The notes beneath the pieces were generated by a model, which saw nothing but the letters and a program-made list of their open reading frames with translations, was not told where the DNA came from and ran no database searches. A DNA stretch of 64,000 nt from Phycisphaerales bacterium UBA1161 (GTDB lineage Bacteria > Planctomycetota > Phycisphaerae > Tepidisphaerales > Tepidisphaeraceae), in contig DBZL01000014.1 in the NCBI GenBank assembly GCA_002311745.1, positions 159,638-223,637 on the forward strand, written 5' to 3'. Position numbers and translations under genes: made by a program. Of the stretch, positions 1 through 64,000 are shown one piece after another. Each line of letters begins with the position of its first letter. The stretch's first letter is position 1.

Positions 1-3000
1 TCAATGTCCGTACCGCCCCGCGATCGGTCGAAGTTTCCAGGAAGTACTCGAACGACTCCGGGTCAACTAACTCACCGTGGCCGGCCGCGCGATAGGCGTC
101 CAGTGCCTGACTAAAGTCTTGCCGGATCAACTCGGTCTTCTGAGGATCGATGACGTTGGAATAAGTCGGCCGCCCATTGGCGTCGATGTCGACCACTTGG
201 CAGAACATGGACTGCAATTCCTCAGTGATAGTTGCTGTAGTGGCCTTAGACAGGCCGGTGATTTCTCCCGACCTTCCCTGCAACAGGTCAAAGGCGTTGC
301 TGAGGCTGACCGCGCCGCCCGGTGCATACAGATGGGTCGCGCCCGCTACGGGCGGCTGTGGCTGTGGCAGCGATATTTCCAGCGGCTGGGGAATGTACGA
401 CTTCGCTTCCAGGTCCAGAGGCGTGAAGTCGGAGGTGACCAGCGTCGTGCCAAACGCCGGCGCATACAGCGACACCGTGTAGCCGGGCACCGTGCCCGTC
501 CCGAAGAGGGTCGCAAAGCGCGGATTCGATCCCGTGCCTTGCACGGTGATGCGGCTGGTGTCGAACGTCATGTTGGAACCCAACGTAACAACGTCGACAC
601 CCTCCGGCGGATTCCCCGGGGAGGAAACCAGCTCGCTGTTCAGGGCGCCCGACGCCGTCAGCAATTGACCGCTGGGCCGGAGTAGAAATACGACCGTCCC
701 GGCTGTCACGGTCAGATTCCCGCCGGTGTTGATGTCCCCCAGCGTCGCCGTTCCGGAACCGACGTTGATGCTCAGGTTTCCCAAAACCGTGATCTTTTCC
801 TCATGGCCGACGGTCAATCCCTTCGCCTGGATCGTCACGCTGTTTCCGCCCTGGGGGTTGTCCGCGATCGTGGCGACGACGGGCACCGATTGCCGGCCCG
901 CCAGCGCCAGATCGATCACGCCCGCCGTCGACGTCAGATTGCCTCCCAAAACGATCACGCCGGTTGGCTCATAGTCGCCGGCCCCTAAGCTCCCCAGAGT
1001 CACCCCGCTGTTGGGCTGCAACGAGAGTAATCCTGTCGTCGTAATATCGGAGGCAAAGATACTGGTGCCGCTGGTCACGGTGAGTGTATTCACCCTGGTG
1101 GGTCCGCCGAAGAACACGCTGCCGCTGCCGGAACTGGTGTCGAGGGTCAGAGCGAATAACCCGGAGGTTGCGCCAGCCAGATCGATGTAGCCACCGGTGC
1201 TTTGGAAAACGGTGTCCGTCTTCAGCACGACCGGAGTGTCGAAGGTCAGATTTCCCGTCGTTTTTACGCTGGGACTTGCGGTCCCAACGATGTCCAAAAT
1301 GGTCTTTCCTTGCGAACCGCTGCCCTTGGGAGTGGACGTGGTCGTTAATGTGGCCAATGCGGTCGTGGAGCCGACATAGTCCGCACCCCCGCTGCCGAAC
1401 GTAATGTTGCCGCCCGAAGCATTGGTCAGTGCGCCGGTGCCGGCAAAAGTGTAGGAAGCGTCGATGCTGACGTCCACGCCGTCGCCGTCCACGGTCGAGT
1501 TGAACGTGACCGAGCCCGGGCCCGTCGCATTGCCCGTGGCGACCAACTGCGTAGCGTCCGCGAAGCTCACGGGGTTGTTGTACGTCTGCGCCAGCGTCGT
1601 CGTCATGGCGGGAGAGTTGGTGTCGCTCATGGCGAAATACGTGGTGCCGTCGGCCGATGTGCCGGTCGCCGTGGTGGTCACGCTTCGCAATGGGTGCACC
1701 GAACCGACATAGGCCGCGGTGGTATTTCCGAAGATGATGTTCCCCGGGCCGCCGCTAAATGACGTGTCGACCCACAGGTTCCACGGACCGTTGCCGTCGC
1801 CGTCCACCGTCCCGGCAAAGCCGACGGTTCCGCCGGCCGTGGTCGTCAATTGCGTGTCGGCCTTGAGCACAACAGCATTGAAGTACGTCTGGTTGCCTGC
1901 GGTCTGCACGGCCGGCTGGCCGGGACCGCTGCCGGAAATATCGAAGATCGTCTCGCCTGCTTTGGCCGAGCTGCTGTCGGCGGTGGTGGTGAGACTGGCC
2001 AGGGCGTTGACGCCGCCCACAACAGCGGCCCCGCCATTTCCGAACTGGATATTGCCCGCGTTGCTTGCGGTGGACGAGGTGTCGATAGTGAGGTTCCAGG
2101 GCCCGTTGCCATCGCCGTTCACCGTCGAATAGAACGTCACGCTCCCACCGTCGTTGGCCGTCAATTGGGTGTCCGCGCCGAGCACGACCGCATTGTTGTA
2201 CGTTTGACTGCCGGTCGTCGTCACCGACGGGGTGGACGACGAACCGGTCGCCGTGAATTGCGTTGTGCCGCCGCTGATGCCGGACGCCGGATCGTTGATG
2301 GTCAGGGCCGTCAGCGCCGTGGAACTGCCCACCAAACCGGCGAATGCCGTTGGCCCAGCGGTGTCGACGGTCAGAGCAAAGGAGCCGTCGATCGTCGCAT
2401 TGAATGTGATGGCGCCCGCGCTGGTGGAGGTAAAAACGGTATTGGCGCCCAGAGTCACGTCGGTGTTGTAGGTCTGTACACCGGTGCTTAGCACCGAAGG
2501 AGCGATGCTTGTCCCCGCCGCTTTCATTTCGAGGGTGCCGCCATTGATGAGCGTGGCCGGTTCATCGGTCATCACGCTGGCCAGGGGAGTCGTGCCCCCT
2601 AACAAGGCTGCGAAGGTTATGGATCCCGTCGTGTTGATCGACAGTGCGAAGCCGCCGTTGATGGTTGAATTGAAGGTAATGGCGCCGCCGCCGACGTCGT
2701 CGAAGGCGGTCTCGTTATTCAGGACGATCGGAGTGTTGTAGGTCTGTCCCGCAGTGGTCAATATGGTCGGATGGGTGGCGATCCCCGCAAAGTTGCATTG
2801 CACCGGCCCGCCGACGATGCCCGAGGCGGGATCATCGATGGTCAGGGTGGTGAGCTGGACGTTTTGTCCCACATCGTCGACAAACGTCGTTGCCCCGGCG
2901 GTATTCACGGTCAAGGCAAAAGCGCCGTCGACGGTTGATTTGAACGTGATGGGGCCGCCGCCGGTGTCGGCCAGAGTCGTATTGGCGCCCAGCATGATCG

Positions 3001-5218
3001 CGTTGTTGTAGGTCTGTCCGGCGGTGGTCACCACGGACGGACTGGCCGTTGTCCCCGCGGCGTTGAACTGGACTCGTCCGCCGCTGATGCCCGACGCCGG
3101 ATCGTTGATCGTCAAACTCGTCAACGGCGTCGTGCCCCCGACCAAACCGCCGAACACCGCGTTCCCGCCCGTATTCACCGTCAGAGCGAAGGCCCCGTCC
3201 ACGGTCGAATTGAAGGTGATGTCGCCGCCGCCGCTGTCGGTCAGGGCCGTGTCCGCGGCAAGCGTCACCGGATCGCTGTAGGTCTGATAGCCGCTGGTGC
3301 TGACCGCGGGGCTGGCCGAACTGGATGAGACCGCCAAGACGATTTTGTGGCTGCTTGTGCTGGAAATCGCCACACCGCCGCTGCCCGCATGGAGCGCCGC
3401 GCCGATCGTCACGACGCCGCTGTGGTTGATGGTCATATCGGCGGAGGATGTGATCGCCCCGCCGATGTTGTCGAAATTCACCCCAGTGCTGGTGAACGGC
3501 CCGCCGTTGACCGGGCCGACGATGTCCACGTCCCCGGCGGAATTGCTCAGTTGCACGCTGCCGGTGGTCGTCAAATTCGCCGCCGTCAGCGATCCGGAAC
3601 TGCCCAGCGTGCCGACGCTCAGCGTGATCTGTCCGCTGCCGGCGTTGATGCTGTTCGAGCCGTCCATCGAAATTACCGCGGCGCCGCTGTCGCGATTGGC
3701 GGCGGTGGCCGTGTTGTCGTTGGCGCTGAGCGTCACATCTCCGTCGGTGGTGGTGATGCTCCTGCCCGATGCGAAGACGATGCTCCGCCCCGCCTGCATG
3801 GTCAGCGACACGCCGGACGTGGAGAGGTTGATCGACTGGTTGATGTCGATGTCGGTGTTGGCCTGAAGAACGACGTTGGCGCTGGCGCTGTTGATCGCGG
3901 AGGCGTCGATGGTTTCATCGGCCGTGTTGCTGAAGCTGCTGACGTCGCCCAGCGCGGCGGTGCCGCCGCTGGCGATGGTGATGGTGTGCGGGTCCAGCAG
4001 CAACGTTCCCAGTTTTCCGTGAGGAGCGGCCGCATCCACGGCGCCGGCGAACGCCAGCGCTTGGGCGCTGGAGACTTCCGACCAACCCCCGTTGCCCCAT
4101 GCCGCTCCGCCGCGAACGGAGATGGCGCCGTCGAATACCGTTTGCGCGTCCGACCAGACGACCACCGTCCCGCCATCGCCGCCGGCCAGGGCGTCAGCAT
4201 GGATGCTCGACTTGTTGTCCACGAGGGTGATCGAGGCGGTTGAATCCGTTCCAGACCCGTGCGGGCCGCCGCCCACCCACACCGTCCCGCCGCCGGAGCT
4301 GCCGGAGGCATCGATCGTCGCGTCGCTTAGCGCCACCCGCCCGCCCAGCACCCGCACGGTCCCGCCCTTGCCGCCCGGGTTTGACGCGTCGAGCGTTCCC
4401 GACACTTGCACGGTCCCCTCGCCGTCGAGGGTGATACTGGCGGCCTTGGTCTGACCGGTATGGCGAATCGCGATGGAATATAGATCCCCGGCGGACATGT
4501 CGACCGCCTGTGCCGCGACGTTGCCGCCGTTCTGGACGCCCACGCCGCCAGAGGCCGCGGAATTCGCCCCCGCGTCCACTTTCACCATGAGCCCGCCCCC
4601 CCGGTCCCCCAGGTAAACGTCATCGTCCGCGACCATCGCCACCGTACCTGAACCGGCGATGATGGAGCCCCCGTTGACGACGTGCAGGCCGACCAGATAT
4701 ACATCGGCCGCCGTGATCTTGCCCTGGTTGACGACCGATCCCTGGCTGGCCGTGAAGTGGTTGATGCCGGCCAGGGCGTCCTGATCCGACAGATGCGCCG
4801 CGGCGGCATAAAGCTGGCCAACATTGATGATCGAGTTGGCGCCGAACATGACGCCCGCCGGATTCACCAGATAAACGGTTCCGTTGGCCGTCAGCGTCCC
4901 GTCGATGTGCGACGGCGAGGCCTTGATGATGCGATTCAGCACCCAACTTTCTGAACCCGGTTGAACGAATCGCACCGACGTCCCGGCTGCGACGTTGAAT
5001 TGGGTGTAGTCGATGATCGTGCGGTTGGCCGCGTGGATGATCGTGCTCGTCCCGGATTGGGTGAACTGCGCCGATCCGCTCACCACGTGATCGACCTGCA
5101 AATTCCCGCCCAGCGCCGCTCGCGCCCCCGCCAAAACTGCCGACGAAATCAGCATCAAGGCCGTCACCCGGCGCCGATGACGCGGCTTGCTCCCAACTTC
5201 ACGCAATTCAGCGGCCAT
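1..5218 (-). CDS. TpsA-type giant exoprotein (filamentous haemagglutinin N-terminal domain), C-terminus outside window
   Basis: Reading the minus strand from ATG at 5218 gives an open frame to the left edge (at least 1739 codons). A GGAGGTGG ribosome site lies about 6 nt upstream. A basic N-terminus and hydrophobic stretch (residues 1-35, ending ARAALG) form a long signal peptide. The haemagglutination-activity (TPS) domain follows: IDYTQFNV at 69-76 and the family motif NPAGVMFG at 119-126. The rest is a low-complexity beta-strand-rich stalk, with imperfect repeats of about 90 residues encoded between 1.5 and 3.3 kb. Known role of the family: secreted across the outer membrane by its TpsB partner and used as a large adhesin or surface protein. 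The partner gene lies 32 bp upstream in the same operon. The substrate or target is unknown. Confidence 0.9.
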   Translation of the reverse strand, partial: MAAELREVGSKPRHRRRVTALMLISSAVLAGARAALGGNLQVDHVVSGSAQFTQSGTSTIIHAANRTIIDYTQFNVAAGTSVRFVQPGSESWVLNRIIKASPSHIDGTLTANGTVYLVNPAGVMFGANSIINVGQLYAAAAHLSDQDALAGINHFTASQGSVVNQGKITAADVYLVGLHVVNGGSIIAGSGTVAMVADDDVYLGDRGGGLMVKVDAGANSAASGGVGVQNGGNVAAQAVDMSAGDLYSIAIRHTGQTKAASITLDGEGTVQVSGTLDASNPGGKGGTVRVLGGRVALSDATIDASGSSGGGTVWVGGGPHGSGTDSTASITLVDNKSSIHADALAGGDGGTVVVWSDAQTVFDGAISVRGGAAWGNGGWSEVSSAQALAFAGAVDAAAPHGKLGTLLLDPHTITIASGGTAALGDVSSFSNTADETIDASAINSASANVVLQANTDIDINQSINLSTSGVSLTMQAGRSIVFASGRSITTTDGDVTLSANDNTATAANRDSGAAVISMDGSNSINAGSGQITLSVGTLGSSGSLTAANLTTTGSVQLSNSAGDVDIVGPVNGGPFTSTGVNFDNIGGAITSSADMTINHSGVVTIGAALHAGSGGVAISSTSSHKIVLAVSSSSASPAVSTSGYQTYSDPVTLAADTALTDSGGGDITFNSTVDGAFALTVNTGGNAVFGGLVGGTTPLTSLTINDPASGISGGRVQFNAAGTTASPSVVTTAGQTYNNAIMLGANTTLADTGGGPITFKSTVDGAFALTVNTAGATTFVDDVGQNVQLTTLTIDDPASGIVGGPVQCNFAGIATHPTILTTAGQTYNTPIVLNNETAFDDVGGGAITFNSTINGGFALSINTTGSITFAALLGGTTPLASVMTDEPATLINGGTLEMKAAGTSIAPSVLSTGVQTYNTDVTLGANTVFTSTSAGAITFNATIDGSFALTVDTAGPTAFAGLVGSSTALTALTINDPASGISGGTTQFTATGSSSTPSVTTTGSQTYNNAVVLGADTQLTANDGGSVTFYSTVNGDGNGPWNLTIDTSSTASNAGNIQFGNGGAAVVGGVNALASLTTTADSSSAKAGETIFDISGSGPGQPAVQTAGNQTYFNAVVLKADTQLTTTAGGTVGFAGTVDGDGNGPWNLWVDTSFSGGPGNIIFGNTTAAYVGSVHPLRSVTTTATGTSADGTTYFAMSDTNSPAMTTTLAQTYNNPVSFADATQLVATGNATGPGSVTFNSTVDGDGVDVSIDASYTFAGTGALTNASGGNITFGSGGADYVGSTTALATLTTTSTPKGSGSQGKTILDIVGTASPSVKTTGNLTFDTPVVLKTDTVFQSTGGYIDLAGATSGLFALTLDTSSGSGSVFFGGPTRVNTLTVTSGTSIFASDITTTGLLSLQPNSGVTLGSLGAGDYEPTGVIVLGGNLTSTAGVIDLALAGRQSVPVVATIADNPQGGNSVTIQAKGLTVGHEEKITVLGNLSINVGSGTATLGDINTGGNLTVTAGTVVFLLRPSGQLLTASGALNSELVSSPGNPPEGVDVVTLGSNMTFDTSRITVQGTGSNPRFATLFGTGTVPGYTVSLYAPAFGTTLVTSDFTPLDLEAKSYIPQPLEISLPQPQPPVAGATHLYAPGGAVSLSNAFDLLQGRSGEITGLSKATTATITEELQSMFCQVVDIDANGRPTYSNVIDPQKTELIRQDFSQALDAYRAAGHGELVDPESFEYFLETSTDRGAVRTL
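1560..3300 (-). repeat. Imperfect ~270-bp tandem repeats inside the tpsA-like gene
   Basis: A recurring segment that translates on the minus strand as QTYNN/T followed by a V/I-x-LGA-x-T block recurs near 1580, 1880, 2200, 2473, 2743, 3013 and 3282. The three rightmost intervals are 269-270 bp; those to the left are about 273-315 bp. Each unit also carries an ITFxSTVxG-type strand and a LTVNTxG-type strand. This looks like a coding repeat that builds an extended beta-helix stalk, not a CRISPR or non-coding repeat. Confidence 0.75.
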
Positions 5219-5250
5219 GATTCGCCACCTCCCAACTCAGCGCCGGCGGC

Positions 5251-7257
5251 TCAATACTTCAAAGTGAGCACGACACTCACGTGGCTGCTTCCGCGGCCGA
5301 CCAGCGTATCGCCGGTCTGAGCATCCGTCACCGAATTAAACGCCCTGCCCACGTCCGCGCGAAGGTCCACGTTGTCCCTAAATTGCAGATCGACGCCCAC
5401 GCCGGCCCCGATGAGCGTGGCGTTGGTCTCGAACGATTCCCTACGGCTGTTATACACCTGGCCCGCGTCCAGGAATGCTCGGAATATGCAGTCCCAGTCC
5501 GGCCGTCCGTAGGTCTCTTGCGGCGCCCAGCGGAACGGCTGGCCGAGCAAATGGTCCGGCTGCGGCTGGACGGTAAATATACGCGGCAAGTGAAAGCGGT
5601 ATTCCACGGAGCCGATGGCCGCCGAATCTCCCGCCGTGATCGATTCCGGATACCCGCGCACCGTATACAGCCCGCCGGCGACGTATTCCTCTTCCGCGAT
5701 CAAACGCTGGAACGTGTACTGCCCCTTCACGGAAAACGCCAATTCGTTGGCCAACGTGCTCCGCCCCGCCTCAAAACCGTGTGGGTCCAACAGCGGCTCA
5801 AGAAAGACCGATAGGCCGTAGTTCCCCTGGAGAATCACCGCGTTCTGGCCGGAGTCCATCCGCCCCAGGGCGTCACGCGTCGCCTGGCTGCTGTCCGTCA
5901 AACTCCCCAGCAACGTCAGGTCACCCGACATCGAAGTGCACTGCGCGGTCCGCTCGAGGTGCAGCCCCACATACGGCAACAGGAAATTGCCTCTTCCCCC
6001 GATTTCGCTGGTCGAATTGTTGACATGAATGCCCTCGAAGCGGACGCCGGCCACCACGTCCAGGAAAAACGCGTGATGCTGGTAAACGTTTTGAATGACC
6101 TCGCCGCCGAGCAGGACCGTGTCGCCCGTAAAGTGAATCAGCGAGTCGCCAAGGTCGGATGAGTCGAACGACTGATAGCCCGCGTAAACTCGGCCCCGGG
6201 TGCGAGGCAGATCGAACATCGGCTTGTCATAAGACACGTTGATCGAATTCTCGTTGTTGAACGCCGCCGTCGAATAGTCGATGCTCAGAGTGTCGTCGTG
6301 CCCCGTCAACTGGTTGTTGATGAAGCCGAACCTCTCCAGCCACTGGTTGGTTTGGCGCGTTCCGGTGTTGGAAACCTGGGTATAGATCTGCCACGGCCTG
6401 CTGCGCGTGATCAAATAGTCCAGCGACACCGAGTCCGGTCCCTCGGCGGAATTGACCGCGGCATCCACCCGTCGGCCCGGCTGTCGATTCAACCATTGCA
6501 CGTAATCGTCCACCTCCCCTTTGCGCAACAGATCCTGGCCGCCAAGTTCCAACGGGGAATGCTCGATGATGCGTTGGTCGGCCTGGTTGTTGATCTTGCC
6601 GTTCCCTTGGTCGTCCGTGGGCGGGACGTGATCGCCCACTTCTATCGTGCGTACTTGCCGTACGACGGCGACATGAACGTCGAAATGGAGAACCACCGGC
6701 GCGTGGCCCGCGGTTGCCGCCGCGGCCTCCGCCATCTTGACATCTCCCGCATCCGGTTCGACCCAGACCCCGGCAAAGCCGCGGGAGGTCATAAACGATG
6801 TAATCTGCTCGGAAATGCTCCGGACCGCGCTGGCCGCGAACCGATGCCCCGGCAACTCGGCCAGGCCACTCAGTTTCGTTTGGGTGATCGCGCTTTCGGG
6901 CAGGTCCGTCCGGCCTATGGCCTTGACGTACACGGTCCCGCCGCCCCGCGCGATGGTGCCCAACTCGATCGTTGTCTGGGCCACTTCGTCGATCGGCGGC
7001 AAAAGATCGCTTCGCACCGCCGCCCCGGCAACGTATCGAACCTCCACCCGTGAAATCCCCAGCAGCGGACCCTTGGCGTCCTGCTCCGCGTCGGAGGAAA
7101 CCGCCGAACTGCGCAAGCTCGGACCGTCCCCTCGCGCCAACGCGCACAGGCCAAGGATTCCCAACGCCGCCAACACCAATGCGCTTGGCAGGCGCTCATG
7201 GCACTTCTTGATGCGACAGCCGGAAGCGCCGCAACGCAGGCGATAAGGCAACGCCAT
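5251..7257 (-). CDS. TpsB family outer-membrane transporter (ShlB/FhaC/HecB type)
   Basis: 668 aa. A hydrophobic signal segment lies around residues 23-44. It is followed by periplasmic POTRA-like sequence (roughly 50-165) and a ShlB-type barrel region starting around SRPWQIYTQ. The diagnostic VRGY motif of the Omp85/TpsB superfamily is at 533-536, and the protein ends in an aromatic residue (KY), as outer-membrane barrels do. Known role: exports the TPS-domain partner through the outer membrane. It is the first gene of an operon with the giant exoprotein 32 bp downstream. A plausible TTGACA/TAACGT promoter and two strong hairpins lie in its leader. Family call is firm; substrate pairing is inferred from adjacency. 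Confidence 0.9.
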   Translation of the reverse strand: MALPYRLRCGASGCRIKKCHERLPSALVLAALGILGLCALARGDGPSLRSSAVSSDAEQDAKGPLLGISRVEVRYVAGAAVRSDLLPPIDEVAQTTIELGTIARGGGTVYVKAIGRTDLPESAITQTKLSGLAELPGHRFAASAVRSISEQITSFMTSRGFAGVWVEPDAGDVKMAEAAAATAGHAPVVLHFDVHVAVVRQVRTIEVGDHVPPTDDQGNGKINNQADQRIIEHSPLELGGQDLLRKGEVDDYVQWLNRQPGRRVDAAVNSAEGPDSVSLDYLITRSRPWQIYTQVSNTGTRQTNQWLERFGFINNQLTGHDDTLSIDYSTAAFNNENSINVSYDKPMFDLPRTRGRVYAGYQSFDSSDLGDSLIHFTGDTVLLGGEVIQNVYQHHAFFLDVVAGVRFEGIHVNNSTSEIGGRGNFLLPYVGLHLERTAQCTSMSGDLTLLGSLTDSSQATRDALGRMDSGQNAVILQGNYGLSVFLEPLLDPHGFEAGRSTLANELAFSVKGQYTFQRLIAEEEYVAGGLYTVRGYPESITAGDSAAIGSVEYRFHLPRIFTVQPQPDHLLGQPFRWAPQETYGRPDWDCIFRAFLDAGQVYNSRRESFETNATLIGAGVGVDLQFRDNVDLRADVGRAFNSVTDAQTGDTLVGRGSSHVSVVLTLKY

Positions 7258-7287
7258 TTCTTTCTTTCTCAGTTTCCCGAGGATTCA

Positions 7288-7311
7288 ACACGGGAAATCG
7301 CTTTCCCGTGT
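7288..7311 (-). other. Perfect hairpin in the tpsBA leader
   Basis: Ten-base arms (ACACGGGAAA / TTTCCCGTGT) flank a four-base loop, 31 nt before the tpsB start codon. There is no T-tract, so this is not an intrinsic terminator. A stability or translation-control element is possible. Confidence 0.55.
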
Positions 7312-7336
7312 ATGAATCACCGCCGGACGATCCGAC

Positions 7337-7355
7337 ATTGCCGCTTCCCGGCAAT
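7337..7355 (-). other. Second hairpin in the tpsBA leader
   Basis: Seven-base perfect arms (ATTGCCG / CGGCAAT) with a five-base loop, just downstream of the predicted transcription start of the tpsBA operon. Confidence 0.5.
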
Positions 7356-7364
7356 TCAAAAATC

Positions 7365-7393
7365 ACGTTAAAGGTGACTACTTCCATTGTCAA
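7365..7393 (-). promoter_or_regulatory. Sigma70-type promoter for tpsBA
   Basis: On the minus strand a consensus TTGACA (7393-7388) is followed by a 17-nt spacer and TAACGT (7370-7365). This places transcription start near 7358 and gives a leader of about 100 nt carrying both hairpins. Confidence 0.55.
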
Positions 7394-7457
7394 GGAATCG
7401 AGCAATCCACTCCAACTCCTTGACGTTTGTCATGTGCGAGCGAGCGCAACGATGCAA

Positions 7458-7531
7458 CGTTCCCGGCGGGAGTCGAACCCGCAACCTTCGGCTCCGGAGG
7501 CCGACGCTCTGTCCAATTGAGCTACAGGAAC
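7458..7531 (-). tRNA. tRNA-Arg (anticodon CCG)
   Basis: A full cloverleaf can be drawn by hand. The acceptor GTTCCTG pairs with CGGGAAC (one G-U). The D stem is GCTC/GAGC with AATTGGACA in the loop. The anticodon stem TCGGC/GCCGA holds loop CTCCGGA, so the anticodon is CCG. The variable loop is AGGTT and the T arm is GCGGG-TTCGACT-CCCGC. The discriminator base is G, and CCA is not encoded. Confidence 0.93.
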
Positions 7532-7596
7532 TCACGCCCGCCGCGTTTGCCGCGGCGGCGCCAACCATCGCAGGATATTCCCGGCGATTCCCAGCG

Positions 7597-9072
7597 TCAA
7601 TTCTGGGCGGACCAGCGGTCCACGGCGTGCACGATCCGCTCCTGCAATACCTTGGCCCCGCTGTTGGTCCCCTCGGGAATGCCGTTGAACATGATGCTGA
7701 AGCAATACCAGCGATCATCCTTGGCGTGCAGATAGCCGCTCAGGCAGCTCACGCCGTTGACGAAGCCGCTCTTGGCGATCACGCGGCCGCGCAGGTCCGT
7801 GCCGCGGAAACGCTCGGCCAGCGTCCCCTCCTCCCCCGCAACGGCCAGACAACCGAGCCACACCTTCGCCTGCGGACTGAAAAAATCGTGCGTCAGCACG
7901 CTCACCATCACGTGGGCGCTGACGGCGTTCTCTTTGGACAATCCGCAGCCGTCATCCAGGTGATATTCCTTGGGCGGCAAATGCAGCGACTCCAGGAATC
8001 GGCCCATCTGGGCCGTGCCCGCTTCCCAGGTTCCGGCCCCGCCGGCGGCAAAACCCAGGCGCTTGCAGAGGCACTCGGCATACAGGTTCATGCTGTCCTT
8101 GTTGGCCCGCGCGATCACTTCCGCCAGGGGCGTTTCGTGCACCGCCAAGAGCGCCCAGCCGTTGGGGTCCTTGGCATAGGCGGCCCGGGCCGTGCGGTCG
8201 CGCACGACGGCGCCGGTCATGGCGATGCCGGCGTTTTTGAACGTTTCGGCCAACACCGTGCCGGCGTACATCGGCGGATCGTGCACGGTGACGGAGATCG
8301 GCACGTCATTGGCCGCGCGGGCCGTGCCGCGCAGGATCAGCTCGTTGCCCCCCGGCTGGCGCGACAGCCACACCGCGTTGTCCCCGCCGCCGACGCAGGT
8401 GTTCTTGATGGTCACAAACGCCGTGACCGGATCGGTGGTGAACTCGACCGTTCTGCCGCGGGCGATCGGCCGAACGTACACGTCGATGCAATTGGCGTTG
8501 AGATTCAATCCCGCGATCTCCGCCACGTAGCGCTTCTGCGTCTGATCCGCCGGCCAATTCGGATGCAAAAATTCCTGGTCGAACACGCTGTCATCCACCA
8601 GCAGATCGTGCACGCTCCGCAGGTTCCGCTTGAGCAGCCCGTCGGCCCACGTTTTGAAGACGGTGTTGACATCCCAGCCGACTTTCTTGAGCAGCTCCGC
8701 ATCCCCCAGAGTCGGATCGCCGTCGCCGATCAACACCAGGTTGCCCTCGTGAAGGAGAAGCAGCGTGCGGAAGTGAAAATCCGGCCCGAGCATTTCCATG
8801 GCCGCCGAGGTGGTGACGACTTTGAGATTGCTCGCCGGCACCATCGGCGACGTGGCATTCATCTGATACAGCCGGCTGACCTCGCCAGGCCCGTTGCCCA
8901 GGCGCACGATCTCGATGGCCACATCCGCGCGGGCCAGTAATTTGTCTTCAAGAACCGGCGCGATCTCTCCCGCCAGGTCGGCGCGGGCGGCAGCCGGGCC
9001 CAGCAGCAGAAGCAAAGCAAAGAAGATGCGTCCGATCCGCCGCGTCCGTGCCGTGTGGTGTGAAGAATCCAT
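7597..9072 (-). CDS. dacB: D-alanyl-D-alanine carboxypeptidase/endopeptidase (PBP4, peptidase S13)
   Basis: 491 aa with an N-terminal signal peptide (hydrophobic 13-30, ARA cleavage region). The penicillin-binding active-site motif SxxK is SNLK at 81-84. A GLSKEN segment takes the place of the S-x-N motif, and KSG near the C-terminus (AKSGFVNG) is the KTG-type motif. Length and motif spacing fit the class C low-molecular-mass PBPs, which trim peptidoglycan cross-links in the periplasm. It is monocistronic, between tRNA-Arg and a DUF2442 gene. It adds to the evidence for a peptidoglycan-containing planctomycete envelope. Confidence 0.92.
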   Translation of the reverse strand: MDSSHHTARTRRIGRIFFALLLLLGPAAARADLAGEIAPVLEDKLLARADVAIEIVRLGNGPGEVSRLYQMNATSPMVPASNLKVVTTSAAMEMLGPDFHFRTLLLLHEGNLVLIGDGDPTLGDAELLKKVGWDVNTVFKTWADGLLKRNLRSVHDLLVDDSVFDQEFLHPNWPADQTQKRYVAEIAGLNLNANCIDVYVRPIARGRTVEFTTDPVTAFVTIKNTCVGGGDNAVWLSRQPGGNELILRGTARAANDVPISVTVHDPPMYAGTVLAETFKNAGIAMTGAVVRDRTARAAYAKDPNGWALLAVHETPLAEVIARANKDSMNLYAECLCKRLGFAAGGAGTWEAGTAQMGRFLESLHLPPKEYHLDDGCGLSKENAVSAHVMVSVLTHDFFSPQAKVWLGCLAVAGEEGTLAERFRGTDLRGRVIAKSGFVNGVSCLSGYLHAKDDRWYCFSIMFNGIPEGTNSGAKVLQERIVHAVDRWSAQN

Positions 9073-9125
9073 TCCACCGCCTAACTTAGCGTGCGATTGG
9101 GGCGTGGCAAGTCGGGGCGCCCCCC

Positions 9126-9374
9126 TTACGCGACTTGCGTCCTTGACGTGATCTTCTCGTACAGCGCGTCGGGGGCCAGGTCTGCGCCATTCGGCCAGCA
9201 GACCGCGCCAAATTCATCCACGCGCACCTGCGCAAAGACGCTCGGATCCTTCAGGGGCTCGAAGACGGGTCCGAACAGACGATCCTTGATCGAGACGGTC
9301 CCCCGCGTCCCGTCGGAGAAGACGATCTCCAAGTTCCAGTCCGGCTTCGCTTTGACAGACAGCACGCGATGCAT
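9126..9374 (-). CDS. DUF2442 domain protein
   Basis: 82 aa. It matches the DUF2442 pattern I recognise: a short N-terminal strand (HRVLSVKA), the SDGTRGTVSIKDRLFGPVF core, then VFAQVRVDEFGAVCWPNGADLAPDALY. Such proteins are small, of unknown function, and very often lie directly downstream of a DUF4160 gene, in arrangements resembling toxin-antitoxin or phage accessory pairs. Here only the last 17 codons of a DUF4160-like gene survive just upstream (9379-9432). The partner therefore seems to have been destroyed, probably by arrival of the neighbouring restriction-modification unit. Confidence 0.85.
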   Translation of the reverse strand: MHRVLSVKAKPDWNLEIVFSDGTRGTVSIKDRLFGPVFEPLKDPSVFAQVRVDEFGAVCWPNGADLAPDALYEKITSRTQVA

Positions 9375-9378
9375 GGCA

Positions 9379-9432
9379 TTACTCCAACGGCTCGATCGAT
9401 TTCAGCGGCAGGCGCGCTTGGGCGCCTTTGCT
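9379..9432 (-). pseudogene. 3' remnant of a DUF4160 gene
   Basis: On the minus strand, directly upstream of the DUF2442 gene, the last codons before TAA (9381-9379) read AQARLPLKSIEPLE. This is close to the usual DUF4160 C-terminus (W-x-x-A-x-x-x-PLxxIxPLE). Upstream of about 9432 the similarity stops and the control region of the restriction-modification unit begins, so only the 3' tip remains. Gene order DUF4160-DUF2442 with a four-base gap is the standard pairing. Confidence 0.6.
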
Positions 9433-9454
9433 ACTTATAGGCTGTCGCCTTTGC
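9423..9454 (+). promoter_or_regulatory. Candidate controller-protein operator (C-box)
   Basis: Two direct copies of CGCCTTTGC (9423-9431 and 9446-9454) are 23 bp apart, with an AGGC-TGTC-GCCT palindrome (9439-9450) overlapping the second. They lie 27-58 bp before the controller gene start, where autoregulatory C-boxes are usually found. Functional assignment is inference. Confidence 0.4.
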
Positions 9455-9480
9455 CATGGGGATGCCTCAGAATAGCAGGT

Positions 9481-9723
9481 ATGTCGCGACGGAGAACCAA
9501 CGATGTCCAGCACTCGTTATTGATTCTCGGCCAAGCAATCCGCCTCCGTCGCGAGGATATCGGCCTATCCCAGGATGATTTGGGACACCTAAGCGGTTTG
9601 CATCGCACGTACGTCGGAGGAGTCGAACGCGGGGAACGCAATTTGACGCTGGGATCCTTGCTGACACTATGTCACGCCCTGCAACTCACGCCTCATGAAC
9701 TGCTCGAACGAGCCCGGTTGTGA
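9481..9723 (+). CDS. XRE-family controller protein of the restriction-modification unit
   Basis: 80 aa, essentially a single Cro/CI helix-turn-helix domain: LSQDDLGHLSGLHRTYVGGV forms the HTH, followed by the ERGERNLTLGSLL helix. The size and the position immediately before a restriction endonuclease match C (controller) proteins, which activate or delay endonuclease expression. Its stop codon overlaps a possible GTG start of the endonuclease. Start chosen at ATG 9481, at the family's usual N-terminal length. A CAGAAT box seven bases upstream suggests a leaderless transcript, known for several C genes. The frame stays open further upstream, but that extension is not protein-like. Confidence 0.85.
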   Translation: MSRRRTNDVQHSLLILGQAIRLRREDIGLSQDDLGHLSGLHRTYVGGVERGERNLTLGSLLTLCHALQLTPHELLERARL

Positions 9724-10322
9724 CGATGAAAGACCCGTATCCACGAGATCCCTCGAAGTGGCCGGCGACGACGGAGATTCTCCTGGCCAAATTCCCGCTC
9801 CAGATGCCCAAACTGGTGGAGACCGTTCTGGCGTCCTGGGAAGACATCTTTCACAGCAGAATTGGAGCCAAGGGATTTCAAATTGGTCGAGAGGTGTGGC
9901 CCGAACCTCAAATTCTGGGATTCTTGTTGCATGAGCTCATCCCGTTGAATCTTGCGGCAACCTACCCCGGGCAATGGCAACGTGGCGGACCAGGAGAATG
10001 CGATGTGGTCCACCGGCTTCAAGATGGGTGGTCCTTCGAGATTAAGACGTCAAGTTCTGCCAGGGGTATCTTCGGAAATCGCAGCTACGCCCATATCAGC
10101 CCGCTAGCTCGCAAGCGAAGAGGTTCATTCTTCCTTGCCGTGAACTTTGAGAAGTTTGCACATGAAACGTCGGCACGGCCGGAGATCCGTCTGGTTCGTT
10201 TTGGCTGGCTCAGTTCGACAGACTGGATTGGCCAGCGAGCTCCATCGGGACAACAGGCGCGGCTGACCAAGGAAGCCAAGGCCTACAAACTCCGAATAAT
10301 CTACGATCAATCACGCAAATAG
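9720..10322 (+). CDS. Type II restriction endonuclease, ScaI-like family
   Basis: 200 aa if begun at the overlapping GTG 9720 (ATG 9726 is the alternative). It resembles the ScaI-type family as I remember it: KLVETVLASWEDIFHSRIGAK, then PEPQILGFLLHELIPL, then the catalytic core. A PD-(D/E)xK nuclease core is visible as D95 (GECDVV) and E107-I-K109 (SFEIKTSS), with the GNRSYAHISP segment after it. It would cleave DNA at a short palindrome (AGTACT for ScaI; specificity here not proven). It is translationally coupled to the controller gene and overlaps the convergent methyltransferase by 12 bp at the 3' end. Confidence 0.8.
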   Translation: MTMKDPYPRDPSKWPATTEILLAKFPLQMPKLVETVLASWEDIFHSRIGAKGFQIGREVWPEPQILGFLLHELIPLNLAATYPGQWQRGGPGECDVVHRLQDGWSFEIKTSSSARGIFGNRSYAHISPLARKRRGSFFLAVNFEKFAHETSARPEIRLVRFGWLSSTDWIGQRAPSGQQARLTKEAKAYKLRIIYDQSRK

Positions 10323-11102
10323 GGCAAGTTCAACGTGGCGCTCCCGCGCCGCACGAATGCGACGTTCCGCGATCGCGCAATAGTCTGCACGCACTTCCAA
10401 CCCGATCGATCTTCTCTTAGCCATGATGCTGGCGACTAACGTCGACCCAGATCCCGCAAAGGGATCCAAAATGAGATCGCCCTCATGGCTGCAGGCTCTA
10501 ATAATCCGAGTCACGACTGCCAACGGAAATTGCGCCGGGTGGCGTGTGCGTTCCCAAGATGCGCGCCCGGATCCGGATGTCACCTTGGGAATAATCCAAA
10601 CGTCGCCAGGATTCTTTCCCAACGGATTGCATTTCAACTTTCCGTTCTTCTTTTGATTTGGATATTTCACATTCGGATCGCGAACCGCATCCAAGTTAAA
10701 AACGTAGTTTGAGGGATCTTTGACGAGCCAAAGCCACTTTTCATTGCGTGGCGAAAAACCCCGCCGTGCCGCCACACCGGCACCATAATGCCAAACAATT
10801 TCCTGAAGAAAATAGAACGGAGATTTGTCCCAAAGCAGGTAAGTCAACGGGACCGCGCGACCCTTTTTGGAAACTTCGATGTAACCGAGGTTCAACCACA
10901 AGGCTCCACCCGGCTTGGTAACACGAAATATCTCAGCCAACCACGCCTCACACCAGTTCAGGTACTCGGACAAAACAAGCGGCTTCTCGTATTCCTTGCC
11001 GATGTTGTAGGGTGGAGATGTGATGGTGAGATCTACGGTATTCTCCGACCATCCCCGCAAGACCTCGCAACAATCAGCGCAAATTAGTTGACAATCCGTC
11101 AT
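10311..11102 (-). CDS. Site-specific DNA methyltransferase, probably N4-cytosine, of the R-M unit
   Basis: 263 aa. Motif IV TSPPY (28-32), the form typical of N4-cytosine enzymes, precedes the SAM-binding motif I FAGSGST (215-221), which is the beta-class order. Start is taken at 11102: the upstream in-frame ATG (11135) lies inside the spacer of a consensus promoter (11153-11125) and so cannot be translated from that transcript. It would protect host DNA against the convergent endonuclease. The gene looks more AT-rich than its neighbours by eye, consistent with horizontal transfer. The base modified is inferred from the motif. Confidence 0.88.
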   Translation of the reverse strand: MTDCQLICADCCEVLRGWSENTVDLTITSPPYNIGKEYEKPLVLSEYLNWCEAWLAEIFRVTKPGGALWLNLGYIEVSKKGRAVPLTYLLWDKSPFYFLQEIVWHYGAGVAARRGFSPRNEKWLWLVKDPSNYVFNLDAVRDPNVKYPNQKKNGKLKCNPLGKNPGDVWIIPKVTSGSGRASWERTRHPAQFPLAVVTRIIRACSHEGDLILDPFAGSGSTLVASIMAKRRSIGLEVRADYCAIAERRIRAARERHVELALFA

Positions 11103-11124
11103 TTTGAATCCGATCCAAGTGCTA

Positions 11125-11153
11125 CGTATAGTCATCAAGACGGTCTGTGTCAA
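11125..11153 (-). promoter_or_regulatory. Promoter of the methyltransferase gene
   Basis: On the minus strand a perfect TTGACA (11153-11148), a 17-nt spacer and TATACG (11130-11125). Transcription would start near 11118, about 16 nt before ATG 11102. This strong constitutive-looking promoter fits early expression of the protective enzyme. Confidence 0.65.
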
Positions 11154-11209
11154 GTCGTTCGCATGCAGCCGACAGGGATCCCTCAAATGACTGCTGATTG
11201 CCCACAGCG

Positions 11210-12100
11210 TCACGCCGCGTGCAGGAATTGGCCGGTGCTGGGGCGGCCGATGAGGTTCATCAGGCGCGCTTCCAGGGGCGGATGGGTTTGGAAAAGTCCG
11301 CCCACGGCGCCGATGGCGTTGAGCGGCTCGGCGATGTACATGCTGTTGAATGCGGGGTTCACGTCCATGGGAATGCGCTGATTGGCATAGTGGATTTTTT
11401 CCAGGGCGGTGGCGAGCCACATGGGATTGCCGCAGATTTGGGCGCCGCCGCTGTCGGCGTTGAACTCGCGCGACCGGCTGAGGGCGGCCTGGATCAATCC
11501 CGCGGCCAGCGGACCCAGGAGCATAAACAGCAATGCCATCAGCACGTTTCCCTGATCGCGGCCGCGGCGGCCGCCGCCCCAGCCGCCGCCCCACATGAAC
11601 ATGTAGCCCAGGTAGCCAATGGCGCCGGCAATGGTCGCGGCGACGGATTGGATCAGGATGTCGCGATGCAGCACGTGGGCCAGCTCGTGGCCGAGCACGC
11701 CGGAGATTTCATTCTCGTCGAGCATGTCCAGCAGGCCCTGGGTGGCGCAGACGGCGGCGTGGCGCGGTCCGCGGCCGGTGGCAAAGGCGTTGGGCGCTGG
11801 CTGGGGCGAGACGTAAACGCGCGGCATGGGCAGACCGGCGCGCTGGGCCAGCCGGGCCACGATGCCGTAGAGCGGATGATCCGGGCCGACTTCTTCGGCG
11901 CCGGCGGAGGCCAGGGCGATCTGCTCGCTGAAGAAGAAGCCGAAGAAATTCATGATGCCGGCCAGGACCAAGGCGACGACCAGGCCCTGGCGTCCGCCGA
12001 TCAGATCGCCGCCCATCAGGATCAGGGCGGTCAATAGGCCCATCAGCAAGACGGTCTTGACGTTGTTGTAGAACTGTCCGTACATGATGACCTTTTGCAT
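11210..12100 (-). CDS. htpX: Zinc metalloprotease HtpX (M48B)
   Basis: 296 aa. Two N-terminal membrane segments (about 15-33 and 37-58) are followed by the zinc site H138-E-L-A-H142. Two further hydrophobic stretches follow (about 150-170 and 185-205), then the SREFNADSGGAQICGNP segment that supplies the third ligand (E of EFNAD). Known role: inner-membrane quality control of misfolded membrane proteins. The M at codon 6 (12085) has AAAGG before it and could be the true start; a TACTAT box abuts the first ATG. Monocistronic. Confidence 0.93.
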   Translation of the reverse strand: MQKVIMYGQFYNNVKTVLLMGLLTALILMGGDLIGGRQGLVVALVLAGIMNFFGFFFSEQIALASAGAEEVGPDHPLYGIVARLAQRAGLPMPRVYVSPQPAPNAFATGRGPRHAAVCATQGLLDMLDENEISGVLGHELAHVLHRDILIQSVAATIAGAIGYLGYMFMWGGGWGGGRRGRDQGNVLMALLFMLLGPLAAGLIQAALSRSREFNADSGGAQICGNPMWLATALEKIHYANQRIPMDVNPAFNSMYIAEPLNAIGAVGGLFQTHPPLEARLMNLIGRPSTGQFLHAA

Positions 12101-12174
12101 ATAGTACGCCGCTCCGTTGTCAATCGTCCTTAGAATCGGCCGGGCGATTTGGAATCAGCCAGAAGAATATCGGG

Positions 12175-12180
12175 TATAAT
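12175..12180 (+). promoter_or_regulatory. TATAAT box giving a leaderless transcript
   Basis: Perfect -10 hexamer ending six bases before the ATG at 12187, so the predicted transcription start coincides with the start codon. The -35 region is weak. Confidence 0.5.
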
Positions 12181-12186
12181 TGCAGG

Positions 12187-12519
12187 ATGAGGCGCGCATT
12201 TCTTACGATCCTTTGCGTGGGGACGATGTTGGCATCAACCGCTTGGGCCAGTGGGCCGACGACGCGCCAATCGGCAAGCGCAGGCCCTCCGCCAACGATT
12301 GTACTTTACGGCCCGACCATTCCGGGGCCGTCGCGGTATTTTGACGGCAACCTGGTCGCGACCTTGGCGGTCAAGCCGCAGTTCCAAAACGAGGCGGATC
12401 GTTACAACTATCATCCGACGCCATGGGTGTGCTACCAGTGGTACGGATATCCGGGTTACGGGTGGGGCTGCAGCAGCATTCTCTGGGGCGGGCCGGTCAC
12501 GCCGATTTCGGGGTGGTGA
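12187..12519 (+). CDS. Small secreted protein of unknown function
   Basis: 110 aa. A signal peptide (residues 1-21, ending AWA) precedes a short mature chain with many Gly, Pro, Tyr and Trp residues (WYGYPGYGWG near the end) and two cysteines that could form a disulfide. No family recognised. A TATAAT box six bases upstream of the ATG argues that the gene is real and transcribed as a leaderless message. It lies divergently from htpX and just upstream of pyrE; no functional link is evident. Confidence 0.65.
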   Translation: MRRAFLTILCVGTMLASTAWASGPTTRQSASAGPPPTIVLYGPTIPGPSRYFDGNLVATLAVKPQFQNEADRYNYHPTPWVCYQWYGYPGYGWGCSSILWGGPVTPISGW

Positions 12520-12566
12520 GGCGATCGTGATTTGACGGGCGGGGATGGCGATCCGATAGTGTCGCC

Positions 12567-13091
12567 ATGACCCGGGAGCAACTGGCCCAGCGGATCGCGG
12601 AGGTTTCACTTCTTCGCGGCGAGTTCACGCTTCGCAGCGGGCGCAAGAGCAATTATTACCTGGACAAGTACCGCTTCGAGACGCAGCCGGAGGTCCTGGC
12701 GGAGTTGGGCAAACTATTTGCCGCCAAGGTTTCGCCGCGGGTGGATCGCATCGCCGGCGCCGAGCTTGGCGCGGTGGCGCTGGCGGCGGCCACGTCATTG
12801 GCCTGCGGCAAGCCGTTCGTGATCGTGCGCAATCAGAAAAAAGATTACGGCACAGCCACGCTGATTGAGGGCATTTTGAATCCGGGCGAGACGGTGGTCA
12901 TCGTCGAAGACGTTCTGACCACGGGCGGGCAGGTGTTGGAGGCGGCCAAGACGCTCAAAGACGCCGGCGCGAGGATCGACCGCATCATCGCCGTGATCGA
13001 CCGCCAAGAAGGCGCCCGCGCCAACATCGAATCGGCCGGGTATGTTTTCGAATCTCTGTTCACCACAGCCGATCTGGGCGTGACCAAGTAG
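12567..13091 (+). CDS. pyrE: Orotate phosphoribosyltransferase
   Basis: 174 aa, slightly short but complete. The N-terminus has the OPRTase pattern GEFTLRSGRKSNYYLDKY. The PRPP-binding loop is VVIVEDVLTTGGQ, with the catalytic-loop region around RNQKKDYG. It converts orotate and PRPP to OMP in pyrimidine synthesis, in the cytoplasm. No other pyr genes are adjacent. A GATAGT box lies six bases before the ATG, another possible leaderless start. Confidence 0.93.
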   Translation: MTREQLAQRIAEVSLLRGEFTLRSGRKSNYYLDKYRFETQPEVLAELGKLFAAKVSPRVDRIAGAELGAVALAAATSLACGKPFVIVRNQKKDYGTATLIEGILNPGETVVIVEDVLTTGGQVLEAAKTLKDAGARIDRIIAVIDRQEGARANIESAGYVFESLFTTADLGVTK

Positions 13092-13139
13092 CGCGGGATT
13101 GCTTGCCTTGGGGCTCGGCGGCCGCTTATCCTTCCCGCC

Positions 13140-14675
13140 GTGTCGGATGCAGCGCCGCTTTCGCCGCCCTCCACTTCGTCAGCACAAAAATGGTTCATCG
13201 CCTTTGTTTGCATTGGCATCGGTCTGCGCCTGCTGCGCTACCTGGTGGATATGCCGCTGTGGGGCGATGAGGCCTTTGTCGGCCTGAACATCCTCAATCG
13301 CTCTTACGGGGATTTGCTCAAGCCCCTGGATTACGCCCAGGTGGCGCCTTTGGGGTTTTTGTTTTCGCAGCGCGCGGCGTATGGCGCGCTGGGGATGTCG
13401 GAATACGCGATGCGCCTGTTGCCGATGCTGGCCGGCGTCGGCGGGTTTGTGCTGTTCGCGTATTGGGCGCGGCTCCTGGCGACGCCGGCGGCCGCGGCCA
13501 TCGCCGTCGGCGTCATGGCGGTGTCGAATTATTCCATCCGCTACGCCGTCGAACTCAAGCCTTACGGTTACGATTTTTTCGCCAGTCTGATCCTGCTGGT
13601 CCCGGCAACGCTCTTTCTTCTGACCAACCGGCGTCGATGGCTGGCGCTGCTGATCGCCATCGTGCCGATGGCGCTGAGCCTGTCTTTCCCAGCCGTGTTC
13701 ATTGCCGGCGGAATCGCGCTGGCGCTGTTGGCATCTGTGGGCCGCGCTCGGCCGGCAACGGTGATTTTGACCGTGCTGTACGGCGTCGTTCTGGTCGGAT
13801 GCTTCGCGGCTTTGATGAAACTGACCACGGCGGGACAGTACCAGCTCAACCAGGCGAACATGACGCAGTATTGGAAGGACGCCTTTCCGCCGGCCAATCC
13901 GCTACGGCTGCTCTTGTGGCTCCTGCAAGTGCACACGGGAAACATGTTCGCCTATCCGTTTGGGGCAAAGAACGGACTGAGCGCGATCAATTTTCTCGTT
14001 TTTCTGGTGGGACTAAGGCAATGGATCAAGACGCGCCGCGGCGATTGGGCCGTGCTGCTTGTGGCGCCGTTTGCTCTGACGTTTGTGGCCGCGGTGTTTC
14101 GGCGCTATCCCTACGGCGACAGCGCGCGCATCGAGCAGCACCTGGCGCCGGCGATCGTCCTGCTGATCGGCGTGGGAGCCGCCTGGCTTATCGAGAATCT
14201 GCCCAAGCAGCAGCAGAGCAAACGCCTTTGCGCGTTGATTCTCTGCTGCGGTCTGCTCGCCTTGGGCGGCTACTTCGCCGGCTACTATTGCTTTCACCCC
14301 TATCAGACATGGCCTGACGCCCAGGCCAGAAAACTGGTGCGGGGTTTCTTGCGTCAGGCGACGCCGCAGGCGCTGATCGTCGTGCTGGAGCCACGGCGGG
14401 ACACGCAGCCGAATTTTCAGTGGTATTTGCGCGAGCGCCAGTCGCAGATCACGTGGGATGGGGAGCACGATCGCGCCTGGCAGAGCCAATCGCGGCCCTT
14501 GGTGGTGGCCAGCACCGTCGTGCGGCCTGGACTCGAGGAGCAATGGCTCAGGCAACTGGGCCGAAAGCCCAGCGCCCACGTGTCGCAATACGTGCACCTG
14601 GGTCCTAAACAGGCTCCGCCCGATTACTTCGAAGCTTTTGCGTTCCCCGCCGTCGAAGCGACCTCGCCGCCCTGA
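13140..14675 (+). CDS. Polytopic membrane protein, GT-C glycosyltransferase-like
   Basis: 511 aa, GTG start. About ten hydrophobic segments are spread over residues 20-390, followed by a soluble C-terminal part of about 120 residues. The first extracytoplasmic loop carries an acidic motif (LWGDEAF), where GT39/ArnT-like GT-C enzymes place their catalytic acidic residue. Such enzymes move sugars from polyprenyl-phosphate donors to lipid or protein acceptors on the outer face of the inner membrane. Fold class is inferred from topology and this motif; donor and acceptor are unknown. It follows pyrE closely but is probably unrelated to it. Confidence 0.7.
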   Translation: MSDAAPLSPPSTSSAQKWFIAFVCIGIGLRLLRYLVDMPLWGDEAFVGLNILNRSYGDLLKPLDYAQVAPLGFLFSQRAAYGALGMSEYAMRLLPMLAGVGGFVLFAYWARLLATPAAAAIAVGVMAVSNYSIRYAVELKPYGYDFFASLILLVPATLFLLTNRRRWLALLIAIVPMALSLSFPAVFIAGGIALALLASVGRARPATVILTVLYGVVLVGCFAALMKLTTAGQYQLNQANMTQYWKDAFPPANPLRLLLWLLQVHTGNMFAYPFGAKNGLSAINFLVFLVGLRQWIKTRRGDWAVLLVAPFALTFVAAVFRRYPYGDSARIEQHLAPAIVLLIGVGAAWLIENLPKQQQSKRLCALILCCGLLALGGYFAGYYCFHPYQTWPDAQARKLVRGFLRQATPQALIVVLEPRRDTQPNFQWYLRERQSQITWDGEHDRAWQSQSRPLVVASTVVRPGLEEQWLRQLGRKPSAHVSQYVHLGPKQAPPDYFEAFAFPAVEATSPP

Positions 14676-14782
14676 GCTGAATTTCGCATTGTTTTGACAT
14701 CTTTGCCAAGTCTTGTGCATTTTCTGCCGATGCGACCCGCCTGCCTTGAGCTAACCCTTGCAGTTTCACCAAATTACGCGTC

Positions 14783-14801
14783 CATGGGAACAATTCCTAT
14801 G
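14783..14801. promoter_or_regulatory. Candidate operator upstream of the first GH28 gene
   Basis: A 19-bp near-perfect palindrome, CATGGGAACAATTCCTATG, lies 115-133 bp before the GH28 start. It has the size and symmetry of a LacI/GntR-type operator. No regulator gene is adjacent, so assignment is speculative. Confidence 0.35.
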
Positions 14802-14915
14802 ACACCACGGCAATTGTATTGATCCAGGCTGGAATTGGGTGTAAATTTGCGACAACGCTGTCCTGATTTGCGTCAGTTCCGCGTCGGGGCCGGTTGTTGG
14901 AGCGGAGGATTTGTA

Positions 14916-16397
14916 ATGCGTATTTTGTGCCCCCGCCGCGGGCGATCACGGCAGGTCCGGTCTCTATCCCTTGGTTCCGCGATATTTCTTGCCTCGCCAT
15001 TTGTTGCGTGCGGCGTCGCTCTGGCCGACCCCACGCTGCCGACCATCGGCTCGACGGTCTACAACCTCACGGTGTCCAACTCGAACATCGACAACGGAGT
15101 CACGATCGGTACCGGCGCATCGGCCTCGACCAACGCGGCGGTGATCAATGCCGCCATCACCTACGCTTCGGCCAACGGCGGCGGAACGGTGGAAATCCCC
15201 TCGTCCGCCGGCGCCTATTTGACCACCGCGATCACGCTCAAAAGCAACGTCAACCTCCAGGTGGACACGGGCGCCACGCTGCAGAACAGCGCTACCACAA
15301 GCACGTTTATCACCACCTCGGGCACGACGCACGACATCGAGATCAGCGGCGGCGGGATCCTCGACAACCACGCCACGACGACGTCCTCCAACAACATGAT
15401 ATCGCTGCAGCACATCACCAACTTGTGGGTGAGGAACGTCACCATCGAAAACGCGTCGCACGAGCACCTGGTGCCAGAGGCCGACACCAACGTCACCCTT
15501 GACAACGTCAACATCAATGACGCGTACACGCTTTCCAAAAAGGGAGGAGTCTACCTGTCGAATACGGATGGGATCGACTATTCCGGCAGCAATTTCCTGA
15601 TCGAGAACTGCAATGTCAGCGACGGCGACGACAACATCGTCGCCAAGCCGGGATCCACGGCGTGCAGCAATATCACCATCAAGAATTGCACGATCGGAGC
15701 CGGGCACGGGATTTCAGTCGGCGGGCAGACCAACCTGGGACTGAACGGCATGACGGTCACCAACTGCACGTTCAACGGGACGCAAAACGGTTTTCGTCTC
15801 AAGGCGGGAACCCCCAACGGCGGGGTCGTGCAAAACGTCAGTTTCAGCAACTGCACGATGACCAACGTCATCCAACCGATCATCATCAACAGTTGGTATA
15901 ACGGCCAGGACCATTACGGCAGCCAGGAGCTTACCCCATCCGCTTACAATGAAGTGTCCAATCCAGGGGATCCCACCCTGACGGTTGACCAAACCAATAA
16001 CACCGCCGCCTACCCGTTCTTCGACAACATTTCCTACAGCAACATCACCGTCAACGGCACGGGCGGAGGCGATCCCTGCGTGCTCATTTACGGCCTGAAC
16101 AGCATTCCGGCCAATGCCACCAATCAACCGGCTCGCAACATCGACACCGTTACGTTCAGCAACGTGAATATTCTCAACGCCGCTTACGGGGCGGATATTT
16201 ATTATGTATCCAACCTGAACATTTCCGGGTTGAACATCACGGCGCAGAACGGCAACAGCGAGTATCTTTACGGCGATAGTTTAGTCGCGGTGCCCGAGCC
16301 GGCCAGCGGCGTGTTGGCGCTGGGCGCGCTGGCGGGGATGGCGTTACGCCGTCCACGCAAGCGCCGCAGCCAAGCCGGCCCGCCCCCGCCGGCGTGA
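14916..16397 (+). CDS. Secreted GH28 polygalacturonase-like enzyme with PEP-CTERM tail
   Basis: 493 aa from ATG 14916, which has GGAGGAT five bases upstream (the frame is open to 14835 without protein character). A signal peptide covers 1-38. A right-handed beta-helix follows with all four GH28 active-site motifs: NTDGID (216-221), DGDDN (236-240), GHG (263-265) and R-L-K (294-296). The C-terminus is a PEP-CTERM sorting signal: VPEP, a hydrophobic stretch, then an RRPRKRR basic cluster. An exosortase-type system should therefore process and anchor it. It likely hydrolyses pectic or related galacturonans outside the cell. A paralogue follows directly. Confidence 0.88.
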   Translation: MRILCPRRGRSRQVRSLSLGSAIFLASPFVACGVALADPTLPTIGSTVYNLTVSNSNIDNGVTIGTGASASTNAAVINAAITYASANGGGTVEIPSSAGAYLTTAITLKSNVNLQVDTGATLQNSATTSTFITTSGTTHDIEISGGGILDNHATTTSSNNMISLQHITNLWVRNVTIENASHEHLVPEADTNVTLDNVNINDAYTLSKKGGVYLSNTDGIDYSGSNFLIENCNVSDGDDNIVAKPGSTACSNITIKNCTIGAGHGISVGGQTNLGLNGMTVTNCTFNGTQNGFRLKAGTPNGGVVQNVSFSNCTMTNVIQPIIINSWYNGQDHYGSQELTPSAYNEVSNPGDPTLTVDQTNNTAAYPFFDNISYSNITVNGTGGGDPCVLIYGLNSIPANATNQPARNIDTVTFSNVNILNAAYGADIYYVSNLNISGLNITAQNGNSEYLYGDSLVAVPEPASGVLALGALAGMALRRPRKRRSQAGPPPPA

Positions 16398-16525
16398 GAC
16401 GCTGTCTGTCTGTCATTGCGTTTGGATCCGCCTCCTGATTGACTTGGTCACACCGGGCCAGAAGCTCCATTTTCCCTAAATTACCGAACTTGCCGCGAAC
16501 GTCAGTTGGACCATCTTGAATTAGA

Positions 16526-16554
16526 TTGACGCGGCCCGCTGGACCCGGTACATA
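16526..16554 (+). promoter_or_regulatory. Promoter of the second GH28 gene
   Basis: TTGACG (16526-16531), 17-nt spacer, TACATA (16549-16554). Transcription would start near 16561, giving a leader of about 60 nt that contains a CGGCCG-CCTCT-CGGCCG hairpin (about 16584-16600). Confidence 0.5.
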
Positions 16555-16623
16555 TACGATGAAAAGGGGACAAAATTTGTATTCGGCCGCCTCTCGGCCG
16601 ATTTGCGGAGTGGAGCGCTTCCC

Positions 16624-18087
16624 ATGACTAATTCGTTCTTTGGCCGCGAGCGATTGCGGCAAGTCCGGCCTGTGTCGTTCAGTCCGGTGATTTTTCTTGC
16701 CCCGCCGCTGGCCATTTGCGGCGCGGCGATGGCCGATCCCACGCTGCCGACCATCGGCTCGACGGTCTACAACGTGACGGCGTCGAACGCGAGCATCGAC
16801 GGCGGACTCACGGCCAGTACCGGCGCAACGGCCGCCAGCAACGCGGCGGTGATCAACGCGTTCATCACCTACGCTTCCAGCCATGGTGGCGGAACGGTGG
16901 AAATCCCTACGGCCGCCAGCGCCTACCTGTGCAACCAGCTCACCCTTGCCAGCAGCGTCAACCTCCAGGTGGACACGGGCGCCACGCTGCAGAATGGCAC
17001 GCCCTCGAGCACCTTAATCACCACCTCCGGCACGACGCACGACATCGAGATCAGCGGTGGCGGGACTCTCGACGACCATGCTACCTCGACGTCCTCCAAC
17101 AACATGCTGTCGTTGCAGAATATCACCAATTTGTGGGTGAGGAACGTCACCATCGAAAACTCATCGCACGAACACCTGGTGCCCGAGAAAGACACCAACG
17201 TCACCATCGACGGCGTCACGATCCAAGACCCGCTGGGGTATCTGTCGAATGCGGACGGGATCGACTATTCCGGCAGCCACTTCCTGATTGAGAACTGCAA
17301 CATCGCCGACGGCGACGACAACATCGTCGCCAAGGCGGGACCCACTTTCTGCAGCGATATCACGATCAAAAATTGCGTGATCGGCGCCGGGCATGGGATT
17401 TCCGTCGGCGGGCAGACCAACTCGGGGCTGAACGGCATGACGGTCACCAATTGTACCTTTAACGGGACCGACAACGGTTTTCGCCTCAAGGCCGGCATCC
17501 CCAACGGCGGCATCGTCCAAAACGTCAGCTTCAGCAACTCCACGATGACCAACGTGAAGAACCCGATCATCATCAACAGTTGGTATAACGGCCAAGACCA
17601 TTACGGGAGCGGCGAGATTCCGGGTACTTCTCTGGAAGGGAATGACCCGCAACATGCTTTCAACCCCGCCAATCCCGGCGATCCTCCCGTCACGGTTGAC
17701 GAAGTCAATAACTCCGCCGCATATCCGTTCTTCGATAATATCTCTTACAGCAACATCAACGCGACGGGCGCCGCCAACAACGTTTTGATCATTTACGGTC
17801 TGAACAGCAACCCCGCAAATGCCGCCAACCAACCGGCTCGTAACATCGACAGTATTTCATTCAGCAACGTGAACCTCAGCGGCGCTTGGGGGGCGGATAT
17901 TTACTACGTGTCCAACTTGGACATCTCGGGCCTGAACGTCACGGCTACCAACAGTCCCAACGAGAATCTCTACGGCGATACCGCCGTGCCCGAGCCGGCC
18001 GGCGGCATGCTGGCCCTGGGCGCGCTGGCGGGGATCTCCATGCGCCGCAAAAGCCGCCGCTCATCTGAACCCCCTTCGACGGCGTGA
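16624..18087 (+). CDS. Second secreted GH28 polygalacturonase-like enzyme with PEP-CTERM tail
   Basis: 487 aa from ATG 16624 (an upstream TTG at 16603 is possible but less likely). It is highly similar to the preceding gene over its whole length: same signal-peptide end (ADPTLPTIGSTVYN), same active-site motifs (NADGID, DGDDN, GHG, RLK), same VPEP-hydrophobic-basic tail. The pair is a tandem duplication. Differences cluster in the N-terminal strand region, the loop before NADGID, and a segment near two-thirds that is longer here (GEIPGTSLEG). Divergent substrate preference is possible. It has its own promoter rather than depending on read-through. Confidence 0.88.
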   Translation: MTNSFFGRERLRQVRPVSFSPVIFLAPPLAICGAAMADPTLPTIGSTVYNVTASNASIDGGLTASTGATAASNAAVINAFITYASSHGGGTVEIPTAASAYLCNQLTLASSVNLQVDTGATLQNGTPSSTLITTSGTTHDIEISGGGTLDDHATSTSSNNMLSLQNITNLWVRNVTIENSSHEHLVPEKDTNVTIDGVTIQDPLGYLSNADGIDYSGSHFLIENCNIADGDDNIVAKAGPTFCSDITIKNCVIGAGHGISVGGQTNSGLNGMTVTNCTFNGTDNGFRLKAGIPNGGIVQNVSFSNSTMTNVKNPIIINSWYNGQDHYGSGEIPGTSLEGNDPQHAFNPANPGDPPVTVDEVNNSAAYPFFDNISYSNINATGAANNVLIIYGLNSNPANAANQPARNIDSISFSNVNLSGAWGADIYYVSNLDISGLNVTATNSPNENLYGDTAVPEPAGGMLALGALAGISMRRKSRRSSEPPSTA

Positions 18088-18099
18088 TGCCGGGCCGAT

Positions 18100-18846
18100 C
18101 TACTCGTCGTGTTTGTCTACTTCCTCAGCGATTTCGCCGATGACCTGCTCCACCGCGCTGGCGTCGAAAACGCCCAGTTCCTGCAGCGCCAGTAGGGCTG
18201 CCTTCTGCTCGGCCATCTTTTTGTTCGGACCCCAGGCGCTGGGAAACCGCCGCCCATCGATCGACACGCAGACCTCGAAACACTTGCTGTGATCCGGGCC
18301 TTTTTCGTCCAGGAGCTGGTAGATCGGCGTGGCCCCCAGGCTCTTTTGGGCAAACTGCTGGAGCACCGCCTTGTAATTCTGCTGGTGCGTGTTGGAGGCG
18401 ATGGCGTCGATCTTGGCCGACATCGTCCGCAGCACGTACTGCTTGACCACGTCGAAGCCGGCGTCGAGATAAATCGCGGCGACGATGGACTCGTAGACCG
18501 CCGCGGCCAGCGAGCTGGGCATCTCCTCGCGGTTGCTGATCCCCTTGCCGATGATCAGCAGATCGATCAGCCCCGTCTCGTTGGAGACCTCGGCGCAAGT
18601 TCGGCGCGAAACGACGGCGGACTTGACTTTGGTCAGGTCGCCTTCCAGGTATTCGGGGAATTTCTTGTAAAGCGCCTCGCAGATGATCAGGTCGAGCACG
18701 GCGTCGCCGAGGAATTCCATGCGCTCGTTGCTGTTCAGGCGTTTGTCGGCGACGGAGGCGTGGGTGAGAGCCTCCTTGAGCAGGTCAGGGTGGTTGAAGG
18801 TGTGGCCCAGGAGTTTTTCGGCGCGTTGGCGGGTTTCGGTGTTCAC
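18100..18846 (-). CDS. rnc: Ribonuclease III
   Basis: 248 aa, GTG start. The catalytic signature NERMEFLGDAVLDL is at 40-53, the second acidic cluster (YESIVAAIYLDAG) follows about 70 residues later, and the C-terminal dsRNA-binding domain starts near QNYKAVLQQFAQK. It cleaves double-stranded RNA in rRNA maturation and mRNA turnover. An acidic tail (GEIAEEVDKHDE) extends slightly past the usual end. It is convergent with the GH28 pair, 12 bp apart, and divergent from the S55 protease gene. Confidence 0.95.
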   Translation of the reverse strand: MNTETRQRAEKLLGHTFNHPDLLKEALTHASVADKRLNSNERMEFLGDAVLDLIICEALYKKFPEYLEGDLTKVKSAVVSRRTCAEVSNETGLIDLLIIGKGISNREEMPSSLAAAVYESIVAAIYLDAGFDVVKQYVLRTMSAKIDAIASNTHQQNYKAVLQQFAQKSLGATPIYQLLDEKGPDHSKCFEVCVSIDGRRFPSAWGPNKKMAEQKAALLALQELGVFDASAVEQVIGEIAEEVDKHDE

Positions 18847-19042
18847 GCTGAACGACTCGTGCTAATGAAGGCGCCAGCCGCGGATGCAAACGACCGTCCG
18901 TGTTGCGCCGATGTGACGATAAATCCGGGGCCCCAAGGTGTCAATCGGATGTCCCGTGCAAGGGTGCCGGCGAAGCGAGGCTTTGCTTGCGAGCGACCTT
19001 GGGCCAACCTACGATGCTGGGGCTGAATCTGTTGAGGCGGTT

Positions 19043-21037
19043 ATGTTGGGCAAAATCGCCGTTATGGTGTTCGCTTTGGCATCGCTGGCCGGAGGCGTTG
19101 TGCGGGCCGATTCCCTGCCGCGCACGACGCTGTTCGATCCAGCGCGGCACATGCACGTCTCGGAAGTCAAGCCGGGCATGAAGGGCTACGGCATGACGGT
19201 GTTCCAGGGAACGCGCATCGAGAAATTCGACGTGGAAGTCATCGGCGTCGTCAAGAATTTCAACCCCAAGTACGACGTGGTGCTGATCCGCTGCAAAGGG
19301 GATTTTCTGGAGCACACCGGGGCGATTGAGGGGATGAGCGGGTCGCCGATATTTCTGTACGACGAGGGGGGCCGGGCCCGCATGATCGGGGCCTTCGCCT
19401 ACGGCTGGCCGCTGTGCAAGGATCCCCTGGCCGGCGTGCAGCCGATCGAATACATGCTGTCGCTGCCGACCAACGAGCCCGGGGCGGGGGCCGAGGCGGC
19501 ATCACCAAACGCGCCGGCGGGTGACGGTTCGCAGGCCGCCGGGCGGGTGGCGCCGCCGCGTTGGTCATTGGACGACCTGCCGGCTCCATGGGGCCATGGC
19601 CCAGGGCAAAAGCCGGCGGCGGACGGGGCATCCTACCGATCGCCGTGGACGGGCCAGGAGATCCGGCTTCAGCCGCTGGCCACGCCCCTGATGGCCGGAA
19701 AAATCAGCGCCGCCGCGCTTGCGCGGATCGCGCCGACGCTTAGCGGCTTGGGCTTTTTCCCGGTGCAGGCGGGAGTCGGCGGCGGACAAGGCACGGCCAA
19801 TGATCCGCCTCCGCCGCTGGAGCCCGGATCGGTCCTGGCCGTGCCGATTCTCACCGGCGACCTGGAATTGACCGCCATCGGCACGTGCACGGAACGCATC
19901 GGCGATCGCATCTTCGGCTTTGGACATCCCTTCCTGAGCGAGGGGCGAGTTGCCCTGCCGATGGGCAGCGGCTCCATCGCGGCCACCGTGGCCAACCTGG
20001 AAACCAGTTTCAAGCTGGGGTTTCTAAGCAAGGCGACGGGCACGCTCACGGCCGACCAGACGGTGGGCGTCAGCGGGCGCGTCGGACCCCCGGCACCGAT
20101 GGTGCCGGTTGAGATTCACGTCGTGTACGCCGACCGCTCGATTGACCAAACGTACCATTTTTCCGCGGCGGTCCATCCGAAGCTGACGCCCGTGATTGCC
20201 TCGGCCGCCGTGGCGGTGGCGATGACCGGTGACAAATCCCTGCCGGAATTTCACACGGTCGATTACGAGCTGACCCTGGATTTTGAGAACGGCCAATCGG
20301 TTCATATCGCCAACACCAGCGTCAACGAAGGGCCCGAGGCGGTGGTCAACGACGTGCTGATGACGCTGACCGCGACAACGGACAACCCGTTCCAGGAGGT
20401 GCCGCTGAGAAGGCTGTTGGGCACGGTGCGCGTGACGGCCGATGCGCGGGAGGCGCAGATTATTTCCGTGATGGTGCCGCGATCCAAATACGAGCCGGGC
20501 GAGACGGTCAAGGGGTACGTTTCCTACCAGCCGTTCCGGGCGCAGGAATCGATTTTGCCCCTGGAGTTGAAACTGCCGCGCGACTTGGCCAACGGCGATT
20601 ATCAGTTCACGGTGTCGGATTGGAGCCATTACCTGGACGATGAGCGTGCGGCCAGCCCGTTTGAATTCACGGCCAACAACGTCGGCGAGATGTTCGCGGT
20701 TTTGAAGGACGTGGCATCGATCCATCGCAACGCGCTGTACCTGCGGCTGGTGCGGCGCGCCGACGGCATGGCGGTGGGCCGCACCGCGATGCCGCGACTG
20801 CCCTCCAGCCAGCGGCAGGTCCTGATGGGCTCCGGCCGCAGCGACATCACTCCGTTTGTCAGCTCCACGGTGCTCGTCGTCCCCACGGATCTGGTGATGA
20901 ACGGATCGGCCGATTTCACTCTGACCATCGAGAAACACGGCAAGGTGGAAGTGGCGGCGCCGCGGAAACAGGAGAATCCCGCCCCCGCGGCGGGCAAAGA
21001 AGAAAATCCCAAATCGGGCGCATCGGCGACGAAATGA
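19043..21037 (+). CDS. Secreted SpoIVB-type (S55) serine peptidase domain protein
   Basis: 664 aa from ATG 19043, preceded by GAGGCGG (the frame is open to 18938). Signal peptide 1-22. The S55 motif GMSGSP at 97-102 sits after HVSEVKPGMKGYGMTVF, the context of the catalytic serine in SpoIVB. FGFGHPF (a conserved S55 histidine context) lies about 190 residues further on. The C-terminal 300 residues are beta-rich and lack a PDZ domain I can recognise; the last 25 are charged and Pro/Ala-rich. Family members cleave signalling or envelope proteins outside the cytoplasm. It is 22 bp upstream of a beta-propeller protein, probably in one operon, so the two may act together. Confidence 0.78.
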   Translation: MLGKIAVMVFALASLAGGVVRADSLPRTTLFDPARHMHVSEVKPGMKGYGMTVFQGTRIEKFDVEVIGVVKNFNPKYDVVLIRCKGDFLEHTGAIEGMSGSPIFLYDEGGRARMIGAFAYGWPLCKDPLAGVQPIEYMLSLPTNEPGAGAEAASPNAPAGDGSQAAGRVAPPRWSLDDLPAPWGHGPGQKPAADGASYRSPWTGQEIRLQPLATPLMAGKISAAALARIAPTLSGLGFFPVQAGVGGGQGTANDPPPPLEPGSVLAVPILTGDLELTAIGTCTERIGDRIFGFGHPFLSEGRVALPMGSGSIAATVANLETSFKLGFLSKATGTLTADQTVGVSGRVGPPAPMVPVEIHVVYADRSIDQTYHFSAAVHPKLTPVIASAAVAVAMTGDKSLPEFHTVDYELTLDFENGQSVHIANTSVNEGPEAVVNDVLMTLTATTDNPFQEVPLRRLLGTVRVTADAREAQIISVMVPRSKYEPGETVKGYVSYQPFRAQESILPLELKLPRDLANGDYQFTVSDWSHYLDDERAASPFEFTANNVGEMFAVLKDVASIHRNALYLRLVRRADGMAVGRTAMPRLPSSQRQVLMGSGRSDITPFVSSTVLVVPTDLVMNGSADFTLTIEKHGKVEVAAPRKQENPAPAAGKEENPKSGASATK

Positions 21038-21059
21038 AACGCTGCAGAGGTGAATCCGC

Positions 21060-23483
21060 ATGAACAAGGTATTGGCTTGTCTGATGGCGTGCTGCTGCGG
21101 GGCCTGGGCCGCCGTGGCGATGGGCGTCTCCACGTCGCATTGGACGCAGGGCAACGAGGCCGACTTCGACGCCGGAACGCTGCACAACGTCGTCGTGACC
21201 AACCTGGGCGACGTCAAGCTCTCGCGGGCCGTGCAGATCATCGCGCAGGAGGATCCCAAGGTGACGTCGGTGAACGCGCTGGCCAGCGTCCCCGACGGAA
21301 CCCTCTACGCGGGCACCGGAACCAAAGGCGTTTTGCTGGCGGTGAAGGATGACAAGGTCTCGGTGGCGGCCACGATTGGGGATGCGGTCAATATTCTGTG
21401 CCTGGCGGCGGACCAGCGGGGCGGGCTGCTCATCGGCACGGGAGGCGCCAAAGGGAAGGTGTACCGGATCGACAAGCCCGGGGATTCGCCGCGCGATATT
21501 TTTTCCGCCGATGGCGTGCAGTACGTCTGGGCCGTGGCCCAGACGCCCGACGGCGAAATCTACGCCGGCACCGGACCCAACGGCCAGGTTTTCCAGATCG
21601 ATCCGGACGGTTCCCACACCGAGCTGTACAAGAGCGATCAGAACAACGTCATCAGCCTGATCAGCGATGGCAAGGACCTGCTGTACCTGGGAACCGACCC
21701 GGACGGGCTGGTCATTCGGCTCGATCGCAAGACCAAGCAGCCGTTCATACTGTACAACGCCGCGGAAGCGGAGATCACGGCGTTGGCGCTGGACGATGCG
21801 GGCAATCTGTTTGCGGCGACGGGCGAGGTGGTCGAGAGGCAGCAACCGCCGGAGAACCCGGCGAACAAGGAGAATTCGGGCCGGCCGGAAAACGACGCGA
21901 CGGGGGCGCCGATCCCGCCGAATCCTTCGCCGCAGCCGCCCAAGCCGCCGGAGCTTCCCAATCCCAATCCGGGCGAGCCTAAGCCGATTCCCAAATCGCA
22001 TTCGCAGCTTGGGGTCGGGGCGATGGAGCCGAAGATGATGGATGATGAGCCGGGCGGCCCGGGGGACAACCCCGGCGCACCCGGCGGCGGCGAGGGCCCC
22101 CCGTCGGCGCCGCTGGCGACAACCGCCCCACGCCCCGGCACCCACCAGCCCCCCACTCCGCCGACCAATCCCGCCGAGCAGCGGCCGCCAGGCAACGCCG
22201 TCTACAAAATCGACAAGGACGGCTTCGTTACCGAAATCTTCCGCCAGGATGTGGTCATCTATTGCATGCTGGTGCAGGGCCAAGTGCTGTTGGTCGGAAC
22301 CGGTCCCGAGGGAAAAATTTTCCAGTTGGATCCCGCGGGCGAAGAGACGCAGGTGCTGGCCAAGGCGGATGCCAAGCAGGTGATGTGTCTGCTGGCCGTC
22401 AAAGACGGACGCATTTGCATGGGCCTGGCCAACACCGGCGGCATTTGCGCCATGACCAGCGGATACGCTTCGGAGGGAACGTACATCAGCCCCGTTCTGG
22501 ATGCGACGCAATCGAGCCGATTCGGCAATATGCAGCTTCACGGCCAACTTCCGGACGGCACGACATTGAAAGTCTCCTGGCGCAGCGGCAACGTGAAGGA
22601 TGCGGAGGCGGCCGGATGGTCCTCTTGGTCGCCGGAGGCGGATGCCGCCCAGTACGTGAAGGTGGCGGCACCGTCGGCGCGGTTCCTGCAATATCGGCTC
22701 ACCTTCGCCACGACCGACCCGACCAAGACGCCGCTGGTGAATCACGTGGATGTCGGCTACCAGATGCCCAACCTGGCACCGGTCATCAAGTCGGTGAAGA
22801 TCGGGACAGAGAGCGACGTCACCGGCCCCGGCGGCGCTGGCCCAGCGGGCGGCGCTGCTGCCGGTGGTGCGGCCCTGGTCGCCCCGCCGGTGCACGCCGC
22901 CGACGCCGCCAAGAGCGCCGGCGGCAGCGGCGTTCAAACCATCACCTGGGATGCTTCCGATCCCAACGGCGACAGCCTCACCTACACGCTGTATTTCCGC
23001 CTGGAGCGCAACGGGCCGTGGATTTTGCTTAAGGACAAGCTCAAGGACACCAGTTTCGACTGGGACACGCGCAGCGTTGCCGACGGACGTTACCAAATCA
23101 AGGTGGTCGCCTCGGACGCTGCCAGCAATCCACCCGGGCAGGCCAAGACCGCCAGCCGCCTCAGCAATTCTTTTGTCGTCGACAACACGCCGCCGACCAT
23201 CGGCGACCTGGTCTTTAAGGTTTCGGGCAAGGATGTCCAGATCGACTTGCGGGTTCAGGACCGCACCAGCGTCATCGCCAACGTCGAATACACCGTCGAT
23301 TCGGCCGAGGATTGGCAGGCGGTGCTTCCGGTCGATGGCATCTTCGACAGCCCCGACGAGAGCGTCACCTTCACCGTCAAAGGCTTGACGCCCGGGGCGC
23401 ACCAGATCACCATCCGTGCCACCGATGGCAAGGGCAATCAGGCACTGCAGACCATCGCGGTGAAGATCGAATCGGGCAGTTAG
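21060..23483 (+). CDS. Secreted beta-propeller protein with proline-rich linker and C-terminal Ig-like region
   Basis: 807 aa. Signal peptide 1-22. Residues about 60-260 contain repeated blade-like units (LYAGTGTKG, IYAGTGPNG, LYLGTDPDG), resumed after a long Pro/Gly/Glu-rich linker (about 265-380) by VLLVGTGPEGKIF. The C-terminal 200 residues look like fibronectin/Ig-type domains (DPNGDSLTYTLYF; SRLSNSFVVDNTPP). No catalytic motif seen; a binding or scaffold role outside the cytoplasm is likely. AGAGGTG precedes the ATG and the S55 protease gene ends 22 bp upstream, so an operon is likely. Confidence 0.75.
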   Translation: MNKVLACLMACCCGAWAAVAMGVSTSHWTQGNEADFDAGTLHNVVVTNLGDVKLSRAVQIIAQEDPKVTSVNALASVPDGTLYAGTGTKGVLLAVKDDKVSVAATIGDAVNILCLAADQRGGLLIGTGGAKGKVYRIDKPGDSPRDIFSADGVQYVWAVAQTPDGEIYAGTGPNGQVFQIDPDGSHTELYKSDQNNVISLISDGKDLLYLGTDPDGLVIRLDRKTKQPFILYNAAEAEITALALDDAGNLFAATGEVVERQQPPENPANKENSGRPENDATGAPIPPNPSPQPPKPPELPNPNPGEPKPIPKSHSQLGVGAMEPKMMDDEPGGPGDNPGAPGGGEGPPSAPLATTAPRPGTHQPPTPPTNPAEQRPPGNAVYKIDKDGFVTEIFRQDVVIYCMLVQGQVLLVGTGPEGKIFQLDPAGEETQVLAKADAKQVMCLLAVKDGRICMGLANTGGICAMTSGYASEGTYISPVLDATQSSRFGNMQLHGQLPDGTTLKVSWRSGNVKDAEAAGWSSWSPEADAAQYVKVAAPSARFLQYRLTFATTDPTKTPLVNHVDVGYQMPNLAPVIKSVKIGTESDVTGPGGAGPAGGAAAGGAALVAPPVHAADAAKSAGGSGVQTITWDASDPNGDSLTYTLYFRLERNGPWILLKDKLKDTSFDWDTRSVADGRYQIKVVASDAASNPPGQAKTASRLSNSFVVDNTPPTIGDLVFKVSGKDVQIDLRVQDRTSVIANVEYTVDSAEDWQAVLPVDGIFDSPDESVTFTVKGLTPGAHQITIRATDGKGNQALQTIAVKIESGS

Positions 23484-23509
23484 CGCTTCGTGAATCGAGG
23501 ATTGGGACC

Positions 23510-23644
23510 ATGCATTACCCGCACAAGACCAGCAACATCAAGCGTGCCCGAAACATCGGGTTTCGCGCGCGGATGAGAACCAAGAAGGGCCGGCAGATGA
23601 TCAACCGAAAACGGCGTGTCGGCCGGCGCGTCCAAGTGCTGTAA
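23510..23644 (+). CDS. rpmH: 50S ribosomal protein L34
   Basis: 44 aa, highly basic. The core TSNIKRARNIGFRARMRTKKG, followed by GRQ...INRKRRVGRR, matches L34 across its full length. The start ATG is at 23510, 26 bp after the propeller gene. In most bacteria rpmH sits with dnaA, rnpA and yidC. Here none of these is adjacent, so rpmH has been separated from its usual partners. No clear terminator or dedicated promoter was seen; it may be co-transcribed with the two genes upstream. Confidence 0.9.
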   Translation: MHYPHKTSNIKRARNIGFRARMRTKKGRQMINRKRRVGRRVQVL

Positions 23645-23719
23645 TCGCCGCACCGCATCCATTCTGCTCGACCGTCCTCTGCAGCGAGTTGCCGCCCCCG
23701 TAGGGTGCCGGTGGTCGCC

Positions 23720-25663
23720 ATGATTCAACAGTGGCTGGAATCGGCCCGCCAGCACCATCAGGCCGGACGCTTGGACCAGGCCCAGAACCTCTACCGCCAA
23801 ATCCTCGCCCACCAGAGCGACCATCCCGAAGCCCTGCACTTGTCCGGACTGATCGCTTTGCAGACCGGACGGCTCGACGAAGCCCTGGGCCTGGTCCGCA
23901 AAGCCGCCAGCCTCGATCCCAAGAGAGCCGATTACCATTGCAATCTCGGCCTGGTCCTGGCAGCGATGAATCTGCACGAGCAAGCCATCGCTGCCTATCG
24001 CCAGGCCCTGGCCCTGCGACCCGATTACCCCCAGGCCTACAACAACCTGGGCAACTCGCTGCGGCATAGCGGACAATTCGACCAGGCCATTGAGGCCTTC
24101 GGGCGTGCCCTGCTCCTGCGGCCGGACTACTTCGAGGCCCAGAACAACCTGGGCAACGTCCTGGCGGCCCAGCGGCAGTGGGATCAGGCCATCGAGGCCT
24201 TCCGGCGAGCCTTGGCGTTGCATCCCACGCCCGAGATTTACAACAACCTGGGCACGGCGTTGAAGGACAGCGGTCAGATCGATCCGGCCATCGAGGCCTT
24301 CGGTCAAGCCCTGGCCCTTGGGCCGGATTCCGCGGCGGACATTTACCTCGCCCTGGGCAACGCTCTGAAGGATGCGGGTCAGATCGATCCGGCCATCGCC
24401 GCCTACCGCCAAGCCGTGCGGATCAAGCCCGATTCCTCCGCCGCTCACAGCAACATCATCTGCTCGGTCTACTTCCACCCCGATTACGATTCGGCCGCGA
24501 TTTTCCAGGAACTGCGCCAATGGGATCGGCAACACGCTCAAGGGCTCAGGGCGTCCATCAAACCGCATGAAAACGACCGCACGCCGGATCGGCGATTGCG
24601 CATCGGTTACGTCTCGCCCGATTTCCGCGCTCAGGCCGAGGCGCATTTCGTCGCCCCGCTGTTGCAATCGCACGATCATCGGCAATTCGAGATTCACTGC
24701 TACGCCAGCGTCAAAAACCCGGACGCGGTAACGGATCAGATGCGCGGCTTTGCCGACGCCTGGCACGATGTTCTGGCATTGTCCGACGCGGACCTGGCTG
24801 GGCGCATCCGCGATGACCGCATCGACATCCTGCTCGACCTCACGATGCACATGTGCGACAACCGCCTTTTGACTTTCGCCCGCAAACCCGCGCCGATTCA
24901 GGTCACCTGGCTGGCCTACCCGGGCAGCACGGGTCTGCAAACCATGGACTACCGCTTCACCGATCCGCTTCTGGAACCGCCGGCGGGAAACACGCCGTTC
25001 TATAGCGAGCAGTCGATCGTGCTTCGGCCCTGCTGGTGCTGCTATTCTCCGCTGCACGATCTGCCGCTGCAGAGCGTTCGCCAGCCGGGTCCGATCCGAT
25101 TCGGATCATTGAACAACCCCTGCAAGCTCAACGACGGCGTGCTGCGGCTGTGGGCCCAGGTTCTGCAATCGGTGCCCGAGTCGCGCTTGATCCTGCTGGC
25201 CAACGCCCAGTCACAGCAACAGCACATCCGCGATCTCATGCATGAACACGGCGTCGATGCGGGCCGGTTGGAATTCGTCTCTCGATTGCGGCGCGACGAT
25301 TATTTGAAGACCTACGACCGCATCGACATCGCGATCGATCCGCTTCCGTACAACGGCATCACGACGACGTGCGACGCGCTGTGGATGGGCGCGGCGGTGG
25401 TGAGCCTGACGGGCGTCACCGCCGCCGGCCGCGCGGGCCTGAGCCTTCTGTCGACCGTCGGCTTAAGTGAATGGGTCGCGGAACATCCGCAGGATTTTGT
25501 GCGTCTGGCCCGCGACCTGGCCGGCGACGCGCCCCGTCTTGCCGAGCTGCGACGCTCGCTGCGTGATCGAATGGTCGCCTCGCCGCTGATGGATGCCGCG
25601 GCCTTCGCCGCCGCCGTGGAAGCCGCCTATCGCCGGATGTGGCGGCAATGGTGCGCTGTTTAG
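23720..25663 (+). CDS. TPR-GT41 glycosyltransferase (O-GlcNAc transferase-like)
   Basis: About 647 aa from ATG 23720 (GTG 23705 possible). At least seven TPR units occupy residues 1-260, several with the PDYxxAYNNLGNSL or xEIYNNLGTALKDSGQIDPAIEAF pattern. The C-terminal half has the SPINDLY/OGT catalytic domain: RIGYVSPDFRAQAEAHF, PIQVTWLAYPGSTGLQTMDY, RFGSLNNPCKLND and the donor-site DPLPYNGITTTCDALWMG. Such enzymes glycosylate Ser/Thr on proteins. The gene's 3' end overlaps the convergent hypothetical gene by four bases. Confidence 0.9.
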   Translation: MIQQWLESARQHHQAGRLDQAQNLYRQILAHQSDHPEALHLSGLIALQTGRLDEALGLVRKAASLDPKRADYHCNLGLVLAAMNLHEQAIAAYRQALALRPDYPQAYNNLGNSLRHSGQFDQAIEAFGRALLLRPDYFEAQNNLGNVLAAQRQWDQAIEAFRRALALHPTPEIYNNLGTALKDSGQIDPAIEAFGQALALGPDSAADIYLALGNALKDAGQIDPAIAAYRQAVRIKPDSSAAHSNIICSVYFHPDYDSAAIFQELRQWDRQHAQGLRASIKPHENDRTPDRRLRIGYVSPDFRAQAEAHFVAPLLQSHDHRQFEIHCYASVKNPDAVTDQMRGFADAWHDVLALSDADLAGRIRDDRIDILLDLTMHMCDNRLLTFARKPAPIQVTWLAYPGSTGLQTMDYRFTDPLLEPPAGNTPFYSEQSIVLRPCWCCYSPLHDLPLQSVRQPGPIRFGSLNNPCKLNDGVLRLWAQVLQSVPESRLILLANAQSQQQHIRDLMHEHGVDAGRLEFVSRLRRDDYLKTYDRIDIAIDPLPYNGITTTCDALWMGAAVVSLTGVTAAGRAGLSLLSTVGLSEWVAEHPQDFVRLARDLAGDAPRLAELRRSLRDRMVASPLMDAAAFAAAVEAAYRRMWRQWCAV

Positions 25664-26085
25664 AACGAGATGGGCAAATCCAGCAGGCCGCCTAAGTCGA
25701 ATCCGGCCGATGACGTGCCGGACGGCGCCATGCTCGACGCCGTCGCGGGAGACTTTCTTCCCCTCAGTCGGGGCAGAGCATCGATCAATTGCGTCTGGAT
25801 GCCCTGGCGGCTATCGGGATCGCCCAGGAACTTGAGTTGATCGGCCATGCCCGCATCCAGAATTCGCAGCACCAGCGCCGCGTGATTGGGCACGTCCGCC
25901 ATGGTCCAATGGCGGGCATCCACGTACGTTTCAAAAACGCCCAGCCGCGCCTTGGGGATCACCAGGAGCTTGGATTTTTTCGGATCGTTGGGATCAGGAG
26001 TGCGGACGACGTGCAGAGACAGCGCGGCAACGGCCCACCCGCTGATCAGGATGGCCACGCCGAGTAAGCGAATGATCGATTTCAC
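25660..26085 (-). CDS. Membrane-anchored protein of unknown function
   Basis: 141 aa, GTG start with a good AAGGAG site. One N-terminal transmembrane or signal segment (5-26), then a small domain with PKARLGVFETYVDARHWTMADVPNHAALVLRIL and a low-complexity Ser/Ala/Gly C-terminus. No family recognised. The segment about enforcing limits near 80-110 (ADQLKFLGDPDSRQGIQTQL) looks helical. Convergent overlap of four bases with the GT41 gene. Confidence 0.6.
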   Translation of the reverse strand: MKSIIRLLGVAILISGWAVAALSLHVVRTPDPNDPKKSKLLVIPKARLGVFETYVDARHWTMADVPNHAALVLRILDAGMADQLKFLGDPDSRQGIQTQLIDALPRLRGRKSPATASSMAPSGTSSAGFDLGGLLDLPISF

Positions 26086-26272
26086 TCCCGCTCCTTGCCG
26101 GATATGCCGGCTTCGCCGTTCATTTCAGCGATGCCGACGTTGATGCATCGGCCGGCAATAGCGTTTGATCCAGCGGTTGTGCGACCGATAACCCAAGGCA
26201 CCACCGGATCGCGGTCCGTTTAATCGGAAGGTAACGATATCGCGGAGTGTGAGAACTGGCACGCGCTGCGGA

Positions 26273-26899
26273 TTACTGCTGAGGCAAGGTCTCGTCGTCT
26301 TCAACGAACATGCGCGAAGCCTCGTCGGCCTCACCGTCCTCAGCCGGCGCCTCCGGTCCCTGGGCGACACCCTCCGAGCCGTCGTCGCCGGCGGCATCGG
26401 CGGCGGTCTCGTCGCCGAAGGCATCCGCGCCGTCGGCTTCGTCCGAGCCGGTAAGCTCTTGCTGCTGGCCCTGGATCGGGATGGCATCGGGCGATTCGGC
26501 CGCGGCTTCGCCCTGGCTCTCTTCCACCACCGTTGCGGTCGTCGTACGCTGCGGCGGCATCCGCAGAAAACTGGTGTAAAAGCCGACCGCAAACAATCCC
26601 TGCTGCTGCTGATAAGGGAAATTGATCAATTCGCAAAATTCACGCACCAGCGCCTGGGCCGTCGGGTCGCTTCGCTCCGCGGCCTGCACCGCCAATTGGT
26701 GCTTGCGGTCCCGGAACCGCATGATCTGCACGAAACGCCCGGTGGTTTCCCCCGTATTCCAATTGGTGCCCACCTGCTCGAATACCTCAAAGTGGTCGCA
26801 CCCCAGACGCAGCAGGGTCTGGCGAAAACGCCTCAGAAGGCGGGCGTGTTCCATCCGGCGATCACGCGGAACGATGTAACTGTTCGTTTGCAGCAGCAT
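26273..26899 (-). CDS. Unknown protein with compact N-terminal domain and acidic tail
   Basis: 208 aa from ATG 26899 (a 24-residue N-terminal extension is open but unlike protein). The first 120 residues form a folded domain (MLLQTNSYIVPRDRRMEHA; FEVFEQVGTNW; GRFVQIMRFRDRKHQ) with the look of a dimeric alpha/beta-barrel, although I cannot name a family. The C-terminal 90 residues are disordered and very acidic (runs of Glu, Asp, Ala, Gln). It may bind basic partners or nucleic-acid-associated proteins; this is speculative. Confidence 0.6.
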   Translation of the reverse strand: MLLQTNSYIVPRDRRMEHARLLRRFRQTLLRLGCDHFEVFEQVGTNWNTGETTGRFVQIMRFRDRKHQLAVQAAERSDPTAQALVREFCELINFPYQQQQGLFAVGFYTSFLRMPPQRTTTATVVEESQGEAAAESPDAIPIQGQQQELTGSDEADGADAFGDETAADAAGDDGSEGVAQGPEAPAEDGEADEASRMFVEDDETLPQQ

Positions 26900-27177
26900 G
26901 GGGTGAAGGGTTCCTTGCTTACCAGAAGGTTTAGCTCCTGGCATTGTGCCATAAGGACCGCCGGCATTCAAACGCCATTTTGTCCAAGCATAGGCTCTGT
27001 TGCACTATCGGAGGGATGAGCGGCACGGTTGGGCTGCCCCGGCGCGCTCCAAGGTCCGGTAATGCGGGGGGTTGCGATAAACCCCGGAAACCGGCCCTCT
27101 TGCCCATTCCTCGCCTCCAAAACCCTCAAACCGCGGCTCGCGTGGCTTTGCAGCCACCCCAAGCAAGCAAGCCCGTT

Positions 27178-27621
27178 TCAGATGCTCAGGAATGGGCTGG
27201 CCAGTTGGCCCAATTCGGTCGCGATAATCTGCTCGGCAACGATGGTCTGATCCGCTCCGCGGCGCATCGCTTCCAGGCCGCAAGAGGTGTAGGCACAGCG
27301 GGCGATGATGTGGACCCGCGGATTCAGGAGTCGCGCATTGGACACCCCGCGAAGCACTGCCTGATCATCGGGCATCATCAGCACCACGAGGTTGGCGCGC
27401 GCGGCCCCGGCATCGCGCAGGGTTTCCAAGTCCGCGGCGTCTCCGGCCATGATGTTCACGCCGCCGGCCGCCACGCGGTGGCACATCTCGCGATTCAGTT
27501 CGATTACCTGGTAGTCGATCCGCCGCTGGCGGAGCATCTCCACCAGCGAACGCCCTGGCAGGCCATAGCCCCCCACCACCACGAAGGCCGGTCCGCTCGA
27601 TGGAAAACCGCCATCACCCAT
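27178..27621 (-). CDS. RCK/TrkA-N type NAD(P)-binding domain protein
   Basis: 147 aa from ATG 27621 (GTG 27693 would add 24 residues of poor quality). A single Rossmann fold: FVVVGGYGLPGRSLVEML has the GxGxxG dinucleotide loop, VIELNREMC the acidic end of strand 2, and GDAADLETLRDAGAARANLVVLM the core of TrkA-N domains. These normally gate potassium channels or exchangers, but no transporter is fused or adjacent. It may be a free regulatory subunit. Confidence 0.72.
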   Translation of the reverse strand: MGDGGFPSSGPAFVVVGGYGLPGRSLVEMLRQRRIDYQVIELNREMCHRVAAGGVNIMAGDAADLETLRDAGAARANLVVLMMPDDQAVLRGVSNARLLNPRVHIIARCAYTSCGLEAMRRGADQTIVAEQIIATELGQLASPFLSI

Positions 27622-27720
27622 ATCTTGTGTCCCAGCCGCCAACGCTCGACCTCTGTGCAAGCCCCCGAAGGGGCCGATTGTAGCGCCACGCACAGTCCTT
27701 TGCCAAGATCGGCGGATGCT

Positions 27721-28473
27721 TTACTCGAGCATCACTTCATCCCCGACGTGCAAAGCGAGCACGGCCGCGGCTGAGCCGTCGCGCACCGCGATTTCCAGAA
27801 GATCGGCGCTGGCGATCAGGGCCAAGGGCGTTCCCGAGGGCACCTGGGCATAGGTGCCGGCGATTCGCAGCCGCCGCTTGCCCACCCGAACGGTCCGCTT
27901 ACCGGCCATCGCCTGGCGCGGGATATTGGTCATCGCGTTGCCGAAATGATCGATGTGAATGATCCGCCCGCGGCGCGCATTGCACCGGGCCAGATGGACG
28001 TTGAGCAATAAGGGCGTGTCGATGGGCCGGGCGATTTGGCTTATGGGCCGCCCCGCCGCCAGCATGCCGGCGGCCGGCGCCATGATGTCGCGGCCGTGGA
28101 ACGTGCGGCTTATGCGGCGCGGCCGCCAGGTCAGCTCGTGCGCTTTGCCCCGGCCCAGTCGCCGCCACGCCCAGGTGATCAAGCCGTTGTCCGGGCAGAC
28201 CACCATCTGCCGGTGGATTTGCACCACCAGAATTCGCCGGCTCGTCCCCACGCCCGGATCGACCACGGACAGGTGCACGCATCCCGGCCCGAACGCGGCC
28301 ACCGCCCGCTCCAGAACGATCGAGCCGCCCAGCACGTCGCCGGGCGAAACGTGGTGAGTGACGTCGATCAGCCGCGCCGTCGGCGCTTGGCGCAAGATCG
28401 CCGCTTTCAGCGCCGCGACGTACGCATCGGCAAGCCCGAAATCGCTGCTCAACGTGACAATCGGTTCTTCCAT
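27721..28473 (-). CDS. SAM hydroxide adenosyltransferase (DUF62 / chlorinase-fluorinase superfamily)
   Basis: 250 aa. The N-terminal SSDFGLADAYVAALKAAI, central VDPGVGTSRR and PDNGLIT, and C-terminal IDHFGNAMTN motifs are those of the DUF62 family, which splits S-adenosylmethionine to adenosine and methionine using hydroxide. A halogen-specific loop is not evident, so hydrolase activity is the default call. It is divergent from pcm, another SAM-using enzyme; metK is only 6.6 kb away. Confidence 0.88.
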   Translation of the reverse strand: MEEPIVTLSSDFGLADAYVAALKAAILRQAPTARLIDVTHHVSPGDVLGGSIVLERAVAAFGPGCVHLSVVDPGVGTSRRILVVQIHRQMVVCPDNGLITWAWRRLGRGKAHELTWRPRRISRTFHGRDIMAPAAGMLAAGRPISQIARPIDTPLLLNVHLARCNARRGRIIHIDHFGNAMTNIPRQAMAGKRTVRVGKRRLRIAGTYAQVPSGTPLALIASADLLEIAVRDGSAAAVLALHVGDEVMLE

Positions 28474-28507
28474 AGTGCAAACTGTCGGCTAAAGGGCCGC
28501 CATGAGA

Positions 28508-28513
28508 TAGAAT
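28508..28513 (+). promoter_or_regulatory. -10 box of a leaderless pcm transcript
   Basis: TAGAAT ends six bases before the pcm ATG at 28520. No Shine-Dalgarno sequence is present in the gap. Confidence 0.45.
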
Positions 28514-28519
28514 ACTCGT

Positions 28520-29182
28520 ATGAGCCGACTTGGTGAAATCAGCGCGCAAGAGCAGATGATCCGCCAGCAGATCATCGACCGGGGCATCCACGATCAACGA
28601 GTGATCGCCGCCCTGCGGAGCGTGCCGCGCGACAAGTTTTTTCTGCCCGATGCCCGCGATTTCGCCTTCGCCGACCGGGCCGCGCCCATCGGTCACGGCC
28701 AGACCATCAGCCAGCCGTACATGGTCGCCCTCATGACGGCGCGCTTGGACGTGCAGAGCACCCACAAGGTGCTGGAGATCGGCACGGGCAGCGGGTACCA
28801 CACGGCGATCCTGGCCAAGCTGGCCCGCCAGGTGTACACCGTCGAGCGGCTCAAGCCGCTGCTCGACGAGGCGTGGGAAAAACTGATGTCCCTGGACATC
28901 CGCAACGTGCGCTATCGTTTTGGCGATGGGACGGCCGGGTGGCCCGAGGCGGCGCCGTTCGACCGTATCCTCATCGGCGCCGGCGCCCCGCGGATTCCGC
29001 AGGATTTGCTTCAGCACCAATTGATCGACGGGGGCATCGCCGTGCTGCCGGTGGGGCCGGAGGAGGAACAGATGCTGATCGAAGTCCGCCGCAGCGGCGA
29101 CCGCTTGGACAGCACGGATGTTTGCCCCTGCCGGTTTGTCAAACTGATCGGCCAAGAGGGCTGGGCCGCCGGGAAAGAATGA
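28520..29182 (+). CDS. pcm: Protein-L-isoaspartate O-methyltransferase
   Basis: 220 aa. The family N-terminus ([27 protein letters not shown]) is present, then [16 protein letters not shown], the SAM-binding [15 protein letters not shown], and [22 protein letters not shown]. It repairs L-isoaspartyl damage in proteins, in the cytoplasm. It overlaps recG by four bases (ATGA), so the two are translationally coupled; the pairing is presumably historical rather than functional. Confidence 0.94.
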
Positions 29183-31272
29183 CGACAACCACGTCGACCG
29201 CTTCGCCCGTCGGGCTATCGCTGCCGGTGCAGCAGCTCAAGGGCGTCGGCCCGGCACGCGCCGCCGAGCTGCGCCGCCTGGGCTTGGCCACGCTGAGCGA
29301 CCTGCTGCAGTACTTTCCCCGCGCGTACCAGCAGGAATCGCAGGAAAAACCGATCTCCGCCCTGCGCCAAGGTGAAATCGGCATCGCCCGCGGGGAAGTG
29401 ATCGCCGTCAACTTCATCGTCGGCCGCGGCAGGCCGCGATTCGAAGCCACCCTCCTCCAGGACAACCACCGCCTGGCCCTGGTCTTTTTCCACGGGGCCT
29501 ACCTGCGGCGAAAAGTGCATCCGGGCCTGACCCTGCGAGTCCGCGGTCCGGTCCAATCCTTCCGCGGACTTCCGCAGATGATCAATCCCAAGTGGCAGGA
29601 GATCGATCCCCAAGCTCCGCCGATCGCGCATGCCAAGTACCGCGCCGTCTATCCCGCCAGCGGAAAAATCGCCAGCGAAGCCATCGAACGCATCATCCAG
29701 GCCCATCTTCCCGATGCACTGGGCGAAATCGGAGAATGGTTCGAGAACCCGATCCTGCAGCGGCGAGAGCTGATGGGCCGGCCGGCGGCGTACGGCGCGA
29801 TTCACCAGCCGCGGGATCAAGCCCAAGCCATCGCCGCGCGCCGCCGCCTGGTCTACGACGAGCTGATGGCGATGCAGCTTGCCTTGGCGATCAGCCGGCG
29901 TCTGGGCGCCGCAGCGGCCGGGGCGCCGGTCATGCGCATCGACAAAACCTTGGACCAGCGGATTCTGGCGCGATTCCCCTTCGAGCTGACCGAAGGTCAG
30001 AAAAACGCGATCGGGCAGATCGTCGCGGACCTCAAAAGCGGCCGGCCGATGAAGCGCCTTCTGCAGGGCGACGTCGGCAGCGGCAAAACCGTCGTGGCCC
30101 TGTACGCGATGCTGGCAACCGTCGCCAACAAGATGCAGGCGGCGATCCTGGCCCCCACGGAAGTCCTGGCCGAGCAGCATTATTTGACGCTCAGCAGCCT
30201 GCTGCAAAATTCTCGCGTGGTGATCGAGCTGTTCACCAGCCGCACGCGTCAGAAGTCCAAATCCGCCTTGGCCCGGCGTCTGGCCCGTGGAGAAATCCAC
30301 CTGGCCATCGGCACGCAGGCGCTGCTGCAAGAGCACATTCGATTCGCCCATCTGGGCCTGATCGTGGTGGATGAACAGCACCGCCTGGGCGTGCGGCAGC
30401 GGGCCAGCCTGGCCGGCAAAGCCAAAAGCCCTCACTACCTGGTCATGACCGCCACGCCGATCCCGCGCACGCTGGCCCTTTCCTACTTTGCGGATTTTGA
30501 CCTAAGCACCATCGAGCAGCTTCCTCCCGGCCGCCAACCCATCCAAACTTCGTGGCTGCGCGCCTCCCAAGCCGCCCAGGCGTATCAGTTGCTGCGCGAC
30601 CAAGTCAACGCCGGCCGACAGGCGTACATCGTCGTGCCGCAAATCGAGGGCGATGAGGCGGACCAAGCCAAATCCGTCACCCAACACTTCCGCCAATTAT
30701 CGACCGGCCCCCTGTCCGATTTGCGCCTGGCGGCCTTGCACGGGCAGATGTCCACCGAGCAAAAACAGCGGACGATGTCCGCGTTCCGCGAGGGCGCCAT
30801 CGACGCCCTGGTGGCCACGACGATGATCGAAGTCGGCATCGACGTGCCCAACGCAACGGTGATGCTCATCGAGGGCGCCGAGCGATTTGGGTTGTCGCAA
30901 CTGCACCAGCTCCGCGGCCGCGTCGGCCGCGGCCCGTATCCTTCCCACTGCATCCTGCTCTCCGATGCCTCCACGCCGGAGGCTGAGGCACGCCTCTTTG
31001 CCATGGTGCAAACCTCCAGCGGATTCGACATCGCCGAGATGGACCTGCGTCTGCGCGGTCCCGGCGAGTTCTTCGGCACGCGTCAGCACGGCTTGCCCGA
31101 ATTCAAGCTGGCCGACCTGCAAAGTGAAACCGACCTTCTGCTGGCAGCCAAGCAGGATGCCCTGGAGCTACTGGCCCGCGACCCGCGGCTGAGCAGCCCC
31201 CTCCATGCTCCGCTGCGAACGATGCTCATCGAGCAGTTCGGCCAAACCTTGGGCCTGGCCCAGATCGGCTAG
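29179..31272 (+). CDS. recG: ATP-dependent DNA helicase RecG
   Basis: 697 aa from the ATG that overlaps the pcm stop (the frame is open far upstream inside pcm, but that is a shadow). The N-terminal wedge/OB domain starts at [19 protein letters not shown]. The helicase core has Walker [15 protein letters not shown] ([13 protein letters not shown]), [12 protein letters not shown], and [11 protein letters not shown], then [12 protein letters not shown] and QLRGRVGRG. It remodels stalled replication forks and recombination intermediates. Size and motif order are standard. Confidence 0.95.
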
Positions 31273-31355
31273 CGATGAAATGCCTTCGCGCGGCGATATC
31301 GCAACACACCGTAGATCAGATACAATAGCGGCGGTTCGCCGCAGAGGTCGGGGCC

Positions 31356-32081
31356 ATGCCACAACGTGCACTGGTTCTGGTGGATATCCAAAACGACTTT
31401 TGTCCGGGCGGGGCCCTGCCCGTGCCGGATGGAAATGCCGTTGTTCCCGTGGCCAATCGGCTGATTGGGCAATTCGCCCTGGTGGTCGCGACGCAGGATT
31501 GGCATCCGGACAACCACGGCAGCTTCGCGGCCAATCACCTGGGGATGAAAGTCGGGGATGTAATCGACTTGAACGGCCTGCGGCAAATCCTCTGGCCGGT
31601 GCATTGCGTGCAGAACACCCGCGGGGCGGCATTCGTCCAGGGGCTGAACGTCGCGCGCATCGAGCACGTCTTTCCCAAGGGCACCGATCCCCTCATCGAC
31701 AGCTACAGCGGGTTTTTCGACAACGAGCATCGCAGGGCGACGGGCCTGGGCGATTTCCTCAAAGAGCAGGGTGTGCAGGATGTCTACATCATGGGCCTGG
31801 CCACGGACTATTGCGTGAAGTTCACCGCCCTGGATGCCCGCACCTTGGGATTCAACACGCTGGTCATCGAAGACGGCTGCCGGGGAATCGAGCTGATGAA
31901 CGGGGACATCGCCGCGGCGATCGACCAGATGCGCTCGGCCGGGGTGAGCGTTATCAACAGCCAGACCATGGCGCCACCGGCCGCGGCTGCCGCGGCGGCT
32001 TCGCCGGCCGCCCCTGCCGCACCGAGCCCGGCCGCCGATGCTCCGGCGGCCCCGGCGGCGCCGGCGGCGCCCCGGGGTTAG
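31356..32081 (+). CDS. pncA: Nicotinamidase/pyrazinamidase with Ala/Pro-rich tail
   Basis: 241 aa. Catalytic triad D10 (VLVDIQNDF), K108 (FPKGTD) and C153 (ATDYCVKF). Zinc ligands are D52 and H54 (DWHPDNH) plus a later His. It deamidates nicotinamide to nicotinate for NAD salvage. The enzyme proper ends near residue 203; the last 38 residues are nearly all Ala and Pro, an unusual low-complexity appendage. A TACAAT box lies 29 bases upstream of the ATG. Monocistronic between recG and a GNAT gene. Confidence 0.92.
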   Translation: MPQRALVLVDIQNDFCPGGALPVPDGNAVVPVANRLIGQFALVVATQDWHPDNHGSFAANHLGMKVGDVIDLNGLRQILWPVHCVQNTRGAAFVQGLNVARIEHVFPKGTDPLIDSYSGFFDNEHRRATGLGDFLKEQGVQDVYIMGLATDYCVKFTALDARTLGFNTLVIEDGCRGIELMNGDIAAAIDQMRSAGVSVINSQTMAPPAAAAAAASPAAPAAPSPAADAPAAPAAPAAPRG

Positions 32082-32101
32082 TCTGCGCCGCCGCGGCGCG
32101 G

Positions 32102-32107
32102 TATCCT
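32102..32107 (+). promoter_or_regulatory. -10 box of a leaderless GNAT transcript
   Basis: TATCCT ends six bases before the ATG at 32114; no ribosome site precedes that ATG. Confidence 0.4.
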
Positions 32108-32113
32108 GCGGTC

Positions 32114-32674
32114 ATGCAAATCCGGGCGATGACTGCCGCGGACCTGGCCGATGTCGCGGACATCGACGCCACGGTCGAATCCGATCACTATCTGCACATC
32201 AACCGCGAAGGCGAAGGGATTGCGGTGCGATGGATAATCGAGCCGCGGCCCCTGCGCCAAGCGCGCGTGCACCGGCCACGGATGAATGACGATGTGGTGT
32301 TTACGATCCGGCAGATCATCAACCAGATCGAGCAAGGGATCGCCGTGGTGGCCGAGCACGATCAGCAGATCATGGCGTTCGCGGCGGCCCGGCCGGACCT
32401 GGAAGCCGAGACCATGCGACTGATGGACCTGCGCGTGGATTTCGATTCGCGGCGGGAGGGGTTGGGCTCAGCCCTGCTTTTTTACATCGTCCAGGAAGCA
32501 CGCAAGCTGGGACTGCGGGCGGTCACCGCCCATGTGGCCTCGGACAACTTTCCGGCCGTGCAGCTTTTGGCCAAGCTCAACTTCGAGCTGGCCGGGCTCG
32601 ATACGCATTTCAAGTCCAACCACGATCTGGTAAAGGACTCGGTATCGCTTTTCTGGTATCTGCCCTTGGGTTAA
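32114..32674 (+). CDS. GNAT-family N-acetyltransferase
   Basis: 186 aa from ATG 32114. The N-terminus QIRAMTAADLADVADID is the usual GNAT beta1-alpha1. The acetyl-CoA site is RVDFDSRREGLGSALLFYIVQEARKLG (the R/Q-x-x-G-x-G/A equivalent reads RREGLGSA), and the C-terminal ASDNFPAVQLLAKLNFELAG is typical. Substrate unknown. mgtE starts five bases after its stop, so the two are co-transcribed. Confidence 0.88.
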   Translation: MQIRAMTAADLADVADIDATVESDHYLHINREGEGIAVRWIIEPRPLRQARVHRPRMNDDVVFTIRQIINQIEQGIAVVAEHDQQIMAFAAARPDLEAETMRLMDLRVDFDSRREGLGSALLFYIVQEARKLGLRAVTAHVASDNFPAVQLLAKLNFELAGLDTHFKSNHDLVKDSVSLFWYLPLG

Positions 32675-32679
32675 TCGGT

Positions 32680-34005
32680 ATGGAAACCAAATACGACGTT
32701 TCGAAAGTCGCGGCGGAAGTTGAATCGGAAGCGGCCGCGGACGGCGCGGCCACCATGGAATTGCTGCCGCCGCAGGTCGCCGCCGAGGTGGCGCATCGCC
32801 TGGATGCCAAGCGGGCCGGCCAGATTATGGCGCGGATGGACGCGGCGCGGGCCGCACAGGTGATGTCGCGCATGGCGCAACCGACGGCGGCGCGCGTCCT
32901 GTCGGCCATGGACCCGGACGACCGGGTGGATTGCCTGTGCAAGATGCGGCCGCCCCTGCACGAAGCGCTGGTGGCCCAGATGGAGGCCGCCGAGGCGGAT
33001 GAGACGCGGCGGCTGGAGCAATACCCATCGGACACCGCCGGCGGAATCATGACCACGCAGGTCACCGCCCTGCCGCGAAATCTCACCGTCGAGCAGGCCG
33101 TGGCCGAGCTGCGCCGCCTGCACGAGCAGTTGCACCAGATGTTTTACGTCTACGTCGTCGACGAGCAGCGGCGATTGGTCGGCGTGCTCTCCATGCGCAA
33201 CCTGATCCTGGCGCCCGTGGACGGGACGCTGGAACAGATCATGATCCCGCGCGTCCGCAGCGTGCCGGTGGACATGGACCAGGAAGAAGTCGCCCGGCAG
33301 ATGCGCGAGTCGCGCTTTTTGGCCCTGCCCGTGGTGGACCACGAAGCGCGATTGGTCGGTTTGATCACCTCCGATGACGTGGTCGATGTCATCCAAGAGG
33401 AAGCGACCGAAGACATGCAGCGGATGTTCGGCGCGGGAGCCGAAGAGCGCCTGGCCAGCCCGTGGCAATTCAGCTTCGTCAAACGGATCGGTTGGTTGCA
33501 GGTCAACCTGGGCACGGCGTTCCTGGCCGGGGCGGTGGTCGCACTGTTTGGCGCCACGATCGGCCGATTCGCGGTGCTGGCGATCTACATTCCAGTCGTC
33601 GCCAGCATGGGCGGAAACGCGGCGGCGCAGGCGATGTCCGTGGCCATCCGCGGCATCTCCGCCGGCGGCCTGGGCCGCACCGACCGCAAGCTCCTTCATC
33701 ACGTGCTTTGCCGCGAAGCCATCGTCGGCCTGCTCACCGGCATCGTCGTGGGCGCGACCACCGCGGTCATCGCCTGGCTGTGGCAATACCAGCACGGCAT
33801 CGCCTTGGGCATCATCGTCGCCGCGGCCCTGGTGATCACGCAAACGCTGGCCTGCGTCGCCGGCGCCGCCATCCCGTTTGTCATGCGCAAATTGAACTTC
33901 GATCCGGCCCAGTCGGCGACCATCTTCACCACGACGGTTACGGACGTCTCCGGCCTGGCCAGCTTGCTGGGCCTGGCCACGATCTTCCAGGGATTCTTGA
34001 AATAA
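32680..34005 (+). CDS. mgtE: Magnesium transporter MgtE
   Basis: 441 aa. The order is N-terminal helical MgtE-N domain (about 10-125, LPPQVAAEVAHRL), two CBS domains (about 130-255, YVVDEQRRLVGVLSMRNLI and LPVVDHEARLVGLITSDDV), and five membrane helices (about 275-440) with VASMGGNAAAQA, the pore-lining signature. It is a Mg2+ channel gated by cytosolic Mg2+. Complete and normal in length. It sits five bases after the GNAT gene and before a convergent metK. Confidence 0.95.
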   Translation: METKYDVSKVAAEVESEAAADGAATMELLPPQVAAEVAHRLDAKRAGQIMARMDAARAAQVMSRMAQPTAARVLSAMDPDDRVDCLCKMRPPLHEALVAQMEAAEADETRRLEQYPSDTAGGIMTTQVTALPRNLTVEQAVAELRRLHEQLHQMFYVYVVDEQRRLVGVLSMRNLILAPVDGTLEQIMIPRVRSVPVDMDQEEVARQMRESRFLALPVVDHEARLVGLITSDDVVDVIQEEATEDMQRMFGAGAEERLASPWQFSFVKRIGWLQVNLGTAFLAGAVVALFGATIGRFAVLAIYIPVVASMGGNAAAQAMSVAIRGISAGGLGRTDRKLLHHVLCREAIVGLLTGIVVGATTAVIAWLWQYQHGIALGIIVAAALVITQTLACVAGAAIPFVMRKLNFDPAQSATIFTTTVTDVSGLASLLGLATIFQGFLK

Positions 34006-34060
34006 GCCCCAAGGATCGCAACCCACGCTCGCGAAAAGTGGGAGCGGGCTGCGCGCCAAA

Positions 34061-35290
<1,230 letters not shown>

Positions 35291-35353
35291 GTCAGCTCCG
35301 ATTAAGGACAGTCGGGCGACTGTAACGACCAGCGCCGGTGGAAGCAAGGCGGG

Positions 35354-36943
35354 TTAAACTGGGGCAAATTCATCGGCCGGTGGGCCTAGGGCGAGCACGT
35401 GCAGCGGCTGCCAGGGGGTGCGGTCCAGGCCGAAAAATCGGCGCATATCCTCGTCGAAGAACGCGCCGGTGGCGCAGCAGGCCAAGCGCAGTGCGCCGGC
35501 GGCCAGGTAAAGGCGCTGGGCGGCGGCGCCGGCTTCGAGGTGAGCCAGGCGATACAGGTCGGGGCCGCCTTCGGTCATCAATCGCTGCAAATTGGAAACA
35601 ATAAAGCAGACGGCGGCGGCGCTGGCAAAGCGCGGATCAGAGCAGGTGAGGTTGCGTGATTCGGCTCGGACCGGCCCAAGGCGAAGGGCGGACCAGGCAT
35701 CTTTCATCGGGTCGTAGAACCAGACGCCTTCGTCCATGCCGCTGACGCCTTGGATCATCCAGAACGGACGGACCAGGGCGGCGTACGGACCGCTGGGAAA
35801 AAGCGGGTAACTGGTCCCCCCGCGAAAAGCGGCACGCGTCATTTGCCACAGGCGGTCGCGCGGGATGAAGTTTTGCGCAAAATAGCGGGCGGGGGTGACG
35901 GTTAAAAGCAAACGATCGACGGCCGGACCCGGGTCGTCCGAGTCGCTCTCCTGCGGCTGCGGAAGATCCTGGACGGGGAAATCGGGCGGCAGCGGCGTCA
36001 GCTCGGTCAGGGGCGGCCCGACTTCGCGCACCGTGGCCTCGGGAGCCACGCAATCCCCATGCACGGCGATGATCTCATCGTAAGCGGCGACGATTTCCGC
36101 CAATGGCGCGCGCGGGATGGTCGGCATGGGGCTCGGCGCGTCGCCCTCGGTCGCCGGGCCGATCGGTTTTTCCGCGGCATCGGCCCAGATGACCGTCCCC
36201 TGAACGGCCTCGGCATCAGGGAACTGAGCGTCGGGCGCGAGGCCGATAAGCTGGCGCATGTCTTGGGCATTGACCGCGAGGCGGACCTGGGTTTGCATTC
36301 CCAGGCCGTTGCCGGCCGTGGAGAGGTTTTGCATCAATCGGCCGGCGTCGGTGAGGGCATGGCGATAGCCGCGTGGGCCGAATGCCCAGGTGGATCGGCA
36401 AAAGATCGTGGAGACCAGTAGGGCCGCGGGCGGGATTTTCACGAATTCCAGGTCGGGCCGGCCGCGCTTGATCTGGGCAAGCGTCTCCTGGCCGTTGCGC
36501 AGTTGGTACAGGGCAAACTCGCGGGCGTTGAAATGATAAAAACCCGGCTCGAGCCCGGCGACGGCGAAGGCGGCCACGTAGATTTCGCAGGGAAAAACCC
36601 CGCCGTCACTGGGACAGACCCGCGCGGCCTCTTCGGGCATGTCGGGCCGGACGTTGCCGCCGCCTAAGAACAGCCACGTCGCCAGCGTGCGCAGGTCCTG
36701 CGGCGGTTGAAGCTGGCTGTCGGGAACCACCTCCAGGCCCTGGCGAAGCAGCGACAGCGCCGGAGTCGAGGCGCTGATCAGACTGGTGGGCAGCGGAATT
36801 TTGGCATACCCCTCGAAGAAGCGAATCGGGCTGGGCCGGGTGACATCGGCGGGCGCGATCGCGGTGTCCGCGGACAGGGCGGTGCTCTGATGAAAGCTCA
36901 GTACGCGCGCCACGCGCTGGAGAATGGCCTCGGGTAACTCCAT
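35354..36943 (-). CDS. SagB/ThcOx-type double nitroreductase-like oxidoreductase
   Basis: 529 aa, twice the length of a simple nitroreductase. The N-terminal half (LPTSLISASTPALSLLRQG, LATWLFLGGGN, GGVFPCEIYVAAFAVAGLEPGFYHF, STAGNGLGMQTQVRLAVNAQDM) has the SagB-type dehydrogenase pattern. After a Pro/Asp-rich linker, the C-terminal half (AARYFAQNF-like to LEAGAAAQRLYLAAGALRLACCATGAFFDEDM) repeats the fold. FMN binding is expected. SagB enzymes oxidise azoline rings in peptide natural products, but no precursor peptide or cyclodehydratase is nearby. ATGA overlap with the hemQ gene shows an operon. Confidence 0.8.
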   Translation of the reverse strand: MELPEAILQRVARVLSFHQSTALSADTAIAPADVTRPSPIRFFEGYAKIPLPTSLISASTPALSLLRQGLEVVPDSQLQPPQDLRTLATWLFLGGGNVRPDMPEEAARVCPSDGGVFPCEIYVAAFAVAGLEPGFYHFNAREFALYQLRNGQETLAQIKRGRPDLEFVKIPPAALLVSTIFCRSTWAFGPRGYRHALTDAGRLMQNLSTAGNGLGMQTQVRLAVNAQDMRQLIGLAPDAQFPDAEAVQGTVIWADAAEKPIGPATEGDAPSPMPTIPRAPLAEIVAAYDEIIAVHGDCVAPEATVREVGPPLTELTPLPPDFPVQDLPQPQESDSDDPGPAVDRLLLTVTPARYFAQNFIPRDRLWQMTRAAFRGGTSYPLFPSGPYAALVRPFWMIQGVSGMDEGVWFYDPMKDAWSALRLGPVRAESRNLTCSDPRFASAAAVCFIVSNLQRLMTEGGPDLYRLAHLEAGAAAQRLYLAAGALRLACCATGAFFDEDMRRFFGLDRTPWQPLHVLALGPPADEFAPV

Positions 36944-37683
36944 CAGAACAATTGCTCCAGGATTCTTTCCATGGGGGTCCGAACGCAGGTGAAAATCGGC
37001 GTGTCGCGCTGCGTGTACTTGCTGCTTTCGGTTTCGCGCAGCTCCATCACCAGATCGAGAAAATCCTTGGGCTGATCGGTTTCAAACGCCAGGACGAATT
37101 CCTGATCGTCCAGGCCGAAGCTGTACGTGGTGTTGAGCTTGACGCTGGGGTATTTGTTGCCGATGCGGATGTGCACGTCCATGATCGCCTGGCGCTGCTC
37201 CAGGGGAAGCAGGTACCAGGCGCGGGTCTTCACAAACGGATAGACGAACAAATACTTGTGTTGACCGGGGATGATGCGCGTGCGGCTCTCGGCGGTGTGA
37301 AACGGATCGATTTTGTCGACGTACATGCTGCGCTTGGTCATCGAAAGAAATGACCAGGGGGTGGACAGATACCCGCCAAGACTCGTGCGGTTGATGGCCT
37401 GGGATTGGGCCTGGAAATCATCGACGGCGGCGGCGATTCGCCACAGGAGAAAGTCCACGTCCGGGCGCAGAGCCACCGTGCTGTAGGAGAGGCACAAGAG
37501 GCCCTGACGATCTTGGGCGAAGAGGGCGGCAAATTCGTCGCGGGCGCGCCGCCGATCGGCGTCGCCAAGGCGGCGGAAGACCGGATCGAGTTTGAAAAAC
37601 GCGAAGTTGACCATCTGCCGCGTCACGCCGGGTTGTGCACCAGCTTGGTCTTGCCCCGCTGCGGCCGGTCCGGATTGATTCAT
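36943..37683 (-). CDS. hemQ: Chlorite dismutase-family protein, HemQ-like (coproheme decarboxylase)
   Basis: 246 aa from ATG 37683, which is preceded by AGGGAGCC (37707 is a possible earlier ATG). The conserved block YLFVYPFVKTRAWYLLPLEQRQ matches the HemQ signature (YPM-x-K-x-R...WY-x-LP), followed by MDVHIRIGNKY and FGLDDQEFVLAFETD. HemQ finishes heme synthesis by decarboxylating coproheme in planctomycetes and Gram-positives. It is coupled by a four-base overlap to a SagB-like oxidoreductase. No other heme genes are adjacent, which is unusual. Heme-family assignment is strong; coproheme activity is inferred. Confidence 0.85.
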   Translation of the reverse strand: MNQSGPAAAGQDQAGAQPGVTRQMVNFAFFKLDPVFRRLGDADRRRARDEFAALFAQDRQGLLCLSYSTVALRPDVDFLLWRIAAAVDDFQAQSQAINRTSLGGYLSTPWSFLSMTKRSMYVDKIDPFHTAESRTRIIPGQHKYLFVYPFVKTRAWYLLPLEQRQAIMDVHIRIGNKYPSVKLNTTYSFGLDDQEFVLAFETDQPKDFLDLVMELRETESSKYTQRDTPIFTCVRTPMERILEQLF

Positions 37684-37752
37684 GCCGGCTCCCTTGAACC
37701 GAGTCATTTTAGTCCCAGATGCGAGTATGGTACAAACCGTGCAAACGGTTGC

Positions 37753-38559
37753 ATGATCGCGACGAGAAAAGGGCTGCGCTCGCTTGCCGGGGGCGGGATG
37801 ATGGCGTGTCTGTTGCTGGCCTGCGGCTGCGCCAGCCGGGTCATCGCCCCAGATGCGCCCAACACGGTGATCGTCGTGCCGGGGATCGGCGGCGACGCAG
37901 ACGAATACACCACAGCGTGCCGCGCCCTGGCCGATGCCGGCAGCCGTGACTGCCTGCAAGTGTTCGACTGGGGACTGAAATGGCCGCTGTTTTTCCTGAC
38001 CATCTCCTGGCCGGATTTGCACGAGCACACCGAGATCAAACTGGCCGCCCTTATCACCCGATGGCGTGCGGCGCATCCGCAGTCGCGCATCGTCCTGATC
38101 GGCCACAGCGCCGGCGCGGGCGTGATCCTGGGCGCGCTGGCGCGGCTGGATGATCGCGTCGGGGAGGTCGGGCCGGTCATTCTGCTCGCTCCCGCCGTTT
38201 CGCCGGATTATCAACTGAAACCCGCCCTGGGCCACGTCCGGGTCATTCACGTCTTTTACAACAAGGATGACGACTTCTGGCAGGGAATCGGACCGGCGAT
38301 CTTCGGCAACTACGATGGCGCACACCGCAACGGGGCGGGCAAACGCGGATTCACCCTAACCGGCCTCGACGCCGATCAGCGCACGAAAGTCATCCAACAT
38401 CCGTACCAGAAAGAGTGGGACAAGCTGGGCCAGCACGGCGGGCACTTCGATTGGCTGGCCCATGATTTCGTGGCGCGCGTGCTGATGCCGCTGGTCGACG
38501 GCACCGCCCCGACCGCGGATGCAGCCCGCACATCGCCTTTACCCCCAGGTTCGTGGTAG
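37753..38559 (+). CDS. Lipoprotein alpha/beta-hydrolase
   Basis: 268 aa from ATG 37753. The signal peptide ends in a lipobox (LLACGC), so the mature protein is lipid-anchored. The nucleophile elbow GHSAGAG, an N-terminal VVPGIGGDADEYTTA oxyanion region and a C-terminal HGGHFDWLA segment with the likely catalytic His make an alpha/beta-hydrolase. Substrate unknown; lipase- or thioesterase-like family members exist. It is divergent from hemQ, and the vapC gene starts nine bases after its stop. Confidence 0.8.
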   Translation: MIATRKGLRSLAGGGMMACLLLACGCASRVIAPDAPNTVIVVPGIGGDADEYTTACRALADAGSRDCLQVFDWGLKWPLFFLTISWPDLHEHTEIKLAALITRWRAAHPQSRIVLIGHSAGAGVILGALARLDDRVGEVGPVILLAPAVSPDYQLKPALGHVRVIHVFYNKDDDFWQGIGPAIFGNYDGAHRNGAGKRGFTLTGLDADQRTKVIQHPYQKEWDKLGQHGGHFDWLAHDFVARVLMPLVDGTAPTADAARTSPLPPGSW

Positions 38560-38562
38560 TAT
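38557..38562 (+). promoter_or_regulatory. -10 box of a leaderless vapC transcript
   Basis: TAGTAT overlaps the hydrolase stop codon and ends six bases before GTG 38569. No ribosome site is present. Confidence 0.4.
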
Positions 38563-38568
38563 TTCATC

Positions 38569-39204
38569 GTGGCGAAGGTCTACCTCGAGACCAGCTTTTT
38601 TTCGGCGTGCGTCAGCACGCGCAAGAGCAACAAGAGTATCGGCTGGCGTGCCTCGATCAACGAGTGGTGGCAACGGCATGCGCGGTATTTTGAGCTATAC
38701 GTTTCGCCGGAAGTCGTCCGCGAATTGGCTGCACCGGAGTTTCCCAACGGTACCAAGGCCCTTGCCATGATTCGAGGGTTGCAAACGTTGAAGTTGACGC
38801 CCGAGGTGCTGGACTTTGCCGAGCTGCTTGTAACGCATAAAGTAATGCCAAGCCCCGCAGTGGAAGGCGATGCCCTGCACGTGGCCGTAGCTGCCGTTCA
38901 TGGCATGGACTATCTGCTGACGTGGAACGTCATGCATTTAGCCAATCCGAACAAGCGTACGCACCTGGCGATCATTTGCATGCAGTTGGGTTTGACAGCG
39001 CCACAGATCGTAACGCCGGATATGCTGCAGGAGAGCGAAAGTGAACACTCCACCCCCATAGGGGGTGGCTTCAGGAAGGCCCCTCGAAGGGGCCGTCGGC
39101 GTCAACGGCCAAACACGACCATTGACGCTTTAAGCCGCAGTGAGCAATCGACGTTTCAAATGCCATCGGCAGGAACGGTTCCCGCCGGACATCGGTTGCG
39201 ATAG
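38569..39204 (+). CDS. PIN-domain toxin (VapC family), C-terminus extended into a mobile element
   Basis: 211 aa, GTG start. The PIN domain has its acidic residues in VYLETSFF (E7), VEGDALHVAVAA and GMDYLLTWN; family members are Mg2+-dependent RNases. The native protein probably ended at about residue 159 (QESESE). The remaining 52 residues (HSTPIGGGFRK...) are basic, do not resemble PIN proteins, and are read out of the palindromic element inserted at 39045. Removing the element restores GAA-TGA, which overlaps the next gene's ATG by four bases. So the toxin carries a junk tail that may affect activity. Confidence 0.82.
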   Translation: MAKVYLETSFFSACVSTRKSNKSIGWRASINEWWQRHARYFELYVSPEVVRELAAPEFPNGTKALAMIRGLQTLKLTPEVLDFAELLVTHKVMPSPAVEGDALHVAVAAVHGMDYLLTWNVMHLANPNKRTHLAIICMQLGLTAPQIVTPDMLQESESEHSTPIGGGFRKAPRRGRRRQRPNTTIDALSRSEQSTFQMPSAGTVPAGHRLR

Positions 39205-39327
39205 TCGCTCCGTGTCACCGTGCGTCTTGCGGCAACGAGAGTTTCTCTTTCTCTTGCAGACGTTTGGCACGCCGGAACGGCAGAGCCTAAACGCGTCCAC
39301 GGCCAGAGGCCGTGGTTTCATGTAGTA
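39045..39327. mobile_element. IS200/IS605-like palindrome-ended miniature element (no transposase)
   Basis: 283 bp bounded by two hairpins of identical geometry, eight-base perfect stems with three-base loops: CCACCCCC-ATA-GGGGGTGG (39050-39068) near one end and CCACGGCC-AGA-GGCCGTGG (39297-39315) near the other. A third hairpin (GGCCCC-TCGAA-GGGGCC, 39078-39094) is next to the first. There is no ORF and no target duplication. Subterminal hairpins, no TSD and absence of inverted terminal repeats are hallmarks of IS200/IS605 elements and their miniature derivatives. Boundaries are fixed to within one base by the reconstructed gene overlap on either side. Confidence 0.72.
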
Positions 39328-39531
39328 ATGACTAAGCCCGCACATAGGGACCAAACGCCCGTTGACGATGTACGGCGCATCCGCCAGCGTCTGAGTCGCG
39401 AAGCGCACGGCGACGTGCGCAAATTGGCAGAATTGTCGAACCGGGCCTTCGAAAAGCCCCGGGGAAAGCTGAAGCTCAAACCCGCGGAGCCGCCTACGCG
39501 TAAGGACCGCCGCAACGGGACGAGAGGCTGA
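39328..39531 (+). CDS. Putative VapC-cognate antitoxin
   Basis: 67 aa starting at the first base after the palindromic element. VDDVRRIRQRLSREAHGDVRKLAELSN resembles a small antitoxin family (VxEVRxIRxxLxxExxxDVxxL...) that pairs with PIN toxins in planctomycetes and cyanobacteria. The C-terminus is basic. Without the element its ATG would overlap the vapC stop by four bases (ATGA), the usual coupled arrangement. Now it is about 124 bp past the extended vapC stop, so coupling is lost and a new promoter would be needed. The antitoxin call is inferred from context and the N-terminal pattern. Confidence 0.62.
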   Translation: MTKPAHRDQTPVDDVRRIRQRLSREAHGDVRKLAELSNRAFEKPRGKLKLKPAEPPTRKDRRNGTRG

Positions 39532-39690
39532 GGAAGCCGCGCGGTCCTCACAAACTTACGCGCGTGCAGATGAATTGTCAATTGGAAGCAACCAGCCCCG
39601 GCAAAATCGAGGGTTGAACATTCGGATCGCCACAGCGCTCATACGACTGCCCGCTGAGCCGGACTTTCGGATCATGCCTTCGCGGGGGCA

Positions 39691-40572
39691 TCAGGCCTTC
39701 ATTTCCGGCACGTATCCGACGATGGTGATGCGGTAACGGTCGGCCAGCTCCAATACCTTGGTCTTTTCCAGGATGATCGTCTTTCCCGGCTCCAGGACCA
39801 GAGCGGTGGCGCGGGCGGCGTGAAGCTTTTCGATCGTCGTCGTGCCCACCGTGGGAACGTCCAGGCGCAGGTCGCGATGAACGTTGGACACCTTGATCAG
39901 GGTCCATCCCCCCACTTTGCACAACTGTCCGGCCCGCTCGATCATCGCGTTGGTCCCCTCCACCGCCTCGACGGCAATCACGTTTTTGTCGACGACGGCC
40001 AGGGATTGACCGATGTCCAGTCGGCTGATGACCTGGCACAAATCCCAGCCGAAGCGAATGTCCTCCCACTGCTTTTCGGCGGGAGCGCGCTGGGTGAGGA
40101 TGCCGGCGCCGGCGAGGTGTTCAGCACAATACATCGTTGAGTCGATCAAATGGATGCCCTCGGAAGCCAGTTCCTGGTCGATGACTCGCAACACGGCCTG
40201 GTCGCGCTTGTCCCGGTGAAGTTTGCGCAACCACACTTTGAGCGTCCGCAGGTCGGGAATATACCGAAACGTCCGCCAGCGGCTATATATTTTTTCCTTG
40301 GCCACGCGGCCGACGAGGATGGCCTCGCAGCAGCCCTGGGACTTCAGGACGCGAATCCATTGCCCCATGCGGACGATGCCGACCCATTTGAAAACGTCCA
40401 CTTCGTCGCGCAGCTCGGGCCAGGCGTAGCCGCTGAAGGCGGCGGCGACCACCTTCCGCCCGGCGGCGCGAGCCCCGCGAGCCACCAGCACCGGAAAAAC
40501 CCCCTCCCCGGCAATCAGGCCCAGAGGAGTATGGGAATGCCCCGAGGCAACGGGGACTGGGGGCTGCGTCAT
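39691..40572 (-). CDS. lpxI: UDP-2,3-diacylglucosamine pyrophosphatase LpxI
   Basis: 293 aa. The family (DUF1009) pattern is complete: PLGLIAGEGVFPVLVARGARAAG at the N-terminus, LRTLKVWLRKLHRDKRDQAVLRVI in the middle, and the C-terminal domain with DIGQSLAVVDKNVIAVEAVEGTNAMIERAG and DLRLDVPTVGTTTIEKL. It makes lipid X in lipid A biosynthesis, pointing to an outer membrane with lipopolysaccharide. It is isolated from other lpx genes, with a TAAGAT box eight bases before the start. Confidence 0.93.
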   Translation of the reverse strand: MTQPPVPVASGHSHTPLGLIAGEGVFPVLVARGARAAGRKVVAAAFSGYAWPELRDEVDVFKWVGIVRMGQWIRVLKSQGCCEAILVGRVAKEKIYSRWRTFRYIPDLRTLKVWLRKLHRDKRDQAVLRVIDQELASEGIHLIDSTMYCAEHLAGAGILTQRAPAEKQWEDIRFGWDLCQVISRLDIGQSLAVVDKNVIAVEAVEGTNAMIERAGQLCKVGGWTLIKVSNVHRDLRLDVPTVGTTTIEKLHAARATALVLEPGKTIILEKTKVLELADRYRITIVGYVPEMKA

Positions 40573-40630
40573 GGCACTTCATCTTAAAAACCAATTGTCA
40601 TTCGCCAAGGGGCAGCGCTGGTTGGCCGGG

Positions 40631-42634
40631 TTATCGCTGCTGGACCTCGGGCATGGGCTGGACGGTGACGCCGGAGGCCGCCTTGGCGGGCGTGGCGGAT
40701 GATTCGCCCAACCGCTTGATAATCGCGTCGATGCGCTCCTGGGCCTCCGGCGGCTGGCTGGAGCGCTGGTCCTTCAGCACGCTGATCACGGACGGACCCA
40801 GCGTCACCAGCGCCGCCTCGGCTTCATCCCGCTGCTTCCAGTCGTCGGCACTGAGCCCGGTCACCAGGGTCTTGATTTTTTCGATCATGACATCCGAGGG
40901 CCGGGGAAGCGGCTGGTTGTACTCGGACACCAGCGCCAGCGGGATGTTGATGCTGGTGCCGCTGAGCAGCTTGCACTGCACCTCCTGCTGCTGGAGTTGG
41001 CCGCTGATGATGGTGTTGTCCCAGAGAGTGACCTGCACGTCCGCCGAGCCGCCGGCGGCGTGAGTGAGCCTTCTGACCTGCACGCCGCTGATCTGCACGG
41101 TGTCGAACGCCGTATCCAGATTCAGCGTCCCTTCCAGCGTGGCGACCAGGAGATCCTGGTTGATCAAAGCCATCGAAGGGGTCGTGTCATCCGCCTCGGC
41201 GGCCTTGCCGGCCAGCCTGAGGGCCAGCAGGCTGCTGGTGGGAAATCTCACCGGCTGCGCGGCAAAGCCGCTGAGCAGCTTCATGTCGAACGCCGGCGCG
41301 GTGACCAGGCCGGCGAACTTGCTGCCATCGGTGAGGTAGATCTCGTGCACGCCGTTGTCCTCGCCTTGGAAGACGATGGACGCGATGCTCCGCGGATCGA
41401 GCCGCAAGAGGCCGTAACGGGTAAGGACCTCGATGGGTCCGGCGGGCATTTCGACGTTGACGCGGTCGCCGCTGCGCATCACGACGCACGGCTTATCGAA
41501 CGTCCACTCCTGCGGCTCGCCCGGTTGCTTGCGGCAGCCCACGCGCGACATCTGGCTCAGCGGCACCTGCACCACCTGGCCGCTGGACAGCTCCATGGCG
41601 ATGCTCTGGTTCTGCAGATTGCCGCCGAAGACCTGCCCGTCGACGGTGACGATCAGTTGCCGCGGACGGTATTGCCCGATGTTCATCAGGGCAATCACCT
41701 GCCCCTTGGGCAGCTCCACCGCACCGTAGAAGGTCGCCAGCTTGTAGGAGTCTTCCTTGAGCGTTCCCTTGATCAGATCGCCGGAGCGCAATTCGATGAC
41801 GTCGAAAACGTCGCCGCGGAGGATTTCCAGGTCATTGATGAAGGTGTCACCCGTGGCGAAGTTGGCGATGATTTTGCGGATGTCGGCGGGGACGGAGGCC
41901 AGGACCTTGGCCTCCTTCACGGACAGGATCGTTTGCTGTCCCTGGTCGATGGAGGCGGCGGCGCCCATGAGGTGAACCAGGGCGACGGATTTGCCGGCGG
42001 GAACTTCCACCGCGTAATTGGCCTGGACCATGCTGTTGCCGGGTTCGTAGTTGATGGTCGGCGACAGCTTGGCGCCCTTGCCGGCGAACATCTCCAACGC
42101 CGCGCGGTTGATCCCCGTCAGCGCCACCCAACCAATCTGACTGTCCTTGTGCTTGGGATCGTTGACCAAGACCGAGCCGCTGACCCCGTAGTTGAGATTG
42201 GATTGGATTTGGACGTTGAAGGTCTGGTCCTGGGCCTGAATGTTTTTGATGATCTCGATATAGCGTACCAGGCCGCTGTCGCCGCCCAGCAGAATGCGGC
42301 GCGTGACCATGCAGTTGCCGGCGTTCAACCCCTCCAGCACCAGCTCGCCGGTTTGCGGATCGAGCTTGGCCATGTTGTTGTTCATGCCGGGGTTGTTGCC
42401 GTTGATCAAGAGGGTTTCGCCTTGGCCGTAGAGGGGCTGCGGGCCGTTTTGGCGAATCCAGCCGCCGGGATAGACGGCCCATTGGTTTCCCGCCCCATCC
42501 GCCTGAACGTAAGGAAGAGTAACGGTGCCGCCGGGTCCCACGCGGCGGATGCGCGCCGCCGACGCGGTGCAACAGACCATCAGCACCGCGCACAGCAAGC
42601 CCGACGTGATCGTCCGGAATCTGGAGTTGTTCAT
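40631..42634 (-). CDS. Large exported protein with HEAT-like C-terminal region, unknown function
   Basis: 667 aa from ATG 42634 (42637 also in frame); AAGGAGG sits about six bases upstream. Signal peptide 1-28. A beta-rich N-terminal domain (VGPGGTVTLPYVQADGAGNQWAVYPGGWI) is followed by several repeats with the pattern LRSGDLIKGTL / LTDGSKFAGLV / LWDNTIISGQL (a recurring short beta unit near 310, 470 and 575). A C-terminal helical segment (DDWKQRDEAEAALVTLGPSVISVL) resembles one HEAT repeat. No family recognised; planctomycete-type exported protein. Confidence 0.68.
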   Translation of the reverse strand: MNNSRFRTITSGLLCAVLMVCCTASAARIRRVGPGGTVTLPYVQADGAGNQWAVYPGGWIRQNGPQPLYGQGETLLINGNNPGMNNNMAKLDPQTGELVLEGLNAGNCMVTRRILLGGDSGLVRYIEIIKNIQAQDQTFNVQIQSNLNYGVSGSVLVNDPKHKDSQIGWVALTGINRAALEMFAGKGAKLSPTINYEPGNSMVQANYAVEVPAGKSVALVHLMGAAASIDQGQQTILSVKEAKVLASVPADIRKIIANFATGDTFINDLEILRGDVFDVIELRSGDLIKGTLKEDSYKLATFYGAVELPKGQVIALMNIGQYRPRQLIVTVDGQVFGGNLQNQSIAMELSSGQVVQVPLSQMSRVGCRKQPGEPQEWTFDKPCVVMRSGDRVNVEMPAGPIEVLTRYGLLRLDPRSIASIVFQGEDNGVHEIYLTDGSKFAGLVTAPAFDMKLLSGFAAQPVRFPTSSLLALRLAGKAAEADDTTPSMALINQDLLVATLEGTLNLDTAFDTVQISGVQVRRLTHAAGGSADVQVTLWDNTIISGQLQQQEVQCKLLSGTSINIPLALVSEYNQPLPRPSDVMIEKIKTLVTGLSADDWKQRDEAEAALVTLGPSVISVLKDQRSSQPPEAQERIDAIIKRLGESSATPAKAASGVTVQPMPEVQQR

Positions 42635-42750
42635 CATCCGCCTCCTTTGACGCGCCGGCGCGGCAAATGTTTCACTCCTCGCCGGTGCACAGTGTAGCTT
42701 GTGGCAGGCGGCCGGGTAAGTCCGCGGTCCGCGACCCCGCCCTCCCGCGG

Positions 42751-43467
42751 CTATGAAGCGGGAAATTTGACGCTTTTGTGGAGGTAAATCACTTCGCCGC
42801 TGGTGTGGGCCAGATCGCCGGTAATGCAATGAGCGATGACGCGGGCAACCTCCGCGGGATCGAGCGTCTCTTGCGGCGGGCACTGCTCAGGCGAAAACAG
42901 GGAGCGGAACATGGCCGTCTCCGTGGCCGCGGGGGCCACCGTGTGCACGCGGACGTTGATCTCCCGGCCTTCCCGCGCCAACGCCAAGCCCAGGAGATTC
43001 ACGGCCGCCTTGGCGGCGCCATAGGCGCCCAGGCCGGGAAATGGATCGCGCGCGGAATAAGAAGAGACGTTGACGGCGACGCCGCCCCCCTGCTTGCGCC
43101 AGATCGGCCAAAGTACGCGGCAAAAATGAAACGCGGCTGAAAGATTGCTGTCCAAGATCGCTTGCCACTCCTGCGGGGTCATCCGCTCGACCGTACGCAT
43201 CAGCGCGACGCCGGCGCAATGCACCAGCGCGTCCACTCGCCCGAAGCTCGACATCGCCTGCCGCACGACCCGGTCGGCGGCATCGGCCAGGCCAACGTCC
43301 GCCGCGACGATCTGGCAAGCGCCGCCGCATAGCGCCGCCGTCTGCTCTAGCTCCGACGCCGTGCGCGACACCAGGACCAGGCGGTAGTCGCGTCTGGCCA
43401 ACTCGATCGCGCTGGCTCGGCCGATGCCTCGGCCGGCTCCGGTGATGATGGCCACGGGAAGATCCAT
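42751..43467 (-). CDS. Short-chain dehydrogenase/reductase
   Basis: 238 aa, classical SDR. NAD(P)-binding TGAGRGIG (residues 10-17), NxxG-equivalent HCAG, catalytic Ser in VNVSSYSA and YGAAK (Tyr-Lys pair) in GLGAYGAAKAAVNL, then VHTVAPAATETAMF. Substrate unknown. It lies 16 bp downstream of the mutarotase gene on the same strand, so these two are probably co-transcribed. Confidence 0.9.
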   Translation of the reverse strand: MDLPVAIITGAGRGIGRASAIELARRDYRLVLVSRTASELEQTAALCGGACQIVAADVGLADAADRVVRQAMSSFGRVDALVHCAGVALMRTVERMTPQEWQAILDSNLSAAFHFCRVLWPIWRKQGGGVAVNVSSYSARDPFPGLGAYGAAKAAVNLLGLALAREGREINVRVHTVAPAATETAMFRSLFSPEQCPPQETLDPAEVARVIAHCITGDLAHTSGEVIYLHKSVKFPAS

Positions 43468-43483
43468 GGTGAAAAAGCGGCCG

Positions 43484-44386
43484 CTAGAGCACGGAGACGC
43501 GCGTGGTCATGCGATGGGTCTGCCCCGGCGGCAGCTTCACCCCGTAGTCCGCCGCGTTGGCCGTTTCGACGCACAGCATCTGCACCCACTCATCGTCCCC
43601 AAAATCGGGCATCGCTTTGGACTTGGCGATCCAGGGATTCCATACCACCGTGGCGTCGGAGCCTTCCTTTTCCACCTGGATCGTGCGCTGCATCGCTGGA
43701 TCGTGCACCAGACACGCACACCTGGTGTCCAGGAACAAGCAATCGGTCTCGGCGGCGATGGTGATCGGCCCGGCGGGCTGGGTCTTGCGCTTCGAGCCGT
43801 CGGCACGGTCGATGTAGGCGGCGCCCGCCAGCCCCTCCACGCTGATCCGACGGCAGTCGCCAACCTGCAGGTAGGTGTGCAGGGCCTCTTCGAATTCCAT
43901 GAGCTGCCGGGCGACGTTGCGGACTTCCAACGTGATCTCCAGCGCGGCCGAGATGATCACGATCAAACGCAGGACAAATTCGTACGGCCAGTGGCGATGG
44001 GTTTGCTCGTCGTTGCTCAGATTCAGAACCAGGCGTACCGAACCGTCGCTGCGAACGTCGCAGGATTCGATCCGCCAATCGCTGATGCGCGCAAGACCAT
44101 GGGCCGGCGCCTGGGGATAGCCTGCTCGCGCGCCGAACCAGGGGAAGACCAGGGGCACGCCGCCGCGGATCGGCTTGTCCGGCGCGAACCAGCTCGAGCG
44201 GCTCAGGAACAGCACGGGTGCCGCCCCGCGAGGCTGGAAATGCGCGACGTGGGCGCCGTGCAGATAAATCTCAGCTTCGGCCGGCTCGGCGTTAACCACG
44301 ATCATCGGGAGCGATCCGCGGCCCGACTCGATGCGAACGACTCCGCTGACTCCAAACTGCTCTTGCAACTGACCCACATCCTGCAT
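43484..44386 (-). CDS. D-hexose-6-phosphate mutarotase (aldose-1-epimerase family)
   Basis: 300 aa from ATG 44386 (the frame is open to 44563 without protein quality). YeaD-type features: AEIYLHGAHVAHFQP, FAPDKPIRGGVPLVFPWFG, AHGLARISDWR (catalytic His and Arg region), EALHTYLQVGD and VVWNPWIAKSKAMPDFGDDEW with the catalytic Glu/Asp. It interconverts anomers of glucose-6-phosphate. A small histidine-kinase-like gene lies 52 bp upstream, and the two may be co-transcribed. Confidence 0.88.
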   Translation of the reverse strand: MQDVGQLQEQFGVSGVVRIESGRGSLPMIVVNAEPAEAEIYLHGAHVAHFQPRGAAPVLFLSRSSWFAPDKPIRGGVPLVFPWFGARAGYPQAPAHGLARISDWRIESCDVRSDGSVRLVLNLSNDEQTHRHWPYEFVLRLIVIISAALEITLEVRNVARQLMEFEEALHTYLQVGDCRRISVEGLAGAAYIDRADGSKRKTQPAGPITIAAETDCLFLDTRCACLVHDPAMQRTIQVEKEGSDATVVWNPWIAKSKAMPDFGDDEWVQMLCVETANAADYGVKLPPGQTHRMTTRVSVL

Positions 44387-44438
44387 GAGAACCAACCTAT
44401 GTGAAAGCGTTTGACTTGGCAAAGCGGGCGGAGGCGCT

Positions 44439-44696
44439 TTAGGGCCTGCGCGACGCGGACGGATTTTTGCCGTGCCCGAGGGCGTCGATTTTTTCCACCG
44501 TGTCCAGGACAGTCTGCCGCAGGCGATCCAGCTCGGCCAAGGATTCCTGGACGTTGGGCACATTGGATAATTCCAGGCGCAGGGCTTGCAGAGCGAGCAG
44601 GATGCTGTTGAGATCGCCGCGAAGCTCGTGGCTGAGAAGCGAAACCTCCTGCGCTTGGGTCTTTGCTCCCCCCGATTTCAATTGAGATTCTTGCAT
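44439..44696 (-). CDS. Mini-protein resembling a histidine-kinase dimerisation (DHp) helix
   Basis: 85 aa from ATG 44696 (GGAG nine bases upstream). The centre reads VSLLSHELRGDLNSILLALQAL, which matches the HisKA H-box (SHELR-x-x-L), and is followed by a second long helix (ESLAELDRLRQTVLDTVEKID). There is no ATPase domain and no room for one. It could be a phosphotransfer- or dimerisation-only adaptor, or a truncated kinase. Located just upstream of the mutarotase gene on the same strand. Confidence 0.62.
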   Translation of the reverse strand: MQESQLKSGGAKTQAQEVSLLSHELRGDLNSILLALQALRLELSNVPNVQESLAELDRLRQTVLDTVEKIDALGHGKNPSASRRP

Positions 44697-44835
44697 GGGA
44701 ACGGCTCCATCCTCGCAGCCCACGAGACGAGCGACCGATGCAGGGATTATTCGCCCGGCGCGCGGCAAATCAAGAGCGATCCGTGCCGCCGTGGCGATTG
44801 GTCAGACAAGCGGCTAGACTTGCGGCCCTCAAAAA

Positions 44836-46008
44836 ATGAAGGCAACGCCGTTGAACAGCTCCATTTCGACCCAGCACATCGGCCGCGCCCTGCGCTTCGC
44901 TCAGGTCCAGGTTCGCCGGCTCATCGAACGATACCCGGATTTCTACCCGCTCTATACGCATCAGGGGAAATGGAAACATGACCAGCCGGCCTGGACGCGC
45001 TGGTGCGACGGGTTTTTGCCCGGAATGATGTGGCTGTTCCTGGAAAGCGGCCAGGCGGATGATCCAGGCTTCTGGCAAAGCAACGCCCAGCGCTACTGCC
45101 AGAATCTCCAGCACCGCAGCGAGGACCGCGAAGTCCACGACCTGGGGTTCATCTTCTACCACGGCACCCACAAGCGGTGGTACGACCTGACCGTGCGCCA
45201 GGGCAGGCCGCAGCAGCAGCTTAACGACGTGGTCATCCGCGCCGCTCAGGTGCTGGCGATGCGATTCATGGACAACGGAAAATATCTTCGCTCCTTTGTC
45301 CACGCCGACTCCCTGTTTATTGACATCATGATGAACGTGCCGCTGATTTTCTACGCAGCCAACCAGACCGCCGACCAAAACCTGATGAGGGTGGCGATGG
45401 AGCACAGCCTCACCACGCGGCGCGTCCTGGTGCGGGGCGACGGCAGCACCGCCCACGAGGGAATCTTCGACCTCAAGACCGGCAAGTTCCTTCGGCAGAC
45501 CACCCAGCAGGGTTTTCGCGGCGACAGCGCTTGGAGCCGGGGACTGGCCTGGTCCCTCTACGGTTTTGGCACGTGCCACGAATTGACCGGCGACAGCCGC
45601 TTCCTGCGAACCGCCCAGCTCAACGCGGATTTCTATTTAGCCAACACGCCCGCCGACGGCGTGCCGCCCTGGGATTACGATGCGCCGCCCTCGGGACCGC
45701 TGTCGCGGAATCAGCCCGACAGCTCGGCCGCGGCCATCGCAGCCGGCGGGCTGTTCAACCTCGCCCGGCTGACTTCCGATCCCACCCGCGCCGCCGCCTA
45801 TCGCGACACCGCCCTGAACATTGTCGCCACTCTGAGCCAACCGCCCTACCTGGCCCAGGACGATCCGCAATGGGAAGGGATCCTGAAGCGCGGCGTTTAC
45901 CACATCCACAAGGGTCTGGGCGTCGATGAAAGCGTCATGTGGGGCGAGTTTTTCTTCGTTGAAGCCCTGACCAAGGCCCTGGCCGCCGTCGACGAATCCA
46001 ACGCCTGA
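44836..46008 (+). CDS. GH88/105-type unsaturated glucuronyl hydrolase
   Basis: 390 aa, cytoplasmic (no signal peptide). Catalytic aspartates by family pattern: D102 in VHDLGFIF and D163 in SLFIDIMMNVPL. TWCDGFLPGMMW-like and GDSAWSRGLAWSLYGF segments and the DSSAAAIAAGGL block are characteristic. It removes delta-4,5-unsaturated uronic acids from oligosaccharides made by polysaccharide lyases. Together with GH28 and KDPG aldolase in this window it fits uronate/pectin use. The next gene, an MFS exporter, starts 11 bases after its stop. Confidence 0.9.
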   Translation: MKATPLNSSISTQHIGRALRFAQVQVRRLIERYPDFYPLYTHQGKWKHDQPAWTRWCDGFLPGMMWLFLESGQADDPGFWQSNAQRYCQNLQHRSEDREVHDLGFIFYHGTHKRWYDLTVRQGRPQQQLNDVVIRAAQVLAMRFMDNGKYLRSFVHADSLFIDIMMNVPLIFYAANQTADQNLMRVAMEHSLTTRRVLVRGDGSTAHEGIFDLKTGKFLRQTTQQGFRGDSAWSRGLAWSLYGFGTCHELTGDSRFLRTAQLNADFYLANTPADGVPPWDYDAPPSGPLSRNQPDSSAAAIAAGGLFNLARLTSDPTRAAAYRDTALNIVATLSQPPYLAQDDPQWEGILKRGVYHIHKGLGVDESVMWGEFFFVEALTKALAAVDESNA

Positions 46009-46019
46009 TCCGCCGTCCT

Positions 46020-47288
46020 ATGTCCGAACCGAGCGAATTACCCAACGTTAACCTCGAATCGCCACCGCACGATCCCTACGCGGCCCTGCGCTTCGCGGCG
46101 TTTGCCCAGTACCTGATCGGCTGGATCATCGCGGTCATCGGCGATCAGATTCTGGAAGTCGCCGTCGGCTGGGATGTGTATCTGCGGACCGGCAGCGCCA
46201 TGTCCCTGGGCTGGGTAGGACTGGTGTCGGCGGCGCCGATCATTCTGCTGGCACTGCCGGCCGGACATTTGGCGGATCGCTTTGACCGCCGACGAATTCT
46301 GCTGATCTCCCAGCTCTTGCGCGGCCTCTGCGTGGCAGGCTTGGCGGCCCTGTCGCACTACCGCGGCGCCGTCGGGGCGATCTACGCCGTGCTGCTGGTC
46401 GCGGCGGTGTGCAAGGCGGTGGGCTGGCCGGCGCGATCGGCGATGATGCCCCATCTAGTTTCCCCGCATGCGTTCGCCAACGCGGTGAATTGGAACAGCA
46501 TGGCGTTTCAGATTTCGGCGATGGCCGGGCCGGCTCTGGGCGGCCTGATCCTGCACTTCAGCGTGCCGGCGGCGTACATCGTGGCGGCCATCTGCGCCGC
46601 AATTTTCGCCGTGTCCCTGGCGGGCGTGCGCCTGCGGCCGGTTGTGGTCGAGAGGGAACCGGCGACGCTCAAGAGCCTGGCCGCCGGCGTGCGATTCGTC
46701 GTCCACACCAAGATCATCCTGGCCACGATCACGCTGGACCTGTTCGCCGTCCTTCTGGGCGGGGCCACTTATCTGCTGCCCATCTTCGCCAAGGACATTC
46801 TGGGCGTCGGGGCGGTGGGATTCGGCTGGCTGCGCGCGGCGCCGGCCTTGGGGGCCTTGGCCATGGGCCTGACCATCGCCCACCTGCCGCCGATGAAACG
46901 CGCCGGGCGAGATATGTTGTGGGCCGTGGCCGGCTTCGGCGTGGCCACCATCGTCTTCGGCTTGTCGCGGAATTTCTGGCTCTCCCTGGTCATGCTCTTT
47001 CTGACCGGAGCGACGGACAACATCTCCGTGCTGGTGCGCCACACCCTGGTGCAGGTGCTGACGCCGGACGCCATGCGCGGTCGCGTCTCGGCCGTGAACA
47101 ACATTTTTGTCGGCGCCAGCAACGAGCTGGGCGGATTCGAAAGCGGGCTGACGGCTCGGCTGTTCGGCCCCGTGGTGTCGGTCGTCGGCGGCGGGATTGG
47201 AACCATCGTAGTCGTGCTGCTGACGGCGGTCATCTGGCCGCAGGTGCGGCGCTTCGGGTCGCTGCTGAACGCAAAACCGGAGCAATGA
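46020..47288 (+). CDS. MFS transporter (EntS-like, MFS_3)
   Basis: 422 aa with about 12 transmembrane segments. Loop motif DRFDRRRILLISQLLRG (MFS signature between helices 2 and 3) and a duplicate-like region late in the protein (HTLVQVLTPDAMRGRVSAVNNIFVGASNELG), typical of MFS_3 exporters. Substrate unknown. It directly follows the GH88 gene (11 bp), so sugar-acid or oligosaccharide export is conceivable but unproven; MFS_3 members more often export siderophores or drugs. Confidence 0.85.
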   Translation: MSEPSELPNVNLESPPHDPYAALRFAAFAQYLIGWIIAVIGDQILEVAVGWDVYLRTGSAMSLGWVGLVSAAPIILLALPAGHLADRFDRRRILLISQLLRGLCVAGLAALSHYRGAVGAIYAVLLVAAVCKAVGWPARSAMMPHLVSPHAFANAVNWNSMAFQISAMAGPALGGLILHFSVPAAYIVAAICAAIFAVSLAGVRLRPVVVEREPATLKSLAAGVRFVVHTKIILATITLDLFAVLLGGATYLLPIFAKDILGVGAVGFGWLRAAPALGALAMGLTIAHLPPMKRAGRDMLWAVAGFGVATIVFGLSRNFWLSLVMLFLTGATDNISVLVRHTLVQVLTPDAMRGRVSAVNNIFVGASNELGGFESGLTARLFGPVVSVVGGGIGTIVVVLLTAVIWPQVRRFGSLLNAKPEQ

Positions 47289-47306
47289 ACTGGCCCGCCG
47301 CCGCGA

Positions 47307-48656
47307 TTATTTGCGGATGCGGATGGTGTACTTCAGCGGATAGTCGGCCGGCTGGGGATCGGACAGCGTGGCCGTGTCGTTTTCGACCGTGTAATCGAAC
47401 GCCTGGCCGGTGTAGGGGTTGTCGGGAACGGGGGTATCGGTGATGTTTTGCAGAGTCGGGGGCAGACGGCCGCCGTTGGCCGCGGCGTAGGAACGGATCG
47501 CCTCGACGGCCGTCAGGGCGGCGAATCCGCGATCGAGCCTCGCGAAAACAGACGCCGCTTTGCCGAAGCTCTTCGCAACAAAATTCATCCACGGGTTGCC
47601 TGCCTGGACCGGTATTTGCAATTGCTGCGCCATGGGCAGCAAAATGGGATAGGGCAGACTGGTCAGCTTCCACTGGTCATCCGCAACGGTCAGATATTGT
47701 TCGAGGCAATAGGCGCCGACCACCGCCAGCGCATCGAGCTTCTCAACCTCCCCGGCGGTCAGATGGCGCGTTTGCGCGTAATATGCCCGCGCCTGCGGAA
47801 GGAGGGACAGGGCCGCTTGCTCCGTTGAGGGAGGCCTGCCAGTGACATGGAACTTTGCCATGTCTTGATCGATTTGTTTAAACACCACCCGCCACTCTTG
47901 GGCCGACAATTCGCCGAGCCGCGCCTTGGCTAGAACCGGATACGAGGCAAACACATGGTACCGCTCGTGTTCCATGGCATGGCGGAAACTGATCATCGGC
48001 CGTGGCAGGCTCGCCAGGGCCCAGTAAAAATTGGGCGATTGCGGGTGGCTCATCAGCTCGGCCAGAACGTCGTTCAACAGGTCATCAACGCCCATGCCGA
48101 CCAATCCGCTGACGAGGACCGGATCGCTTGCGACGTTGCGGCCGAGCCCGTAACCCAGGCGCAGGCTCGCCACCGCCTCGTCGATCTTCCCGTGGCGAAT
48201 CTGCTGCCGAGTATGCACTGCCACCAACCGCGCCATTTGCTGCATATCGTGCAGATAGGGCAGCGGGGCACGGAACCCCATTTCGTGAAGCGGGGTTTGC
48301 CAATCGCACTGATCCTGCCGGGCGGCCGCGTCGAGGATGTCGAAAACCTTCTTGTTCTTGTCATACGCGGCCGTGGCAAAGGACTCGAACGCCGCGGGAT
48401 CACGGTCTGCGGCGTTCAACGCCTTGTCCACGCTGCCATCCGCGTCTTTTGTCCACGCCGCGAAGGCCTGCTGGTAATACGTCGCCGCGTTGCCCGACTG
48501 CTGATCGATGGGATCGACCAGCAACTCGTATTTGAGCGCCGGCGTCGGCGGCGCAACGGGGCTTAAATCGAACGTCTGCTCATCCGCGTCGGCTCTGGCC
48601 AAGGTTACGGAGCAAAGAACCACGGACAGAGCCACGATCATCGCCGATTTTTGCAT
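47307..48656 (-). CDS. Exported protein of unknown function (gene A of a duplicated-promoter pair)
   Basis: 449 aa from ATG 48656 (AAAGGACC upstream). Signal peptide 1-22 (VVLCSVTLARADA). A large helical domain follows (about 60-340), then a C-terminal module ALTAVEAIRSYAAANGGRL...DNPYTGQAFDYTVE resembling the C-terminal part of pseudopilin-like planctomycete proteins. No enzymatic motif seen. The promoter region, signal peptide and first mature residues are almost identical to those of the next gene, although the rest is unrelated; see the repeat entries. Confidence 0.65.
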   Translation of the reverse strand: MQKSAMIVALSVVLCSVTLARADADEQTFDLSPVAPPTPALKYELLVDPIDQQSGNAATYYQQAFAAWTKDADGSVDKALNAADRDPAAFESFATAAYDKNKKVFDILDAAARQDQCDWQTPLHEMGFRAPLPYLHDMQQMARLVAVHTRQQIRHGKIDEAVASLRLGYGLGRNVASDPVLVSGLVGMGVDDLLNDVLAELMSHPQSPNFYWALASLPRPMISFRHAMEHERYHVFASYPVLAKARLGELSAQEWRVVFKQIDQDMAKFHVTGRPPSTEQAALSLLPQARAYYAQTRHLTAGEVEKLDALAVVGAYCLEQYLTVADDQWKLTSLPYPILLPMAQQLQIPVQAGNPWMNFVAKSFGKAASVFARLDRGFAALTAVEAIRSYAAANGGRLPPTLQNITDTPVPDNPYTGQAFDYTVENDTATLSDPQPADYPLKYTIRIRK

Positions 48657-48735
48657 GGGGCGGGTCCTTTCCTGCAATCCAGCCGGCTCAATGCCGGTCT
48701 ACAAAAGAGACGTTGTGCAGCGCCGGGTCTTTCAC
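48546..48735 (-). repeat. Copy A of duplicated promoter/signal-peptide segment
   Basis: 190 bp that is roughly 85-90% identical by eye to 49703-49892. It covers the signal peptide and leading codons of gene A, its ribosome site and about 80 bp upstream. Partner entry at 49703. Confidence 0.8.
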
Positions 48736-48736
48736 G

Positions 48737-48770
48737 CGGCGGCGGTGCGGCGGGGAGCGCCCAACTGCCT
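48737..48770 (+). pseudogene. Fragment of a duplicated panB
   Basis: 34 bp matching panB positions 50157-50190 with two mismatches. In panB it encodes AAVRRGAPNCL; the fragment keeps the same order and strand relative to gene A's promoter as panB does to gene B. It is the relic of a panB copy carried by the tandem duplication. Confidence 0.65.
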
Positions 48771-48784
48771 CATTTTGGCGATGA

Positions 48785-49813
48785 CTAATTCCCTTTGGTT
48801 TGAAATACCAGTAGATAAGGCACTGCCGGACGGCCTTGCTTGTCTCTGAAACCGGTGAATTTTTCACTGTTCAACCAGAAACCATAGGTTTTATTCGGTT
48901 CCAATTTCACCTTCAGCACGCAGGTTTTGTGATCCGCCTCATACCTTGGTTTTCCTAAATCTTCCGGCGTGGAGTTTTCCCACGCGGTGGACCAACTCCA
49001 CGATCTATCCCTCATTTCCTTGCTGAAGGTGACTTTGATTTCAAATTCGCCAGGCGAAACGTCCTTGCTGCCGGCTTCCGGCACGGTTTTCACCACCACC
49101 GGGGGAATGGAGGTCGCTGATATTGGGCCGGATGCTTGCCGATTGAACGCAGCGACATACTCCGCGGTTTGGGCCTGGGTATCCACACCAAAGAACCGGT
49201 GCGAACCGTCCTGGGTGTCAACATAGACGGTCATGTCCTTGGGTTCGGGGATCAGGGCTTTTCCCCCGGCTTGCCAGCTCGATGTCATTTTAGCCATTGC
49301 GATGGCCCGCATTTGAGCGGTCAAATGGCTGTCGCCATCAGTGAATACGGTGTCCGGTGTGAACAAACGATCGATCTGTGCCGGATGAAATCGCAGCCAG
49401 ACATTGGCGATGGCTTCTGCCTTGCTGGCAACCGGACTGGTCAGTGTTCCGTTGGCTCGCGGGATAACCACCGCCCATACGGCCCCGTCCGCGCAGTGGC
49501 CGATGCCCACGTCAGCCGGCCCGACCTCCACCCGCAATTGCTTGCCCACCTCCAGGCGAAACTGCGTCACCCGAAAGATATCGCCGTCCGTGAACTCCCA
49601 TGACCGGGCTTGATCTGGCTTGGTATCGCCCTCTGTCAACGCCGTGGGGTAACGTTCGAGCAAATCAACGTTTTGGACCTGCAATGCCGGTTGAGTCGAT
49701 GCCGGCGGCGCGACGGAGCTTGAATCAGACGTCTGCGCATCCGCGTCGGCTCTGGCCAAGGTTACGGAGCAAAGAACCACGGACAGAGCCGCGATCATCG
49801 CCGATTGTTTCAT
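48785..49813 (-). CDS. Exported protein with C-terminal SbsA-type Ig-like domain (gene B)
   Basis: 342 aa. Signal peptide 1-22, nearly identical to gene A. The mature N-terminal half has no recognised family (SWEFTDGDIFRVTQFRLEVGKQLRVEVGP). The last 110 residues are a bacterial Ig-like (Big_5/SbsA) domain: PPVVVKTVPEAGSKDVSPG, then IKVTFSKEMRDRSW and YGFWLNSEKFTGFRDKQG. Cell-surface or periplasmic role. Divergent from panB. Confidence 0.68.
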   Translation of the reverse strand: MKQSAMIAALSVVLCSVTLARADADAQTSDSSSVAPPASTQPALQVQNVDLLERYPTALTEGDTKPDQARSWEFTDGDIFRVTQFRLEVGKQLRVEVGPADVGIGHCADGAVWAVVIPRANGTLTSPVASKAEAIANVWLRFHPAQIDRLFTPDTVFTDGDSHLTAQMRAIAMAKMTSSWQAGGKALIPEPKDMTVYVDTQDGSHRFFGVDTQAQTAEYVAAFNRQASGPISATSIPPVVVKTVPEAGSKDVSPGEFEIKVTFSKEMRDRSWSWSTAWENSTPEDLGKPRYEADHKTCVLKVKLEPNKTYGFWLNSEKFTGFRDKQGRPAVPYLLVFQTKGN

Positions 49814-49892
49814 GGGGCGGGTCCTTTCTGGTTAACCAGCCGGCTCAAAGCCGGCCTACAAAATAGACGTTTTGCAGCAGCGGGTCTTTCAC
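49703..49892 (-). repeat. Copy B of duplicated promoter/signal-peptide segment
   Basis: Mate of 48546-48735. It covers the signal peptide of gene B and the leader up to about 45 bp before the panB start. Confidence 0.8.
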
Positions 49893-49924
49893 ACGGCGCG
49901 GGTTCCCCGCCGATACGGCCACGC

Positions 49925-49930
49925 TACAAT
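49925..49930 (+). promoter_or_regulatory. -10 box of a leaderless panB transcript
   Basis: TACAAT ends six bases before ATG 49937; the gap holds no ribosome site. Confidence 0.5.
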
Positions 49931-49936
49931 ACCACC

Positions 49937-50809
49937 ATGACCCAATCGCTGGCGAAAAAGTTCACCCTGGCCGACCTGCGGACGGCCCGGCAGTCGGGGC
50001 AGAAGGTCCCGATGCTGACCTGTTACGATTTTTCCATGGCCCGGCTGATGCAGGAGGCGGGGGTGCCGGCGCTTTTGGTGGGCGATTCGGCCGCCAACGT
50101 GATTCTGGGGCATTCGACCACGTTACCCATTTCCCTGGATTTTCTAATCGAGCTGACGGCGGCGGTGCGGCGGGGAGCACCCAACTGTCTGGTGATGGCG
50201 GACATGCCGTTCGGATCGTATCAGGCGTCGACGGCCCAGGGCACGGCCAACGTCATGCGCATGGTGCAACTTTCAGGCTGTGATTGCGTAAAGATAGAAG
50301 TAGCGGCAGCCCATGCGCGCCTGGTGGCTCGCCTGGCCGATGGCGGTGTTGCCGTCATGGCGCACCTTGGCTTGCGTCCGCAGTCGATTGGACTGCTGGG
50401 TGGATACCAGGCGCGCGGGCGGACGGCCGACGAAGCCCAGAAAATCGTCCGCCTGGCGCAGCGGATGCAGCGGGCGGGCGCCGCGGCGATTTTGCTCGAG
50501 GCCGTCCCGCCGCAGGTCAGCGCCGCCGTCGTGGAGGCCGTGGAATTGCCGGTGATCGGCTGCGGCGCGGGGCCGGCGTGTCACGCGCAGGTGATCGTGA
50601 CGCACGACGCCATCGGCTGGACGGCGGGCGGCCGCGTGCCGAAGTTTGTGCCTCAACTGGGTGATATGGCGACGCCCTTGCGGGAATGTTTCGCCCAGTA
50701 CGTTCGGCTGGTGAGCCAGGGGGTCTATCCTGCGGCGGAGCATTGCTACGAGATGCCGGAGAAGGAAAAAGCGGCCTTGACGCGGTCGCGGCAGGCGGCC
50801 AAAGATTGA
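49937..50809 (+). CDS. panB: 3-methyl-2-oxobutanoate hydroxymethyltransferase
   Basis: 290 aa from ATG 49937 (an upstream open stretch is not protein-like). KVPMLTCYDFSMARLMQEAGV, LVGDSAANVILGHSTTLPI (metal-binding D in GDS), VMADMPFGSYQ and VKIEVA (catalytic region), plus MAHLGLRPQS and GCGAGPACHAQVIV are all present. It makes ketopantoate for CoA synthesis. No other pan genes nearby. htrA follows 28 bp downstream from its preferred start. Confidence 0.94.
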   Translation: MTQSLAKKFTLADLRTARQSGQKVPMLTCYDFSMARLMQEAGVPALLVGDSAANVILGHSTTLPISLDFLIELTAAVRRGAPNCLVMADMPFGSYQASTAQGTANVMRMVQLSGCDCVKIEVAAAHARLVARLADGGVAVMAHLGLRPQSIGLLGGYQARGRTADEAQKIVRLAQRMQRAGAAAILLEAVPPQVSAAVVEAVELPVIGCGAGPACHAQVIVTHDAIGWTAGGRVPKFVPQLGDMATPLRECFAQYVRLVSQGVYPAAEHCYEMPEKEKAALTRSRQAAKD

Positions 50810-50837
50810 AATGCCGGAATCCAAATCAGGAGCAGCG

Positions 50838-52400
50838 ATGATGAACTTGTGGCGTTCCAGGACGATTGTGGCGGTGTTGAGCATCGCGGCGCTGGCGGCC
50901 GGGTATTTTGGCGGACGTCCGCTGTTGGAAAAGGTCCAGTTCGCCCGCGCGGCCGAGGACGTCGAGGCCACCCGTCAGCAACTGGCCACCGTGGAGGATT
51001 TGTCCGTCGTCTTCCGTCACGTCGGCAACGTGGTCGGACCCAGCGTCGTGCAGATCAGGGTGCACAAGACCATCAAGGAACAAGGGACGGACGTGCCCGA
51101 CGACGACATGCGCCGTTTCTTCCATGAGCATGGGTTCCCGGACTTCTCGTTCCCGCCGCAGCAGTTTGAGGAGATCGGCACGGGCAGCGGCGTCATCATG
51201 GAGGTCAGCGACGGGTATGGCTATGTCCTGACGAACAACCATGTCGCCGGCGACGCCGGCACCATCGAAATCCAACTGGCCGACGGCCGAAGGCTCGCCA
51301 ATCGCGACGTCACCCTCGTCGGTGCCGACCCCAAGAGCGATCTGGCCGTTTTGCGCATCAAGGCCGACCGGCTCATCGCCGCCAAATGGGGCAACAGCGA
51401 CGAACTGGAAAAAGGGGACTGGGTGATGGCCTTCGGCAGCCCCTTCGGCTACATCGGCTCGATGACCCATGGCATCGTCTCGGCGATGAACCGTGACCGC
51501 GTCGGCATCATTGGCAGCGAAGGATATGAAAACTTCATCCAGGTCGATGCCCCCATCAACCCCGGCAACAGCGGCGGACCGCTGGTCAATATCCACGGCG
51601 AAGTGATCGGCATCAATACCGCCATCGCCTCGCGCAGCGGCGGATTCCAGGGCATCGGCTTTGCCATTCCCTCCAACCAGGCCAAGGGCGTCTTTACCGC
51701 CCTGAGGGAACATCACATGGTGGTCCGCGGCTGGCTGGGCATCAGCCTCCAGGACGTTGACGACAATCCCGACCTGGCCAAGAGCTTTGGCTACCAAGGA
51801 GAGCGCGGCGTGATCGTCTCGGGCGTGGCGCCCAATGGACCCTCGGAAAACAAACTGCTGCCGCAGGACATCGTCACGGCGTTCAACGGCCAGCCGGTCG
51901 CCGACGGGCAGCAGTTGCGCAATCTGGTGGCGGGCGTCGCCCCCGGCACGACCGCGAACATCACCGTCTTCCGCGACTCCAAGGAGCAGCAAGTGCAAGT
52001 CGTGGTCGGCACGCAGCCCAAGAACTTGGCCGCGGCCATGGAAGGCTCCAGCGGCGGCGGTGAGGCCGAAATCACCGGCGAAAACCAGACGTTGCAGGCC
52101 CTGGGCATGTCCCTGGCCACGTTGGACAAACAGACGGCCCAAAAAATCGGCATCGATTCCGGCGCGGTGATCACGGAGGTGAAACATGACGGGCTGGCGT
52201 TTAACGCCGGGCTCAGCCCCGGCGACGTCATCACCATGGTCTTCAAGACCCCCGTGCACAGCGCCGCCGAGGCCGCCGAGGCGATCAACGCCGCCGATCT
52301 GAAAAAAGGCGTCCGGCTGTACGTCTTTACGCACGACCAGGAAGGGCATCACATGTACCGGTTCGTCTTCATCAAGAGTGCCGATACATCCCCGCAATGA
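50838..52400 (+). CDS. degP: Periplasmic serine protease of the Do/HtrA family
   Basis: 520 aa from ATG 50838, which has AGGAG five bases upstream (an earlier in-frame ATG at 50811 lacks one). N-terminal signal/anchor segment 8-26. Catalytic triad H135 (TNNHVAG), D168 (KSDLAVL), S245 (NPGNSGGPL). Two PDZ domains follow, about 290-385 (RGWLGISLQDVDD) and 430-510 (GLAFNAGLSPGDVITM). It degrades or refolds misfolded envelope proteins. Probably co-transcribed with panB. Confidence 0.93.
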   Translation: MMNLWRSRTIVAVLSIAALAAGYFGGRPLLEKVQFARAAEDVEATRQQLATVEDLSVVFRHVGNVVGPSVVQIRVHKTIKEQGTDVPDDDMRRFFHEHGFPDFSFPPQQFEEIGTGSGVIMEVSDGYGYVLTNNHVAGDAGTIEIQLADGRRLANRDVTLVGADPKSDLAVLRIKADRLIAAKWGNSDELEKGDWVMAFGSPFGYIGSMTHGIVSAMNRDRVGIIGSEGYENFIQVDAPINPGNSGGPLVNIHGEVIGINTAIASRSGGFQGIGFAIPSNQAKGVFTALREHHMVVRGWLGISLQDVDDNPDLAKSFGYQGERGVIVSGVAPNGPSENKLLPQDIVTAFNGQPVADGQQLRNLVAGVAPGTTANITVFRDSKEQQVQVVVGTQPKNLAAAMEGSSGGGEAEITGENQTLQALGMSLATLDKQTAQKIGIDSGAVITEVKHDGLAFNAGLSPGDVITMVFKTPVHSAAEAAEAINAADLKKGVRLYVFTHDQEGHHMYRFVFIKSADTSPQ

Positions 52401-52418
52401 TCAAAACCGGGACGGGAG

Positions 52419-53882
52419 CTACTCCCATCCTCCGCCCAGGGCTTTGTAGAGGGCGATCAGATCGGCCGCGACTTGTTGCTCGCTGCGCGCCATCGCGTCC
52501 TGGGCGGCGAACAGATTCCGCTGCGCATCCAGCACGCTCAGAAAGTCCTTCGATCCCTTTTCAAATAGCTCCATGGACAATTCGACGGCGCGCTCGTTGG
52601 CCTGGACCGCTTGGCGGAGAGACTGCAATCGCACCTGCTCGCGATTGTACGCCACCAGCGCGTCATCCACGTCCTGCAGGCTTTGCAAGACGGTTTTGAC
52701 GTACGCGGCCAACGCCTGGACCTGCCGGGCGTTCTGCACGTCGATGTTCGACTTCACCCGCCCGGCATCAAAGATGTCCCACGTCACGCCCGGAGCGATG
52801 GAGTACGTTCGGCTGGAATAATCGAACAGTTGTCTGAAATTGGCCGCCTGCGTACCCAAGGCGCCGGTGATGGAGAATTTGGGAAACAGATCGGCGGTGG
52901 CCACGCCGATTTGTGCCGTGGCCGCGGCCAATTGCCGCTCGGCTCTCCGCACGTCCGGCCGCCGACGCAACAGTTCGCTGGGCAGCCCCGGCGGCACGCT
53001 CGACGGCCCGACGGGAATCGGCGCTTCGGGAGTCAGTTCCTCCGACAAGGCGCCGGGATCCTGACCCAGCAAAATTCCCAGGCGATGGATGGCCTGGCGA
53101 ATCTGGGTCTCCAGGGCTGGGATTTGCGAGGCCGTGGTGGCGACCTGCGCCTCCTGCTGAGCCACGTCCAGATACGGGATCAGGCCGCCCTCGGCCTTTC
53201 TGCGCGTCAGCGCCAGAGTCTGCTCCTGGCTTTGCAGGTTGTGGCGGACGATGACCAAATCGTATTGCGCTCCGCGAAGTTGCACGTAATTGATCGCCAC
53301 TTCGGCCAGGAGGGAGACCTGCACGTCGCGGCGGTCTTCGATGGCCGCCTGGATGGACGCATCGGCCGCTTCGACGGCGCGGCGCGTTCCGCCGAAGACG
53401 TCGATTTCCCACGAGGCGTCAAAGCCGGCTTGCCACATGTCGGTTTCCTGGCCCGGGAATCCCCCCCCGCCGCCGAACGCCGCAGCCGCCGGCTGATTCG
53501 AGCTCTGCCGTGAATGCGAGTACGAGCCATTGGCGTTGACCTGCGGGTAATACGCCGACGCCGCGACCCCGCGGTTGGCGCGGGCCTCGCGGATGCGCGC
53601 TTCGGCGGCGATCAGATCCGGATTGCCCTTGACCGCCCGATCGATCAGGGAATTGAGCCGATTATCGCCAAACGCCGTCCACCATCGGCGGTAATCGGGC
53701 AGAGCCTGGGACGTCTCGGCCGGCTGCGTCGTGGGCCGCGTGGCCGAGCCGATCTCGCTGAATTGCGCGGGCGACTTGGTCTGCGGCGGTTTGTAATCCG
53801 GCCCCACCGTGCAGGAAGCCGCAAACAGCGCGGCCGGAACCACCACCGCCGTCAAAACCGCGTTGATCTTTCGCATGAGCAC
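52419..53882 (-). CDS. Outer-membrane efflux factor (OprM/NodT, TolC family)
   Basis: 487 aa lipoprotein (lipobox FAASC). RND-type OMF pattern: TVGPDYKPPQ, WWTAFGDNRLNSLIDRA, NPDLIAAEARIREARANRG, and the duplicated late segment LPSELLRRRPDVRRAERQLAAATAQIGVATADLFP. It forms a trimeric tunnel for multidrug export. Neither the inner-membrane pump nor the adaptor is adjacent, so it must pair with a distant pump. Convergent with degP, 18 bp apart. Confidence 0.92.
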   Translation of the reverse strand: MLMRKINAVLTAVVVPAALFAASCTVGPDYKPPQTKSPAQFSEIGSATRPTTQPAETSQALPDYRRWWTAFGDNRLNSLIDRAVKGNPDLIAAEARIREARANRGVAASAYYPQVNANGSYSHSRQSSNQPAAAAFGGGGGFPGQETDMWQAGFDASWEIDVFGGTRRAVEAADASIQAAIEDRRDVQVSLLAEVAINYVQLRGAQYDLVIVRHNLQSQEQTLALTRRKAEGGLIPYLDVAQQEAQVATTASQIPALETQIRQAIHRLGILLGQDPGALSEELTPEAPIPVGPSSVPPGLPSELLRRRPDVRRAERQLAAATAQIGVATADLFPKFSITGALGTQAANFRQLFDYSSRTYSIAPGVTWDIFDAGRVKSNIDVQNARQVQALAAYVKTVLQSLQDVDDALVAYNREQVRLQSLRQAVQANERAVELSMELFEKGSKDFLSVLDAQRNLFAAQDAMARSEQQVAADLIALYKALGGGWE

Positions 53883-53917
53883 TATCCCTCACCGTGCCGG
53901 TCGGCTGGACCTCCCAC

Positions 53918-54334
53918 TTACTCAGGAGAGCCAATGGCGTACTGGCCTTCCAGAATTGCACCGGCGCCAACCGCCAAGCTCGGCGCAGTGATGTCCCCAT
54001 TGATCTCGGCTTCGGGGCCGACCAGCACCGGACCATAGCTGATGACCTTGGCCTTGACCTTGCCGCGGACAATCATCCCGCCGCACAGGACGCGGTCGGC
54101 CACCACGTTGCCTTTCTTCTCCACCGTGACGATGCCGCAGGTTTCTATGCTGCGGCGGGCGTGATAGTCCTTGATCGGCAGGTCTTCCAGGCGAAGCGAC
54201 TTGTGGCAGTGCCGGCAGGTCACGGTCAGGGCGCGGCGGGCCACCTGCTGGGCTTGGCGGCAGTGCAGACAGACGATGCTGACGCGATCCTCGCGTTCAT
54301 GCGGACCGGGGATAGGCTCCAGGGGCAGCGCCAT
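53918..54334 (-). CDS. Bactofilin-like polymer protein with N-terminal zinc ribbon
   Basis: 138 aa. The N-terminal 50 residues have two Cys pairs (CLHCRQ and CRHCHK), a zinc ribbon. The C-terminal 85 residues are bactofilin/DUF583-like beta-helix (NVVADRVLCGGMIVRGKVKAKVISYGPVLVGPEAEINGDI). A zinc-ribbon bactofilin is not the standard single-domain form and may attach the filament to a partner. It lies 34 bp downstream of a classical bactofilin and is probably co-transcribed. Confidence 0.78.
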   Translation of the reverse strand: MALPLEPIPGPHEREDRVSIVCLHCRQAQQVARRALTVTCRHCHKSLRLEDLPIKDYHARRSIETCGIVTVEKKGNVVADRVLCGGMIVRGKVKAKVISYGPVLVGPEAEINGDITAPSLAVGAGAILEGQYAIGSPE

Positions 54335-54368
54335 GGGAGATCCGCGGCGTTAAAGCCAGGGACGAATT

Positions 54369-54794
54369 TCAGCCGGCGCGGACGGGCTGGGGTGCGCCGG
54401 ACGCCGGACGCGCCACGGTCACCTGCACCTGCGGCTTGGCCGGACCGCCCTTGACCGCCTCCGGACCGACGCTGACATGGCCGGAGAATGCCGCGCCTTC
54501 TTCCACCACCAGACGCCCGGAACGCAGATCGCCCTCGAACCGCGCCGAGCTTTTGAGCTCGATGCGGTCGGAAGCCGACAGGTTCCCCTTGACCTCTCCC
54601 TCGATGATGATGGAGCCGGCCTCGACATCGGCCATGAGCTTGGCCTCGCGGGCGATGTGCAGCCGACCGGGAGTGTTGATCTTGCCCTCCACGCGGCCGT
54701 GCACGCGCATGCCCTTGTCAAAAGACACCTCGCCCTTGATCGTGGCATCGGGCCCTAGAATCGTCGCATAATCCTGCGGGGATGAATCCGCCAT
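54369..54794 (-). CDS. Bactofilin
   Basis: 141 aa with AGGAGG before the ATG. DUF583 core: ATIKGEVSFDKGMRVHGRVEGKINTPGRLHIAREAKLMADVEAGSIIIEGEVKGNLSASDRIEL forms the repeated short beta strands of a right-handed helix. The C-terminal tail is Pro/Ala-rich. Bactofilins polymerise without nucleotides into cytoskeletal filaments that shape cells or position envelope enzymes. Together with the downstream zinc-ribbon version it forms a two-gene filament module. Confidence 0.9.
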   Translation of the reverse strand: MADSSPQDYATILGPDATIKGEVSFDKGMRVHGRVEGKINTPGRLHIAREAKLMADVEAGSIIIEGEVKGNLSASDRIELKSSARFEGDLRSGRLVVEEGAAFSGHVSVGPEAVKGGPAKPQVQVTVARPASGAPQPVRAG

Positions 54795-54923
54795 GAAATC
54801 CTCCTAAAGTGAGTCCGTTCGCCGCGGCCGTGGCTGCTGCGCACCGCCGCGCTCCGCGGCGGATTATAGCGATAGGCCGTGCCCTGGCCAGCAATCACCC
54901 CGCCTGATACAACATTTCCACTT

Positions 54924-55577
54924 ATGGCAAAGACCAAAGAGCAATATTTGAAACAGATCTGTGATGCCGGTGTGGTGGCGGTGATCCGCGCCCATTCCAA
55001 GGATCAGCTTGTGGGATTGACCGAGGCCCTTCTGGCCGGGGGCGTCAGCGGCATCGAGGTCACCACCAGCACGCCCAAGGCGATCGCGGGAATCGAGATG
55101 CTGGCCGACCGGTTCGGGGACAGCGCCGTCATTGGCGTGGGGACGGTGATCGATCCGGCCACGGCGCGCGACGCCATCGCCGCGGGGGCTCAGTTCGTCG
55201 TCTCACCGGTGTTGGACGAGCAGATCATCGCCCTGACCCGCCGCTACGGGAAGGTCATCATTCCCGGCGCCTTCACGCCCACGGAGATTTTGCGTGCCTG
55301 GACGGCCGGGGCAGACGTGGTGAAGGTCTTTCCCTCCACGGTCCTGGGGCCGGGATATTTCAAGGACATCCTCGCCCCCCTGCCGCAGCTTCGCCTCACG
55401 CCCACCGGCGGTGTGGACCTGAAAAACGCGGCCGACTGGATCAAGGCCGGCGCGGTCTTCGTCGGGGTCGGTTCATCTCTTGTAACCAAGGATGCCCTGG
55501 CGAAAAACGACTGGCCGGCGGTGACGGCCAACGCCAAGGCGTTCGTCGAGGCGATCCGCAACGCCCGAGCCAAATAG
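54924..55577 (+). CDS. eda: KDPG/KHG aldolase
   Basis: 217 aa from ATG 54924 (GTG-type upstream frame ignored). The family signature GVSGIEVTTSTP holds the catalytic Glu, and DVVKVFPSTVLGPGYFKDI the Schiff-base Lys. GVGTVIDPATARDAIAAGAQFVVSP and LTPTGGVDLKNA complete it. It cleaves 2-keto-3-deoxy-6-phosphogluconate to pyruvate and glyceraldehyde-3-phosphate, the last step of uronate degradation and the Entner-Doudoroff path. It fits the GH28/GH88 genes in the window. Confidence 0.94.
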   Translation: MAKTKEQYLKQICDAGVVAVIRAHSKDQLVGLTEALLAGGVSGIEVTTSTPKAIAGIEMLADRFGDSAVIGVGTVIDPATARDAIAAGAQFVVSPVLDEQIIALTRRYGKVIIPGAFTPTEILRAWTAGADVVKVFPSTVLGPGYFKDILAPLPQLRLTPTGGVDLKNAADWIKAGAVFVGVGSSLVTKDALAKNDWPAVTANAKAFVEAIRNARAK

Positions 55578-55806
55578 CACCCTTAACGAGCACAACGTAA
55601 AGGCGGAGTTTGTCGGCGATGCCGACTGCTCTGCGTTTGCCACTATCCCCGGCACCAAAGGGCTGCGCCGCAGGGCGCGGACCACACATGCTCCGTTTTT
55701 TCTATGAGACGGAAGCTAATCAAGTCGATGGCGCGCTGGGGGACACGAAGAGTTCCACGCCCCTTTGCCAGAGTTGCCTTTTTGAACCTGTTGGTTTCGA
55801 GGAGAA

Positions 55807-58800
55807 ATGCGTATGTTGTTGCAGCATTCAAAACGTTGGGGTGCAGTCTCGGCCCGCTCCTCGCAGCAACGGTTGCGAAAGGCCGCGATTGAAGCGCTGG
55901 AGGATCGCGTGTTTCTCAGCGTCGCCAATCCCGCTTTCCTGCTCAATGCGCCGGCGTACGTGCGCTACGCGGATCAGGCGTCCCAGCTCGCGCCCAATGA
56001 CTCGCCGATCACATCCGAACCCACAGAAACCCAAGCGCAGACACCGGCGCAGACGACGGTAAGTGGCGATTCCGCATCGACGCCACTGACCAACGCTTCC
56101 GTGGCTCCAAGCACCGTCCCGGCTACCCAGGCCACAGCGCCAGCGACCCAGAGCAGCGCGGCAACGAATTTGCCGGGCTTGGCTTACTTGGCGCCGGCGT
56201 CGAGCCCCGCCCTGCCGACGGGCATGAATACGTTCAACCCGACGCTCAGCGCGCAGGCGCCTTCCACCGCCGCTCCCGTCATCGCCGCGGCCAACAGCGC
56301 GGCCGGTCCGGATCAAAGCCTGGCGTTGACCGGGGCTCAGTTCACCAGTTATTCCGACGCCAGCGCCTACGCGGATACGCGCTTCATCGTGTACGGGCAG
56401 ACCCATGCCAACAACGGCACGCTCACCGATGCGGCCATCCAGGACCTTGGCGCCTATGGCGCGACGGTCACGATCGACGCCTCCGAGCCCGCCAACTCCA
56501 TGTATCTTCTGTGGGCGGTGAACAGCCAGGGCATCAGCGCACCCATCGCCATCAATCAGACCACCGCCTGGTGGATGGGCGGGATCGGCCAAACCCTGCA
56601 GACAGCCCAAGGGCAAACCACCGTCTCGACATCGGTTGGGCAGACCATCTCGGTCTACGGCAGAAATTTGTCCAACGGGACGGCTACGCCGCAGTCGTGG
56701 GTGTATTTGCAGCCAACGGATGGCAGCGCCGGCCAATGGGCGACGGTGACGTCGGTCAATCCGTACAAGGTGGATTTCACCGCCGCCGCGCCGGGGACGT
56801 ATCAGGTATGGATCAACAACGGCCTGGGCGGCCAATACGGCTGGTCGGAGGTGACACAAAGCGGCACGCCGGTTCTCCTGCACGTCGCCGCGTCCGCCCC
56901 GACCTGGTCAGGCGCAACCATCAACGTGAAAAACTACGGTGCCAAGGGCGATGGGGTTGCGGATGACGGCAAGGCGATTCTTAGCGCCATCGCCGCTCTG
57001 AGTTGGAATTCCGGCCAAACGCTCTATTTCCCGGCCGGGACCTATTTGGTCAGCGGCGGCGAGCAGTTGGCGCTTCCCTCCGGCATCCGCGTCCTGGGCG
57101 ATGGGCCGGACAAATCAAAGATCGTGTTTACCGGCCCTGTCGCGTCCAGCGATCAGCCGTTTGAATTCGGATGGCACGACAACAACGCGGTCAACGTCGA
57201 GGTCAACGCCTTGACGCTCCAATATACAGGCCCAACGACTTCTTCGGAGCCCCTGGTGCTGGCCAATTCGGGCTCGAATATCACGATCAAGAACGTGAAT
57301 CTCCTGGCGCAGAATCTTTGTCCCTTGGCTTGGCAATGGTCCAGCAATCTGACGCTCCAGAACAGCCAGGTGCAAGGCACGGACATCAACGCTCTAGCGA
57401 CTCACGATGAGTTCATCAATAACGTCCAATTCTACGAACGATATGGAGCGGCATCCGCGATCGAATTGTGGGCCACGCACAACGTGAGCATCACCAATTG
57501 CACCGTGCGCGACTATGACGATTCGGTAACAGCGGACAATTCCGGATCGGGCCAGGGCCGGTTCCTTGAATACAACCTGATATGGGGACCGATCGACAAT
57601 CAGTACGTCGCCAACAACACGACCATCAATCTGGCATCGCCGTTTGCCGGCAATTACGGCGAGCAAATCAATATCGAAGGCCGGTGGCAGGCGGCCTTCG
57701 GCACTCCATCGGCGGTGACGAGCAACACCCTGACCATCGCCCCCAATTCCGCCGGCGGCGGCTCCTTTGCCGTTGGCGACGATGTTGTCGTCACCGATGG
57801 CGCGGGGCTGGGCCAAATGCGAACCGTGACGGCCGTCACCCTGAATCATGGCCCCGACGGTTCGGTATCGTCCGCCACGCTGACGCTGGACAAGCCCTGG
57901 AACGTCCTGCCCGACACCACGACCAGCCACGTCATGGTCGGCGCCTCGGCATCCAACTCCGTGTTTTATCAAAACACCTTGTCCGACCAGGCCGGTCCCA
58001 ACGGTGCCGCGCACCTCGATGCCGCTTGCGCCTTTTTGATCTACTGTGGCGGATACGGCGTGGTCTTCGACTCCAACACCGCCAAGAATCTCAATGGCGG
58101 CGCGAGCGCCATGAGCGTTGACACGTGCAACCCGGCTTACTTCAACGAAATCATCAACAACAATTTCCAACAGATCCTGCGCGGCGCACTGGGCCCGGCG
58201 GGCTTCTACGGTGCCGGCTCGCAGGATCCCAACAACATCGGGACGATCGTTCGCGATAACATGATCACCTCCGGCGGGCTGGGCTGGGACCTCGCCCAAT
58301 CACCCCTGGGGCCGGTGGTCCTGATGGTCATGGAACACAACGGCATCACCGCGCCGGTGCCGATGAAAGTAGCCAATGGCCCCGACGTCCTGATCCGCAA
58401 TAATACGTTCACCGCGCCCGGCGGCGGCGCAGCGCCCATCTTGGGCGCCTCAACCAACGTCGCGGCGCCCACGGCCTTGCTGTTGGACGCCAACTCATCC
58501 GCCACGGTCCGCCTGCGCAACAACGCGTACGTCGGCTTTGCGCCGCAGAACATCTATGGCAGCTCATCACCGACCACGTCCTCGGCCGCTACGACTTTGG
58601 CGGCGCCATACCATGTGCTCCTGGCCACCGTGACCGCCGGCTCCAGCACCCAGATCGCCCTGCCGCTTTGGAACGACGGCACCTCCGCCATCACCTGGGC
58701 CGGCTCGACCGATGCCCCATGGCTGACGCTGCAAAGTTCCAGCGGAAACATCGCCGATGAAAATAGCCCCGCCTCGGCGATCCTCATCGCCAATGCCGCG

Positions 58801-58902
58801 GACTTGAGCCCCGGCAACTATTCCGCAACGGTGACGTTGACCTATGCCGCCAACAACCGCCGGCTCACCAAGTCGTTTCACGTGCAATTGACCGTGCCAT
58901 GA
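55807..58902 (+). CDS. Exported pectate-lyase-3 beta-helix protein with planctomycete LEDR export signal
   Basis: 1031 aa; ATG 55807, although the second ATG 55813 has better spacing from GGAG. The N-terminus carries RKAAIEALEDRVFLS, the planctomycete LEPR/LEDR-type signal, followed by a Thr/Pro/Ala/Gln-rich linker (about 45-190). A beta-rich domain comes next, then the pectate-lyase-3 signature INVKNYGAKGDGVADDGKAIL near 375-395 and a long right-handed beta-helix. The last 100 residues look like an Ig/BACON-type sandwich (YHVLLATVTAGSSTQ ... PWLTLQSSSGNI). Likely a surface-associated polysaccharide lyase or binding protein; catalytic residues not identified. Confidence 0.82.
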   Translation: MRMLLQHSKRWGAVSARSSQQRLRKAAIEALEDRVFLSVANPAFLLNAPAYVRYADQASQLAPNDSPITSEPTETQAQTPAQTTVSGDSASTPLTNASVAPSTVPATQATAPATQSSAATNLPGLAYLAPASSPALPTGMNTFNPTLSAQAPSTAAPVIAAANSAAGPDQSLALTGAQFTSYSDASAYADTRFIVYGQTHANNGTLTDAAIQDLGAYGATVTIDASEPANSMYLLWAVNSQGISAPIAINQTTAWWMGGIGQTLQTAQGQTTVSTSVGQTISVYGRNLSNGTATPQSWVYLQPTDGSAGQWATVTSVNPYKVDFTAAAPGTYQVWINNGLGGQYGWSEVTQSGTPVLLHVAASAPTWSGATINVKNYGAKGDGVADDGKAILSAIAALSWNSGQTLYFPAGTYLVSGGEQLALPSGIRVLGDGPDKSKIVFTGPVASSDQPFEFGWHDNNAVNVEVNALTLQYTGPTTSSEPLVLANSGSNITIKNVNLLAQNLCPLAWQWSSNLTLQNSQVQGTDINALATHDEFINNVQFYERYGAASAIELWATHNVSITNCTVRDYDDSVTADNSGSGQGRFLEYNLIWGPIDNQYVANNTTINLASPFAGNYGEQINIEGRWQAAFGTPSAVTSNTLTIAPNSAGGGSFAVGDDVVVTDGAGLGQMRTVTAVTLNHGPDGSVSSATLTLDKPWNVLPDTTTSHVMVGASASNSVFYQNTLSDQAGPNGAAHLDAACAFLIYCGGYGVVFDSNTAKNLNGGASAMSVDTCNPAYFNEIINNNFQQILRGALGPAGFYGAGSQDPNNIGTIVRDNMITSGGLGWDLAQSPLGPVVLMVMEHNGITAPVPMKVANGPDVLIRNNTFTAPGGGAAPILGASTNVAAPTALLLDANSSATVRLRNNAYVGFAPQNIYGSSSPTTSSAATTLAAPYHVLLATVTAGSSTQIALPLWNDGTSAITWAGSTDAPWLTLQSSSGNIADENSPASAILIANAADLSPGNYSATVTLTYAANNRRLTKSFHVQLTVP

Positions 58903-58954
58903 AACGTGCCGGTTTTCTCTTGCCGCCGCGCCGCCGCGGCCGATAATTGCATCC

Positions 58955-59614
58955 ATGGATGTGATCATTGTCGGAGCCGGCGGACACGGACGCGTCGTGC
59001 TGGACATCCTCCGCGCCGCCGGCGGGCACAACCCGGTCGGCTTCATCGACGCCGATCCCCAGCTTGCCGGGCAAGAGATCGGCGGCATTCCCGTCCTGGG
59101 CCAGGCCAACCTGCTGCCCAAGCTCAAGAGCCAGAAAGTCAAAGGCGCCATCGTCGCCATTGGCGACAATCACGCCCGCCGCAGCTACGCCAAAAAATTG
59201 GCCGGCCAGGGATTCGAACTGATTAATGCCATTCATCCGCGCAGCGTGGTGTCACCGACGGCGCGGCTGGGAACCGACCTCGTGGTCGCGGCCGGGGCCG
59301 TCGTCGGCACCGATGCGATCATCGGCAGTGACACCATCATCAACACCTGCGCCGTCATCGATCACGAATGCGAGATCGGCCAGGCCGTGCACGTCTGCCC
59401 ATCCGCGGCCCTTGCCGGACGCGTGCGCGTCGGCGATGAAGCATTCATCGGGCTGGGATGCAATATCATTCAGTGCCTAACCATCGGCGCCCATGCGGTG
59501 ATCGGCGCCGGGGCGGTGGTGATTCGGGACGTGCCCGATGGAGTCACGGTGGTGGGCGTGCCCGCCAGAGTCATTCCCACGCGAACCGGACCGGCTCAAC
59601 CCGCCTCCATCTGA
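58955..59614 (+). CDS. NeuD/PglD-family sugar acetyltransferase
   Basis: 219 aa. The N-terminal Rossmann domain begins VIIVGAGGHGRVVLDIL and reads VGFIDADPQLAGQEIGGIPVLG. The C-terminal left-handed beta-helix hexapeptide repeats start at VVSPTARLGTDLVVAAGAVVG and include the catalytic-His region NTCAVIDHECEIG. It acetylates a nucleotide-activated amino sugar or sialic-acid-like sugar. A GATAAT box lies seven bases before the ATG. It is near a fucosyltransferase gene, which suggests a surface glycan role. Confidence 0.9.
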   Translation: MDVIIVGAGGHGRVVLDILRAAGGHNPVGFIDADPQLAGQEIGGIPVLGQANLLPKLKSQKVKGAIVAIGDNHARRSYAKKLAGQGFELINAIHPRSVVSPTARLGTDLVVAAGAVVGTDAIIGSDTIINTCAVIDHECEIGQAVHVCPSAALAGRVRVGDEAFIGLGCNIIQCLTIGAHAVIGAGAVVIRDVPDGVTVVGVPARVIPTRTGPAQPASI

Positions 59615-59642
59615 TTATTCTCCAAATCCTTGCGCTCTTTAA

Positions 59643-59671
59643 TTGATCGCTTCATCAGGCTGATCTAGAAT
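59643..59671 (+). promoter_or_regulatory. Promoter of the small coiled-coil gene
   Basis: TTGATC (59643-59648), 17-nt spacer, TAGAAT (59666-59671). It is followed by an AGGGAGCG ribosome site before ATG 59692. Confidence 0.55.
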
Positions 59672-59691
59672 AGGCCAACAGGGAGCGCGCC

Positions 59692-59874
59692 ATGAGTGCC
59701 GTCTACAACCCCGAGTCCGACCTGATTGCCCAGATCGAACAACTGGAGTTGGAAGCCCGCGAGACTCACCGCAAGGTGGAACACACCCGCTCTCAGGAGG
59801 ACCGCCGCGTGCTCAACCGACAGTTGAAGGAACTGAAGGACAAGATCGAGTTTCTGCGCCAGCGCCTGCCGTAG
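59692..59874 (+). CDS. Small coiled-coil protein
   Basis: 60 aa, almost wholly one charged helix with heptad character (LIAQIEQLELEARETHRKVEH, LNRQLKELKDKIEFLRQRL). It has a clear promoter and ribosome site. No family recognised; it could be a dimeric scaffold or a regulator of a neighbouring protein. Confidence 0.65.
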   Translation: MSAVYNPESDLIAQIEQLELEARETHRKVEHTRSQEDRRVLNRQLKELKDKIEFLRQRLP

Positions 59875-59885
59875 CCGCCCCGCCA

Positions 59886-61355
59886 TCACGCCCCGCGATG
59901 TGCCGCTTCATCTCCGCTTTTTTGCCGCGACAATTCCGCTATGACTTGCCGCAGGGGCTTGGCCAGTTCCCGGTGCAGCAGCGGCGCGCTGTTCCACGGA
60001 TGGAACGGGATCAGGCGCTTCAGATGCAGATGCGGCCGGCAAAAAACCCGCGCCCGATCGTTGAGCATCGCCGCGGCGAAGGAAAAAGAACTGTTGGAAA
60101 TGGCCAGAACGTCGCATTGGCACAACAGGTAAAAATCCGGGTAAAAGGGCGCCTGCGGCAAATGCAGACCCAAACCCTCCGCCGTGAGCGGACCAAACTC
60201 CCGGAAATCGCCCAGAATCTTCTGCGGCTCATCCGACGCCACCAGCAGCACCGGATTGTGCAGGCTCGGCCAGATCTCATGCAGAAAACTCACGTACCAC
60301 TGGGTGGGCGCGATGAACCAAGGGCCGCCGCCGAAATCGCCTCGGCGGATGTGCAGCGCCACCAGCGTGTTGCCGCCCTTTCGCAGCTGCTCCACCGCCT
60401 GCTTCAGCGGCCGCTCGATCTCCTCGACCGGCCGCAGTAGCGAGCGGAAAAAATCGCGAAACGGCGCGTAATGCGCCGTGTCAAAGTGAAAATATCCCAG
60501 CAGATCGAGGCTCCGTGGCCGCTGCTCCATCAGCCACTTCGGGAAAACGTCCTCCTCAATCTCGCGTCCTTCCACGCACCGCGGCAAGTGACCGATCGTC
60601 GGCGCATCCTTGTGCCCAAAAAGTTCTTGCCCGATCCACGGCGAGCTCTGCACCTCCATCCCGTGATGACGGGCCACAATCCGCAAAAACGCGTACTGAA
60701 ACACCTGGTTGGCAAATCGCCCGTTTTCTCCCAAGCTCGAGCAGGCCACCACGCCCGGCCCCGGCAAATCCGCGCCGGCCTGGGCGGCCACCGGCTGCGG
60801 CAGTGCCGCCAGGAACTGCGCCGCCTGATACGTTTCATCCGCCGGCAAAATCTCTCCCTGCGGCCGCATGCTCCCGCCCACCAGCCGAAACAAGCGGTAC
60901 CCAAACGGCACCAAAAACGCATACACCTCACGCAGCGTGATCCCCGCCGTTTGAAAATCCTTGCCGTAATCGAATTGGATCAGGTCAATGCATTGCCGCC
61001 GAAGCAGATCGACGCCCCCGCGCAGGATTTCCAATTCCTGCCCCTGCGCCTCCAGCCGCAGCAACCTCAGTTGCGCGATGCCGCGCTGGCCGCAATAGTC
61101 ATCAATCGACGGCTCAAATCCAAACTTCCAACCCGACGCCGCCGACCACGCTATTGTCCTGCCCGCGTGCACGACGACGCGGCCGGCGGCCATCGGCTCC
61201 GCCAGCGCCCGCCTCACCCGCTGATCGCAGGAATCATTGGCCGTAATCACATGCAGGCTCAAATCGCCGCGCCGCAGCAGCAGATCCGCCGCCCAGTCCG
61301 CCCCGCCGCCGACCACCGCCAGCGCCACGTCCCGTTGTTGTGCATCACTCGTCAT
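59886..61355 (-). CDS. Fusion of FkbM-like methyltransferase end and GT11 alpha-1,2-fucosyltransferase-like domain
   Basis: 489 aa. The first 165 residues contain AQLRLLRLEAQGQELEILRGG and DLIQFDYG, which match the SAM-methyltransferase FkbM family end (K-x-D-x-EG-x-E-x-x-VL-x-G); the canonical SAM motif is not obvious. Residues about 205-480 are GT11-like: LGENGRFANQVFQYAFLRI, HIRRGDF (the donor-binding HxRRGDY equivalent), ISNSSFSFAAAML. GT11 enzymes transfer fucose. The methyltransferase half may be degenerate. It lies convergent with the coiled-coil gene. Confidence 0.78.
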   Translation of the reverse strand: MTSDAQQRDVALAVVGGGADWAADLLLRRGDLSLHVITANDSCDQRVRRALAEPMAAGRVVVHAGRTIAWSAASGWKFGFEPSIDDYCGQRGIAQLRLLRLEAQGQELEILRGGVDLLRRQCIDLIQFDYGKDFQTAGITLREVYAFLVPFGYRLFRLVGGSMRPQGEILPADETYQAAQFLAALPQPVAAQAGADLPGPGVVACSSLGENGRFANQVFQYAFLRIVARHHGMEVQSSPWIGQELFGHKDAPTIGHLPRCVEGREIEEDVFPKWLMEQRPRSLDLLGYFHFDTAHYAPFRDFFRSLLRPVEEIERPLKQAVEQLRKGGNTLVALHIRRGDFGGGPWFIAPTQWYVSFLHEIWPSLHNPVLLVASDEPQKILGDFREFGPLTAEGLGLHLPQAPFYPDFYLLCQCDVLAISNSSFSFAAAMLNDRARVFCRPHLHLKRLIPFHPWNSAPLLHRELAKPLRQVIAELSRQKSGDEAAHRGA

Positions 61356-61417
61356 TGGCCATGGTCATAATAACACCCGCCCAGCGCATTTTTAGCCGGC
61401 GGGCGTGCCCGCCGTGA

Positions 61418-61423
61418 TAAAAT
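61418..61423 (+). promoter_or_regulatory. -10 box of a leaderless small membrane-protein gene
   Basis: TAAAAT ends six bases before GTG 61430. Confidence 0.4.
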
Positions 61424-61429
61424 AGACTC

Positions 61430-61678
61430 GTGACCCAGCCTCCCAAGCTCGACTACCAAACGCCTGAGAACTCTCCAACCCCATCAGGCCCGAAATATCC
61501 GTACCTGAACACGATGGTGGCCGTGCTGTATTTCGCGGTTGGCCTGCTATCCCTGGCGGGCGCCGCAGTCGCGGTCAGCCGCGTTCTGGTCGCCGCCGCC
61601 GTGGCATGCCTGGCCGTTTCCGCAGCCGGATTCTGGCTGGGCTCTCAGGCCTTGAAGGGCAAATTATATGGCTGGTAG
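61430..61678 (+). CDS. Small integral membrane protein
   Basis: 82 aa, GTG start. A short polar N-terminus (about 1-27) is followed by two hydrophobic helices (about 28-49 and 51-73) with little loop between them. No family recognised. Leaderless start. The convergent HigA-like gene ends 50 bp downstream. Confidence 0.6.
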   Translation: MTQPPKLDYQTPENSPTPSGPKYPYLNTMVAVLYFAVGLLSLAGAAVAVSRVLVAAAVACLAVSAAGFWLGSQALKGKLYGW

Positions 61679-61727
61679 AGGAGGTGCCCGATGCACGCCG
61701 CCCCCCAGCGGCGCGACGGGAACGCCG

Positions 61728-62036
61728 TCAAGCCGCCGGCTTCGCGCGGGTCAGCACCAGGCGGGCTCGATACCCCAGCGATCCTAGAATTCGCAGCAGC
61801 AGATCGGTCGAAACCCCCTGTAGATTGCGGTTGAGGATGGCAGTCACTCTTGTGCGCGACGCCCCGGCCGCCTTGGCGATTTGCGCATGCGTCATCCGCC
61901 GGTGATGGGCGATCGCAATCAGCTTCTCGCAAAGCGCGGTTTGAACCTCGATTTCCGCCCCGTCGGCCGGGGAAAGCCCGAGCACACGCTCCAAGTCCCG
62001 CATGTTGCGGGCAATTACAGCTTTAGTCGATTTCAT
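61728..62036 (-). CDS. HigA/XRE-type antitoxin
   Basis: 102 aa. An HTH domain of Cro/CI type (MTHAQIAKAAGASRTRVTAILN) follows an N-terminal region of about 45 residues (STKAVIARNMRDLERVLGLSPADG). It starts 14 bp inside the toxin gene's 3' end, toxin first, as in higBA modules. It probably binds the toxin and represses the operon. The C-terminal SLGYRARLVL is typical of this XRE subfamily. Confidence 0.83.
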   Translation of the reverse strand: MKSTKAVIARNMRDLERVLGLSPADGAEIEVQTALCEKLIAIAHHRRMTHAQIAKAAGASRTRVTAILNRNLQGVSTDLLLRILGSLGYRARLVLTRAKPAA

Positions 62037-62355
62037 CGAGCAACTCCCTTAGTCGCCGCCTGCCGATCTCGATTTCCTGCCGTGGTGTATTCTGCGATTT
62101 CTTGACGAACGCATGGAACACAAGAACGCCGCGGGCATCACGAAACCAATAAAACACTCGGTATGCGCCGCTCGGATCGCGTATTCGCAGTTCCTCGGCG
62201 CCCCGTGCCACTTCGCTCATCGGCTTGCTCAGCGGCATCGTTAGCCGCAGCCCGGCTTGAAGTTGCCAGACGGCCTTTCCAATGCTCATTCGCACGGATT
62301 TGGGAAACTCTCGAATGGCTTCCCGAGCGCGAATGTGGAAGATCGCGGGCCGCAA
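62023..62355 (-). CDS. HigB/RelE-type toxin (phage Gp49-like)
   Basis: 110 aa, TTG start with AAGG before it. The core AREAIREFPKSVRMSIGKAVWQLQAGL, PMSEVARGAEELRIRDPSGAYRVFYWF, and FVKKSQNTPRQEIEIGRRRLREL matches the Gp49/HigB family of ribosome-dependent mRNA interferases. YRVFYWF is its central strand. It overlaps the XRE antitoxin gene by 14 bp, so the two are translationally coupled. Confidence 0.87.
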   Translation of the reverse strand: MRPAIFHIRAREAIREFPKSVRMSIGKAVWQLQAGLRLTMPLSKPMSEVARGAEELRIRDPSGAYRVFYWFRDARGVLVFHAFVKKSQNTPRQEIEIGRRRLRELLDEID

Positions 62356-62536
62356 CGCCCTTGGATTGTCTCAAATCGGAGACTTTTGTCAAGACGGGCG
62401 TCGGTTGCCAGCGGTTGAAGGAGGTTATTGTTGATTTCTTGACCTCGCCGACGCCAACGGGCAAAACGATCAGCGATGACCCCCCTCATGCGTTCATCAG
62501 AACCAAAATGGTATGCCGAACATTCCGGCAATCTTC

Positions 62537-62564
62537 TTGCTTCGTCGGTGGGAAAGCGTACAAT
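62537..62564 (+). promoter_or_regulatory. Promoter of the small-envelope-protein operon
   Basis: TTGCTT (62537-62542), 16-nt spacer, TACAAT (62559-62564). Transcription would start near 62571. The stretch 62356-62536 between this and the HigB gene holds no gene I can support. Confidence 0.6.
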
Positions 62565-62570
62565 ATGATG

Positions 62571-62723
62571 TGAGTGGAGCTTTAAACAAGTCAGCTCCCG
62601 GCAGAATTTCAAAGTCCTCGGATGACTAAATAAGGGGTAGCTCGGCCAACGGCCGGGAGACCCGTTGACGAGTAAGCCGACGCAATTGAACACCGCTGGT
62701 GTTCGCTTTCGTCGGCTTTTTTT
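62571..62723 (+). ncRNA. Possible structured leader RNA or sRNA with intrinsic terminator
   Basis: About 150 nt from the predicted start to the T-tract at 62717-62723. It is GC-rich and palindromic (for example CTCGGCC...GGCCGGGAG around 62641-62658), and ends in the nested hairpin below. It precedes a gene with a good ribosome site, so it could be a riboswitch-like attenuator leader or an independent sRNA. It matches no family I can identify. Confidence 0.4.
62674..62723 (+). terminator. Intrinsic terminator hairpin with seven T
   Basis: AAGCCGACG (62674-62682) pairs with CGTCGGCTT (62710-62718), enclosing an inner hairpin GAACACC-GCT-GGTGTTC (62688-62704). The run of seven T is at 62717-62723. 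It lies between the promoter and the next gene, so read-through or anti-termination would be required for that gene. Confidence 0.75.
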
Positions 62724-62760
62724 GTTTCCGTGAAGCGTGGTTTCGCAAAGGAGATGTACC

Positions 62761-62994
62761 ATGTTGATGAGCGCCATTGCCTGGATTTTGTTGGGCGTCA
62801 TCGCCGGATTTGTCGCCAGCAACATTGTGAGGGGACGAGTAGAACGCGCAAAAGGCCATGCGGTGACCTCCGATATCAAACAGGCCGGCGTGATCCCCAG
62901 GACGAACACAGTGACACCGACCGGCATGACGAGGGTCGCGCGGAGGAACGTTACGCAGAGGCGGGATCTCACCAACACCTGGAGCCAGCTATGA
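62761..62994 (+). CDS. Short GlsB/YeaQ-like membrane protein, truncated or chimeric
   Basis: 77 aa from ATG 62761 (AAGGAG just upstream). The first 23 residues (LMSAIAWILLGVIAGFVASNI) match the start of GlsB/YeaQ/YmgE stress proteins. The second membrane helix of that family is missing, and the sequence turns polar (VERAKGHAVTSDIKQAG). That polar stretch resembles the middle of the DUF3568-type lipoprotein 0.8 kb downstream, suggesting a recombinant gene. Its stop overlaps the next start by four bases. Confidence 0.6.
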   Translation: MLMSAIAWILLGVIAGFVASNIVRGRVERAKGHAVTSDIKQAGVIPRTNTVTPTGMTRVARRNVTQRRDLTNTWSQL

Positions 62995-63209
62995 GTATGC
63001 AACGCATTTTCGGAATCGTCCTGCTGGTGGTCGGAGTCATTTTGCTGATTGTCGGCAGGAACGCATCCCACTCGGCGGCAGACCAAATAAGCAATACCTT
63101 CACTGGGCGGTTCACCCACGAAACCGCCTGGTACATCTTCGGCGGCGGCGCGGCGGCCCTGTTCGGTCTGCTTCTGGTCCTGGTTGGCGGCCGTGGCAGG
63201 AACGCCTGA
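62991..63209 (+). CDS. DUF3185 family small membrane protein
   Basis: 72 aa. Two membrane helices (about 5-21 and 48-66) separated by the family's SADQISNTFTGRFTHETAWYI loop. Function unknown; such proteins sit in clusters of stress-linked envelope proteins. Starts inside the ATGA overlap with the preceding gene, so the two are coupled. Confidence 0.85.
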   Translation: MSMQRIFGIVLLVVGVILLIVGRNASHSAADQISNTFTGRFTHETAWYIFGGGAAALFGLLLVLVGGRGRNA

Positions 63210-63410
63210 CGGGGTTGGCTCCGCGTGCCCGGAGCGAAGATGCCAGCGCCTGCATGGTGAAAGGACGGTCAGCAACAACAAAAGCGACGGAACAAAACGG
63301 TTGGAACATTTTGAGTTGCCGGATTGATATTCGGCGACGCGGATTTTTGCGGAGCATTATGCCGACGCCGAAACATTTTCACGGCGACGGCGCCTTTAAA
63401 AGGACATCCT

Positions 63411-63791
63411 ATGAAATTGGCAATTTTTGCGATTGGCGTACTCAGCGCGGGCTTCCTTCTTGCGAATCTAACTGCCTGCAAGACGGAAACACCCGGCGCC
63501 ACGGAAACTCTGGGCGTTTACTCGACGATGGTCGCCGGTGCACCCGACAAGGTGACTGCCGCGGCCCAGAAAGCCGCTGCCGATCTAAAGCTGACGGACA
63601 TCGTTGGCAACGGCACGAAGGTGGACGGCAAGGTGACCGCCAAGAATGCGCAAGGCGATGCGGTGACCATCGACATCGAACAGGCCGGCGAGGGCGTCAG
63701 CAAGGTGACAATCCACATCGGCCTAACCGGCGACGAAGCCGTCAGCAAACAGTTGGTCGACAGAATCAAAAGCCATCTGTCCTGGCTTTGA
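63411..63791 (+). CDS. DUF3568-like small lipoprotein
   Basis: 126 aa from ATG 63411 (AAAAGGAC upstream). Lipobox LTAC at about residue 20-23, then YSTMVAGAPDKVTAAAQKAAADL, GNGTKVDGKVTAKNAQGDAVTIDIEQAG and TIHIGLTGDEAVSKQLVDRIKSHL, the pattern I associate with DUF3568. Periplasmic lipoprotein of unknown function. No clear promoter; 63210-63410 between it and DUF3185 contains no other gene. Confidence 0.75.
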   Translation: MKLAIFAIGVLSAGFLLANLTACKTETPGATETLGVYSTMVAGAPDKVTAAAQKAAADLKLTDIVGNGTKVDGKVTAKNAQGDAVTIDIEQAGEGVSKVTIHIGLTGDEAVSKQLVDRIKSHLSWL

Positions 63792-63849
63792 GCGGAAATA
63801 CGGGCAAGCAGTTAGTTTTTAGCGGAGATACGGGACGCAGCTAGTTTTT
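63791..63849. repeat. Tandem ~30-bp direct repeat at the edge of a transposase region
   Basis: 63791-63820 and 63821-63849 are two copies of AGCGGARATACGGG...GCAG(T/C)TAGTTTTT, 30 and 29 bp, differing at a few positions. They lie between the DUF3568 gene and the transposase end. Confidence 0.7.
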
Positions 63850-63863
63850 ATCTAGCTGCGTCC
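63833..63863 (-). terminator. Palindrome at the 3' end of the transposase region
   Basis: Perfect 12-base arms (GGACGCAGCTAG / CTAGCTGCGTCC) around a seven-base TTTTTAT loop. It begins 15 bp past the transposase stop on the minus strand. It could act as a transcription block or an element end; there is no long T-tract outside the stem. Confidence 0.45.
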
Positions 63864-63877
63864 GGAATGCCACGAAG

Positions 63878-64000
63878 TTAAGCTGTATCATGATACCTGG
63901 CGCGGAGTTGTGATTTCAGTTCGGCCCGCGGGATCGTCATGTAAGGGAACTGTTTCTTGGCTCGTTTGCGGACGCGTGGCTCCAGCCGGCCGGGACGCAA
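63878..64000 (-). CDS. C-terminal end of an IS4-like transposase (partial)
   Basis: 41 codons from the right edge to TAA (63880-63878). The peptide RPGRLEPRVRKRAKKQFPYM followed by TIPRAELKSQLRARYH has the basic KRRxKxFPxMTxPRxEL tail typical of IS4-family transposases. The rest of the element is outside the window, so family is tentative. Confidence 0.55.
   Translation of the reverse strand: MRPGRLEPRVRKRAKKQFPYMTIPRAELKSQLRARYHDTA

What the first reader, a model, noticed from the sequence alone, without database searches (positions are those of the whole stretch)
39030..39345. Palindrome-ended mini-element inserted exactly in the 4-bp stop/start overlap of a vapC-antitoxin pair
Deleting 283 bp between GTGA(A) at 39044/45 and (A)TGACTAAG at 39328 rebuilds GAA-TGA for the toxin and an ATGA overlap with the next gene, as in coupled toxin-antitoxin operons. 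The element has matched 8-bp/3-nt hairpins at both ends and no target duplication, as IS200/IS605 derivatives do. The insertion adds a 52-residue basic tail to VapC and uncouples the antitoxin, yet the lineage is alive. The toxin may therefore be attenuated, or the antitoxin re-promoted by the element.
Basis: partly seen in the sequence, partly recalled or inferred. Interest (0 to 1): 0.72.

Follow-up and report, generated by a model that had tools for sequence, protein, structure and literature searches.

The report
IS200 mini-transposon inside toxin–antitoxin pair
A 287-base, gene-less offshoot of an IS200-type jumping element has landed at the junction of a bacterial toxin-like gene and its antitoxin-like gene, giving the toxin a new tail and leaving the antitoxin's reading frame whole; the kind of element is known and the landing spot is the curious part.

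Summary
Window 39040-39326 (287 bp) is a non-autonomous IS200-type element. Both ends match an element of about 665 bp in another genus that encodes an IS200 transposase. Transposase-free copies lie in two further genera. The last 54 residues (158-211) of the 211-aa VapC-like protein are element-encoded: 0 of the 119 other listed homologues (of 1685 found) carry such a tail, and 34 examined relatives end at the equivalent of residues 153-163. No same-species empty allele was seen; the own, 79.5%-complete assembly has one copy.

Two corrections. End pentamers, tnpA orientation and same-genome copy pairs favour the minus strand as the transposed one, so the antitoxin's ATG is probably native target flank. 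Whether the ancestral overlap was 4-bp ATGA is undecided: relatives use two phases (14 and 11 of 34).

Attenuation or re-promotion is unsupported: no sigma-70-like promoter was found. The PIN core is predicted confidently, the tail disordered. New member of a known kind in an unusual place.

The parts
39040..39326 (-). Non-autonomous IS200-type element (287 bp), preferred boundaries; given as minus because tnpA reads that way in the 17 distinct related copies that hold one
   Evidence: Ends shared with L003 and with transposase-free copies; boundaries from pentamer conservation and same-genome pairs; tnpA orientation 17 of 17. Alternative: 39045-39331 if the plus strand is the transposed one.
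39040..39044 (+). Left pentamer AGTGA (TCACT on minus), inferred element-borne cleavage site
   Evidence: In 4 same-genome pairs of near-identical left ends position 4 of the pentamer is the same; in one of them (G333) position 1 differs
39050..39068 (+). Left hairpin, 8-bp stem, 3-nt loop
39078..39094 (+). Second subterminal hairpin, 7-bp stem, 3-nt loop
   Evidence: many related left ends have a palindrome at the same place (not counted)
39297..39315 (+). Right hairpin, 8-bp stem, 3-nt loop (the transposase-side end of related copies)
39327..39331 (-). Right pentamer AATGA (TCATT on minus), inferred target site, contains the antitoxin ATG
   Evidence: T and final A in 29 of 29 rows used of 35, no conservation beyond (offsets chosen by eye); position 4 differs between near-identical copies in two of three genomes
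38569..39204 (+). VapC-like PIN-domain toxin gene, 211 aa; residues 158-211 are element-encoded
39328..39531 (+). Small downstream antitoxin-like gene, 67 aa
   Evidence: the same frame is open upstream to GTG 39220 (103 aa)

Best explanation
A transposase-less IS200 derivative (MITE, also called PATE) was moved in trans by an IS200 Y1 transposase as single-stranded DNA. It was inserted on the minus strand 3' of a TCATT pentamer, which is the complement of AATGA and spans the antitoxin's start codon. That leaves the antitoxin's ATG and everything after it native. The toxin loses its last residues and stop and reads 54 codons into the element. The PIN core stays intact with a disordered basic tail. 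Antitoxin translation is no longer directly coupled to the toxin stop (123 nt gap), so it depends on initiation at ATG 39328 or re-initiation at GTG 39220. Shown: homology of the ends, a related element with transposase, the tail's origin, open frames. Inferred: strand, trans-mobilisation, effect on expression and toxicity (most likely a weakened or neutral toxin-antitoxin pair).
For: Both ends are homologous to those of an element of about 665 bp in G019 whose ORF is an IS200 transposase: Pfam Y1_Tnp 3.6e-34, NCBIfam transpos_IS200 1.3e-39. Copies without a tnpA match: about 300 bp in G004, about 430 bp with a truncated right end in G003. Query L003: matches in 32 of 397 class genomes, own included (only 2 candidates per genome were scored and some matches are short). 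tnpA reads opposite to the window orientation in 17 of 17 distinct copies. Right pentamer: T and A in 29 of 29 rows used, at most 0.14 bits per position beyond. Near-identical copies differ inside the right pentamer in G209 and G363; at the left, position 4 is constant in G350, G205, G323, G333. Toxin homologues end near residue 159 (0 of 119 others with the tail; 34 of 34 examined loci at 153-163). Tail predicted disordered, core blocks at 87-98 pLDDT. The protein's 90%-identity cluster spans 3 sequences and 23 contigs (members not read), which speaks against a single-assembly artefact.
Against: One copy only in its own, incomplete genome and no tnpA like that of L003 there at E<=0.001. Its six Y1_Tnp matches (5 over the cut-off) have frames of 172-249 aa that look RAYT-like by eye (not tested). 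No same-species allele without the element was found. The boundary call rests on a few same-genome pairs and on offsets chosen by eye; one left pair (G333) differs at pentamer position 1, one right pair (G215) does not vary inside the pentamer, and one right-end row (L043) has no recognisable pentamer. The phase of the antitoxin start in relatives does not decide the boundary (14 against 11 of 34).
Confidence: 0.8

Rival explanations
1. Same IS200-type element, but the plus strand is the transposed one: element 39045-39331, target AGTGA at 39040-39044, and the element brings the antitoxin's present ATG in its own terminal pentamer.
For: Left and right pentamers are similar, so both readings give 287 bp; a T-N-A-ending pentamer is conserved at the right end of 29 of the 29 rows used, as an element-borne end would be; in G215 two copies share the whole pentamer.
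Against: tnpA orientation in 17 of 17 copies (that IS200 elements transpose the tnpA-sense strand is recalled, not tested); position 4 of the right pentamer varies between near-identical copies in G209 and G363 while the left one does not in four genomes.
Confidence: 0.16
2. It belongs to REP/RAYT palindromic repeats rather than to IS200.
For: Own genome carries Y1_Tnp genes with long frames that look RAYT-like by eye; palindromic ends.
Against: The transposase that shares the ends scores 135 bits against the IS200 model and 23 bits against the REP transposase model (cut-off 80); the element is about 290 bp with two different ends; single copy in the genome.
Confidence: 0.03
3. The tail is an old, selected domain of this toxin lineage and the hairpins are coincidental.
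For: The cluster of the 211-aa protein spans 23 contigs.
Against: 0 of 119 other listed homologues carry it; the DNA under it is shared with IS200 ends elsewhere; predicted disordered.
Confidence: 0.02
4. The element supplies a promoter for the antitoxin, or the tail attenuates the toxin, and this is why the insertion was tolerated. Compatible with the best explanation, not exclusive of it.
For: The insertion moves the toxin stop 123 nt from the antitoxin ATG; both frames stay open.
Against: 0 sigma-70-like sites in 38400-39700 (other promoter types are not covered); no activity data.
Confidence: 0.25

Closest known systems
IS200 group of the IS200/IS605 family (Y1 HUH transposase)
   Same: Subterminal hairpins, no perfect target duplication, a conserved pentamer beside one end, ends shared with an element encoding an IS200 transposase
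   Different: No transposase in the window copy; the inferred target is TCATT-like and not the TTGAT of ISDra2 or the TTAC of IS608 (those as given in PMC8612924, passages read)
PATE (palindrome-associated, ends-only IS200/IS605 elements; PMC7290912, passages read)
   Same: Ends-only element, presumably moved in trans
   Different: Sits at a toxin-antitoxin junction and extends a protein; whether that is unusual for PATEs was not surveyed
VapC-like PIN toxin with the antitoxin gene downstream
   Same: PIN family (21 of 46 aligned homologues match PF01850 at E<=0.01); a small antitoxin-like frame recognised by motif directly downstream in 25 of 34 relatives
   Different: Toxin has a 54-residue element-encoded tail; stop and start no longer overlap

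Membership tests
IS200-derived MITE/PATE | Ends homologous to those of an autonomous IS200 element | tested here: met
   L003 shares both ends and encodes an IS200 transposase
IS200-derived MITE/PATE | Subterminal hairpin at each end | tested here: met
IS200-derived MITE/PATE | Inserted next to a conserved tetra- or pentanucleotide, no perfect target duplication | tested here: met
   end pentamers AGTGA and AATGA agree at 4 of 5 bases
IS200-derived MITE/PATE | No transposase of its own | tested here: met
   No transposase frame in the element; no match of the L003 TnpA in the own genome
IS200-derived MITE/PATE | Further copies and element-free sites | tested here: inconclusive
   Copies in other genera and element-free homologous junctions, but one copy in the own genome and no same-species empty allele
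IS200-derived MITE/PATE | Excised and inserted by an IS200 TnpA | not testable with these tools
   needs an excision assay
REP/RAYT repeats | Associated with a REP-type tyrosine transposase | tested here: not met
   End-sharing transposase is IS200 type (135 bits against 23 bits for the REP model, cut-off 80)
VapC (PIN-domain toxin) | PIN domain | tested here: inconclusive
   Window protein alone is below the cut-off (PF01850 E 0.02, 15.9 bits against 23.6; none at 0.01); 21 of 46 aligned homologues match at E<=0.01; no VapC structure found by sequence
VapC (PIN-domain toxin) | Conserved acidic residues | tested here: met
   E52 and D101 invariant, E7 nearly invariant in 46 sequences, numbered on the window's protein; that these are the catalytic residues is recalled
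VapC (PIN-domain toxin) | Adjacent antitoxin gene | tested here: met
   (motif-based, 25 of 34)
VapC (PIN-domain toxin) | Toxic RNase neutralised by the antitoxin | not testable with these tools
   no assay

The most novel reading that the evidence does not exclude
This IS200 sublineage may be tuned to gene junctions: its target pentamer on one strand is the complement of AATGA, which spans start (ATG) and stop (TGA) signals, so insertion spares the downstream start codon while its own outer pentamer can supply a TGA stop to the upstream gene. In two of the four copies with an NTGA-type left pentamer (L005 and L006; not L002, where only 27 codons are open, nor the window) that TGA ends an upstream open frame of 368 and 89 codons. 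In the window it would have rewired a toxin-antitoxin pair by separating stop from start and adding a basic tail to the toxin.
Probability: 0.12. Interest if true: 0.5.

Novelty: new member of a known kind. Interest (0 to 1): 0.3.

Why it matters
It looks like a natural case of an ends-only single-strand transposon landing at a toxin-antitoxin junction without breaking the antitoxin frame. It offers a natural test of whether stop-start coupling is needed to keep such pairs in balance, and of how ssDNA elements with stop/start-like targets reshape protein ends.

Tried and rejected
Rfam gave no match over the element at gathering score and three chance-level ones at E 3.6-6.9. The window element had no match among phages or plasmids; the 25-base end pattern had none in the viral collection. 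The L003 element found 4 plasmid records with partial matches, 3 of them under annotated IS200/IS605 tnpA. A first regex collection of ends was too strict and was replaced by profile searches of the loci already fetched, seeds included. In the pentamer table 29 of the 35 right-end rows were used; the six dropped were L043 (no recognisable pentamer), L065 (contig end), L005 (truncated end), L135, L138 and the second L115 row (a left-type end). Offsets from the hairpin foot (15-19 nt) were chosen by eye, so the final A is partly by construction; the absence of conservation beyond it is not. Of the 36 left-end rows 4 are right-type or doubtful hairpins. The left pentamers were placed by regular expression and are misplaced in some rows (for example L048, L072, L078); I rely on the same-genome pairs. 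I considered using the phase of relatives to decide the ancestral overlap and rejected it (14 against 11 of 34, 9 without a recognised antitoxin). The class-wide search at E<=0.1 (122 of 397 genomes) is, judged by its E-values, mostly chance and is not used as a count. No solved structure of a VapC was found by sequence.

Papers: PMC7290912 and PMC8612924, passages only; all others only in search listings. I found no paper on an IS200 MITE at a toxin-antitoxin junction in the searches; since only listings were seen, this is weak.

Full report
WHAT IS THERE. The toxin-like ORF runs 38569-39204 (211 aa) and the antitoxin-like frame 39328-39531 (67 aa). Between them lie two perfect 8-bp/3-nt hairpins (39050-39068 and 39297-39315) and a third subterminal palindrome (39078-39094). 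Of 6 such 8/3 hairpins in the window these two are the only pair within 300 nt; 0 of 30 Markov simulations gave such a pair. The stretch folds more stably than all 200 dinucleotide shuffles, as RNA (z -4.0) and as DNA (z -5.2).

WHERE IT COMES FROM. A search of 61 genomes (own plus 60 relatives) found matches in 5, own included. In G019 (another genus of the same family) both ends recur in one element of about 665 bp (L003), which encodes a Y1 transposase of IS200 type (Pfam PF01797 3.6e-34; NCBIfam transpos_IS200 1.3e-39, 135 bits, against 23 bits for the REP-associated model). G004 holds a copy of about 300 bp (L002) and a left-end copy (L006), G003 a copy of about 430 bp with a truncated right end (L005); none of these three loci shows a match to the L003 transposase at 1e-10. 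With the L003 element as query 32 of 397 class genomes, own included, have a match at E<=0.001 (genomes drawn evenly from a larger group, two candidates scored per genome, some matches short or in tnpA only). The window's own genome (79.5% complete) shows one copy and no transposase like that of L003 (0 matches in G000). It does have six Y1_Tnp matches, five over the cut-off, whose longer frames look RAYT-like to me by eye (not tested with the NCBIfam model).

THE TAIL. The toxin search gave 1685 proteins, of which the best 120 are listed. The window's own cluster (P0001, 211 aa, 3 member sequences, 23 contigs; members not read) is the only listed one with the tail: 0 of 119 others carry it, one of them (P0112) being cut short before the junction. 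Those of unusual length that I read in full (P0007, P0010, P0025, P0086, P0111, P0118) are long at the N-terminus; P0097 has an N-terminal and a short C-terminal addition. The next best identity is 70%, so no same-species allele without the tail is visible. In the 34 loci of relatives examined the toxin stops at the equivalent of residues 153-163. AlphaFold2 with 46 sequences gives a confident core (block means 87-98 for residues 1-150), 71 for 151-160 and 47-63 from residue 161 on. The element-coded part is very basic (pI about 12, 11 K/R against 3 D/E).

WHERE THE ENDS ARE. Profile searches of the fetched loci gave 36 left-end and 35 right-end rows (a few rows are the other end's hairpin). 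At the right end a pentamer ending in T-N-A begins 10-14 nt after the hairpin: T and final A in 29 of the 29 rows used, and at most 0.14 bits of conservation per position beyond (six rows dropped and offsets chosen by eye, see Tried and rejected). At the left end the motif is mostly AATCA, with AATGA, GATGA and AGTGA in the window's closest copies. In 17 of 17 distinct copies with a transposase match, tnpA reads opposite to the window orientation; in the 14 where the right end was also found it begins beside it. So the window's minus strand is the tnpA-sense strand. Near-identical copies from one genome show which pentamer belongs to the element. On the right the fourth base differs in G209 (L045/L046) and G363 (L077/L142) and not in G215 (L040/L042). 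On the left it is the same in G350, G205, G323 and G333, although in G333 the first base differs. The element-borne pentamer should not vary between fresh copies, so I take the left one as the element's and the right one as target. This gives 39040-39326, with the antitoxin's ATG in the target flank. The plus-strand alternative (39045-39331) stays possible (0.16).

THE NATURAL JUNCTION. In 34 related loci the antitoxin frame was recognised by motif in 25: 14 in one phase (for example L087 and L092 with a start 5 nt before the toxin stop; L085 8 nt before) and 11 in the other, 9 of these with the 4-nt ATGA overlap (L088, L091, L098 and others). The three closest relatives with a recognised antitoxin (L085, L084, L087) are in the first phase; L086, about as close as L087, was not recognised by the motif and shows an ATGA at its stop by eye. 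The pre-insertion gene is not rebuilt here.

WHAT IT DOES. Inference: the antitoxin must now be translated without the toxin's stop beside its start, either from ATG 39328 or by re-initiation at GTG 39220, 15 nt after the new toxin stop, in the same open frame. The protein collection lists the 67-aa form (P0121) and one relative of 69 aa; a 103-aa form did not appear. No sigma-70-like promoter was found in 38400-39700, and terminator-like sites, the right hairpin among them, are at chance level (2 found, 1.7 expected). The PIN core, with E7, E52 and D101 conserved, looks intact. The most likely outcome is a retained but weakened or neutral pair; this is untested.

KNOWN OR NEW. The structure fits an IS200/IS605 ends-only element as described in PMC7290912 (no terminal inverted repeats, no target duplication, insertion 3' of a tetra- or pentanucleotide, PATE elements; passages read) and PMC8612924 (single-strand insertion 3' of TTGAT or TTAC; passages read). 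It is a new member of a known kind in an unusual place. On re-checking, the odds of the best explanation went from 0.82 to 0.80 because the 23 contigs are those of a cluster whose members were not read and because one close relative (L086) shows the ATGA phase.

Noticed in passing
L004 (G042:C474) about 800-850 and L037 about 1490-1535: Solo-hairpin relics: a left-type tip and a right-type tip around one shared hairpin, about 45 nt in all, in two genomes of different families.
   Followed up: partly
L003 1470-1497 and 2181-2208: The autonomous IS200 copy lies between two 28-bp inverted repeats, each holding an 8-bp palindrome; one arm overlaps the target pentamer.
   Followed up: no
L005 about 1104-1108 and L006 about 1549-1553: The TGA of the left pentamer ends an upstream open frame of 368 and 89 codons; seen in 2 of 4 copies looked at (L005, L006; not L002, not the window).
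   Followed up: partly
window 39220-39531: The antitoxin frame is open upstream to a GTG 15 nt after the extended toxin's stop, a possible 103-aa form.
   Followed up: partly
L157-L162 (own genome, six places): Six Y1_Tnp matches with frames of 172-249 aa that look RAYT-like by eye, unlike the IS200 transposase of L003.
   Followed up: partly
window 7458-7531: tRNA gene on the minus strand, the only Rfam match at gathering score in the window.
   Followed up: no
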